Shown one piece after another: positions 1 through 36,866 of a stretch of 36,866 nt of DNA. The DNA comes from a virus. The DNA lies in IMG/VR virus record IMGVR_UViG_3300031722_000094, positions 1-36,866 of that record, one strand, 5' to 3'. The notes beneath the pieces are model-generated. The model ran no database searches. It was not told the DNA's origin and saw only the letters and a list, made by a program, of their open reading frames with translations. The first letter of the stretch is position 1. Every line of letters starts with the position of its first letter. The translations under genes and the position numbers were made by a program.

Positions 1-3000
1 GCCATGCGCTCGTTCTTCTTGGTCCTTCTGGACTGGAATGACAGCACGAATAGCTGGTCATCTTCGCACAGCTTGTCTGTGCTATTAAGGAATCGAATGA
101 TCCCATTGTCACTGAACTGGGTTGTCTCATCAAACTTGACAGACTCCATGATCCTGTTGCTACCGATAAGGAAGACGTAAGCCTTACCCTTTTCAATCGT
201 GGTATCTGGTGAACAGAATACTGAGCAAGCTCCGTGCTTGTCCATGAACGTGATACGTCCCCACGTTGGCTTCTTGGTAACGTCAGTCACAATTCCCATC
301 ATAATGAATGCACCTGTTTCATCAAAGTCTTGCGACGTTGACATAAAAGCAGGCCAATGGTCAGGAACGTTTGCTGACATTTCGGGAAGGTTGAGATATT
401 CGTACAGGTTTTCCTTGATTGCCTGCACAGTTGTGCGGTTGTCATCGAACAACAATGCACCAATGCAGTTCATTGCACCAAGGCTACGAACATTGACTCC
501 GCTACCCTTTGTCTGGGTGAACTTTTCAACTTCCTTGTAGGACTTGAATGGACGCTCATCAATGTAGCGCTGAGCAGAAGTGTCTGACAGGAACTTGATT
601 GAACTCAAGCCGATACGAATAGCATCACCTTCGATGGTAAAGTCAACGCCAGACTCATTTACGTGTGGCAGCTTGACCTTGATACCGAGACGCTTTGCTT
701 CGATAAGGTATTGCGTACGCGCATCCTTGTCACCTTCATTGACTAGAGCCGCATACATGAACTCAAGTGGGTAATGCAACTTGAGCCATGCGGTCCAATA
801 ACCGATCAATGAATACGCATAAGCATGGGACTTGTTGAACGAGTAACCAGCGTGCGCCTCAAAGTCGTGCCAAAGGTGCAGTGCAGTTTCTTCTCCAACG
901 AATTCAGTCGCATTCTTGACAAACTTGTCTTGGAATGGCTTGAACTCTGATACGTCCTTCTTCTTACCAATGATCTTACGAACCTTGTCTGCCTCACCCA
1001 TTGTCATACCGCCGATAGCAGTACAGGTAAGCATGACCTGTTCCTGATAGAGCACACAACCGTAGGTTTCCTTGAGGAAGTCCTGAACCTCGACACAAGG
1101 ATATTCAACCATTTCCTTGCCATGCATTCTGGCAATGTAGGACTTACCAATCGTGTTGGCAGCACCGGGGCGAACCAATGCGTTTGTAGCTGCAAGTTCC
1201 TCGAATGTCCTAATACCGATCTTCATCAGCAAGGAAGTGTAAGGTGCAGCTTCACACTGGAATACACCCATGGTATGTCCATCGGAAAGCATACGGTAGA
1301 CGCCAGCATCATTCAATGGCAAAGCGTCAAGGTCAATGCGCAAACCGGTACGTTCGTAAATCTTATCCAGCGTGTCATGCAAAACCGACAATGCCTTAAG
1401 ACCTAGGAAGTCCAACTTGATCAGACCAATTTCTGCTGCTTCATCCATATCGACTGCTACAACCTGTAGGTCTTCCTTTGTGCCGGTGATCCTACGTGTT
1501 TCGATAGGTGCCACCTTGAACAGTGGAAGCTTGGAAGCAACAATACCGGATGCGTGAACACCTGTACCGCGAATACGTCCACGGAGTTGTTCACCATAGG
1601 TTTCTACCTCTGGGTACTTCTCACGGAATTCCTTGGTGTTGGGAGATGCGCAGAAGTCTTCCCATGTTTCAATCTGCTTGGTTGCACGGTTAACCTCGGA
1701 AAGAGGAATACCGAACACACGGGAAACGTCCTTGACAATGTTCTTGCCAGAGAATTCTTGGAACGTAATGATAGAAGCCACGAACTTGTACTGGTCAAGC
1801 AGGTATTGCTTAACCTCGTGGCGACGCTTCTTCTCAATGTCCACGTCAAAGTCAGGGAAGTCATTACGCTCAGGGTTGATGAACCTAAAGAACAGCAATC
1901 CATTCTTGATAGGATCAACATTGGTGATTCCCATTCCGTATGCCGTTAGGCTACCCGCGCCTGATCCACGTCCCGGTCCCACCATGATGTTGCTATCGTG
2001 ACAGAATTGAATGACGTTGGACACAACGAGGAAGTAGGGAGAGAATCCCTTTGCGGAAATGATGCCAGTCTCTTCATCAAGACGTGCGATGTATTCTGGG
2101 TTCCACAAACCCTTAGCCTTGAGTCCTGCTGCTGCACGATCATAAACTACCTTATCAGGGTTACGATAGGATGCAGGCAAAAGCTCTAGACCGAATGGTA
2201 CTTCGTACTCACCGATCTGGCCGAAGACCTTAAGGGTATTGTCGAACATATCGTTGCGAGCATCTTCACCCATTGCTTCCCACATTTCCTCTGCGGACAG
2301 CATATGAATATCAAATTCGTTAAAGGACATTTGACGGTCGTGATCGTAAAGGTGATCCAACCTATCCATTGCATCCTCGTGGACCATGCTAGAGTCGTAT
2401 GTTGTGTCCTTGACCTGCTTTGGGTGCGTGTTGGCGATCAGCATAATCTCTTGGATTACCTTCTGATCCTTGGTCGCGTGGTGGCAGTCAGGAGTAACAA
2501 GGGTAGGAATGCCCAGTGCGTCAGCAAGCTCGATAAGCTGCCTGTTCATACCGGGAACATTGTGGGGCATTACCTCGATGTAGTAATCGTCACCCATCAA
2601 TTCCTTGAAGTAGAGTGCGTGAGCCTTTGCCTCAGCAAGAAGACCATTCTGGATTGCTTGGCAGAGATATCCACCCATGCATCCTGAACCGATGACAAGT
2701 CCCTCATGGTATTCCTCAATGAGAGCGAAGTCCATACGAGGCTTGTAATACATACCCTCGATCCAAGCCAACTCGTTCATCTTGTTGAGGTTCTGGTAAC
2801 CTGCGGCATCCTTTGCAATCAGCAAAAGGTGGTGGTAAACCTTATCCAGTGGCTCAGTCCTGAGCTTCTTATCCCTCTTATCGAAACGGTCAGGAGTGAA
2901 GTATGCTTCAATCCCGAAGATTGGCTTGACATTTGCAGCTTTGGCTGCCTTGTAGAACTTGCGGTGTCCAGTAAGTGTACCGTGGTCGGTAACAGCTAGT

Positions 3001-3107
3001 CCCGGCATTTCAAGGTCTACTGCACGAGCAACGTATTCATCTGGCGTTGCTACTCCATCCATCAAAGAAAAATGGGAGTGGACGTGCAAGGGTACGTAAT
3101 TAAACAA
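1..3107 (-). CDS. dnaE: DNA polymerase III alpha subunit, DnaE type (3' end cut by window edge)
   Basis: Replicative DNA polymerase, presumably copying the phage genome. I translated the frame from TTG at 3107, preceded by AGGAG four bases upstream; about 1035 residues are present. The N-terminal PHP domain starts LHVHSHFSLMDG and keeps all nine usual metal-ligand positions: H8, H10, D17, H42, E67, H93, C143, D207 and H209. The palm carries VGPGRGSGAGSL, then PDFDVD with catalytic D419 and D421, and KLDFLGL with the third aspartate D566. TYGCVLYQEQVM and FNKSHAYAYSLIGY are family signatures. The frame leaves the window at RRTKKNERM, a conserved stretch in the C-terminal region before the end of the protein, so perhaps 100-150 residues are missing. 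It is the last visible gene of the replication block and follows a hairpin. No intein or frameshift was seen. Confidence 0.96.
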   Translation of the reverse strand, partial: MFNYVPLHVHSHFSLMDGVATPDEYVARAVDLEMPGLAVTDHGTLTGHRKFYKAAKAANVKPIFGIEAYFTPDRFDKRDKKLRTEPLDKVYHHLLLIAKDAAGYQNLNKMNELAWIEGMYYKPRMDFALIEEYHEGLVIGSGCMGGYLCQAIQNGLLAEAKAHALYFKELMGDDYYIEVMPHNVPGMNRQLIELADALGIPTLVTPDCHHATKDQKVIQEIMLIANTHPKQVKDTTYDSSMVHEDAMDRLDHLYDHDRQMSFNEFDIHMLSAEEMWEAMGEDARNDMFDNTLKVFGQIGEYEVPFGLELLPASYRNPDKVVYDRAAAGLKAKGLWNPEYIARLDEETGIISAKGFSPYFLVVSNVIQFCHDSNIMVGPGRGSGAGSLTAYGMGITNVDPIKNGLLFFRFINPERNDFPDFDVDIEKKRRHEVKQYLLDQYKFVASIITFQEFSGKNIVKDVSRVFGIPLSEVNRATKQIETWEDFCASPNTKEFREKYPEVETYGEQLRGRIRGTGVHASGIVASKLPLFKVAPIETRRITGTKEDLQVVAVDMDEAAEIGLIKLDFLGLKALSVLHDTLDKIYERTGLRIDLDALPLNDAGVYRMLSDGHTMGVFQCEAAPYTSLLMKIGIRTFEELAATNALVRPGAANTIGKSYIARMHGKEMVEYPCVEVQDFLKETYGCVLYQEQVMLTCTAIGGMTMGEADKVRKIIGKKKDVSEFKPFQDKFVKNATEFVGEETALHLWHDFEAHAGYSFNKSHAYAYSLIGYWTAWLKLHYPLEFMYAALVNEGDKDARTQYLIEAKRLGIKVKLPHVNESGVDFTIEGDAIRIGLSSIKFLSDTSAQRYIDERPFKSYKEVEKFTQTKGSGVNVRSLGAMNCIGALLFDDNRTTVQAIKENLYEYLNLPEMSANVPDHWPAFMSTSQDFDETGAFIMMGIVTDVTKKPTWGRITFMDKHGACSVFCSPDTTIEKGKAYVFLIGSNRIMESVKFDETTQFSDNGIIRFLNSTDKLCEDDQLFVLSFQSRRTKKNERM

Positions 3108-3130
3108 GATTCTCCTATAGAAAGACGGAC

Positions 3131-3152
3131 GGGTGGGGCCGTAGCCCCACCC
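3131..3152 (-). terminator. GC-rich hairpin between the ssDNA-binding gene and polymerase gene
   Basis: A nine-base-pair perfect stem, GGGTGGGGC with GCCCCACCC, closes a UACG loop when read on the minus strand; C-UACG-G is an extra-stable tetraloop. The downstream tract is only weakly T-rich (GTCCGTCTTTCT), so this may be a leaky terminator or a 3'-end stabiliser rather than a full stop. It lies between the stop of the upstream gene at 3168 and the polymerase ribosome binding site, where it could lower polymerase expression relative to the binding protein. Confidence 0.6.
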
Positions 3153-3167
3153 TATCACGTTAGTCGG

Positions 3168-3839
3168 TCACCAAGCAACTTCTGCGTTGCCTTGTAGTTC
3201 CTCAGCGGGAACATCTACAGCACCTTCGTAACCGTAGAACCTAGCCTGTTCAGCGTAAGGAACGGTACGAACGATCTTAACAAGATCGAAAGGCTTTACA
3301 TCGGAAGGCCATACGAATGGCTTCGTGTCGATTGCCTTGGGGACGAACAGCCAAGTGGTGTCTGTCTTGGTGCCAGATCGCTTCAACTTCCAGTTCAAGT
3401 TGGAAATGGAGTTGGTCTCAAGGAAGTGATCCTTAAGGGTTTCGAAGTTCTGATTGCGGTAAGTACCCATTGACCATACTGCGGCATATGGAGTCTGCTT
3501 ACCGTCGTCAACTAGAACGTTGACATAGAACTTCTGCTTTGAGCGCCACTTCTTGTCAACTGCCATCTGCTCACATGCCCAGCACTTGCCGAGGTCTTCA
3601 AGAGTACACAAAGAGTGACGCTTGTAACCATCCTGAGTTGGGGGCTGGTGCTCTTCGACAAGAATAGCAAGTCCACGATCAACGTCGTAGCTTGGGGAGT
3701 CGGCATCTAGCTCATTGATGAAACGGAGAGTAACTGTCTCTCCATCCTTTACGGAAAGCCACGTTGCCTTCTCGTATTCTACTGACTCACGGGGAGCCGT
3801 TGCGGCTGCAATAGCCTTGATTCCTGTTACAATTCCCAT
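3168..3839 (-). CDS. Putative single-stranded DNA-binding protein, gp32-like zinc motif
   Basis: Probably coats single-stranded DNA at the phage replication fork. The chosen start is ATG 3839 (MGIVTGIK), with AGGA five bases upstream, giving 223 residues; the longer frame has no comparable site. H64, C78, C86 and C89 nearly reproduce the T4 gp32 zinc ligands (H64, C77, C87, C90). After them comes WRSKQKFYVNVLVDDG, the strand pattern usual in phage binding proteins of this kind. The protein ends with an acidic stretch, AEELQGNAEVAW, though less acidic than classic SSB tails. It overlaps the primase by 13 bases and precedes the polymerase, a fitting context. H75 is an alternative ligand. Family assignment is by motif and context, not by overall similarity. 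Confidence 0.6.
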   Translation of the reverse strand: MGIVTGIKAIAAATAPRESVEYEKATWLSVKDGETVTLRFINELDADSPSYDVDRGLAILVEEHQPPTQDGYKRHSLCTLEDLGKCWACEQMAVDKKWRSKQKFYVNVLVDDGKQTPYAAVWSMGTYRNQNFETLKDHFLETNSISNLNWKLKRSGTKTDTTWLFVPKAIDTKPFVWPSDVKPFDLVKIVRTVPYAEQARFYGYEGAVDVPAEELQGNAEVAW

Positions 3840-4759
3840 TCTTTTCCTAATCTTCCTAGTGGGTTCTTTTCCTTTACGGCCCAATCGGCTATTCCATTAT
3901 ACGGCATTTCGCCAATGTCTTTGTTTCCGTCGGGCGGTACTACCATTATACCACGACCTTCTAGTTTCTCGCAAGTCTTGAATGCTGCGGCCTTACCAAC
4001 AGAGTCGTTGTCTGCCACTACATAGACTGTTGCGAATAGCCTAGTCAGAAGGGATATCTGAACTTTGGATGGGTTTGCACCCATCGTTGAAACTGCGGGA
4101 ATTCCATGCTGGTGCAACAGAATTGAGTCAATTGGTGACTCTGTGCAAAACACTTCTCGGTCCCATTTGTGCAAATGAATTCCGAACAATGTTTGAGACT
4201 TCTTTGTTCCAGTTGAATTCTTGAATTCCTTACCATCAATGCTGCGTCCCTGAAATCCAACAATGAAGTTTTCTTGTGGGGAATAGTATGGAAAGGTTAC
4301 CATATCTAGGTTTGCACTATACCCTAGATAATACTCCATCATACTCTGTGCTGTCAAACCTCTACCGCGCAAATAATCCTGTGCACGGTTGGAAGCTGTC
4401 AGCCCGTCGTAAAGCTTACGGATCACAGCGGAGTCGTAGCGCTCATACACAAGCTGAGTTTCAAGCTTGGCATTGATCGAGTCTACGATGGAAGACTCAT
4501 CCTTGTACTTGTCGATAAGCCTCAAGGCTTCAAAGTACGACAAGTGAGAGGTGAACCTAACTAAGTCTACCAGACTTGCGTGCTTTTGGCAAGCGAAGCA
4601 ATAGAAGACTCCTGTGTCCTTCGACACCTCAGCCGCAGGCGTCCTAGCGTTGTGGTGGTAAGGACAAAAGATGATTACGTCATTTGGAGCCTCACCACCG
4701 ATACGCACATCAATACTGTCGAGAACCTTCTCAACCTGACCATCAGAATAGTCAGTCAT
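3827..4759 (-). CDS. dnaG: DNA primase, short DnaG type (zinc finger plus TOPRIM)
   Basis: Makes RNA primers for replication. I chose ATG 4759 (MTDYSDGQ), overlapping the helicase end by eight bases and giving 310 residues; the longer frame begins inside helicase codons. A CHC2 zinc finger is formed by C32, H35, C54 and C57. The central region resembles the DnaG catalytic core (YLRGRGLT, then MVTFPYY and FIVGFQGRSIDGKE). The TOPRIM domain has E207 in TESPID and D250 and D252 in VVADND. KDIGE follows near residue 280. The protein stops soon after TOPRIM, so it lacks the helicase-binding C-terminal domain of bacterial DnaG, as is usual for phage primases. No strong ribosome site precedes it, so translation is probably coupled to the helicase. 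Confidence 0.9.
   Translation of the reverse strand: MTDYSDGQVEKVLDSIDVRIGGEAPNDVIIFCPYHHNARTPAAEVSKDTGVFYCFACQKHASLVDLVRFTSHLSYFEALRLIDKYKDESSIVDSINAKLETQLVYERYDSAVIRKLYDGLTASNRAQDYLRGRGLTAQSMMEYYLGYSANLDMVTFPYYSPQENFIVGFQGRSIDGKEFKNSTGTKKSQTLFGIHLHKWDREVFCTESPIDSILLHQHGIPAVSTMGANPSKVQISLLTRLFATVYVVADNDSVGKAAAFKTCEKLEGRGIMVVPPDGNKDIGEMPYNGIADWAVKEKNPLGRLGKEWEL
3945..3974 (-). promoter_or_regulatory. Candidate internal promoter for the ssDNA-binding gene
   Basis: Within the primase gene the minus strand reads TTGCGA, an 18-base spacer, then TATAAT at 3945-3950 preceded by TGG, which makes an extended -10. Transcription would start about 100 bases before the binding-protein start. The -10 is perfect and the -35 matches 4 of 6. 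Because it lies in coding sequence, chance occurrence is possible. Confidence 0.35.
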
Positions 4760-5972
4760 CGAAACTCTGGTACACGAACATACCCTTGTCGAAGTCCACG
4801 TTGATGAGGAAGTCGCCTGAGGGACCATTACGGTTCTTACGGAAGACGCATTCAATCACGTCGTCACCTTGCGCCCTACCGAATGACAAGCACCAGTCTG
4901 CGTCATAAGCGAACTGCTTTGACCAAGCTGTCTGACCAAGGGTAGGAGGAGTACGCATATCTGTTGCGTCATCAGGAGTTGCAGAGCTAATAGCCACGAC
5001 TGCAATGTTCTTGCGGATAGCAAGCTTCTTGAGGTCTGTGGAAAGCATCTTCATCTTGCCAGTCTCACCATTGTCATTCTTACCGTCAGGTGACATAAGC
5101 TGAGCATAGTCAACGAACACAATGTCTGGCTTGTACTGATCGATCTTGGCACTAATGGTAGAAGGACGAACTTCACCTTCCATACCCGCTGTTGAAATGA
5201 TATGGATTGGTGGCTTGCCTAGGAACTTCTTGGCTGCCCACATCTCGAAATCATCTGCGTCAACGAATCCACCAGAAAGCTTGCGGTGTGACCAAACTCC
5301 ATCACCCATAATGGTATAGATACGGTTACGGACTTCTGATTCTGTCATCTCCATGGAAATGATCATAGGAGTCTTACCGTTCTTCCATGCCTGTACCGCC
5401 AAGTATTGCATCATCCATGACTTACCAATTTCAGGGTAAGCCAGAAGAATGCCGAACTGTCCCGGTGTAATACCGCTAGGAAGACACATATCGAATCCCT
5501 TGAGTCCAGTCATGATTCCATAGGAGCCTGCTGCGTCGAGTTCACGTACCTTCTTGAAGTGATCGAGTGCACTGTCAATATTAGTAGCGTCCAAGTCCTT
5601 GACGGCAGACGTAGCACGCTCAATTTCTGATGCCTTAGACATCATGGTCTGTAGTGCTTCTGTTGGCTTGCCGTCCTGAACCTGATCTGCTGCCTTGCGC
5701 AAAGCGCTGCGTACACCATCATTCAAGAATTCTGCACGTAGCTCATCCAAATGGTAAGCTGTTGCGCCAGTATCTTCACTGAACTCAAAGCTGGGAAACT
5801 TCTCAAGAACAATCTTGGAAGGTGGGATGGACTGAGTTTGGTCATAGTACCCACGGATGAATGCCCAGATATCGTTGTGGGTCTTTAGGAGCGCATCCAC
5901 ATTCGCTTGCATAAGAATATGCATCTGCTTGTCATTGAGTACCGCCGACAAGACTCTGGATTCAAGATTCAT
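4752..5972 (-). CDS. dnaB: DnaB-like replicative DNA helicase
   Basis: ATP-driven ring helicase of the replication fork, a RecA-fold protein of 406 residues. I take ATG 5972 as the start because AAGGA lies eight bases upstream; a TTG immediately before it (5975) is also possible. Residues 1-120 form a DnaB-like N-terminal region. The Walker A is AYPEIGKS (178-185), with alanine where the family usually has glycine. ISMEM (E208) matches the DnaB H1a motif, VFVDYAQLM holds Walker B D288, and FRKNRNGPSG (R381) matches the arginine-finger strand of DnaB. It overlaps the small gene upstream by 11 bases and the primase downstream by eight, so the three are probably co-translated. Confidence 0.92.
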   Translation of the reverse strand: MNLESRVLSAVLNDKQMHILMQANVDALLKTHNDIWAFIRGYYDQTQSIPPSKIVLEKFPSFEFSEDTGATAYHLDELRAEFLNDGVRSALRKAADQVQDGKPTEALQTMMSKASEIERATSAVKDLDATNIDSALDHFKKVRELDAAGSYGIMTGLKGFDMCLPSGITPGQFGILLAYPEIGKSWMMQYLAVQAWKNGKTPMIISMEMTESEVRNRIYTIMGDGVWSHRKLSGGFVDADDFEMWAAKKFLGKPPIHIISTAGMEGEVRPSTISAKIDQYKPDIVFVDYAQLMSPDGKNDNGETGKMKMLSTDLKKLAIRKNIAVVAISSATPDDATDMRTPPTLGQTAWSKQFAYDADWCLSFGRAQGDDVIECVFRKNRNGPSGDFLINVDFDKGMFVYQSFDD

Positions 5973-6276
5973 CAAGTAGTTCCTTCATTTTTGCCCTAAG
6001 CTTTGCACGGTAAATGTCGTCTTCTGCTCTGGCAGTCTTGGCCTTGTACAAATCCGCAAACTTGTACGCGAACGTCTTCCATTGTGGATTGTTGTTGATG
6101 CTAAAGTAGTAGGCCATTACGTCTTCTACTACAGCTTGGCCGTAGGACTGGATCAATCCATCTGCCGCCCACTGTTCAGCATAGCGGTTCAGGGGCTGTC
6201 TGGCAAGTCCGTGCTTCTTGCAAAGCTGTTCGAACTTGGAAATGACTGCATACTTTTCCTTATTGGTTACTGCCAC
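5962..6276 (-). CDS. Small basic protein next to helicase, possible helicase accessory
   Basis: A 104-residue protein starting at GTG 6276 with AGGA four bases upstream. It appears all-helical and charged, with no recognisable catalytic motif. Its end overlaps the helicase start by 11 bases, which implies coupled expression. Small helical proteins encoded just before a phage helicase are sometimes helicase loaders, but nothing in the residues proves that here. The stretch from residue 60 on (NNNPQWKTFAYKF) is aromatic and basic, and the C-terminus (YRAKLRAKMKELLDES) is helical. Function unknown. Confidence 0.7.
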   Translation of the reverse strand: MAVTNKEKYAVISKFEQLCKKHGLARQPLNRYAEQWAADGLIQSYGQAVVEDVMAYYFSINNNPQWKTFAYKFADLYKAKTARAEDDIYRAKLRAKMKELLDES

Positions 6277-6283
6277 TACTTCC

Positions 6284-6466
6284 TCAATCTATGATTGTAA
6301 GTTCAAAGTTCCTGTCGTAGTAGTCTACACGAGCGGAGAGCCAGTGGTCAACTCCGATGTTCTCTAGGAGGTCTGCCATCGCTCTGAGGGCTGCTGCTGG
6401 TGTTGGTCCTGTGGCTTCAAACACCCTAGGATTCTCACCATGGCAGACCCTTGCCTCAGCGGGCAT
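6284..6466 (-). CDS. Small hypothetical protein
   Basis: Sixty residues from ATG 6466, overlapping the upstream gene by 11 bases. The core GPTPAAALRAMADLLENIG reads as a strand-helix unit of the kind found in many short phage proteins. The rest (WLSARVDYYDRNFELTIID) looks like two beta strands. There is no strong ribosome site, so translation would depend on coupling. I do not recognise a function. Its position in the block led by the 6755 promoter suggests early or middle expression. Confidence 0.6.
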   Translation of the reverse strand: MPAEARVCHGENPRVFEATGPTPAAALRAMADLLENIGVDHWLSARVDYYDRNFELTIID

Positions 6467-6689
6467 TCTTAGCCAACGCTGTCATCTCACGGACAGACTC
6501 TGTGAGTTCGTCCTTGCTTGCCTGAATCTGTGCTTCAAGCGTGTCTTCAACAAAGTCAATGATTCGCTTCTGTGCGGATTCCTTTGTCTCTCCGTCACGG
6601 ATTGCATCCCTGCATCCAAACGTGTAATGCACATTGCTATAATCACCGATGTTAATAAGAGCGCCTGTCTCCCACCATACTTCTGCCAT
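6456..6689 (-). CDS. Small hypothetical protein, first gene of replication block
   Basis: Seventy-seven residues from ATG 6689 with AAAGG six bases upstream. It is the first gene after the consensus promoter at 6727-6755. The pattern INIGDYSNVHYTFG followed by an amphipathic helix (GETKESAQKRIIDFVEDTLE) resembles a recurrent class of short phage proteins of unknown function in which two strands precede a long helix. No catalytic residues can be named. The leader before it carries a 20-base palindrome. Confidence 0.7.
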   Translation of the reverse strand: MAEVWWETGALINIGDYSNVHYTFGCRDAIRDGETKESAQKRIIDFVEDTLEAQIQASKDELTESVREMTALAKNAR

Positions 6690-6704
6690 TGTGTACCTTT
6701 CGAT

Positions 6705-6724
6705 TAGTGGACTTTAATCCACTA
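6705..6724. repeat. Palindrome at the start of the replication-block transcript
   Basis: TAGTGGACTTTAATCCACTA is an inverted repeat with seven-base arms and a six-base centre. It begins two bases downstream of the -10 box of the 6755 promoter, so it spans the expected transcription start and early leader. It could be an operator or an mRNA leader hairpin. Confidence 0.7.
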
Positions 6725-6726
6725 CC

Positions 6727-6755
6727 ATTATACTACGAATGGAACCGGTTGTCAA
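6727..6755 (-). promoter_or_regulatory. Perfect sigma70-type promoter for the replication genes
   Basis: Read on the minus strand: TTGACA at 6750-6755, a 17-base spacer, TATAAT at 6727-6732. Both boxes match the housekeeping sigma consensus exactly and the spacing is ideal. The stop codon of the MerR-like gene lies within the -35 box. The likely transcript begins near 6720 and runs into the small genes, helicase, primase, ssDNA-binding and polymerase genes. Confidence 0.85.
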
Positions 6756-7252
6756 ATCGTCTCTGGGAATGTCGGGATAAATACACCATCGTTTGTCTTT
6801 ACATATACCATGTACGCCTTATTCATTCTTGCAGACAATTCGGACTCGGAAACAATTAGATTGTTTGTGATTAGTCCGTCTTTCCTTGCACGTCCAATAT
6901 GCCTTCCGGCTAGGACTTCCCTTATTGTATAAATGCGTTCTTCGGAGAAATAGGCTGGATATCCCTGCTTAATTTCCCCATTCTTTGTCCTACCCATAGG
7001 ACCGGGAATTAGTCCCTTTAGGATCATTGTCTTTAATGTTGGTGATGCGTAATTAAGTAATTCGGACACTTCTTTATAGGTATATGCATGTTCGCGCAGA
7101 CGCACAAAGTCCCTTGTTGCCATATACATAATGCGGTCTTGCGTCCAATTCTTTATTGCAACAATTCCCTGTGACTTTGAATTATGCTCAATTGAAACAA
7201 GGTCACCCTTGAAGAACCAGACGTTGCGCTTCTTGAACATAAAGTCAGGCAT
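6752..7252 (-). CDS. MerR-like helix-turn-helix DNA-binding protein
   Basis: A 166-residue likely transcription regulator. The start ATG 7252 shares one base with the stop of the upstream tail gene (TAATG). Residues about 57-115 carry the pattern of a MerR-type winged helix: AYTYKEVSELLNYASPTLKTM as a helix-turn-helix, then a GLIPGP turn, a basic wing, YPAYFSEERIYTIREVL and a further helix. The first 45 residues form a separate basic, beta-rich segment, and the C-terminal 40 residues may be a dimer or sensor part. It sits at the join between tail genes and replication genes, ending inside the promoter at 6727-6755. It is a natural candidate to control that promoter, though its co-transcription with late genes is unusual for an early regulator. 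Confidence 0.7.
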   Translation of the reverse strand: MPDFMFKKRNVWFFKGDLVSIEHNSKSQGIVAIKNWTQDRIMYMATRDFVRLREHAYTYKEVSELLNYASPTLKTMILKGLIPGPMGRTKNGEIKQGYPAYFSEERIYTIREVLAGRHIGRARKDGLITNNLIVSESELSARMNKAYMVYVKTNDGVFIPTFPETI

Positions 7253-7707
7253 TACTGTGCCAATGCGGGTGCTACGCCTAGAGCAATGAAGTTTACGGAC
7301 AAGCTCACGGCTGCCGCAATTGATTGTGGGAATGATACAGCGATCTTTGCAGACTGATTGGTGACTGCGATAATGCTAACGTCAGCGGACAATGCCACCT
7401 TGTCTGTTTCTGCGCCAATGACCTTTGTTGCTACTGCAATAGGTGGTGCAGCGAATGCTGGGAATGATACTTGAATGGATGCTGCTGTATTGGCTGCCAA
7501 GTTAGATACTGTGAAGTCCACCTTCTTCGCAAACGCCTGTAGCTCAGTGACACGTACGCTCGATGAGGACTTGTCACGTTCAATGGTTACGCTTGCTGTA
7601 CGTCCATATACCTCGGCATACATCGCATTGATTGCCTGCGCGTGCTCTGCCAACAGTTCTGACGAGAGTGGTGTACCCGGTGTTATCGTTGAAACTTGAG
7701 ATGCCAT
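7252..7707 (-). CDS. Small virion or tail-tip beta-sandwich protein
   Basis: A 151-residue protein, very rich in alanine, serine and valine. A helical N-terminal part (LLAEHAQAINAMYAEVYGR) is followed by alternating hydrophobic strands, including the repeated unit SIQVSFPAFAAPPIAVA and KIAVSFPQSIAAAVSLSV. That two-fold pattern fits a compact beta-sandwich such as the small receptor-binding or H-type lectin-like proteins at the end of phage tail operons. No binding residues can be named. It follows the fibronectin-like gene by two bases and overlaps the MerR-like gene by one. Function is inferred from position. Confidence 0.6.
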   Translation of the reverse strand: MASQVSTITPGTPLSSELLAEHAQAINAMYAEVYGRTASVTIERDKSSSSVRVTELQAFAKKVDFTVSNLAANTAASIQVSFPAFAAPPIAVATKVIGAETDKVALSADVSIIAVTNQSAKIAVSFPQSIAAAVSLSVNFIALGVAPALAQ

Positions 7708-7709
7708 AT

Positions 7710-8219
7710 TTATCCTAGCGTGTGTACTACTCCAACAGTGTTGAAGATTGTGATTGGTGTTCTAGTAGATACACCGTCAAGCACGTAGCTCTTGGTGTAT
7801 GTTGATCTTGTTACTGCTACCTCAAACTTGGTGGGAACCGAAGTCAGTGGTGAGTCGAATGTGATCGATCTTGCAGCTACGGAGTCAACGAACGTCCAGA
7901 CTCCCCAAGTCGTAGTGTACCACCTTACATATACATCGTACTGGGGAAGTTCATAGTTGTCAACCCACGTCACAGCTACCTTCCACTTATCCGTACTAGT
8001 CTTGGTAGACACAACACTGATACTGGAAGCTCGTCCCTGATCGTAGAAGTTTGCGTCATCAACATCGTCAGGTGAAATAATTGGTGGGAATACCCTGTAT
8101 ACCTGAGACCACTTGGACATTGCGTTACGTGAGTCAGCAACTACCCTGAGTCTGATTGTTGTGGCTCCATGGGAATCTGCTGGTGGCAAGTCCTTCTTCT
8201 TAATGGTGATCTTTGGCAC
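7710..8219 (-). CDS. Minor tail protein with fibronectin-III-like domain
   Basis: A 169-residue protein starting at GTG 8219 inside the stop of the previous gene (TAGTG). After a short basic N-terminus, residues about 20-35 give a strand (ATTIRLRVVADSRN) with the repeated SKWSQVYRVFPP motif often found where a fibronectin-type fold begins in phage tail proteins. Residues about 65-150 hold KWKVAVTWVDN, YDVYVRWYTTTWGVWTFVDS and KFEVAVTRSTYTKSYV, which suit a fibronectin-III sandwich. It is probably a tail-tip decoration or a link to a host-binding protein. Family identity is by pattern only. Confidence 0.65.
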   Translation of the reverse strand: MPKITIKKKDLPPADSHGATTIRLRVVADSRNAMSKWSQVYRVFPPIISPDDVDDANFYDQGRASSISVVSTKTSTDKWKVAVTWVDNYELPQYDVYVRWYTTTWGVWTFVDSVAARSITFDSPLTSVPTKFEVAVTRSTYTKSYVLDGVSTRTPITIFNTVGVVHTLG

Positions 8220-9571
8220 TATAGCACTTCCAGATTAAGTCTGAACTCCACGTACCCCGGTTCTCCGACAGAGCTTACGATTGCTGCTGGGACACTTACA
8301 CTGTTGTCCCTGACAATACTGTAGGCTGTCATGCCGTAAAGAGGATTGTTGCTGCTAAGATTCTCAAACCTTATACCGTCCAAGAATACATAGAAATCCT
8401 TTGATAGAAGTCCTGCTGGTGACACAGCATCTGTGCAGTGCACGGACACCCTGACAAGGCGAACATCTGACCATGAGAAGTTGGGAGTATAAGACAGGGC
8501 GTGCAATGGACTTGTGGCAATAACATACTTGTCATTAACAAGGTCTGATCCGTCAACCTCGATAAACATCTTGGCTGCTCCCGCTCCTGCTGTTTCTGAA
8601 TACAGGAACTCGACCATTACTCGTGCCTTACCGGGAGCAGTAGCAAGTGCGCTTGCAGAAGCTGTTGACACAAAGAAGGCTACGCGAAGTTCATCCGTTG
8701 TACTATTACTAGAGAAATCCATGGACTGTGTAGGAACATGAATGTGGCTAGAGCCTGCGCTGACAACACCTTGACTACCGGCTGGTAGAATCGTTGCACT
8801 ATCTCCACGAAGCCCGATCACGGTGTTACCTACCCTACCACCTTCATACAAGCGTGCGCGTGGCAGAGATTCAAATACAACGTTGTCAGAATCGGTAGCG
8901 AAGATTTCTCCTGTCGTTGCATTATCAATGTCTAGGGTACCGATGGAGATGGCAGAAATCTTGGGAACCTCAAACAGTCCATTAGGACTATGGGCAGACC
9001 ATCCCTCAACAGGGTCCATGGTGAAGAGCATCCTTGATGGGCTTCCCATAACGTTGGGATCATCAAGGGCTGTCCACAGCGATGCCTCGGTAATTACCTG
9101 ACGAACATCGGTTGGTAGCTCTGCTGTGAAGACTAGCTGTGTTGGATTGTCGTTAACATATCCCTTTGACAAGATTGGTAGTCTTCTTGTTTCGAATGCC
9201 ATAGCAGGACTGTCAGAATAAATGTCTCCTACAACTTGGGTGGCTGTTCCTGAAACTGCTGTTTCTGCTGTAGCTCCCAAGGAAGAGAAGAATGTGAAAG
9301 TGTTTGGTCCTGTGACCGTGATTGTATACTCGCCAGCAATGCTAGGAGTTGTTGGTGAATACTGGACAAGCTTAACTGTCTGGTCAGACTTGAATGGGTG
9401 TCCTGTTGCTGTTACCGTCGCAAGTGTCCCTACAACATTGAAAGATGTAAAGAACCATCGGAAACCAAGATAGGGTGCTGCTCCGCAACCAATGCCAATG
9501 TGTGTGGCGTATGACGATGTGTGTCCTAGAAGGTATCTAGAGATAATATCCTTACCAACTCCGGTAATCAT
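8219..9571 (-). CDS. Minor tail protein, probable tail-tip or receptor-binding component
   Basis: A 450-residue protein whose ATG overlaps the upstream stop (ATGA). The opening ITGVGKDIISRYLLGHTSSYATHIGIGCGA is a recognisable start of actinophage minor tail proteins, perhaps a module that packs on the tail tip. Residues about 40-115 form a small beta module (ATVTATGHPFKSDQTVKLV, then GEYTITVTGPNTFTF) that recurs in the hub region. The second half is beta-rich, with a jelly-roll-like stretch (about 295-410) containing VMVEFLYSETAGAGAAKMFI and RLVRVSVHCTD. The protein ends VEFRLNLEVL, a pattern suited to a terminal strand. No enzymatic motif is seen. It probably binds the cell surface or scaffolds the proteins that do. 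Confidence 0.75.
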   Translation of the reverse strand: MITGVGKDIISRYLLGHTSSYATHIGIGCGAAPYLGFRWFFTSFNVVGTLATVTATGHPFKSDQTVKLVQYSPTTPSIAGEYTITVTGPNTFTFFSSLGATAETAVSGTATQVVGDIYSDSPAMAFETRRLPILSKGYVNDNPTQLVFTAELPTDVRQVITEASLWTALDDPNVMGSPSRMLFTMDPVEGWSAHSPNGLFEVPKISAISIGTLDIDNATTGEIFATDSDNVVFESLPRARLYEGGRVGNTVIGLRGDSATILPAGSQGVVSAGSSHIHVPTQSMDFSSNSTTDELRVAFFVSTASASALATAPGKARVMVEFLYSETAGAGAAKMFIEVDGSDLVNDKYVIATSPLHALSYTPNFSWSDVRLVRVSVHCTDAVSPAGLLSKDFYVFLDGIRFENLSSNNPLYGMTAYSIVRDNSVSVPAAIVSSVGEPGYVEFRLNLEVL

Positions 9572-10068
9572 CCCTCTTCCTCCAAACCGTAAACGATATC
9601 AATCATCTTTCCCCCAGAGAGTGTTTGTATTTCTACAATCTCATCCTCCCCCAACATCAACAAACTTATCACTAAATCTCCTTCTTCATCGATCAGTATA
9701 CCCGGCAAAGTGTCATCTGTCAAGTCGGTAGGAGAGATGTACTTCGATATGTCAATAGTATCAGGTGCTGTAGCTACAATGTCTCCTGCTCCTGTGGCGA
9801 GCAACTTCGCTGTCAGCTTCTTTGTAAGATCATCATCTTGTCCTGTGATCTGGTAGGCAAGGTTTACTCCACCGACCTGATCGTGTCTAGCAATACTGGC
9901 AAGCTCCCCAGCCCCGATCACTTCGAAAAGTGGGAGGATACTATTGGTACCATCATCAAGTGCCACAGAATCAATTGGGGTGGTATAGATAGGGAGCTTC
10001 ACAGATAGCTTGTTCCCTATGCGCTTGGCATCGAACATGAAGTATGTTGGTGTTGCTGTAACCATCAT
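9568..10068 (-). CDS. Tail protein of unknown fold
   Basis: A 166-residue protein following the hub region. GGAGG lies immediately before two adjacent ATG codons; ATG 10068 overlaps the upstream stop, while ATG 10065 has the more normal spacing. The N-terminal half alternates short strands (YFMFDAKRIGNKLSVKLPIY). The middle is acidic and threonine-rich (DISKYISPTDLTDDTLPG). The C-terminus (EGDLVISLLMLGEDEIVEIQ) is beta-strand like and ends GLEEEG. I do not recognise the family. Its tight coupling to both neighbours indicates a tail-tip component made with the hub. Confidence 0.65.
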   Translation of the reverse strand: MMVTATPTYFMFDAKRIGNKLSVKLPIYTTPIDSVALDDGTNSILPLFEVIGAGELASIARHDQVGGVNLAYQITGQDDDLTKKLTAKLLATGAGDIVATAPDTIDISKYISPTDLTDDTLPGILIDEEGDLVISLLMLGEDEIVEIQTLSGGKMIDIVYGLEEEG

Positions 10069-12479
10069 ACCTCCGTTGCGTATACGGTCATCGCTGTTCC
10101 ATCTGCGTTCTTATCATACGTAACATTATACACGACGTACTTCTTGGTTGGGTCAGAAATGACATTGTGCTGGTCACGAACATAATCAAATGTCACCAAG
10201 TCACCAAGCTGCAAGGTTGGGATTGGGAAGATGGCTGCACCGATGTTCTTGCGCTCACGAGAAGTCTTTTCTACGATCCAGTGCAATAGGTTCTCTGCTG
10301 CCCCTGTAGATTGAATGTAGTCTGTCTGCAATGAAAACTTCTTTTCACCGTACTTCATTCTGTGTGCACGGATACGGTTGTAAAGGTTTAGTTCCTTTGC
10401 GACTGCCCCCAAATCATCTGCCGTTGCCATCTTTGAGTCCCTACCCAAAAGGTCATCAACGGACAAGACCTTTGTGGAGTCCTGTGTGAATGTGATTCCA
10501 AGGATACGAAGGTAGTTGCCTGTATCCTCAGACAATGCCAAGATGTTATCCGTGCAGTTGAACACCATGAACTCTGCGCCATATGCAGTTGACTGGAATC
10601 CTGAAACTTCGAATCCACGGAATCCTGCTGGTGCTGGTGCAATCTGTGCTGTCATTGCTGGGTAAGCCTTGTCATATGTTACATTCATGAATGCAGCTTC
10701 ACGCATGATTGTTCCGAACTCATCGTAGAACATGTTGTACTTGGATGATCCTTCTCCAACACCATTGAAGTAGCTGCTACGCATGATTGCAGGAGTACCG
10801 CTCTTGCGTACCGCGTCAAAGCGTGAAGAGTTGTTGGTGATTTCTGCAAGTGAACCTGCTGGGCGCTGTACGCCTGCCTTGTTTCCGATTGCGTACATGT
10901 GCTCAAACATAATCTTCGCTCCACCACGAACGAACAGTGCGGTGCACGTTGACTCTGGGGAAGGGTTTGGGTCTTCAACAACAGCAATAAGGTTGTCATT
11001 CAAGTACAAGTTGAAGGTGTAAGCGGTTGTGTCGGAACCTGAGTATTCAACGCAAAGGTCATAGACCGTATTGTCTGCCTGAGCAATATTGCGCTGCATA
11101 CCTGTGAACTGTCCAGAATCGACAATCACAGAAGTAAGTCCAGCCCACAAACGGAATGGTGTGACTAGTGGTACAACTAGTCCAATCCACTTACCCGTCA
11201 TTGCTCCCGGTGCTACATTCAAGATAATGTCGTCACCCATAAGGTTCATGACGGTGAACTGTGTTGTTGGTGCTCCCGGTCCTGACAAAACTACTGTATC
11301 GTGCATCTTCAAGGTATTACCCTTGGCTGTTACGGTTGTTCCATTGACTGCCGTGATTGTTGCACCACGATCATCTGTCACTGTCTTGTAGAAGAATGCG
11401 TTGAATAGCTTGGGGGTTTCTTCCCAAGTCTTAACAATTGCTGCACCCCTGAATGGGTTCTCCAAAATGTATTCTGGAACTGAGGTATTCATCACAGTGA
11501 ACATTTGGTTCTCTGCAACAATAGGGAACTTGCTTCCCGAAATACCCTTGCTTGGAAGGTTAATGGTTGCCTGCTTTACAGCGACAAGTGCTGCTGAACC
11601 TGCTGTCCAGCTACCAGCAACATTGGTTGTTGCGACAGTTACTGTCCTTGCTCCTGTGTTAATGGCTGTTACTTGGTATGGACCTTCCATGTTGACTACG
11701 CCTGAAACGATGACGAAGTTTCCTACCGCTGCGTCACTCACTGCTGAGGTAGTAAATGTGGCAGAAGTTCCGTTGGAGGTAAGTCCTGAAATGGTTTCGT
11801 TTACTGGGATTCCAGCATCGTAGCCCTCAATGATTGACTTGGAGTTATCAAGTCCACCAATGGTTTCGTCTGCCCACTTGGCACCATCGTCTGCACCAGT
11901 GAAGAATGTTAGTCCACCCTTGTTGTACTCAGAAATTCCTGCGGGAACCTTCTCGAAAAGTAGGTTGTCGTAGAACACGGATGAGAATACTGCTGCCTGA
12001 ACAGGAAGCCTTAGGTATGTTTCTCCACCAGCGATTGTTACCAACTGCCACTGGTTTCCTGCTGACCTTGTTCCTACCGCTTCACCTTCTGCTGGGGCTT
12101 CTGCGAATACTGGCTGAACCTGTGCTCCCGAAACAACCTCAAAGCCACGAGTAACGATAAGCTTTTCTGTGGTTGCAGAAATATCGATTGAAACTGCGTA
12201 CTCTCCTGCTGGCATGTTTCCGATGTATGCCTGACCATAAGCATCACCATCACCCAAGCGCCAAAGCTCCAAGGACTTTCCATCAGTATCTGTGGCAAGC
12301 GTAGAGGACTGCTGTGCAATGATCTTTCCTACTGTTGATACTCGTGTCATTGGGTTGTAGTATTGGTTGCCCCCGAAGTAATAGCTTGGAGTAATGGCAC
12401 CAACGGCTGTGCTCTGAATAGTAAGGCCAGTACCGTAGTAAGAAATTGCGGACTTGCTGCTGGCAAACCTTACACTCAT
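10065..12479 (-). CDS. Downstream part of tail hub protein (804 codons after first ATG), same frame as upstream part
   Basis: Coding sequence that continues the frame of 12816-16676 after one TGA. ATG 12479 is the first possible start after that stop but has no ribosome site and lies within a domain, so independent initiation is doubtful. Residues 25-180 look like a carbohydrate-binding-module-type beta-sandwich (YYNPMTR to FYDNLLFEK). Two small beta modules follow at about 230-300 and 370-435 (GTSATFTTSAVSDAAVGNFV; GTTVTAKGNTLKMHDTVVL). A LamG-like stretch spans about 440-545. FYDEFGTIMREAAF at about 590 resembles FDEFNNFIVSMREY in the upstream part. The final 50 residues (GDLVTFDYV, then YVVYNVTYDKNADGTAMTV) look like the closing barrel of a phage tail hub. 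Together the two parts would make about 2200 residues. Confidence 0.85.
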   Translation of the reverse strand: MSVRFASSKSAISYYGTGLTIQSTAVGAITPSYYFGGNQYYNPMTRVSTVGKIIAQQSSTLATDTDGKSLELWRLGDGDAYGQAYIGNMPAGEYAVSIDISATTEKLIVTRGFEVVSGAQVQPVFAEAPAEGEAVGTRSAGNQWQLVTIAGGETYLRLPVQAAVFSSVFYDNLLFEKVPAGISEYNKGGLTFFTGADDGAKWADETIGGLDNSKSIIEGYDAGIPVNETISGLTSNGTSATFTTSAVSDAAVGNFVIVSGVVNMEGPYQVTAINTGARTVTVATTNVAGSWTAGSAALVAVKQATINLPSKGISGSKFPIVAENQMFTVMNTSVPEYILENPFRGAAIVKTWEETPKLFNAFFYKTVTDDRGATITAVNGTTVTAKGNTLKMHDTVVLSGPGAPTTQFTVMNLMGDDIILNVAPGAMTGKWIGLVVPLVTPFRLWAGLTSVIVDSGQFTGMQRNIAQADNTVYDLCVEYSGSDTTAYTFNLYLNDNLIAVVEDPNPSPESTCTALFVRGGAKIMFEHMYAIGNKAGVQRPAGSLAEITNNSSRFDAVRKSGTPAIMRSSYFNGVGEGSSKYNMFYDEFGTIMREAAFMNVTYDKAYPAMTAQIAPAPAGFRGFEVSGFQSTAYGAEFMVFNCTDNILALSEDTGNYLRILGITFTQDSTKVLSVDDLLGRDSKMATADDLGAVAKELNLYNRIRAHRMKYGEKKFSLQTDYIQSTGAAENLLHWIVEKTSRERKNIGAAIFPIPTLQLGDLVTFDYVRDQHNVISDPTKKYVVYNVTYDKNADGTAMTVYATEV

Positions 12480-12815
12480 GTGTATTGTGCCAACGAAGTT
12501 AATGTCAAGGATGCCGAAAACTCGTACCCAAGTGTTTGCAGGAAGTTCTGTCTTGGCTCCGATCTTTCTTTCTGTGCTCCAAGAGGTAGATGCCCTACCG
12601 TAAATCTGTACGGAAGTCTTCTTGTTGGACTTTACCCAGATTCCTACAGCGACCCTTGTACTACCGGTGATTGGTAGAGCAGAAGTGAAGTCTTCTCCTG
12701 AGCTTGGTGCGCTACCTGACCTGTCTGGATTTCCTGCAATGAGGAATCCACGCCTTGACCAAGACTTTGACCCAGAGCTATATGCAAGCTTTACGTTTGA
12801 TGGGGAATCTGCTGG
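12480..12815 (-). other. Open coding frame joining the two hub ORFs, no start codon
   Basis: This 336-base stretch is 112 codons in the same frame as both flanking ORFs, with no stop and no ATG, GTG or TTG in that frame. The translation has full protein character: VKLAYSSGSKSW, RVAVGIWVKSNKK, TSVQIYGRAS, then ELPANTWVRVFGILD. This is a beta-sandwich of carbohydrate-binding type that begins before the TGA (YVNPRFN at about residue 1222 of the upstream ORF) and ends after ATG 12479 (ISYYGTGLTIQ). It is therefore coding sequence rather than an intergenic gap, and can be translated only by passing the TGA or by an atypical start. Confidence 0.85.
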
Positions 12816-12818
12816 TCA
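12816..12818 (-). other. In-frame TGA inside the tail hub gene: candidate readthrough codon or nonsense mutation
   Basis: The codons read GGT TGA CCA. A C directly after UGA is the leakiest known stop context. The same frame is open for 1286 codons before and 916 after (112 plus 804). TGA is used as a genuine stop elsewhere in the window, for example at the junctions at 32620, 27983 and 10065, so a changed genetic code does not explain it. Confidence 0.8.
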
Positions 12819-15800
12819 ACCTGTTGTTGACCACACCTGTCCCTTGCTCACAAGCTTTCCTGCGTGCTTCTTGCTTGTCGAGTAAAGGCTTGGCTTCCAT
12901 CTTCCGAGGATTCCGTAAGAGTGATCTGCTGTCTGAGGGCTTTGAGCAAGGTTTGTAGCAAGGATTGCAGTTGCATCAACGTGATTGAACCTTGGGTTGA
13001 CGTATTCGTTGGCACGGTTTACCTGCAATGATGTTCCTGCAAGGCTTGCTGGCAACGAAGGCATGACCTTGGTAGCTGGGTTTGGAGTAAGCGCAAAGGA
13101 AATATCTTCTGTGGTTACTGCAATCGTGTCGATTTCAGATTCTACGTAGGACATTCCTGAGTAGCTGAATCCTGCACCCGCAAGTTCGTTGGTGAATGTT
13201 GCATTACGCTTGAGGATATTGAACTTGAATTCGTAGTTGCCGATCCAAGTTACGGTAACGGCTCCATTGATATCTGGAACGGAGGAACTTGTTTCGAAGT
13301 TATTCAATGTGATAACAGTTCCCACAGAATATCCTGCGCTTACCGTTGTTGATACTAGGGCTTCTCCCTTATCGTCTACAGAGATAGACTTGATCTGTGC
13401 AGAAGTAAGGTTGCTTCCTGTACCGCTCGTCTTTGTGATTGTCTGGCTCACATCGAAAGGCGTTGAGAAGATGAATGGGACGACTGGCAATTCGTAGGAT
13501 ACGTAGATTCCTGCAAGGGCAGTGACTACGAATGATCCGTTAATGTCAACATTGTCGATTGGGAATCCAGAAACAGTGATGCTGTCTCCCACAGCAAGAA
13601 CAGTTGATGCATTTGCCAAGGTAAGAGTAACGGTATCGTTAACGACTGTTGCTCCAACCATCTTTCCTAGGTCAGCCTCATTTGGGATAGATTCAAGTGT
13701 ATAGTCCCCAGAGGCAGTTGTTAGCGCTTGGAGTTCCATGAAGTATCCATGGTTGGTGCTTGGGTCAACAAGGATTCCAATACCTCCACCACCACCGGAA
13801 ATAGCTAGGTCGCTCAAAGGTGTCTTCGTAAATGGACGAGCAAGGGATTCTGCTCCTACTGGCTGCTGGTCTCCTGTAGAAAGGACTTCTCCAATGACGC
13901 GCATACGTGTACCGAATGCGTTGTACTTCTTGTTGTCCTGTGACATATCCCTGTAGGTGTAGGAAACGTGATCCTTACCTTCCTTGGTTCCTGAGAACAC
14001 AAGTGCTGAGGATTGCATCCTGTCAATCTTGCCCGTGTCTGGAACCATTGCGAGAGGATTGTTGATTTCGCTTGTGATGATTGATCCCTGCTGCGTCTTG
14101 AGCGTAGCTGAACCACCGAATCCTAGACCACCCGCAACGTCAGTTGTAAGGCTGTCTGGGTACTGGACAGTGGATGCTAGTGTAAACAGATAGTCAGAGT
14201 TCTGGTACATTCCTGTACGGTTGGTGTTCCAGTCTGATCCTAGCCCTGCAAGGTGCTCCTTAACATCTGTATTGAACTGCCCACGGCCATTGTCTTCGAT
14301 GATACCGGGCACGAGTTGCGCACCGTTGGTTCCTGAAATGAAGTCTGGGCTTGAGTAGATGCGAATAAGTCCTGTTGGAAAAATCCTACCGTTGAATGGC
14401 AAGCTCAAGAAGTAGTCTTGGTACTCATCTGCGTTGTGAATCCATGCGAGCTTCTGGCTACGTACACCCTGATTGTTTTGTGCCGTAATGGAGAACTGTA
14501 CAGCATCGTACTTGATGACTTCTCCATTTGCCCAAAGGTAACCGTTATATCCAGAGTAGTAGTTGATTGAATCCCCAACATTGATTGTGTTGTTGAAGAT
14601 TACCCCACCCTGCACACTTGGTAGGTCTGCGGACAAGTCTGTTGACAATGGGAATGCACTGAGGGCAAATGCTGACTGCTCAGCTACAGAACCATTCTGT
14701 CCCTTTGTGTTTTCCTTTCCTGCAACTTCCCAGACCATTATGGGAGCGTAGTACCAAGTCTTTTCGCTATCCTGATACAAGGATTGGCTAAGTCTTGATG
14801 CACGCTGAATGTAACGCTTGGTGAATGTGATATCGCCAGCATTGAATACGTCCTTGGATGCAGAAGAAATCTGCTGGATGTTTGCAATTCCATCTACAGA
14901 GTCATTTCCCCTGAGCATGAAATCTGTGTCCCTTGACAATGTGTCTGGCAATGCGTACTCGCGCATGGATACAATGAAGTTGTTGAACTCATCGAAGTAC
15001 ATTGCTGACTGGGTTGCCTGACTCAAGCTGGAAAGAACGTCTGCAACGCTTGTGTCTGGTGTCACAAAGAAGTAGGGAATTACAGGCTCAGTAGCATCTG
15101 GGCTACGAAGGAATGCATAGTTGCCGAAGCCAATGTTGTCCAGTAATACCATGATGATACGGCTGAGGCTAACATCCTTTAGCATGATCTGTGGAGCCTT
15201 GAACTTTTCGAACATGGCAAAGTCATCACGAAGCTCTAGGCTTACTGCGTCTGGTGAATTGTTGATACGTGGGGATGCTTCTGACGACAATACCTTTAGT
15301 GGTACGGTGTACTTCTTGCCGTTCACATTATAGATAGTTTCGGAAAAACTGAACTTAGTTTCTGACTGAACGTAACCTGCGATAACGCTACCGTCGCCAG
15401 TTGCAAGATTAAGTGCAAAGTTGTCGTTGAGGGCAAAGTCATTGTCGCTCAACGTGATGTTTCCAGTACCGGCAACAAGGCTACCAACAGGAAGGCTTGA
15501 GTTACCAAGGTCTCCCATTGTCTTTGTGATGCTGAAACTTTGTGCGCGATCTGTCAAGTCGAATGTAAGCCTTGGGCTAAGTTCGATAAGTTCGAATGGT
15601 GTGTCCTTGAGGTTCATCGTGCTGACGACAATACGCAATCCATCAATAGTGTCGAACTCACGGTACTTGCGATTACCAATCTCTAGGTAGCTTGGTGGGT
15701 CCATGAGTGTCTTGATAAGGTGGCTAGCATTTACTGGGGACCAACCATATTCAAGGGTGAAGGTTTCCCATACCCCCGCAGAATTGATAACCCAAATGCT

Positions 15801-16676
15801 TCCCACAGTTGTACCGCTTGGAATAAGGAATGCGTCACCGAAGTCTTGGCTTGAGGCTTCTGGGAGCATTTCAACTGCGTCAACCTGACCCATCAATTCA
15901 AAGTCTTGTGCGTAAGCTGCGGGTAGCTTGATGCCATAACCAAGTTCTACATAACCATCTACGGGAACATTGCCAATGAAGTCATAAGCTGTCTTCCACA
16001 TGCCGCCCTTCAAAACTTGGACAGACCAAGCCTTAGGAGTACGCATATTGGTAGCACCGAAGAATGGGTCAGTGAACGTATTGGTTGACCTGTTGTCATC
16101 TCCCACATGTGTCTGCATCTTGACAACGATACGGTTAGCGGGGAGTGTTGCATTATAAGCAACGAATGGGGCAGCATCCTCAATAGTCTTGTTGGAATTG
16201 GAGATACCCTTCTGGACGGTTCCTTCCATGCGGAAGCTTGTCCAATACTTGAACTTGTCCTTTGGGGATGATACGTAGTAACGTGGACGGCGTGCACTTG
16301 GGATATCGTCATACTTCCTACCGGGGAAGTACATTGCCTTATTGATACCGGACCTTGGACGATTTGCACCAAAGCAATCCTGCAATGGGTAAAGACGAGC
16401 CAAGTTGTCATCGGTGTTGTGGAACTCGATCTGCGCTGCTGAGTCTGCATCTGCCCTTGGAGCTAGCGTTGAAATGTCGTAGGACACTGTAGCTCGCATC
16501 ATGCTATCAGGTGCTGGGTAAACTGAGGAAGCTGCGCTTGTCTGACTGTTGGTGTAGTTACCGATATCCTTGATGCGCTCAAGATCGTTCAGGTTGATTT
16601 CTCCAACTACCTTGGGAGTAGACCTGATAACGTCTGCGGTATCGAAATGCTTCTTTAGTTCGTCAGACTTAAACAC
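12816..16676 (-). CDS. Upstream part of tail hub / tail-tip protein (1286 codons to an in-frame TGA)
   Basis: A large tail-tip protein, probably the hub with attached beta modules. GTG 16676 overlaps the upstream stop by one base, with GGAGG seven bases ahead. The first about 480 residues are beta-rich. Residues about 495-575 (DVSLSRIIMVLLDNIGF, then SVADVLSSLSQATQSAMYFD and NNFIVSMREY) match the pattern of a phage baseplate-hub domain (gp27/gp44-like). Two small beta modules lie at about 1005-1070 (VTLTLANASTVLAVGDSITV) and 1095-1160 (VSAGYSVGTVITLNNF). From about 1222 (YVNPRFN) a carbohydrate-binding-type sandwich begins and is cut by TGA after VWSTTG. Without readthrough this domain would be broken and the hub would lack its usual C-terminal barrel, which is encoded downstream in the same frame. 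Confidence 0.9.
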   Translation of the reverse strand: MFKSDELKKHFDTADVIRSTPKVVGEINLNDLERIKDIGNYTNSQTSAASSVYPAPDSMMRATVSYDISTLAPRADADSAAQIEFHNTDDNLARLYPLQDCFGANRPRSGINKAMYFPGRKYDDIPSARRPRYYVSSPKDKFKYWTSFRMEGTVQKGISNSNKTIEDAAPFVAYNATLPANRIVVKMQTHVGDDNRSTNTFTDPFFGATNMRTPKAWSVQVLKGGMWKTAYDFIGNVPVDGYVELGYGIKLPAAYAQDFELMGQVDAVEMLPEASSQDFGDAFLIPSGTTVGSIWVINSAGVWETFTLEYGWSPVNASHLIKTLMDPPSYLEIGNRKYREFDTIDGLRIVVSTMNLKDTPFELIELSPRLTFDLTDRAQSFSITKTMGDLGNSSLPVGSLVAGTGNITLSDNDFALNDNFALNLATGDGSVIAGYVQSETKFSFSETIYNVNGKKYTVPLKVLSSEASPRINNSPDAVSLELRDDFAMFEKFKAPQIMLKDVSLSRIIMVLLDNIGFGNYAFLRSPDATEPVIPYFFVTPDTSVADVLSSLSQATQSAMYFDEFNNFIVSMREYALPDTLSRDTDFMLRGNDSVDGIANIQQISSASKDVFNAGDITFTKRYIQRASRLSQSLYQDSEKTWYYAPIMVWEVAGKENTKGQNGSVAEQSAFALSAFPLSTDLSADLPSVQGGVIFNNTINVGDSINYYSGYNGYLWANGEVIKYDAVQFSITAQNNQGVRSQKLAWIHNADEYQDYFLSLPFNGRIFPTGLIRIYSSPDFISGTNGAQLVPGIIEDNGRGQFNTDVKEHLAGLGSDWNTNRTGMYQNSDYLFTLASTVQYPDSLTTDVAGGLGFGGSATLKTQQGSIITSEINNPLAMVPDTGKIDRMQSSALVFSGTKEGKDHVSYTYRDMSQDNKKYNAFGTRMRVIGEVLSTGDQQPVGAESLARPFTKTPLSDLAISGGGGGIGILVDPSTNHGYFMELQALTTASGDYTLESIPNEADLGKMVGATVVNDTVTLTLANASTVLAVGDSITVSGFPIDNVDINGSFVVTALAGIYVSYELPVVPFIFSTPFDVSQTITKTSGTGSNLTSAQIKSISVDDKGEALVSTTVSAGYSVGTVITLNNFETSSSVPDINGAVTVTWIGNYEFKFNILKRNATFTNELAGAGFSYSGMSYVESEIDTIAVTTEDISFALTPNPATKVMPSLPASLAGTSLQVNRANEYVNPRFNHVDATAILATNLAQSPQTADHSYGILGRWKPSLYSTSKKHAGKLVSKGQVWSTTG

Positions 16677-17257
16677 TAAACTTCCTCCAACGCCATATCG
16701 ACGTTCCAGAAGTCATATGCTCCACGCTTGTTTAGCGTCATGCTAAAGCTGGTGAAATACATCTTGACTTCCCTCACGTATCTGTTGAGTGGCGTTGCTG
16801 GCAAAACTGATCCTCGGTATGCGTCATCGTACGACATATACACGTAGAATGGCTCAGGATGATTTTCATACCACTGGCTTATAAGTATAGCAGGGGCGGC
16901 ATTGTCTGCAAGGTACATTGTTCCTACTGGAATCTGCATACCGTCTATCCAATCCATACCGCCCGAAGCAAGCCTTGAAGGCAAGTTCTCCCAAGAGGTA
17001 GAGAGGGTAAGCTTATCTGCTGTCCAGTAGGAACGTGACCTACCGTTGATCATTCTGTTTCGAGATTCGATACGGTTTCTTCCAAGACTGATGGGCGCAC
17101 GGGAATGGTCGGGAAGGACGATAGCCTCGTCTTTGCTTTCGTCTAGGTCAGTCGGTGCCAAATACTGCTGGTTCGATTCTGAATAGGAAAACTTCCTGTC
17201 GGAAAAGACTAATGCCTGTGGGCGACTGAACGTTCTATGGTTATCCAGAACGAACAT
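16676..17257 (-). CDS. Distal tail protein (Dit-like)
   Basis: A 193-residue protein between tape measure and hub, the classical place of the distal tail protein that forms the ring joining tail tube and tip. AAGGAG lies ten bases before ATG 17257, and the gene follows the tape measure by three bases. The beta-rich content (RSYWTADKLTLSTSWENLPS, EPFYVYMSYDDAYR, VKMYFTSFSMTLNKRGAYDFWNVDMALEEV) fits a Dit N-terminal barrel; the last segment resembles the final strands of the Dit/tube fold, which end in an acidic residue run. No insertion large enough for a carbohydrate-binding domain is present. Assignment is mainly by position and strand pattern. Confidence 0.7.
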   Translation of the reverse strand: MFVLDNHRTFSRPQALVFSDRKFSYSESNQQYLAPTDLDESKDEAIVLPDHSRAPISLGRNRIESRNRMINGRSRSYWTADKLTLSTSWENLPSRLASGGMDWIDGMQIPVGTMYLADNAAPAILISQWYENHPEPFYVYMSYDDAYRGSVLPATPLNRYVREVKMYFTSFSMTLNKRGAYDFWNVDMALEEV

Positions 17258-17260
17258 TGA

Positions 17261-20200
17261 TCAGTAACTCCTTAATTGTCCTTGTTGCATACCCTTGATC
17301 TTTGTGATAACGGTATTTGCAATATCGTCGGCAGAAGATGGGCTGCTTGCGTGAACTTCTACTCTGTACTCATTATACACTGTGGAGCTATTGTCCGAAG
17401 ATACTGGCTTGATACTTGAAGCATCATTTGGAATGCTGAATGAAGGCATTGAATACTTGTCGTAGAACCCAGCCATGTTTCCGCTCAAAGCTGCCTTGTT
17501 CAATGCAAGCAAGCGCTTTGATTCGTACTTGTTCGTCAAAGCCTCAGAAACAGTTACGCCCTCACCAGAACGGAGCATCGTTGGAACATTGTCCCCCATT
17601 GCTACTCCACGGAAGCCGGGAAGGATTCCTCCTCGTGCTGCGTGCTGGAAGACTGCGTTCTTAAGGAACCAGTTCTTTGTGTCGAAGTAAGACTTTGGTG
17701 GGTTACCCGTATAGTCAACTTCACGTCCAGTCTTGTTGTTAACGAAGGTGTACTTGATCTTGAACATAGCCTTAAGCCTGTTAAGCTCGCCCTTGATCTT
17801 GTCAATGTTGCCCTTCCAAGCAGAGTACATTCCTGCTGCCGCTGTCTTTGCGGCAGAACCAACAGAAGATGTTGTACCCTTCAATGTCTTCATGGCATTA
17901 TTGACCTTGCTGTCGTAGTCAAGCTGCTTACGCTTGGCATCGATGATAGCCTTCTCACGAGAAATCTGGTCCTTAACGTCACCGAGGATATCCTCAAGCA
18001 ATGCCTTCTGCTTTTCAAGAGGCTTGATCTTCTGGTCCTGAATGTCCTTGATCTTCTTCTCGTATCCCCAGATTTCATTGGTAAGGTCACGCAATGCTGG
18101 GGCAAAGTCATCAATAAGCTTCTGCCAAGTGGAAACCTGTACATCACGCTGAACTTCAAGCTGGCGAATGTGCTCAGCATTCTTTGCGATGATATCTGAG
18201 ATTGCCTGTAGCTCAACCTTGTAGCTGTTCTCAATAAGAGTCTTCTGCTGGTTGAGAGAATCAAGCTGCCTGTTGAGAGCGTCAACACCCTTCTGGATTG
18301 CGTCCTTACGCTTCTCAAGCAATGAGTTCTGATCGTCAAGAGTCTTGGACTGTCCCTCAAGTGGAGACTTGGAAGCCTCTAGACCCTTTGTCTGTAGCTT
18401 GCTGCTGCTGCTAGCAGATGTGGACTGAGCACCCATCATAGCTGATGCTGCGGCTCCTGCGTCACCTGTTGATAGTGCAGATGCAAGGTCTAGCTGTGCA
18501 CGCTGCTGGTCAGCAATAATATCGTTAAGGTCTTGCACTTCCTGCAATGCTGCGATCTGGTCATCGATTGCCTGAACCTGTAGGTCAATCAAATCCTTGG
18601 ACGCTGTGTTCTTCTCAATCTGAGTATCCATCATGGAAATCTGCTGCTGTGCAGCAAAGTCAGCAATGGCAATCTGGTTCTCTAGGGCTGTGATCTGTAG
18701 CTCTACCCCGTTTAGAGCAGAGTCACGCTGAGCCTCAAGTGTGTCAGACTGATCCTGCAAGGCAGCATTGGAAGCCTCAATTGGCTTAAGCTGCTTGTCG
18801 AATGCCTCATTTACCTTGTCAATTTCCTGCTGGTAAAGCTCAGCCTTACGATTGATTTCGTCTTGCTTATCATTGAGGTCGTCAAGCTTATCGTTAAGAG
18901 GATCAATCTGGTTGCGGTTGATATCTTCAATAGTCTCATCGATCTGCTGCATTGCGTACTCAACATCGGCAGCATTCTTCATCGTGATCTTTAGACCACT
19001 AATTTCGAATGTCATGGAACCGAAGCGCTTTGTCAAAGCATTCTGAATCTTCTTGTCTTCGGTCTTGTCAATCTTAACCTCTGCCAAGTCTAGACGTGCA
19101 TTCGCCTTTGCAATCTTGTCGGACTTCTTATCATACTTGGACTGCTTAGGAGCACCACCGCCACCACCGCTAGAAGACTTCTTTGGTGCACCGGCTGGCT
19201 TCTGCCCCTGTGCTGCTGTTAGCTGAGCCTCAAGTGCTGAAATCTTTGATGCGTTAGGGTTGTCTGGGATAACTGCTGGACCCATGCTAAGGGTAGCCAT
19301 AAGACGCTGGTACTCTGCTGTCTGTGGAGCAAGAAGCATGTTTCCATCCTTGACTGCCGCAGCAACACCCGCTAGCTGTGCATTGACTCCATCGATAAGT
19401 CCTTGGTCACCAGAACCTGCAACACGCAAAAGGTTAAGCATATCCTTGCTGTCAGTGATACCGTTGGCAAATGTAGCTGCCTGATCATTAAGTGCAGGGA
19501 ATGCTGTAAGCATTGGGGTCATTGCTCCACGAAGAGTCTCTTGACCGGCTGCACCCATCTTGTCAATAGCTGGTGCAAGTAGGTCCATGGACTTCTTGTA
19601 TTCGTCAGCGGTGATCTTTCCTGATGCATATTCTGCTGACACAAGTTGCATGTATGAAGTAATGGATGCTGACGAAGCTGCAACAGTTCGTGCGTACTTA
19701 TCGGTGTCATCCTTTGTTGCACCGGTAGCGTCAGAAAGTTCATTCTGTGCAATAGAAGCTGCGTAGGTTGCGTCGTTAGCCTTGGAGAGTGCATCGTCAC
19801 GGGCCTTCTGTGCCTTGGTAACGTCCTTCTCGTCAACGCTCTGGTCCTTTAGTACCTCGTCATACTTCTTCTGTGCCTTGGCAGAAAGCTCAGACAACCT
19901 AGTAGATTCAGCCTTGGCAGCATTAAGCTTCTTGAGCTTTTCTCCCTGATCAGCCAATCCCTTAGTGCTTGCTGAGTTAAGGTCGCTACTAAGCTTTGTA
20001 CCCAAGTCCTTTGACATTTGCTTGAAGTCAACCTTGCCGTCCTTGCCGACAAGCTTAGTTACCCTAGCTGCAACGTCTACGAAGATTTCGTGCTTACCTG
20101 CTAGAGTAGAAATCTGCTCGATGATGCTATTGGCAACCTTGACTGGTGCTCCCTGAGCCATAAGGTCCATGAACATAGAGTTGAACAGTGTGGATGCCTC

Positions 20201-23200
20201 AGCCTTGGAAGCATTCTTTGCTACGTCGATCTGAGTCTTGAAGGTATCTGGGTTATCCTTGATGTAGGACTGAGCAGTAGCTGCCTGAGTTCTACCCTCG
20301 ACAGAAGTGTCAGATGCCTTTACACCAAAACCACTTGTGCGTGGAGTGAAGTTTAGCGCTGCACCCATTCCCTGAATTGCATCGGCAGAGAACTTAGCGG
20401 CTTCTCCCAATTCCTTGATATGCTTCTGCTGACGCTGGTAAGCATCGTAGACCAACCAAGCAACACCAGCCACAGCGGCAAGTCCAGCAATGACAAGTCC
20501 TGCTGGGGAAACAAGTGCACCCAATGCACCAGCGGCAAGTGGTCCAGCACTAAGAAGAGGAGTGAATGCTGCTGCAATTCTTGTTCCCTTAAGTAGCGCA
20601 CCCACACCACTGAATGCTTGAAGTCCCATGGATGCCATCATAAGGTTCTGAGAGAACTCACCAACCTGACCGGGAACAAAGCTCAATGCCATAGATAGAG
20701 CACTGACAGAGGACATAATTCCTTGGAACTTACCCTGACTAATTCCTCCGCTACCCGCAGCTACAACTGGGCCTTCACGAAGACTTCCGACTGTGCCAGT
20801 ACGCTTAACTGCACTAGTAAGAATCTTCGTTGCTTCGCTAAGCTGACCTGATGCAATTACTGCTCCACCAAGGACACCATCACTAAGGTTGGTAACTGCC
20901 TTTGCTGGGGAATGAACTCCCAGAACTTCTGCTGCCTTGCCTACTGTTGCACCAGCTTGTGCCATGCCAGCGGCTAGACCAGCGGTAGCTGCCTCAACAA
21001 GCTTCTTTCCTGCGGCTTCTGCAAGCTTGGTAACTTCTACTGCTGCTCCTGTAGCCATTGGAGAAAGTCCATTGTATGCTGCCTTGCCCTTTGCGTAGAA
21101 CGCATCGACATTACCAGTATTAAGACTTGTCTGTGTAGCTACCCTAGTTCCTGCGGCAAGATATCCACTGCTAGCGTTTGTTCCTAGAGCAGTCTTTCCT
21201 ACCCCGCCAAGCTTAAGTGAAAGCTCTTCGTCAAGGGTGGCAATACCATTCATTGCCTGAATAGCCTTCTGTGTTGCTGGGTGCCAACCCTTTTCGAAGT
21301 TGTCCATCTCAGCAACGAAGTCTTCTAGGCTTAGTCCTGCAAGCTTAGACATTTCAAGCATAAGCTTGGAGTCACGAGGAATTTCCTGAGCAATCTGCTC
21401 AACCCTGTTAAGGTACTGGTTGATTGCACCGTTATCTGGGGTAAGGTTTCCTGCCTGCCACATCTTTTGCCCGGCAGCATTTGTCTGCTTTGTTAGGTGG
21501 GCAGACTGAACGTTTGTCATACCGCCCATCTGTGCGGCTGAAACGTTCTTCCAGTTCTTAGCCATTTCAGCTTCAATGGCTACCTTCTGCTGCTGTAGAC
21601 GAGCACCATCCTCAGTCTTTGCAAAGTTTGCTGCGCGAAGTCTATAGTTCTCGGGAGCCTTGTAGCGTGTTCCGTCAAGCTGTGCCTTGGCAATATCCCT
21701 AACCTGCTGATTAGCTGACTGATTAAGTGCGGCAACAACCTTTGCTGTGCTGACCTTACCCTTAGCGGATAGTTCAGCGACAGCCTTGTTTGCCTCTTCA
21801 ATAGCTGCGGAACCGGCCTTCTCAATGGCAGCGAACAACTTTGTGATGCTGGCCTCAGACTTTGCGTGAACGTTGGAAGGCATGACAACTCTGTCAGTGT
21901 CTCTCTGTCCATTGATTCCCACAACACCATCAGCGAATCCACGAATCTTTGCACCAGCATTGATTGCCCTGAGGACTCCCTGATTTCCCTGTGTACCGCT
22001 CTTGGTTACAACAGACTCACCGGGCATTAGTGCTGCAAGTTCAGAGTCCCTATTTCCTGTGCCACCAACCATGCCGACACGGCCCTTAGCGAATCCCTTG
22101 ATCTTACCAATACGGAATCCTGCTGGGTTTTGCTGAATAGCTGACGATGCTGCCAATAGCATATTCTTGTAGGCACCAGCAAGCATGTTGACTTCTGCAC
22201 GCTGTACGGCAAGTGCTCCTGTGAGACCAGTGACCTTTCCTTCAAGGCTGGCTGCTGCTGCGGCGGTATCAAGCTCTGCCTCAGCCAAGTACATTGTGTC
22301 TTCGCCACCCTTACGGAAGCGTGCGAACATGTTGCCAATGTTGATACCGAACTTCATGATGTTACCGAACATGTTGGCGAACAAACCAACAGTCATTGTG
22401 ACTGCTGGCATGATGACTCCAACACCGGTAACAATGGCAGTGATGAATCCTTGAAGGACTGGATTGAGGTTGTTGAATCCGTTTGCTACGTTGGTAGCGA
22501 AGTCAAGAATAGGTGTAGCAATCTTTAGGAACTGCTCACCAATAGGAGCGATTGCTCCCTTGAGTCTTTCAAGGCTACCGGTGAACTTTACGTTGATTGC
22601 ATTCTCTACCTTGGAAAGTTCTGATTCGGAAAGCTTGGCAAGGCTAGATGTTGAAGCTCCAACAAGGTCCATAACCTTTGATGCCTGTGAACCATCACGG
22701 CTGAGGTTCTTGAACATTGCACCCATACGTGCGAACTGGAACTTACCGAATACCTTGACAAGTACCTGCTGCTGGTCAGACTCAGAAAGCTTCTTTAGGG
22801 CGTCACCGAACGATGTGACCATCCCCATAAGGTCGCCCTCGTTGTTCTTGGCGATGGACTCAAGGTTGATACCGAATGACTTGGCTTCGTCCTTTGCCTT
22901 CTGTGTTGGTGCAATCAATGATGCAAGGCTGGACTTAAGGGCGTTTGCTCCCTGTGATGCGGAAACTCCACCTTCACGCATTGCAGTCATGAATACTGCC
23001 AAGTCCTTAACGTCACCACCAAGACCCTTGATTACGGGAGCTACCTTAGGGATTGCTGTCGTAATGTCGTCCAGCGATGTTACCGTCTGGTTTTCAACGG
23101 CGTTAAGGAAGTCAATGGTGCTACCCAAGTCCTTAGAGGAAATGTTGAATGCGGACTGCAAGCTGATCGTTGTATCAAGTGCTTGGTTGCTGTCAATCTG

Positions 23201-24064
23201 ACCAAGGGTAGCAAGACGTGTTGCCTGAACTGTCTGAGCAGTTAGCTTCTGCCCCTGAAAACCTGCTGCTGCGGCCTTTGCTGACAAGTTGATTGTGTCA
23301 GAAATCTTGATTCCGTACTTGGTATACTCATCAGCTAGCTTGCGTACTCCGTTGTATGCAATGTCTGTTTCACCGATAGAAGTCATCGTGTCTCCGTAGA
23401 CACGCTTGAAGGCAACCATGGACTTTTCGATATCAATGAAAGCCTTGGCTGCCATTGTTCCGAAGATTGTTAGAGGTACGGTGAATCCCACCATAAGCTG
23501 ACGACCAGCCCACTGTGTATTCTTACCCCAGTTGATAAGACCTGTAGCACCGTTGCTCATGATCTTGTTGAATAGCTGCATACGCTGGGTAGCGATCTGT
23601 GCATCTGCACCCATTAGTTGCATTGGGCGAATAGCAAGAGCCTTGGTCATACCGTTCGCAGATTCACCAAGCGCTACATATTGTGTACTGAGACGCTTGA
23701 CCCTATCTTCGGCAAGGCCCATAATCTCCTTGTGCTGCTTGGAGAAAATGTTGTTGAACTTACCTGATGCTGCTGCACCATACGAAAAGTATTGACCAAG
23801 GCTCATCTTGCCCTTGTCAATTGTCTTACCTAGGCTACCAACGGATGTTTCTACGTTGGCGATGTGTGTAGAGAATGCCTTAGTTGCTTCTGCCTGTGAA
23901 GCAAATGTGCGAATAAGCTCTTGCTGCTTCTTTACTGCCGAAGAGTTTGTCGCAATTACAGACTGATTAAACTGTGAAATTCCAACTTGGAGTGCTCTCA
24001 GTTGATCAAGGGCAGACCTTGAGTCAATTTGTACACCAATGCCAGCCGTTACGTCCTGTGTCAT
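17261..24064 (-). CDS. Tape measure protein
   Basis: A 2267-residue protein that sets tail length; at about 0.15 nm per residue this predicts a tail near 340 nm. ATG 24064 has AGGAG six bases upstream. Residues about 200-520 are the TP901-type core (IEKSMVAFKRVYGDT, then KAAAAGFQGQ, AVENQTVTSLDDI and MREGGVSASQGANALKSSL). Hydrophobic segments lie at about 185-210, 535-570 and 1170-1205, the last with LVIAGLAAVAGVAWLVYDAY. A glycine-rich linker with five consecutive glycines lies near 1635, followed by long coiled coil to about 2060 (DIIADQQRAQLDLA and similar). Two related glycine-glutamate motifs occur, near 670 (DSELAALMPGESVV) and near 2155 (GDNVPTMLRSGEGVTVSEA). No peptidase or muramidase motif was recognised. 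The gene has its own candidate extended -10 promoter. Confidence 0.96.
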   Translation of the reverse strand: MTQDVTAGIGVQIDSRSALDQLRALQVGISQFNQSVIATNSSAVKKQQELIRTFASQAEATKAFSTHIANVETSVGSLGKTIDKGKMSLGQYFSYGAAASGKFNNIFSKQHKEIMGLAEDRVKRLSTQYVALGESANGMTKALAIRPMQLMGADAQIATQRMQLFNKIMSNGATGLINWGKNTQWAGRQLMVGFTVPLTIFGTMAAKAFIDIEKSMVAFKRVYGDTMTSIGETDIAYNGVRKLADEYTKYGIKISDTINLSAKAAAAGFQGQKLTAQTVQATRLATLGQIDSNQALDTTISLQSAFNISSKDLGSTIDFLNAVENQTVTSLDDITTAIPKVAPVIKGLGGDVKDLAVFMTAMREGGVSASQGANALKSSLASLIAPTQKAKDEAKSFGINLESIAKNNEGDLMGMVTSFGDALKKLSESDQQQVLVKVFGKFQFARMGAMFKNLSRDGSQASKVMDLVGASTSSLAKLSESELSKVENAINVKFTGSLERLKGAIAPIGEQFLKIATPILDFATNVANGFNNLNPVLQGFITAIVTGVGVIMPAVTMTVGLFANMFGNIMKFGINIGNMFARFRKGGEDTMYLAEAELDTAAAAASLEGKVTGLTGALAVQRAEVNMLAGAYKNMLLAASSAIQQNPAGFRIGKIKGFAKGRVGMVGGTGNRDSELAALMPGESVVTKSGTQGNQGVLRAINAGAKIRGFADGVVGINGQRDTDRVVMPSNVHAKSEASITKLFAAIEKAGSAAIEEANKAVAELSAKGKVSTAKVVAALNQSANQQVRDIAKAQLDGTRYKAPENYRLRAANFAKTEDGARLQQQKVAIEAEMAKNWKNVSAAQMGGMTNVQSAHLTKQTNAAGQKMWQAGNLTPDNGAINQYLNRVEQIAQEIPRDSKLMLEMSKLAGLSLEDFVAEMDNFEKGWHPATQKAIQAMNGIATLDEELSLKLGGVGKTALGTNASSGYLAAGTRVATQTSLNTGNVDAFYAKGKAAYNGLSPMATGAAVEVTKLAEAAGKKLVEAATAGLAAGMAQAGATVGKAAEVLGVHSPAKAVTNLSDGVLGGAVIASGQLSEATKILTSAVKRTGTVGSLREGPVVAAGSGGISQGKFQGIMSSVSALSMALSFVPGQVGEFSQNLMMASMGLQAFSGVGALLKGTRIAAAFTPLLSAGPLAAGALGALVSPAGLVIAGLAAVAGVAWLVYDAYQRQQKHIKELGEAAKFSADAIQGMGAALNFTPRTSGFGVKASDTSVEGRTQAATAQSYIKDNPDTFKTQIDVAKNASKAEASTLFNSMFMDLMAQGAPVKVANSIIEQISTLAGKHEIFVDVAARVTKLVGKDGKVDFKQMSKDLGTKLSSDLNSASTKGLADQGEKLKKLNAAKAESTRLSELSAKAQKKYDEVLKDQSVDEKDVTKAQKARDDALSKANDATYAASIAQNELSDATGATKDDTDKYARTVAASSASITSYMQLVSAEYASGKITADEYKKSMDLLAPAIDKMGAAGQETLRGAMTPMLTAFPALNDQAATFANGITDSKDMLNLLRVAGSGDQGLIDGVNAQLAGVAAAVKDGNMLLAPQTAEYQRLMATLSMGPAVIPDNPNASKISALEAQLTAAQGQKPAGAPKKSSSGGGGGAPKQSKYDKKSDKIAKANARLDLAEVKIDKTEDKKIQNALTKRFGSMTFEISGLKITMKNAADVEYAMQQIDETIEDINRNQIDPLNDKLDDLNDKQDEINRKAELYQQEIDKVNEAFDKQLKPIEASNAALQDQSDTLEAQRDSALNGVELQITALENQIAIADFAAQQQISMMDTQIEKNTASKDLIDLQVQAIDDQIAALQEVQDLNDIIADQQRAQLDLASALSTGDAGAAASAMMGAQSTSASSSSKLQTKGLEASKSPLEGQSKTLDDQNSLLEKRKDAIQKGVDALNRQLDSLNQQKTLIENSYKVELQAISDIIAKNAEHIRQLEVQRDVQVSTWQKLIDDFAPALRDLTNEIWGYEKKIKDIQDQKIKPLEKQKALLEDILGDVKDQISREKAIIDAKRKQLDYDSKVNNAMKTLKGTTSSVGSAAKTAAAGMYSAWKGNIDKIKGELNRLKAMFKIKYTFVNNKTGREVDYTGNPPKSYFDTKNWFLKNAVFQHAARGGILPGFRGVAMGDNVPTMLRSGEGVTVSEALTNKYESKRLLALNKAALSGNMAGFYDKYSMPSFSIPNDASSIKPVSSDNSSTVYNEYRVEVHASSPSSADDIANTVITKIKGMQQGQLRSY

Positions 24065-24070
24065 ATTTCT

Positions 24071-24095
24071 CCTATCAATGATTATATCAGATAGG
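24071..24095. repeat. Inverted repeat around the tape-measure promoter and ribosome site
   Basis: On the minus strand CCTATC (24095-24090) and GATAGG (24076-24071) form six-base arms around a 13-base centre that contains the -10 box. The downstream arm overlaps the ribosome binding site (GATAGGAG). It could be an operator. Confidence 0.45.
24081..24089 (-). promoter_or_regulatory. Extended -10 promoter before tape measure
   Basis: TGATATAAT on the minus strand, a perfect -10 with the TGN extension, seven bases after the chaperone stop at 24096. No -35 match is seen at 16-19 bases. The predicted leader is about ten bases and contains AGGAG. Confidence 0.55.
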
Positions 24096-24769
24096 CTATT
24101 CTATGATTTCGTAATCCAGCCCCATACCAATACCGAATCCAAGCTTTTCTGCTGCTGCTCCTTGAAGCGACAAAATGTCGTTGCTTTGACCAGCTAGGCC
24201 GTGCTTTTCTAGAACCTTGTCCCTGTAGGAATCGAAGGTTACTTCTTCCTGTACGCCATTTTGCTCGTCAAGGTTTACTCCCTTGAGTGCCGCTTGGAAT
24301 TTCTTCATTTGATAATCGTCGTCATGCTTAGCGACGAGAACTGCGGTTAGCTCCTGCATGGAAAGTGACTCTTCTAGGTCTTGATAGTCCTTCCAGATTC
24401 CAAGCAGGAACGCTTCCGACTCCAACTTAACTAAGTCGGTGTCTTCCCAACTAGTTCCGCCGCTTACACGTTTCCCACAGCACGCATATCGATGCCTGCG
24501 GCTGCCTTGATCATTTCGTAGTAATTGTTCATATCAAGGTTGTCTTCGATCCACACCTTGTTTGCAAGTTCTGCATTCCACTGCTTGAGTGCAAGCACTA
24601 CACATGCGGTTAGTACGTCGAATGACTTGTCGTTGTCTTCCTGTACTGCGTCTAGCTTAGCAAACTCTTTCATGAACTTTCGTAGTCCTGCGATCTTAAG
24701 TGGTCGCATCTCAATCGTTACGCCGTCTCCTAGTTCTAGGGTTTCGGTTTCATACACACTTGTAGCCAT
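24096..24769 (-). CDS. Tail assembly chaperone, long -1 frameshift product (gpGT-like)
   Basis: The fusion form of the tail assembly chaperone, which helps tail tube subunits assemble on the tape measure. Translation begins at ATG 24769, shifts -1 at the GGGAAAC heptamer (24470-24476) and continues to the TAG at 24096-24098. It gives 100 residues of the first frame plus 124 of the second (RVSGGTSWEDTDLVKLESEA onwards), 224 in all. The second frame lacks a usable ribosome site for its only early start (TTG 24425) and is fully open back to the slip site, which supports frameshifting. The C-terminal part is helical (LLGIWKDYQDLEESLS, KKFQAALKGV). Position between major tail protein and tape measure is the standard one for lambda G/GT analogues. 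Confidence 0.88.
24464..24769 (-). CDS. Tail assembly chaperone, short product (gpG-like)
   Basis: The unshifted product: 101 residues from ATG 24769, with AAGGA before it, to TAA 24464. The N-terminus is beta-like (VYETETLELGDGVTIEMRPL) and residues 25-95 are helical (LRKFMKEFAKLDAVQ, NYYEMIKAAAGID), the usual layout of phage gpG analogues. In lambda the short form is made in large excess and only a few percent of ribosomes shift. The hairpin and promoter between the tail protein gene and this gene suggest it is expressed on a separate, perhaps lower, level than the tail tube protein. Confidence 0.88.
   Translation of the reverse strand: MATSVYETETLELGDGVTIEMRPLKIAGLRKFMKEFAKLDAVQEDNDKSFDVLTACVVLALKQWNAELANKVWIEDNLDMNNYYEMIKAAAGIDMRAVGNV
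24470..24476 (-). promoter_or_regulatory. -1 ribosomal frameshift site GGGAAAC
   Basis: In the first frame the codons are GTG GGA AAC GTG TAA. G GGA AAC is a canonical X-XXY-YYZ slippery heptamer, five codons inside the last part of the short frame with the stop one codon after it. Slipping by -1 continues CGT GTA AGC GGC into the second open frame. A six-base stem (CCGACT with AGTCGG) lies 30 bases downstream, probably too far to stimulate. Confidence 0.9.
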
Positions 24770-24798
24770 GGTTTCCTTTCAAATAGCTGAATAGCAAA

Positions 24799-24807
24799 AG
24801 TATAGCA
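24799..24807 (-). promoter_or_regulatory. Extended -10 promoter before tail chaperones
   Basis: TGCTATACT on the minus strand, starting five bases after the base of the terminator-like hairpin. No -35 match. Expected start near 24792, at the edge of the inverted-repeat arm, giving a leader of about 24 bases with the ribosome site AAAGGA. Confidence 0.5.
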
Positions 24808-24811
24808 CAAT

Positions 24812-24835
24812 GGGCCGGTCCCGAAGGACCGACCC
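24812..24835 (-). terminator. Terminator-like hairpin after major tail protein
   Basis: Minus strand GGGTCGGTCC, TTCG loop, GGACCGGCCC: a ten-base-pair stem with one G-T pair, closed by the extra-stable C-UUCG-G tetraloop. It is followed by ATTGTGCTATACTTTT, which has no immediate U-tract. It lies 24 bases after the major tail protein stop. It could terminate partly or protect the 3' end of the tail protein mRNA. Confidence 0.7.
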
Positions 24836-24858
24836 ACCGTATTCAGCTATTCTATCGA

Positions 24859-25452
24859 TCAGCCAATTACTCTGTCGATAATCTTTCCGTATGCACCTGT
24901 GTTGTCAGGAAGCAAACGGAAGTTGCAATCGAACTGAGAAGCTTCGTCGCGCTTTGCGTTGATAGATACGCTATCAACGGTCATTCCACGGTAAGCCATG
25001 TAGATACGCTCTGTTGGTGCTGCGGCAACAGAAGGTCCAACGGCAACCAAGCCCTTTTCGACTGGAGCGTCACCAAGAGCACCGGAGTTCAATGTCAAAG
25101 TTCCTGCTACAAGGTCTGCGGCTGGTGCAGAAATTGCAAGTACCAAGTTGTCCAAGGTTGCTTCTGAAAGAGTTGTCTTCATAGAAACCTGCATGGACTG
25201 CTTGAATAGACGTGCAACGTCAAGCTGTTGGTCAACCTTGACTTCACCGAAGTCAGGCTGGATTGATAGTTCAATACCGTTGGTCGTGTAACCAAGGTTA
25301 CGGAATGTTACTGCGGCAGATAGTGTTTCTACTGCCTTTGTTGCTACGACCCAAACTGGAAGATCGGCAGCGGCCATTGCGCCTGCCTTGAACATGAACA
25401 GCGCTGCGGCACCGACGATGATCTGCTTGGAGTCTCCACGGGTATAAGCCAT
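24859..25452 (-). CDS. Major tail protein (tail tube)
   Basis: A 197-residue protein that should polymerise into the tail tube. ATG 25452 follows AGAGGTGA. It lies just before the tail chaperones and tape measure, the canonical position. The sequence is beta-rich and begins MAYTRGDSKQIIVGAAALF. The middle (NGIELSIQPDFGEVKVDQQLDVARLF) carries the start-of-tube pattern of many siphovirus tail proteins, in which an acidic Pro-containing strand precedes a DQ motif. The C-terminus (SQFDCNFRLLPDNTGAYGKIIDRVIG) is a typical final strand and tail. Flanking it are a candidate extended -10 promoter upstream and a strong hairpin downstream, which together would give it its own abundant mRNA. Confidence 0.85.
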   Translation of the reverse strand: MAYTRGDSKQIIVGAAALFMFKAGAMAAADLPVWVVATKAVETLSAAVTFRNLGYTTNGIELSIQPDFGEVKVDQQLDVARLFKQSMQVSMKTTLSEATLDNLVLAISAPAADLVAGTLTLNSGALGDAPVEKGLVAVGPSVAAAPTERIYMAYRGMTVDSVSINAKRDEASQFDCNFRLLPDNTGAYGKIIDRVIG

Positions 25453-25500
25453 GTGTTCACCTCTTTCTGTATAAAGTTTATGGGCGTTTCCTCAATTAGA

Positions 25501-25509
25501 AGTATACCA
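25501..25509 (-). promoter_or_regulatory. Extended -10 promoter before major tail protein
   Basis: TGGTATACT on the minus strand, six bases after the stop of the upstream gene and about 48 bases before the tail protein start. No -35 match at 16-19 bases. Confidence 0.5.
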
Positions 25510-25515
25510 TCGGTT

Positions 25516-26010
25516 TTATACTAAATGGTATTCGGCTACCACCATAAATGTTGCTGACACGGAGGGAGTGGACACAGAACTGCTTGGCTTAGCTGGCTCA
25601 TTCTGATAAACACGGAATGAATGGAAGATTACTGGACAGTACAATGAGCCATTCCCTAGGCTCCAATTGTATTCGTTGATATCTGCTGCCGCATCGTCCT
25701 GACGGTCAAGAATGTCTTGAAGAGCAGACGCCCAGCCCATGAAGTCATTGACGTTTGACTTGAGGCTATAAACGAAGGTAGCCTTCTTAAGTACGTGCAA
25801 TCCATGGGTTACCCTGAACGCTTGGGTGTAAACGAAGTATGGACGGTTAATCCACTTGGCATCACCTGAGGTTGAGTCATTGACGGGGAAGATTGGCATG
25901 ATGTTTCCATAGTTGTACTTCGTGATTTCTGTTGGGGACATTCTCTTCTTTAGTTCATCCCACAGATAACGGTTAACTACATGAATAGGTTCAATAGTTT
26001 CACTCAACAT
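25516..26010 (-). CDS. Tail terminator / tail completion protein
   Basis: A 164-residue protein starting at ATG 26010, overlapping the upstream gene by 11 bases. It lies directly before the major tail protein, where siphoviruses place the tail terminator (lambda gpU or SPP1 gp17 analogue) that caps the tube and joins it to the head. The fold pattern agrees: an N-terminal helix region (VVNRYLWDELKKRMSP), then strands (PYFVYTQAFRVTHGL, ATFVYSLKSNVNDF), a helix (ASALQDILDRQDDAAADIN) and closing strands (FHSFRVYQNE, SATFMVVAEYHLV). Assignment is by position and secondary-structure pattern. Confidence 0.65.
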   Translation of the reverse strand: MLSETIEPIHVVNRYLWDELKKRMSPTEITKYNYGNIMPIFPVNDSTSGDAKWINRPYFVYTQAFRVTHGLHVLKKATFVYSLKSNVNDFMGWASALQDILDRQDDAAADINEYNWSLGNGSLYCPVIFHSFRVYQNEPAKPSSSVSTPSVSATFMVVAEYHLV

Positions 26011-26680
26011 TTAGGCCACCCTTAATTCGCATATACTCTCTACCGGCAATTAGTCCTGTTGCGTACCCGCCACCCTTTACCCCTGATGGGAAGTAGCGCT
26101 TGAATTCTTGTGGAGTTGCCATGCTCCTGAAAATTGGAAGAATAACTTCTGACTTGGCATACCCTCGCAAGAATCCTTCTACCGTTTCCCTGAATGCTCC
26201 TGATACTTCTGGACCACCGGGATGCTCAATGAAAACCTCTGAACTCGTGAACACAGTTTCACCGTCAACGTCGAACGCAATGACACCGCTGTCCTTGGGA
26301 GTGATCGTGATGCTGGCACCACTTTCCATGACCGACGCCTTGTTCTCAAAGGGAGGACCACCGGAAGGTGGGATGGAGGTCGATTGACGGAAGCTGCCGT
26401 CAAGCGTGATGTGGGTTACCGTAGCAACCATATTGAAATCGAACAGCCTCGCACTAGGATCGCCTGCCTGTCCCCACTCATACATGTGGTGAAGACGTTC
26501 AGGTGACAAACTAGCTTGAGAGTCAATGTAGCGCTCAAGCATAGTCTTGATGACTTCGCCCAACTTTGTGTTGAATGACAGACGCTCTTGCTCCACAGCC
26601 GCAACAAAACCCATGCTGTACTGGACAGCACTCTCAAGCTTTGTTACTAGGTCTGTAAAGTTGAAGGTCACTGCTGTCAT
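26000..26680 (-). CDS. Neck / tail completion protein (HK97 gp10-like position)
   Basis: A 226-residue protein. ATG 26680 overlaps the upstream stop (ATGA) and has AGGA nine bases ahead. An N-terminal helical part (TKLESAVQYSMGFVAAVEQERLS split over the first 35 residues) is followed by a strand-rich middle with GASITITPKDSGVIAFDVDGE and VFIEHPGGPEV. The latter recalls the HK97 gp10 family, in which a beta region with a proline/glycine turn precedes a C-terminal helix; here ETVEGFLRGYAKSEVILPIF would be that helix. It sits between the head-closure candidate and the tail terminator. The family match is tentative. Confidence 0.6.
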   Translation of the reverse strand: MTAVTFNFTDLVTKLESAVQYSMGFVAAVEQERLSFNTKLGEVIKTMLERYIDSQASLSPERLHHMYEWGQAGDPSARLFDFNMVATVTHITLDGSFRQSTSIPPSGGPPFENKASVMESGASITITPKDSGVIAFDVDGETVFTSSEVFIEHPGGPEVSGAFRETVEGFLRGYAKSEVILPIFRSMATPQEFKRYFPSGVKGGGYATGLIAGREYMRIKGGLNVE

Positions 26681-27123
26681 ACAAGAGCTTCCTGATTGTC
26701 GCTACGCATTAGCTGCGTCTTGTAATGTTCTGCACGTCCCCACATATTGATGAAAGGGCTGAGGCTACGAAGCTCATAAAGGATTGGTACTTGGTCGTCT
26801 TCTGCATCATTTGGTTCTGTGAATAGAAGCTTTCCTGCGTCCCCCGGCTTGTTCGTGCGAACATTTGTCACAAGAATTTCTGTTGTCATGTGCTGACTAC
26901 CATCACTGGCAGACTGAATGTCGTCCTTGAATCTTCCATACAGAACTGTAGGCAACGTAAAGAACTCATCGAATGTCTGGGTGGCATAACGCATCTCGGT
27001 GTTGAATGAACCAGTCTTGAGTTCACACTTCACCGTACGATCAAAGGTCCACGTATTCTTCATTTCACCCGAAGGCTTCTGAACCTGTTCTGCGTAATAC
27101 ACGTCTGCCAGCATTGGGTACAT
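26677..27123 (-). CDS. Head closure protein (SPP1 gp16-like position)
   Basis: A 148-residue protein starting at ATG 27123 with TAATG overlap to the upstream stop. It is mostly beta: MLADVYYAEQVQKPSGEM, NTWTFDRTVKCELKTGS and TTEILVTNVRTN, ending with YELRSLSPFINMWGRAEHYKTQLMRSD. A short beta-barrel protein following the head-tail adaptor is what head-closure (stopper) proteins look like, and phrases of the type pYeVrsi.p..dp.g...Hy...L are found in that family. It would close the DNA exit channel after packaging. Confidence 0.65.
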   Translation of the reverse strand: MYPMLADVYYAEQVQKPSGEMKNTWTFDRTVKCELKTGSFNTEMRYATQTFDEFFTLPTVLYGRFKDDIQSASDGSQHMTTEILVTNVRTNKPGDAGKLLFTEPNDAEDDQVPILYELRSLSPFINMWGRAEHYKTQLMRSDNQEALV

Positions 27124-27986
27124 TACAGGAGTCCTGCCCTAACGGTGTAATCCCTGAACTTCTTCAATAGCTGATCTACTGTCTTGTTTCCTGTACCCCC
27201 GAAAACTCGTGCGGAATACTTTACCTTGTACTGGTCTGTGTCGTACTCGCTGATGTATCGCTTTAGATACTCATCTTCGTCACCAACGTCAGCGGCGAGT
27301 AAAGCTGCTGCCTGCATGACCTCATTGGGCACAACAAGATATCCTGATTCATATTCGACAACATAGTCTGATCCCTGTGGGAATGCTCCACCGCTGCCAT
27401 TGAATCCACCGAATGAATCTGACCCTGCGTAGGTAACCTTGATTGGCTTGCCAGAATCAAAGCTGTCTTCTCCAACCAATACGACAGATGATCTGTCCTT
27501 GGATACTGCGAATGACTTTGTGTTCTCTACATTTCCGTTTGTGAAGACAAGCTCACCGTTCTCCCAAACTCGTGTGAGCTTATTGATCCTACTTGGGATA
27601 GGAAGATAATCGGACCCACTCCCCTCAGTTTCAAATGTGGCTAGTGTGTAATAGAATCCATTTGTCGTAGAATCAATGATTGCACGACTAATAGACTCAA
27701 CTCTCTTCTCTTCTTCTGTTACTGGAAGTGCACCATAGGGACGAATGACAAATAGTGGCTCAATGAGTACCGTTTCTCCTGCGTCCGTGACTTCTAGAAC
27801 ATAGTCAGCGTCATACCTTATACTTGGGGAATGAAAGCTCAGAATGCCATCACTGTCCGAAGTAGCGGTTCCAGTGGATAGCTCTTCACCGAACTCATCG
27901 CTAATCACCCAATCGTATTCGTGATCCACAACAGGAACAGCGATTGTCCTGAATGGTGGAAATGGTGGCACCCTGTAAATGATCAT
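27123..27986 (-). CDS. Head-tail adaptor with N-terminal Ig-like domain
   Basis: A 287-residue protein; its ATG overlaps the previous stop (ATGA). Residues 1-85 read as an Ig-like or carboxypeptidase-regulatory-like sandwich (VDHEYDWVISDEFGEELS, DGILSFHSPSI, DYVLEVTDAGETVLIEPLFV). From about 90 (ALPVTEEEKRVESISRAIID) it changes to a pattern of head-tail adaptors: helix, beta insertion (RINKLTRVWENGELVFTNG), then helices near 215-285 (EVMQAAALLAADVGDEDEYL, TVDQLLKKFRDY). It would bind the portal ring. An Ig-like domain fused ahead of an adaptor is known in actinophages but not general. Confidence 0.65.
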   Translation of the reverse strand: MIIYRVPPFPPFRTIAVPVVDHEYDWVISDEFGEELSTGTATSDSDGILSFHSPSIRYDADYVLEVTDAGETVLIEPLFVIRPYGALPVTEEEKRVESISRAIIDSTTNGFYYTLATFETEGSGSDYLPIPSRINKLTRVWENGELVFTNGNVENTKSFAVSKDRSSVVLVGEDSFDSGKPIKVTYAGSDSFGGFNGSGGAFPQGSDYVVEYESGYLVVPNEVMQAAALLAADVGDEDEYLKRYISEYDTDQYKVKYSARVFGGTGNKTVDQLLKKFRDYTVRAGLL

Positions 27987-28279
27987 ACTCCGTAGAATTC
28001 CTTTACTTCCTCAACGGTTGCTTCACGGACCTTCTTAAGTGTTAGCCACTTAGCTGCCGCTTCCTTGGAGACAACGGTGAATCCGTACTTGATTTCTCCA
28101 ACACCGGGGAATGTGATGTTCCCTGCGGAATAGAGCAGTGCCTTGTCAGACTCTACTGGCTTTGGGGCAACCTTTCTAGGCTTCTTTGGGGACTTGGTGG
28201 TAATTCCAGTACGTCCCATAACGATTGCACCTTCTCCATCTTCATGTGGAGCAGTCTCTTCAATAGTTTCATTAGTCAT
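27983..28279 (-). CDS. Small head protein, unknown function
   Basis: Ninety-eight residues from ATG 28279, chosen because GGAGG lies five bases upstream; the longer frame has no ribosome site and runs through the hairpin. The first 45 residues are disordered, acidic then lysine/proline-rich (TTKSPKKPRKVAPKP). The C-terminal half (NITFPGVGEIKYGFTVVSKE, then AAKWLTLKKVREATVEEVKE) is a compact strand-helix unit often seen in small proteins encoded after the capsid gene, in which the last residues resemble a ...REVT.EEV...YG pattern. It may decorate the capsid or help join head and tail. It has its own candidate promoter. Confidence 0.7.
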   Translation of the reverse strand: MTNETIEETAPHEDGEGAIVMGRTGITTKSPKKPRKVAPKPVESDKALLYSAGNITFPGVGEIKYGFTVVSKEAAAKWLTLKKVREATVEEVKEFYGV

Positions 28280-28296
28280 AAATCCTCCTTCGATAC

Positions 28297-28305
28297 ATTG
28301 TACCA
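28297..28305 (-). promoter_or_regulatory. Extended -10 promoter after the capsid hairpin
   Basis: TGGTACAAT on the minus strand, ten bases downstream of the hairpin at 28316-28341 and 17 bases before the start of the small head gene. No -35 match was found. Confidence 0.5.
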
Positions 28306-28315
28306 GAATACGCGA

Positions 28316-28341
28316 AAGGGGGCAGGTTTCCCTACCCCCTT
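28316..28341 (-). terminator. Terminator-like hairpin after major capsid protein
   Basis: Minus strand AAGGGGGTAGG, GAAA loop, CCTGCCCCCTT: an 11-base-pair stem with one G-T pair and a GNRA tetraloop, 15 bases after the capsid stop. The following sequence (TCGCGTATTC) has no U-tract, so it could attenuate transcription or stabilise the capsid mRNA end. Confidence 0.7.
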
Positions 28342-28356
28342 CCAACAGCTTATCTA

Positions 28357-29421
28357 TCAGATATCTGCGGCTGCATCAGCAAATGCTAGTGCGTCAAGCT
28401 CTTCCCAAGCGAGTCCGAAACGTACGTATACGGTGTACTCGATTGTGTCCTTCTTGTTACGGTACTCACGAAGTACCTGCACGTCGCGCTGGAATCCCCA
28501 CACGCGGTTCTGTGGGAATGTTAGTTCAATACGTCCTTCTGGGAAGTAAGGAACCTCAGCAAGACTTACGCCAAGTACACGAGTAGTCTTGAGACCACCG
28601 ATAACCTGACCCACACCATCAAGGTATGTCTGCTTGTTGCCGTCAGTCCAAACTGCATTGGCAAGTGTACCGTTGTTCTTCACAACGTCTGCAAATGTGT
28701 TTGTTCCTGCGTAGAACTTCAAACCACTCTTCAATGCACGGTACTTACGTGGCATTGTGTTGATGATCTGCTGGATGACCTCTGGGGTCCATGCTCCACC
28801 AGCAACAGTAACGGCTGTCTCGTGAGAGCCAGAGCCTGCTGCGTCTGCCTGAGCAATGAATCCCGGCATGATCTTTAGGAACTTGTCAGCACCGGTACCA
28901 AGACCGTTGATTGCCAAGTCTTCGATATCGTTAGCAAGAGCGGCTGTCATATTGCGAACAATACGATCCTCAAGTGCGTCCTTCTCGATGTTGTCTTCTA
29001 GAGTCTCACGAGCGATTTCCCAGTCAAGACGAATCTTCTTTGTGGTAATTTCGATCTTTGTGAACTCTGCACCTGCGTTTTCGTATGTGCCGTCAGCCTG
29101 ATTTGCCTGACGAATCACGCGCTCACCTACGTTGAGCTTTTCGATTTCTGCGGTGTTAGCGTTCATTGTAAGGTGACGACCATCCTTTGCAAGATATGTT
29201 GCGTCCCAAATGTAGTCAATGAACTGCTTTGACTGGTCTGGCTGTAGGATTCCTCCACCAGCGATACCAGATGGATTAACGGCGTTCGCACCTGCGGTGC
29301 TACCGAAGTAGCCTCCTGCTACGTTACCCACTGATCCTGCGGCTGGGGATGTTACTCCACCAATACCACCGGCAGCGAATACACCAGCTTCTGCGGCCTT
29401 TGTAAGAACTTCCTCTGACAT
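28357..29421 (-). CDS. Major capsid protein (HK97 fold)
   Basis: The main shell protein, 354 residues from ATG 29421 (MSEEVLTKAAEAG), preceded by AGGAGGTGAAA. The upstream extension of the frame lacks a ribosome site. After a glycine/alanine-rich N-arm (about 1-55) the core begins ILQPDQSKQFIDYIWDA, the pattern of actinophage HK97-fold capsid proteins. An extended-loop and P-domain region follows (KIRLDWEIARETLEDNIEKD, RNMTAALANDIEDLAINGLG). The A-domain (VIQQIINTMPRKYRALKSGL) and final strands (RIELTFPQNRVWGFQRD, YTVYVRFGLAWEEL) complete it. It directly follows the protease/scaffold gene. A hairpin lies just after its stop. Confidence 0.93.
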   Translation of the reverse strand: MSEEVLTKAAEAGVFAAGGIGGVTSPAAGSVGNVAGGYFGSTAGANAVNPSGIAGGGILQPDQSKQFIDYIWDATYLAKDGRHLTMNANTAEIEKLNVGERVIRQANQADGTYENAGAEFTKIEITTKKIRLDWEIARETLEDNIEKDALEDRIVRNMTAALANDIEDLAINGLGTGADKFLKIMPGFIAQADAAGSGSHETAVTVAGGAWTPEVIQQIINTMPRKYRALKSGLKFYAGTNTFADVVKNNGTLANAVWTDGNKQTYLDGVGQVIGGLKTTRVLGVSLAEVPYFPEGRIELTFPQNRVWGFQRDVQVLREYRNKKDTIEYTVYVRFGLAWEELDALAFADAAADI

Positions 29422-29450
29422 TTTCACCTCCTGAAAATTATGTATATCTG

Positions 29451-29972
29451 TCAGTTGTAATAGGCGGTGTCGAGGAAACTCCCACCCCACTTGCTAGTAG
29501 CAGCTTGTGGCTGCTCCGTACGCTGCTCGCCAAGATCAGCGGACTTACGGAATGCGGTTGTGCCTTCCACGGCAGCAACACGTTCTCCGAAAACTTCTGT
29601 GTCAGACTTTACGGCGCTGACTCCTGCCTTTGTCTCGTCAAGATCGGATGCCATCTTAGCGATAGCCTCTGAGTTTGATTGGGTGTTGGCACCAAGAGAC
29701 TTAAGCATCTCCACCATCGGTACCAAAGCCTCGGTGAGACCCTTGAGCATGTTCTGAATGTCTGTGAATTGCTTTTCAACAATTACTTCAACAGGTTCCG
29801 TGACGGCTTCCTCTGCCTTCTCGACAACCTCTTCTACAACGGTGGACTCTTCTACAGGAGCCTCAACAACAACCTCTTCGGCTGGTGCTTCAACTACTGC
29901 TTCCTCTACTACGACTGCATCAGCGGCCTTTTCGATTACTTCCTCCACGATTGTTACGTCAGTATCTTCCAT
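29451..29972 (-). CDS. Nested in-frame scaffold protein (internal start)
   Basis: An internal ATG at 29972 (residue 318 of the protease gene, MEDTDVTIVEEVIEKA) is preceded by AAAGGAGGTT with GGAGG eight bases away, a stronger ribosome site than the one at the start of the full gene. It would make a 173-residue scaffold from the same frame: an acidic Glu/Val-repeat N-terminus, a coiled coil, and the C-terminal tail ending SFLDTAYYN. This is the arrangement of lambda C and Nu3, where the scaffold is translated from within the protease gene. The internal start coincides with the beginning of the scaffold-like region. Not proven by sequence alone. Confidence 0.65.
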   Translation of the reverse strand: MEDTDVTIVEEVIEKAADAVVVEEAVVEAPAEEVVVEAPVEESTVVEEVVEKAEEAVTEPVEVIVEKQFTDIQNMLKGLTEALVPMVEMLKSLGANTQSNSEAIAKMASDLDETKAGVSAVKSDTEVFGERVAAVEGTTAFRKSADLGEQRTEQPQAATSKWGGSFLDTAYYN

Positions 29973-30923
29973 GTTCTCAACCTCCTTTTCCTTTGTCTTT
30001 GTCAAAGAAGAAATATTCTTGACAATACGACGGTTTACCGAAACCATTGTATCATCCTTTTCAACAAAAACCTGAATAACGGCAACTGGGTCAATTTCGG
30101 TAGCTGTTAGTAGTTCATCACTACTGTCCAACTTAACCTGACCCTTTGTCAAAATGGAATCAATGTGGCCGATGCCCTCATCGAAATCTACGTTGTCTCC
30201 AATAGTAGGAGCGTTCTTTGCATTAGCCAAAAGACTCTTTGCTACAGTCATTCTATCAGCGTCATTGGATTCAACGAATCCGATGTTCTGCATAGGAGTT
30301 GAGCAGTTGAAGCATGACGTTGTTGGAGAAGAAGTGATCTGCAATGTATTGTCTGCCTTGCACCAGAATACGTTCTCTGGGGCAGTCTTGGAAAGGTATC
30401 CACCATCAGCGTTCTTCTCAATGGAGATAATGCTTGCCAACTGGTTAGCAGGGTTGTCAACTAGGGATAGTTCATTAAGGAAGTAATCAGCGATTACCCT
30501 ATAGATGCCCTTCTCTACGATCCTGTCGTATACCTCGGTTACTACGCCACCAATGGAGAAGCCAGTAAGAGTTCCGTCAAGGCACTTCTGCCACGTATCT
30601 TCTGCCCCCTTGGAAACGTACACGGAGACCCAGATACCGTTGTACACAGTATCGGTGTTTGGATCGTAATAGCGTTCGGGACGGAATGACATCATCTTGC
30701 CGACTGCCTTTAGCGAGTCGTGCATTTCTCTGATGTTTCCACGGAACTTATCGAAAGCCCTAATTGAAGACTCTAACGGAACAATGTCACCTTGGAGGTC
30801 GATGTTGTCAAGGGTTGCGAACCCGTGAACCATACGCTTATCAACATCCATCTTGGAGATTGGTACGGAGAATTGAATCCTGCCGTCAACAATCGATCCT
30901 GAGGTCTCATTGAATTTCATCAT
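29451..30923 (-). CDS. Head maturation protease fused to scaffold region
   Basis: A 490-residue protein. ATG 30923 has AGGA five bases ahead; the second ATG at 30920 is equally possible. Residues about 15-165 form a prohead protease of the XkdF/S78 type: MVHGFATLDNIDLQGDIV, H68 in REMHDS, S123 in GFSIGG, and LNELSLVDNPAN. At 188-207 lies a Cys cluster (C188, C204, C207, with D191 as possible fourth ligand) like a zinc ribbon. From about 318 the protein is scaffold-like: strongly acidic Glu/Val repeats to about 380, then coiled coil (IQNMLKGLTEALVPMVEMLK) and a Gln-rich C-terminus. A strong internal start (29972) would release this part alone. TGTATAAT 11 bases before the start is a weak promoter candidate. 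Confidence 0.9.
   Translation of the reverse strand: MMKFNETSGSIVDGRIQFSVPISKMDVDKRMVHGFATLDNIDLQGDIVPLESSIRAFDKFRGNIREMHDSLKAVGKMMSFRPERYYDPNTDTVYNGIWVSVYVSKGAEDTWQKCLDGTLTGFSIGGVVTEVYDRIVEKGIYRVIADYFLNELSLVDNPANQLASIISIEKNADGGYLSKTAPENVFWCKADNTLQITSSPTTSCFNCSTPMQNIGFVESNDADRMTVAKSLLANAKNAPTIGDNVDFDEGIGHIDSILTKGQVKLDSSDELLTATEIDPVAVIQVFVEKDDTMVSVNRRIVKNISSLTKTKEKEVENMEDTDVTIVEEVIEKAADAVVVEEAVVEAPAEEVVVEAPVEESTVVEEVVEKAEEAVTEPVEVIVEKQFTDIQNMLKGLTEALVPMVEMLKSLGANTQSNSEAIAKMASDLDETKAGVSAVKSDTEVFGERVAAVEGTTAFRKSADLGEQRTEQPQAATSKWGGSFLDTAYYN
29979..29989 (-). promoter_or_regulatory. Strong internal ribosome binding site for scaffold
   Basis: AAAAGGAGGTT on the minus strand, near-perfect complement to the 16S 3' end, in the middle of the protease gene. 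It is placed correctly for ATG 29972. Confidence 0.75.
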
Positions 30924-30947
30924 GTTAGTCCTAATTATACACTATCT

Positions 30948-32633
30948 TTAAGCACTTTTACCATCTTGCTTTGCGCCACTACCCTTTGGGTTCCTGCCCG
31001 TAGAAGTAGTTGGTGAATCCGAAGCATTCTGGGAAGCGTTCTGGTCCTTCTTGTCATTACTTATGGCGTCATGCTTGGCCTTTGCATCTGCCTGCATCTT
31101 CATATCATTCTGCTGAGCAGTAGCGTCAAGCTGCATTTGCATTTGTTCCTTGGCCTGATCAGCCTTTTCAGTATCAAGACCATCAATCTGTGGCTTACCA
31201 AGTTCCTGACGAACCTCATTAGGCTTGACAACTCCATTAACAAGGTACTTCTCGTGAATGTTGGCCTGTGCTGTTTCGTCAACAATGGATGCCTCGTTGA
31301 ACTTTACCTCAACAAGCTGGCTTGCTTCCCTGATGAATCTGGAAACAATCTTCTCTAGGTAACGCTGCAATGGACGCACAACATTGTCACGGAATGTTCT
31401 ATCCTGTGTCACTGCTGCGGCAACACCGCTACCCTCGCCAACACCAAGCTTGGACAATGGAACCTGATGCGCCAACAGAATGTTCTCACGGTTGGACTTA
31501 CGGTACGTGTCGAATGATGCATCCTGAATCTTGTTCTCTACAGGCTCCATCTTAAATTCAACCTTGTTACCTTCTGAGTCAGGAGGCAATGGCACGTAAA
31601 GCGTACGGTGGTTCTGTCCCTTAAGGTTAGTCTGCAAGAACCTGAACAGCTTGTCTTCTGATTCTGGACTTAGCTTTGCACCCTTTAGGGTAATGATGTA
31701 GCGAGGTACCGCCTTGTTTTCGAAGTATTCAAGGTTGTACTGCTCTGCCTGCTGGTCTCCAACCACTGACGTTGCCGCCGACACAATGTCTGGCACACCG
31801 TAATAGGTGTTCAGTGGTGAGTACATCATAAAGTGGATTATTTCATTGGGCTTAGGGTCAAGTCCAAGAGGGTCAGGATTCTTGGCACCGAAGTTTCGGA
31901 AATAGACAACCTTTTGTCCAATGATCTGAACGTAACCATCCTTGAGACGACGTACTCTAATGGATGTGGAAGGAATATGACCAACATATGCAATGCGTCC
32001 TGCCGTAGTCCTACCAATTTCGAGATAACCGTTTCCTGTTGCCTCATAGTCTGTCACTACCTTCTTCATGGTGTCGGTGAATCCGTCTTGGTCATTGAGA
32101 CCTTCAATCCAGTCGGTAACGTCAACCTTTACCTTATCAAGCTTCTTACCGGCGGCATCCTGCTTTTCGCTGTCCTTGTTCTGTAGACTTTGTAGCGCCT
32201 TGCGCGTAAGGTTAAGGGTATAGCCCATGCCAACGGAAGCTGTTACCTTGGAGATAATAGCGGAGTGGTTGGAGAAAGATGTGTCGAAGAATCCGCTCAA
32301 TACGTATAGGTTGTAGGGTGGATTGATAACATCGAAGGCACCATATCCATTGACATAGTTTACCTTGCCGGGATTGATCTGCTTTGACTCTGCCCCGGTT
32401 CCCTGAGGATTCATTCCTGATTGACGTTCGTACTCTTCGGTTACTGGCTGTCCAAGAGCCTTACGTGTAGTTCTACGAACGAAGTTCTTGTCAAGTCCAT
32501 TGAGGGACTTTAGTGTATCCCAAGACTTATCGAATGGGTCCATATTGTCATAAGGACTGACCTTGTAATCTACTGGTCCACTCTTGACAAATACTGGCTG
32601 CTCCCAAGTAGGAGTGTCGTCATCTTCGTTCAT
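30948..32633 (-). CDS. Portal protein
   Basis: The dodecameric portal through which DNA enters the capsid, 561 residues. I chose ATG 32633 (MNEDDDTPTW), with AAGGA seven bases upstream and overlapping the previous gene by 14 bases; a GTG at 32666 would add 11 residues. The core is recognisable: INPPYNLYVLSGFFDTSFSN, then IRVRRLKDGY, YGVPDIVSAATSVVGDQQAE and YFENKAVPRYIITLKGA, characteristic of PBSX/HK97-type portals. The wing and crown follow (QVPLSKLGVGEG). From about 475 the chain is Gln/Lys/Ala-rich (EQMQMQLDATAQQNDMKMQA), helical and then disordered. The protease gene follows after 24 bases. Confidence 0.93.
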   Translation of the reverse strand: MNEDDDTPTWEQPVFVKSGPVDYKVSPYDNMDPFDKSWDTLKSLNGLDKNFVRRTTRKALGQPVTEEYERQSGMNPQGTGAESKQINPGKVNYVNGYGAFDVINPPYNLYVLSGFFDTSFSNHSAIISKVTASVGMGYTLNLTRKALQSLQNKDSEKQDAAGKKLDKVKVDVTDWIEGLNDQDGFTDTMKKVVTDYEATGNGYLEIGRTTAGRIAYVGHIPSTSIRVRRLKDGYVQIIGQKVVYFRNFGAKNPDPLGLDPKPNEIIHFMMYSPLNTYYGVPDIVSAATSVVGDQQAEQYNLEYFENKAVPRYIITLKGAKLSPESEDKLFRFLQTNLKGQNHRTLYVPLPPDSEGNKVEFKMEPVENKIQDASFDTYRKSNRENILLAHQVPLSKLGVGEGSGVAAAVTQDRTFRDNVVRPLQRYLEKIVSRFIREASQLVEVKFNEASIVDETAQANIHEKYLVNGVVKPNEVRQELGKPQIDGLDTEKADQAKEQMQMQLDATAQQNDMKMQADAKAKHDAISNDKKDQNASQNASDSPTTSTGRNPKGSGAKQDGKSA

Positions 32634-32970
32634 TCTTGAGTCCTTGCTGTGCTGCGTGGACAGCACCTAGGTCATTCAAAAGGACTTCCCCATTGAGGAA
32701 CCTTTCCTTTTGTTCCGAATACTCGTCGTCGGTTGCACGCTTAAGACCGGGCTGGAACCAAGGCTTACCATCTGGCTGTCCGTAATGTGCGGCTGCACGC
32801 TTGATCTTTCCGATAGCTTCAAAGTCAAACTTTGAGTCTGCCTGCACATTTAATAGGTTACCGTTGCCGTCACCAAATAGGTGTCCACTTGGGAGTCTCC
32901 AAAAGAAAAGTCCCCAATCATACATCTTGGGAACTACTGTCGTCTTATGCTTACCGTTAATACCATCCAT
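32620..32970 (-). CDS. Small protein before portal, unknown function
   Basis: A 116-residue protein with start ATG 32970. No ribosome site precedes it; a TGCTACAAT element ends seven bases before the ATG, which suggests a leaderless transcript. The sequence shows WGLFFWRLPSGHLFGDGNGNLLN, a turn-rich beta hairpin, and later helical KFDFEAIGKIKRAAAHYG and DDEYSEQKERFLNGEVLLND. The last part overlaps the portal start. Similar small proteins with a WxLPxGxxFGDGxGN pattern occur just ahead of portals in large actinophages, to my recollection without known function. No enzymatic motif seen. Confidence 0.7.
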   Translation of the reverse strand: MDGINGKHKTTVVPKMYDWGLFFWRLPSGHLFGDGNGNLLNVQADSKFDFEAIGKIKRAAAHYGQPDGKPWFQPGLKRATDDEYSEQKERFLNGEVLLNDLGAVHAAQQGLKNERR

Positions 32971-32977
32971 GTACCAT

Positions 32978-32986
32978 ATTGTAGCA
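32978..32986 (-). promoter_or_regulatory. Extended -10 promoter, portal operon; leaderless start likely
   Basis: TGCTACAAT on the minus strand, in the 18-base gap after the stop at 32989. The -10 ends seven bases before ATG 32970, so transcription would start at or beside the ATG. No -35 match was found. Confidence 0.5.
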
Positions 32987-32988
32987 CA

Positions 32989-34266
32989 TTAGGCCGAATA
33001 TGAACCAAGTGTTGACCATGTTGGTGTGCTTACAACAACTCTTTCCTCCAACACATCAGCAATATCCTTGGAGCTAATTGAAACTCCACTATCGATAATG
33101 TATAGAGACTTCGTTTCTGCACCCTCATCTTCACCCACAACGTACCTGTTTGAACCGATTGTTCCAAGATACTGAGCACCAATGTCCATTGATGGAACCT
33201 TGCCAGACAATGTAAGGACTCCCTGCCAAGTATCTGTTGCCCAAGCTGCCCACTCAATACCTGCGGGGAATTCTGGACTTGCTGCTACCTGCGCCCACGT
33301 ACGGAAGTTCAATAGCTTCTCAAGGGAATCTCCACCATACATGATCACGTTCTTTGCCATGATGCCAGTACCAAGAATTAGTTCTGGGTAGAATGCGCTT
33401 GATGCAATCGGTGTATCTAGGGCGATACCTACGGAGGTCCATACCCCCTTGAACAACGTTGGTGTTCTTACAACTCTACCGTCCTGATACATAAGGAACT
33501 CTGACTCAATTGTGGAGTCGCCTGTTGCGAAGGTAGCCCTATCGCCTGATGACTGGATTGCGAATGATGCGGACTGCTCGCCAGCACCAATAATGATCTG
33601 ACTATCTCCACCCTCATACTTGAGCCATACCTGCACACCCATGAATGTTGGCATCTTTCTGCCAAAGATGGATACGCTGCCGTCGAGCATTGTGATACCC
33701 GAATCTGCTGCCAACGCAAGAATAGCCCCATCGGAATTACCCATTCGGTAAGGAGACGACCCCACCCTAGAGTAGTATTGCCCAACCTTGGCATATGGCT
33801 CAGCACTAAGAACTCCCTTTGTTCCGAGAGCATGAAAAGTATCGTCGCTATGGTTTACGGAAACAAGTCTCACTGATGGGACTATCTTGGAAAGATCGGC
33901 ATCTTGCATAACAACTACGTGAATGTCTGCAATATATAGATGTGGGTACTTGAAGGTGGTCTTGATTACTGTACCGTTCTGTACTCGGTATACCTTATCC
34001 GTACCGCTCACTTCAATGAGGTCAAGGTTTATTGGCTCTGGGGCAACAGCGAATGGGTATTGGATACCACCTTCGGTAACCCTTCTGAATGACACATATG
34101 TAGAAACATGTGCCGAAGTATTGTTTACAACAACTTGGAAAAAGTCCAAAGAGCTTACATCTCTACCTCCACGATCAATCGCCACATTGGCAATTGACGA
34201 AAGTGGTACCGATCCTAGGAGATAGGTTTCTGTGAGAGTAACTGTCCTGTCTAGAAAACTAGTCAA
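32989..34266 (-). CDS. Structural protein with jelly-roll (LamG-like) region
   Basis: A 425-residue protein from TTG 34266, overlapping the previous gene by eight bases with only a weak ribosome site (AGG). Residues about 1-130 are beta-rich without a recognisable family. Residues about 150-320 look like a LamG/concanavalin-type jelly roll (GNSDGAILALAADSGITMLDGS, TFMGVQVWLKYEGG, FKGVWTSVGIALD, NVIMYGGDSLEKLLN). The C-terminus (AGIEWAAWATDTWQGV to the end) is again beta. No catalytic residue can be assigned. It probably pairs with the gene before it as a virion surface protein, placed ahead of the head genes rather than with the tail tip. Confidence 0.7.
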   Translation of the reverse strand: MTSFLDRTVTLTETYLLGSVPLSSIANVAIDRGGRDVSSLDFFQVVVNNTSAHVSTYVSFRRVTEGGIQYPFAVAPEPINLDLIEVSGTDKVYRVQNGTVIKTTFKYPHLYIADIHVVVMQDADLSKIVPSVRLVSVNHSDDTFHALGTKGVLSAEPYAKVGQYYSRVGSSPYRMGNSDGAILALAADSGITMLDGSVSIFGRKMPTFMGVQVWLKYEGGDSQIIIGAGEQSASFAIQSSGDRATFATGDSTIESEFLMYQDGRVVRTPTLFKGVWTSVGIALDTPIASSAFYPELILGTGIMAKNVIMYGGDSLEKLLNFRTWAQVAASPEFPAGIEWAAWATDTWQGVLTLSGKVPSMDIGAQYLGTIGSNRYVVGEDEGAETKSLYIIDSGVSISSKDIADVLEERVVVSTPTWSTLGSYSA

Positions 34267-35734
34267 GGTATGGCCTGCCTTCGTACATAGTGGTTAGTGG
34301 AACTCCTACGGACCTTGAGTATGTCGCTGAATCCATTTGGAATATGGCTGAGTCTCCACCACCAAGGTTCTGTACTCCCTGCCCCCACACGTACCTGCGC
34401 TTAGCAACAGCAGATGATACTACATATGGATAGACAGAGATTGGTCCTACCTCAAACACGTCTAGGTCTGTGTCCATGAAGAAGCCGATCCAGTCTGTGT
34501 TGTAGTTATAGTTGTACGGGAAGGTACCGTTGAGCAAAACACGAGCAACCTCATCACCATCGATAAGAAGCGTTGCAGAGGTACCGTCCAGACTGATATG
34601 AAACAGGCTTGGCTTTGATGTTGTCATTGAGTCGTACATCTTGTAGGAGTCACCGACAGCGAGCACAAATGCCGTGTCTGCAAGATAGAGACCATCGTTG
34701 TTCGATAGTGGTCCTACCAGTCTTGTTGTAATGTGCTTGGAGTTCTTTACTCTACCCCAGAATTCTAGGGTGAGTTCCTTTCCTCTGCCCTTCGCATTCA
34801 GTAAACCCTTACCGGGCACTACAAGTGACGGCAAAGTATCACCAGAGATGAGATGGGTAGATCGGTTGTCACCGAAGACTAGCGGTACTCCCATGGCGTG
34901 TGCGAGAAGCTTGTTGTTCTTTGCAACGATGTAGGCAAAGTCCATACCAAAACCATATTCACTCACTGGAACTACCGTGTCAATACCAAAGTGCTGCAAT
35001 CCAGTAGTTACGCTAGGCGACATTGCCAAGCTTCCGTAGTCAACAATTAGTCCAGTACCAGTATCCTGCCCAATAGAGATACCACTGATAAGAGCGGTCT
35101 GCTGATTACCGGCATAAGCATCTTCGTAGTACGCACGAATCCTGACTCCATAGTTGTTTCGGTATCCAGCATCGGGCACTGGGAATGTTGCTACCACCTG
35201 TACCCACTTGCCATACTCTGCCGTTACTCTGGATGGAACAAAGAACACATCAACAGAACTAGCACCGTCCATGTATGAGCCAATCTTGGGAATTGATCCA
35301 CCACCGTTGATTGGAATCACTTCGAAGTATTTGACAGGGTTGGGGGTATAAACCAAAAACCCCACGGAGAACGTGCCTACCGTGGAGGTTATAAGAGTAT
35401 CTGGGTCAACTACTGTTTCATAGGAAAGATTGGCAGTATTCACTACCGCTGCCTTATTAACTTCAATTGCGTAAGTGTCAGCTTCTCCACTTACATGAAC
35501 GACAAATGGCATTCCCTTGATGGAATAAGTATTAACTTGATTGGGTGTTGCAGGAATACTGTCCCTAACAAATCCCATGTATAGCTCAGGTGGGTAAGTG
35601 CTAGGAACAGTATTCCATGTTGTTAGATTCTGGTTTGCTGAAGAGATTGCAGACAAGTAAGTTGCGTCATCACAAAATGACCACAAACCAATTGGGTGCT
35701 CTCCGAAAACTCTGTCTGAATAAAGGCTGTTCAC
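34259..35734 (-). CDS. LamG-like structural protein, probable surface-binding virion component
   Basis: A 491-residue protein starting at GTG 35734. There is no ribosome site; TATACT ends six bases before the GTG, which points to a leaderless mRNA. The opening LYSDRVFGEHPIGLWSFCDD is the classical first strand of LamG-type jelly rolls in phage proteins (usually ending YWrL.E). A sandwich of carbohydrate-binding appearance occupies about 105-225 (SVGFLVYTPNPVKYFEV, YGKWVQVVATFPVPDAGYRN). Residues about 310-430 form a second LamG unit (GKELTLEFWGRVKNS, LFHISLDGTSATLLIDGDEV, DWIGFFMDTDLDVFEVGPIS). Such domains bind sugars on host surfaces. Its position between reductase and portal is atypical for a tail adhesin; a capsid decoration is possible. 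Confidence 0.75.
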   Translation of the reverse strand: MNSLYSDRVFGEHPIGLWSFCDDATYLSAISSANQNLTTWNTVPSTYPPELYMGFVRDSIPATPNQVNTYSIKGMPFVVHVSGEADTYAIEVNKAAVVNTANLSYETVVDPDTLITSTVGTFSVGFLVYTPNPVKYFEVIPINGGGSIPKIGSYMDGASSVDVFFVPSRVTAEYGKWVQVVATFPVPDAGYRNNYGVRIRAYYEDAYAGNQQTALISGISIGQDTGTGLIVDYGSLAMSPSVTTGLQHFGIDTVVPVSEYGFGMDFAYIVAKNNKLLAHAMGVPLVFGDNRSTHLISGDTLPSLVVPGKGLLNAKGRGKELTLEFWGRVKNSKHITTRLVGPLSNNDGLYLADTAFVLAVGDSYKMYDSMTTSKPSLFHISLDGTSATLLIDGDEVARVLLNGTFPYNYNYNTDWIGFFMDTDLDVFEVGPISVYPYVVSSAVAKRRYVWGQGVQNLGGGDSAIFQMDSATYSRSVGVPLTTMYEGRPYLD

Positions 35735-35740
35735 ATAGAC

Positions 35741-35749
35741 AGTATATCA
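35741..35749 (-). promoter_or_regulatory. Extended -10 promoter at the head of the structural genes
   Basis: TGATATACT on the minus strand. Its TGA is the stop codon of the reductase gene. The -10 ends six bases before GTG 35734, so the mRNA is probably leaderless. No -35 match was found. Confidence 0.5.
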
Positions 35750-36866
35750 GGCTGATACTAGGTCAGCCACGTCACAAGCACCAGCCATACATGCCAATTC
35801 CTGAGTTCCCGTTGTTCCATCTTCCAATTCGTACAATGGAAGCAATCCCCAGTTTACTTCGGAAGGCATTTTCTTCAACCAAGCTTCGTATTCATCCTTG
35901 GAGACTTCCTGATATGGAGCCTGCTTGTATGAATGCTCAGAAGCTGGCAGGAAGCTTACTCCACCGATGCTGTTGAAGTTATTGAATACCCAAGCGCCAA
36001 CACCAGTCCACTCATCTTCCTTGACGTTGATTGTCACAGAAGGGTTGTGCTCTGTCCAGTGCTCACGGTAAAGCTTCCAGATTTCAAGGTGTTCGATGGC
36101 AGTCAAGTCGTTTGTGTACTTGACACCTTCGGGAGCCTTTGTTGGGAAGTAGAATACCGTGGTGGCATCTGGCTTCATTACGTCAGCTTCCCAAGGAATG
36201 CCTTCGTCCTTCATAAGCTTGGTGAGCGGGTCTTTGTTGTCTGCTCTAACCGTACGCAAGTAGTAGGGTGAGTACCATGGATGGATGCCGCTGGAAACAC
36301 CCGTTAGCTGACTAACAGTACCGCTAGGCTTTACGCATGTGATCGCTGTTGAAGGATTGATCCCGAAGGATACAGCCCAATCTGCATTCACAGAAACGGA
36401 GTATTCCCTAGCAACATCAAGGAAGTCTGCAAGCTCTGTTGAGGGGGTAGACATAAACGTGTTGCCGAAGATGCCAGTAAAGGAAACACCAAGAAGGCGC
36501 TCTTCCTCAGAATTGGTCTTCCAAATCTTGCGAATGTACTTGAAGTCTGTCAAGCTTGACTGCCATGTACCAAGGATTGTTGCAAGGCGAACCTTACGGA
36601 GAATGCTCTTGGTGTCGTCATTCTCACGGATAACAACTTCTGTTAGATTACAGAACTGGTTTGCACGGAGTAGAATCTCTCCGCATGGGTTTGTTCCTGC
36701 GATCTTAGTCGAGTCTCGCCTGCCGAATGAATCAACATGCTTACGGACTGACGCAAGGTTGAAAATGCCTCTTTCACCACTCTTGGAGTCATATAGGTTC
36801 TTCCATTCTGTCAAAAATTGACTTGTATTTGGCTTGCCATTGTATACCGCTGAGTTATTGGCAAGT
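35747..36866 (-). CDS. nrdJ: Adenosylcobalamin-dependent (class II) ribonucleotide reductase, C-terminal part
   Basis: Makes deoxyribonucleotides using vitamin B12; this is the C-terminal half of the enzyme. The frame is open to the window edge (reads LANNSAVYNGKPNTS, then EWKNLYDSKSGERGIFN), so the start lies outside. NPCGE holds the radical cysteine with its Asn and Glu partners; the codon is at 36683-36685. Eleven residues on, FCNLTEV supplies the second active-site cysteine, exactly the C408/C419 spacing of the Lactobacillus enzyme. Later motifs include CVKPSGTVSQLTGVSSGIHP and WTGVGAWVFNNFNSIGGVSFLP. The end carries CMAGAC, a C-x4-C pair matching the redox-relay cysteines (C731/C736 type), followed by DVADLVSA. 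It is monomer-type (RTPR). It precedes the structural genes. Confidence 0.93.
   Translation of the reverse strand, partial: LANNSAVYNGKPNTSQFLTEWKNLYDSKSGERGIFNLASVRKHVDSFGRRDSTKIAGTNPCGEILLRANQFCNLTEVVIRENDDTKSILRKVRLATILGTWQSSLTDFKYIRKIWKTNSEEERLLGVSFTGIFGNTFMSTPSTELADFLDVAREYSVSVNADWAVSFGINPSTAITCVKPSGTVSQLTGVSSGIHPWYSPYYLRTVRADNKDPLTKLMKDEGIPWEADVMKPDATTVFYFPTKAPEGVKYTNDLTAIEHLEIWKLYREHWTEHNPSVTINVKEDEWTGVGAWVFNNFNSIGGVSFLPASEHSYKQAPYQEVSKDEYEAWLKKMPSEVNWGLLPLYELEDGTTGTQELACMAGACDVADLVSA

Follow-up and report, generated by a model that had tools for sequence, protein, structure and literature searches.

The long tail hub gene on the minus strand of the window is interrupted by one in-frame TGA (12816–12818), and this stop is very probably a base or consensus error, or a recent nonsense variant, within one long gene. 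By the window we mean the whole stretch of DNA that was analysed, a complete virus record of 36,866 bases which, judged from its relatives, is a fragment of a larger genome. A sequence-only reading of this DNA had put programmed readthrough of the stop in its title, with a nonsense mutation or base error in the split gene as the other option. It is the second option that our data favor: the sister genes are intact, the stop is not conserved and there is no decay downstream of it. Programmed readthrough gained no support; the unconserved stop lies in a variable loop of an insertion, in an ordinary TGAC context, and no specific cis-acting signal was found.

Gene Organization

The 5' part of the hub gene (12816–16676, minus strand; phrog_10359, E=5.9e-42) starts at GTG 16676, which is preceded by GGAGGAAG, a good ribosome site, and runs for 1286 codons to the TGA. 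This TGA (minus strand) stands in the context GGT TGA CCA at residue 1287 of the read-through frame, which then remains open for 916 codons, up to the TGA at 10067–10065 (minus). Mechanical ORF calling places an 804-codon ORF, starting with ATG, at 10065–12479 (minus), which is in fact the 3' part of the hub gene, and leaves a linking stretch of 112 codons with a coding-like composition (12480–12815, minus). Re-computation confirmed, as had been described earlier, that the two ORFs share one frame and that they are separated by this lone TGA and by 112 codons without ATG, GTG or TTG. The codon score of the linking codons is +0.292 per codon, compared to +0.291 in the 100 codons before them and +0.315 in the 100 codons after them, and all five remaining frames score negative. 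The other long open runs that follow stops in the window (the three longest were checked) are accounted for by a neighbour gene whose start lies no more than a few codons from the stop.

It is highly improbable that the two halves are separate polypeptides, the second being begun at ATG 12479 either independently or through reinitiation. The 804-codon ORF does come out of mechanical ORF calling, but 112 coding-like in-frame codons lie upstream of its ATG, the protein is a single polypeptide in the relatives, and no Shine-Dalgarno-like site was found upstream of ATG 12479, in agreement with the earlier remark that this start has no ribosome site. As judged from sequence, both halves are a single gene, since they are colinear with the single-ORF minor tail protein of known phages and with the single ORFs of the sister lineages.

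Upstream of the hub gene lies the tape measure gene (17261–24064, minus; PhageMin_Tail, phrog_10030), and between the two there is an intact gene for a small tail protein (16676–17257, minus). Within the tape measure gene, 47 bases (23490–23536) are 94% identical to the Streptomyces phages TunaTartare and Sham, while the rest of the gene has no near DNA match. Two small genes (24096–24769, minus; phrog_10474 and phrog_10504) are located between the tape measure and an Ig-domain major tail-like gene (24859–25452), where tail assembly chaperones are usually encoded. Inside the major tail-like gene, in its 3' part, there is a hairpin, CGTTGATAG...CTATCAACG (24957–24979, minus). A GC-rich hairpin, GGGTGGGGC/GGCCCCACCC (3131–3152, minus), is found in the DNA polymerase ORF, just after the GTG that is called as its start; this hairpin could be a terminator or a regulatory hairpin, in which case the true start of the polymerase would be further downstream.

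The Hub Protein

The phrog_10359 profile, a 'minor tail protein', matches both halves of the gene colinearly. Phage genes of this group, from Stanwilliamsviridae Streptomyces phages and from Rhodococcus phage Trina, likewise follow the tape measure and a small tail gene, and their N- and C-terminal homology to the window hub is colinear at 22–27% identity. Unlike the window gene, they are single ORFs of 1063–1346 amino acids, with neither an insertion of ~800 residues nor the stop. The virus is a metagenomic relative of the tailed actinophages.

Searches of the hub protein in Pfam and sequence searches in the PDB gave no match. An AlphaFold model was made for a relative: it covers the hub part of L010 and was built from a 58-sequence alignment with a pLDDT of 65.7. 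In Foldseek this model resembles VgrG, Mu gp44 and phage baseplate hubs (1wru, 3d37, 4mtk and 9mlp, at E 1e-6 to 3e-8, with a TM to target of at most 0.47), so that the hub call rests on fold besides synteny. The product of the gene is a central hub like gp27, VgrG and Mu gp44, its fold being predicted from the L010 model. The earlier assignment to the tail hub thus holds, by the phrog_10359 match of both halves and by the gp27/VgrG/Mu gp44-type fold predicted for the relative. The window hub differs from the gp27, VgrG and Mu gp44 hubs by the jelly-roll-like and other insertions within it.

Relatives of the Hub Gene

Single-sequence searches of viral contigs found no relatives whereas alignment-based scans succeeded, giving 165 loci in IMG/VR, some of which come from one contig. 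A search of genome contigs revealed no relative, and exact-pattern searches did not find a second record of the window virus in the collection searched, which may leave out near-identical records. The N- and C-terminal parts of the protein lie within one ORF in 159 loci, which correspond to 138 distinct proteins and include three Streptomyces phage loci, and no further stop or frameshift was seen between the two parts in these loci. None of them carries a stop where the window has its TGA, or close to that place. Looking up the residue aligned with the TGA, as the sequence-only reading had proposed, we found sense codons or an alignment gap in all sisters.

Two sister lineages carry the long form of the gene. 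In L088, L089 and L091 it is complete, with 2241 codons in a single ORF, and in L092 the same form is ended by the contig edge. In L008 and L090 it is incomplete, reaching 1986 codons up to the contig end, with 51% identity to the window (BLASTP). Other window genes that can be compared with relatives match over essentially their full length, except for the tape measure, which is divergent and aligns to relatives only in its N-terminal 1345 residues.

The TGA is located inside a clade-specific insertion of ~800 residues (about residues 985–1800; approximately 11277–13724, minus) that splits the conserved hub frame in the jelly-roll-like region of the hub. This insertion is present only in the window, in L008/L090 and in the L088-type phages (L088, L089, L091 and L092), and is missing from the 1456-amino acid relative L010 and from the Streptomyces phages. 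The position of the TGA itself is a hypervariable loop with several indels among the sisters. The alignment gap in L008 had suggested a 21-nt insertion at this place, but L088 has residues there and this candidate was rejected. The linking codons had been described earlier as a convincing beta-sandwich that contains the stop. This was only partly upheld: strands are predicted and there are weak CBM-like matches, but the strands are mostly past the stop and the predicted structure of residues 1195–1600 is poor (pLDDT 44). The conserved C-terminal hub part (10068–10724, minus; 62–63% identity to L088) is located entirely downstream of the TGA.

Based on these comparisons, the ancestral and presumably functional product would be an uninterrupted protein of ~2200 residues. 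A product of 1286 residues would break off within the insertion, losing its second half, and would have none of the conserved C-terminal hub part. This C terminus is probably essential, and a fixed nonsense codon should therefore be lethal; a virus with the stop fixed would depend on readthrough or suppression.

Sequence Context of the Stop

One possible option is that the virus or its host decodes TGA as an amino acid, by a code change or a suppressor tRNA. The frame is open but for one in-frame TGA, as this option would have it, but TGA ends more genes of the window than any other stop (15 of 27), several of these genes overlapping the next start, and no tRNA gene was found in the 36,866 bases, which cover only the smaller part of the genome. 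A code change is largely refuted by these terminators, and decoding of TGA in either way is extremely improbable. In six of the 15 genes the terminator is TGAC, as at the internal stop; in this phage TGAC thus terminates genes in the ordinary way.

Another option is programmed, functional UGA readthrough in this lineage only, by which the hub would be made in a short form and, more rarely, at full length. UGA is in general the leakiest stop (PMC5289835), and the frame downstream of the TGA is intact and evolves at the rate of the sister gene. It had been claimed that UGA followed by C is the leakiest context; the part on UGA stands, but the strong +4C effect on readthrough is attributed mainly to yeast, whereas in E. 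coli it is +4A that favours misreading of UGA by tRNA-Trp (PMC5289835). Against readthrough, the TGAC context is shared with ordinary terminators of this phage, and none of the relatives, both sister lineages included, has the stop. RNA folding downstream of the stop is no better than in shuffled sequences (z -0.5 and -1.1), and an Rfam search at the stop found no known RNA element.

The stop also lies in a hairpin, which would speak for readthrough. A perfect 8-bp inverted repeat with a 5-nt loop (12813–12833, minus) spans exactly seven in-frame codons, and the 85-nt stretch around the stop reaches a z of -2.3, which is owed to this hairpin, with the TGA in its 3' arm. Yet hairpins of this 8-bp class are as frequent in the window as expected by chance (4 observed, 3.9 expected), and despite the z of -2.3 the hairpin was rejected as a readthrough signal. 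In the sister genes there is no comparable hairpin. The probability that a given codon falls in such a hairpin is ~0.2–0.3%, a figure that belongs to a feature noticed post hoc; with this reserve, the placement counts against an error or a variant.

The inverted repeat may also bear on how a nonsense variant was made. Quasipalindrome template switching, a known mechanism (PMC7202029, PMC8604942), would create the stop in one event by copying the 3' arm of the repeat from the 5' arm, and the perfect repeat does span the TGA. It would be a mechanism for the nonsense variant and not an alternative to it. Since hairpins of such size occur at chance frequency and no close relative preserves the state before the event, we consider this origin very unlikely.

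Age of the Stop and Lesions in Other Genomes

The part downstream of the stop is under coding constraint, as seen from its codon scores, its 62–63% C-terminal identity to L088 and a rate that is not raised. Trees were built for three segments. Past the stop, the branch of the window measures 0.361 compared to 0.367 for the intact sister L088, and in the two upstream segments the values are 0.307 and 0.391 for the window compared to 0.431 and 0.390 for L088. No second lesion was found in the 916 codons past the stop. A downstream part that is coding-like and evolves no faster than the intact sister indicates that the stop is very recent, is an error, or is read through; the constraint fits readthrough, a recent lesion and an error equally well.

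Similar lesions are found in other genomes. The hub gene of L073 has, like the window, a single in-frame TGA in an otherwise intact ORF (L073:11024–11026), where relatives that are ~97–100% identical are open with a sense codon; it differs from the window TGA in being near the hub C terminus and in a TGA-T context. In L136 the hub gene is spread over two frames (937 and 582 codons), apparently by a frameshift at about 2860–2880. These two cases show that isolated lesions do occur, at a frequency of about 1–2% of the hub homologues gathered from these contigs. Outside the hub gene, an in-frame TAA in L057 (12512–12514) cuts a conserved gene into 345 and 60 codons, while the same gene is a single ORF in 33 relatives, and L049 holds a borderline case of a split gene.

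Discussion

We infer that an error or a recent mutation is the most likely and most economical reading, over functional recoding. A single isolated nonsense codon in an assembly would then be either a base or consensus error of the metagenome or a recent variant in the sampled population. What counts against it, besides the hairpin and the lethality to be expected of a fixed stop, is that the lone lesion in 36.9 kb is a UGA, which also fits a gene with a leaky stop.

Readthrough has a known precedent in Q-beta, where the A1 protein is made by reading through a UGA about once in 15 times (PMC8067240). In both A1 and the window, an in-frame UGA in a virion protein gene is followed by a long open extension. 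Yet in Q-beta the coat protein is already complete at the stop, the extended product being a minor form, whereas in the window the stop interrupts the hub protein internally, and the relatives of the window are without the stop. A hub of the gp27/VgrG type is made of whole chains, and a majority form truncated before the conserved C-terminal part is therefore hard to explain. Functional readthrough confined to this lineage is thus unlikely. That it would supply one phage with truncated and full-length hubs, from a stop that arose in an exposed loop of the insertion, is similarly unlikely.

Automatic annotation of this contig would give two minor tail genes instead of one. The case shows that both homologues and reads are required before a solitary in-frame stop in a metagenomic contig is taken for recoding. 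If readthrough were true after all, this would be an unusual tail hub among dsDNA phages, with two forms made from one gene.
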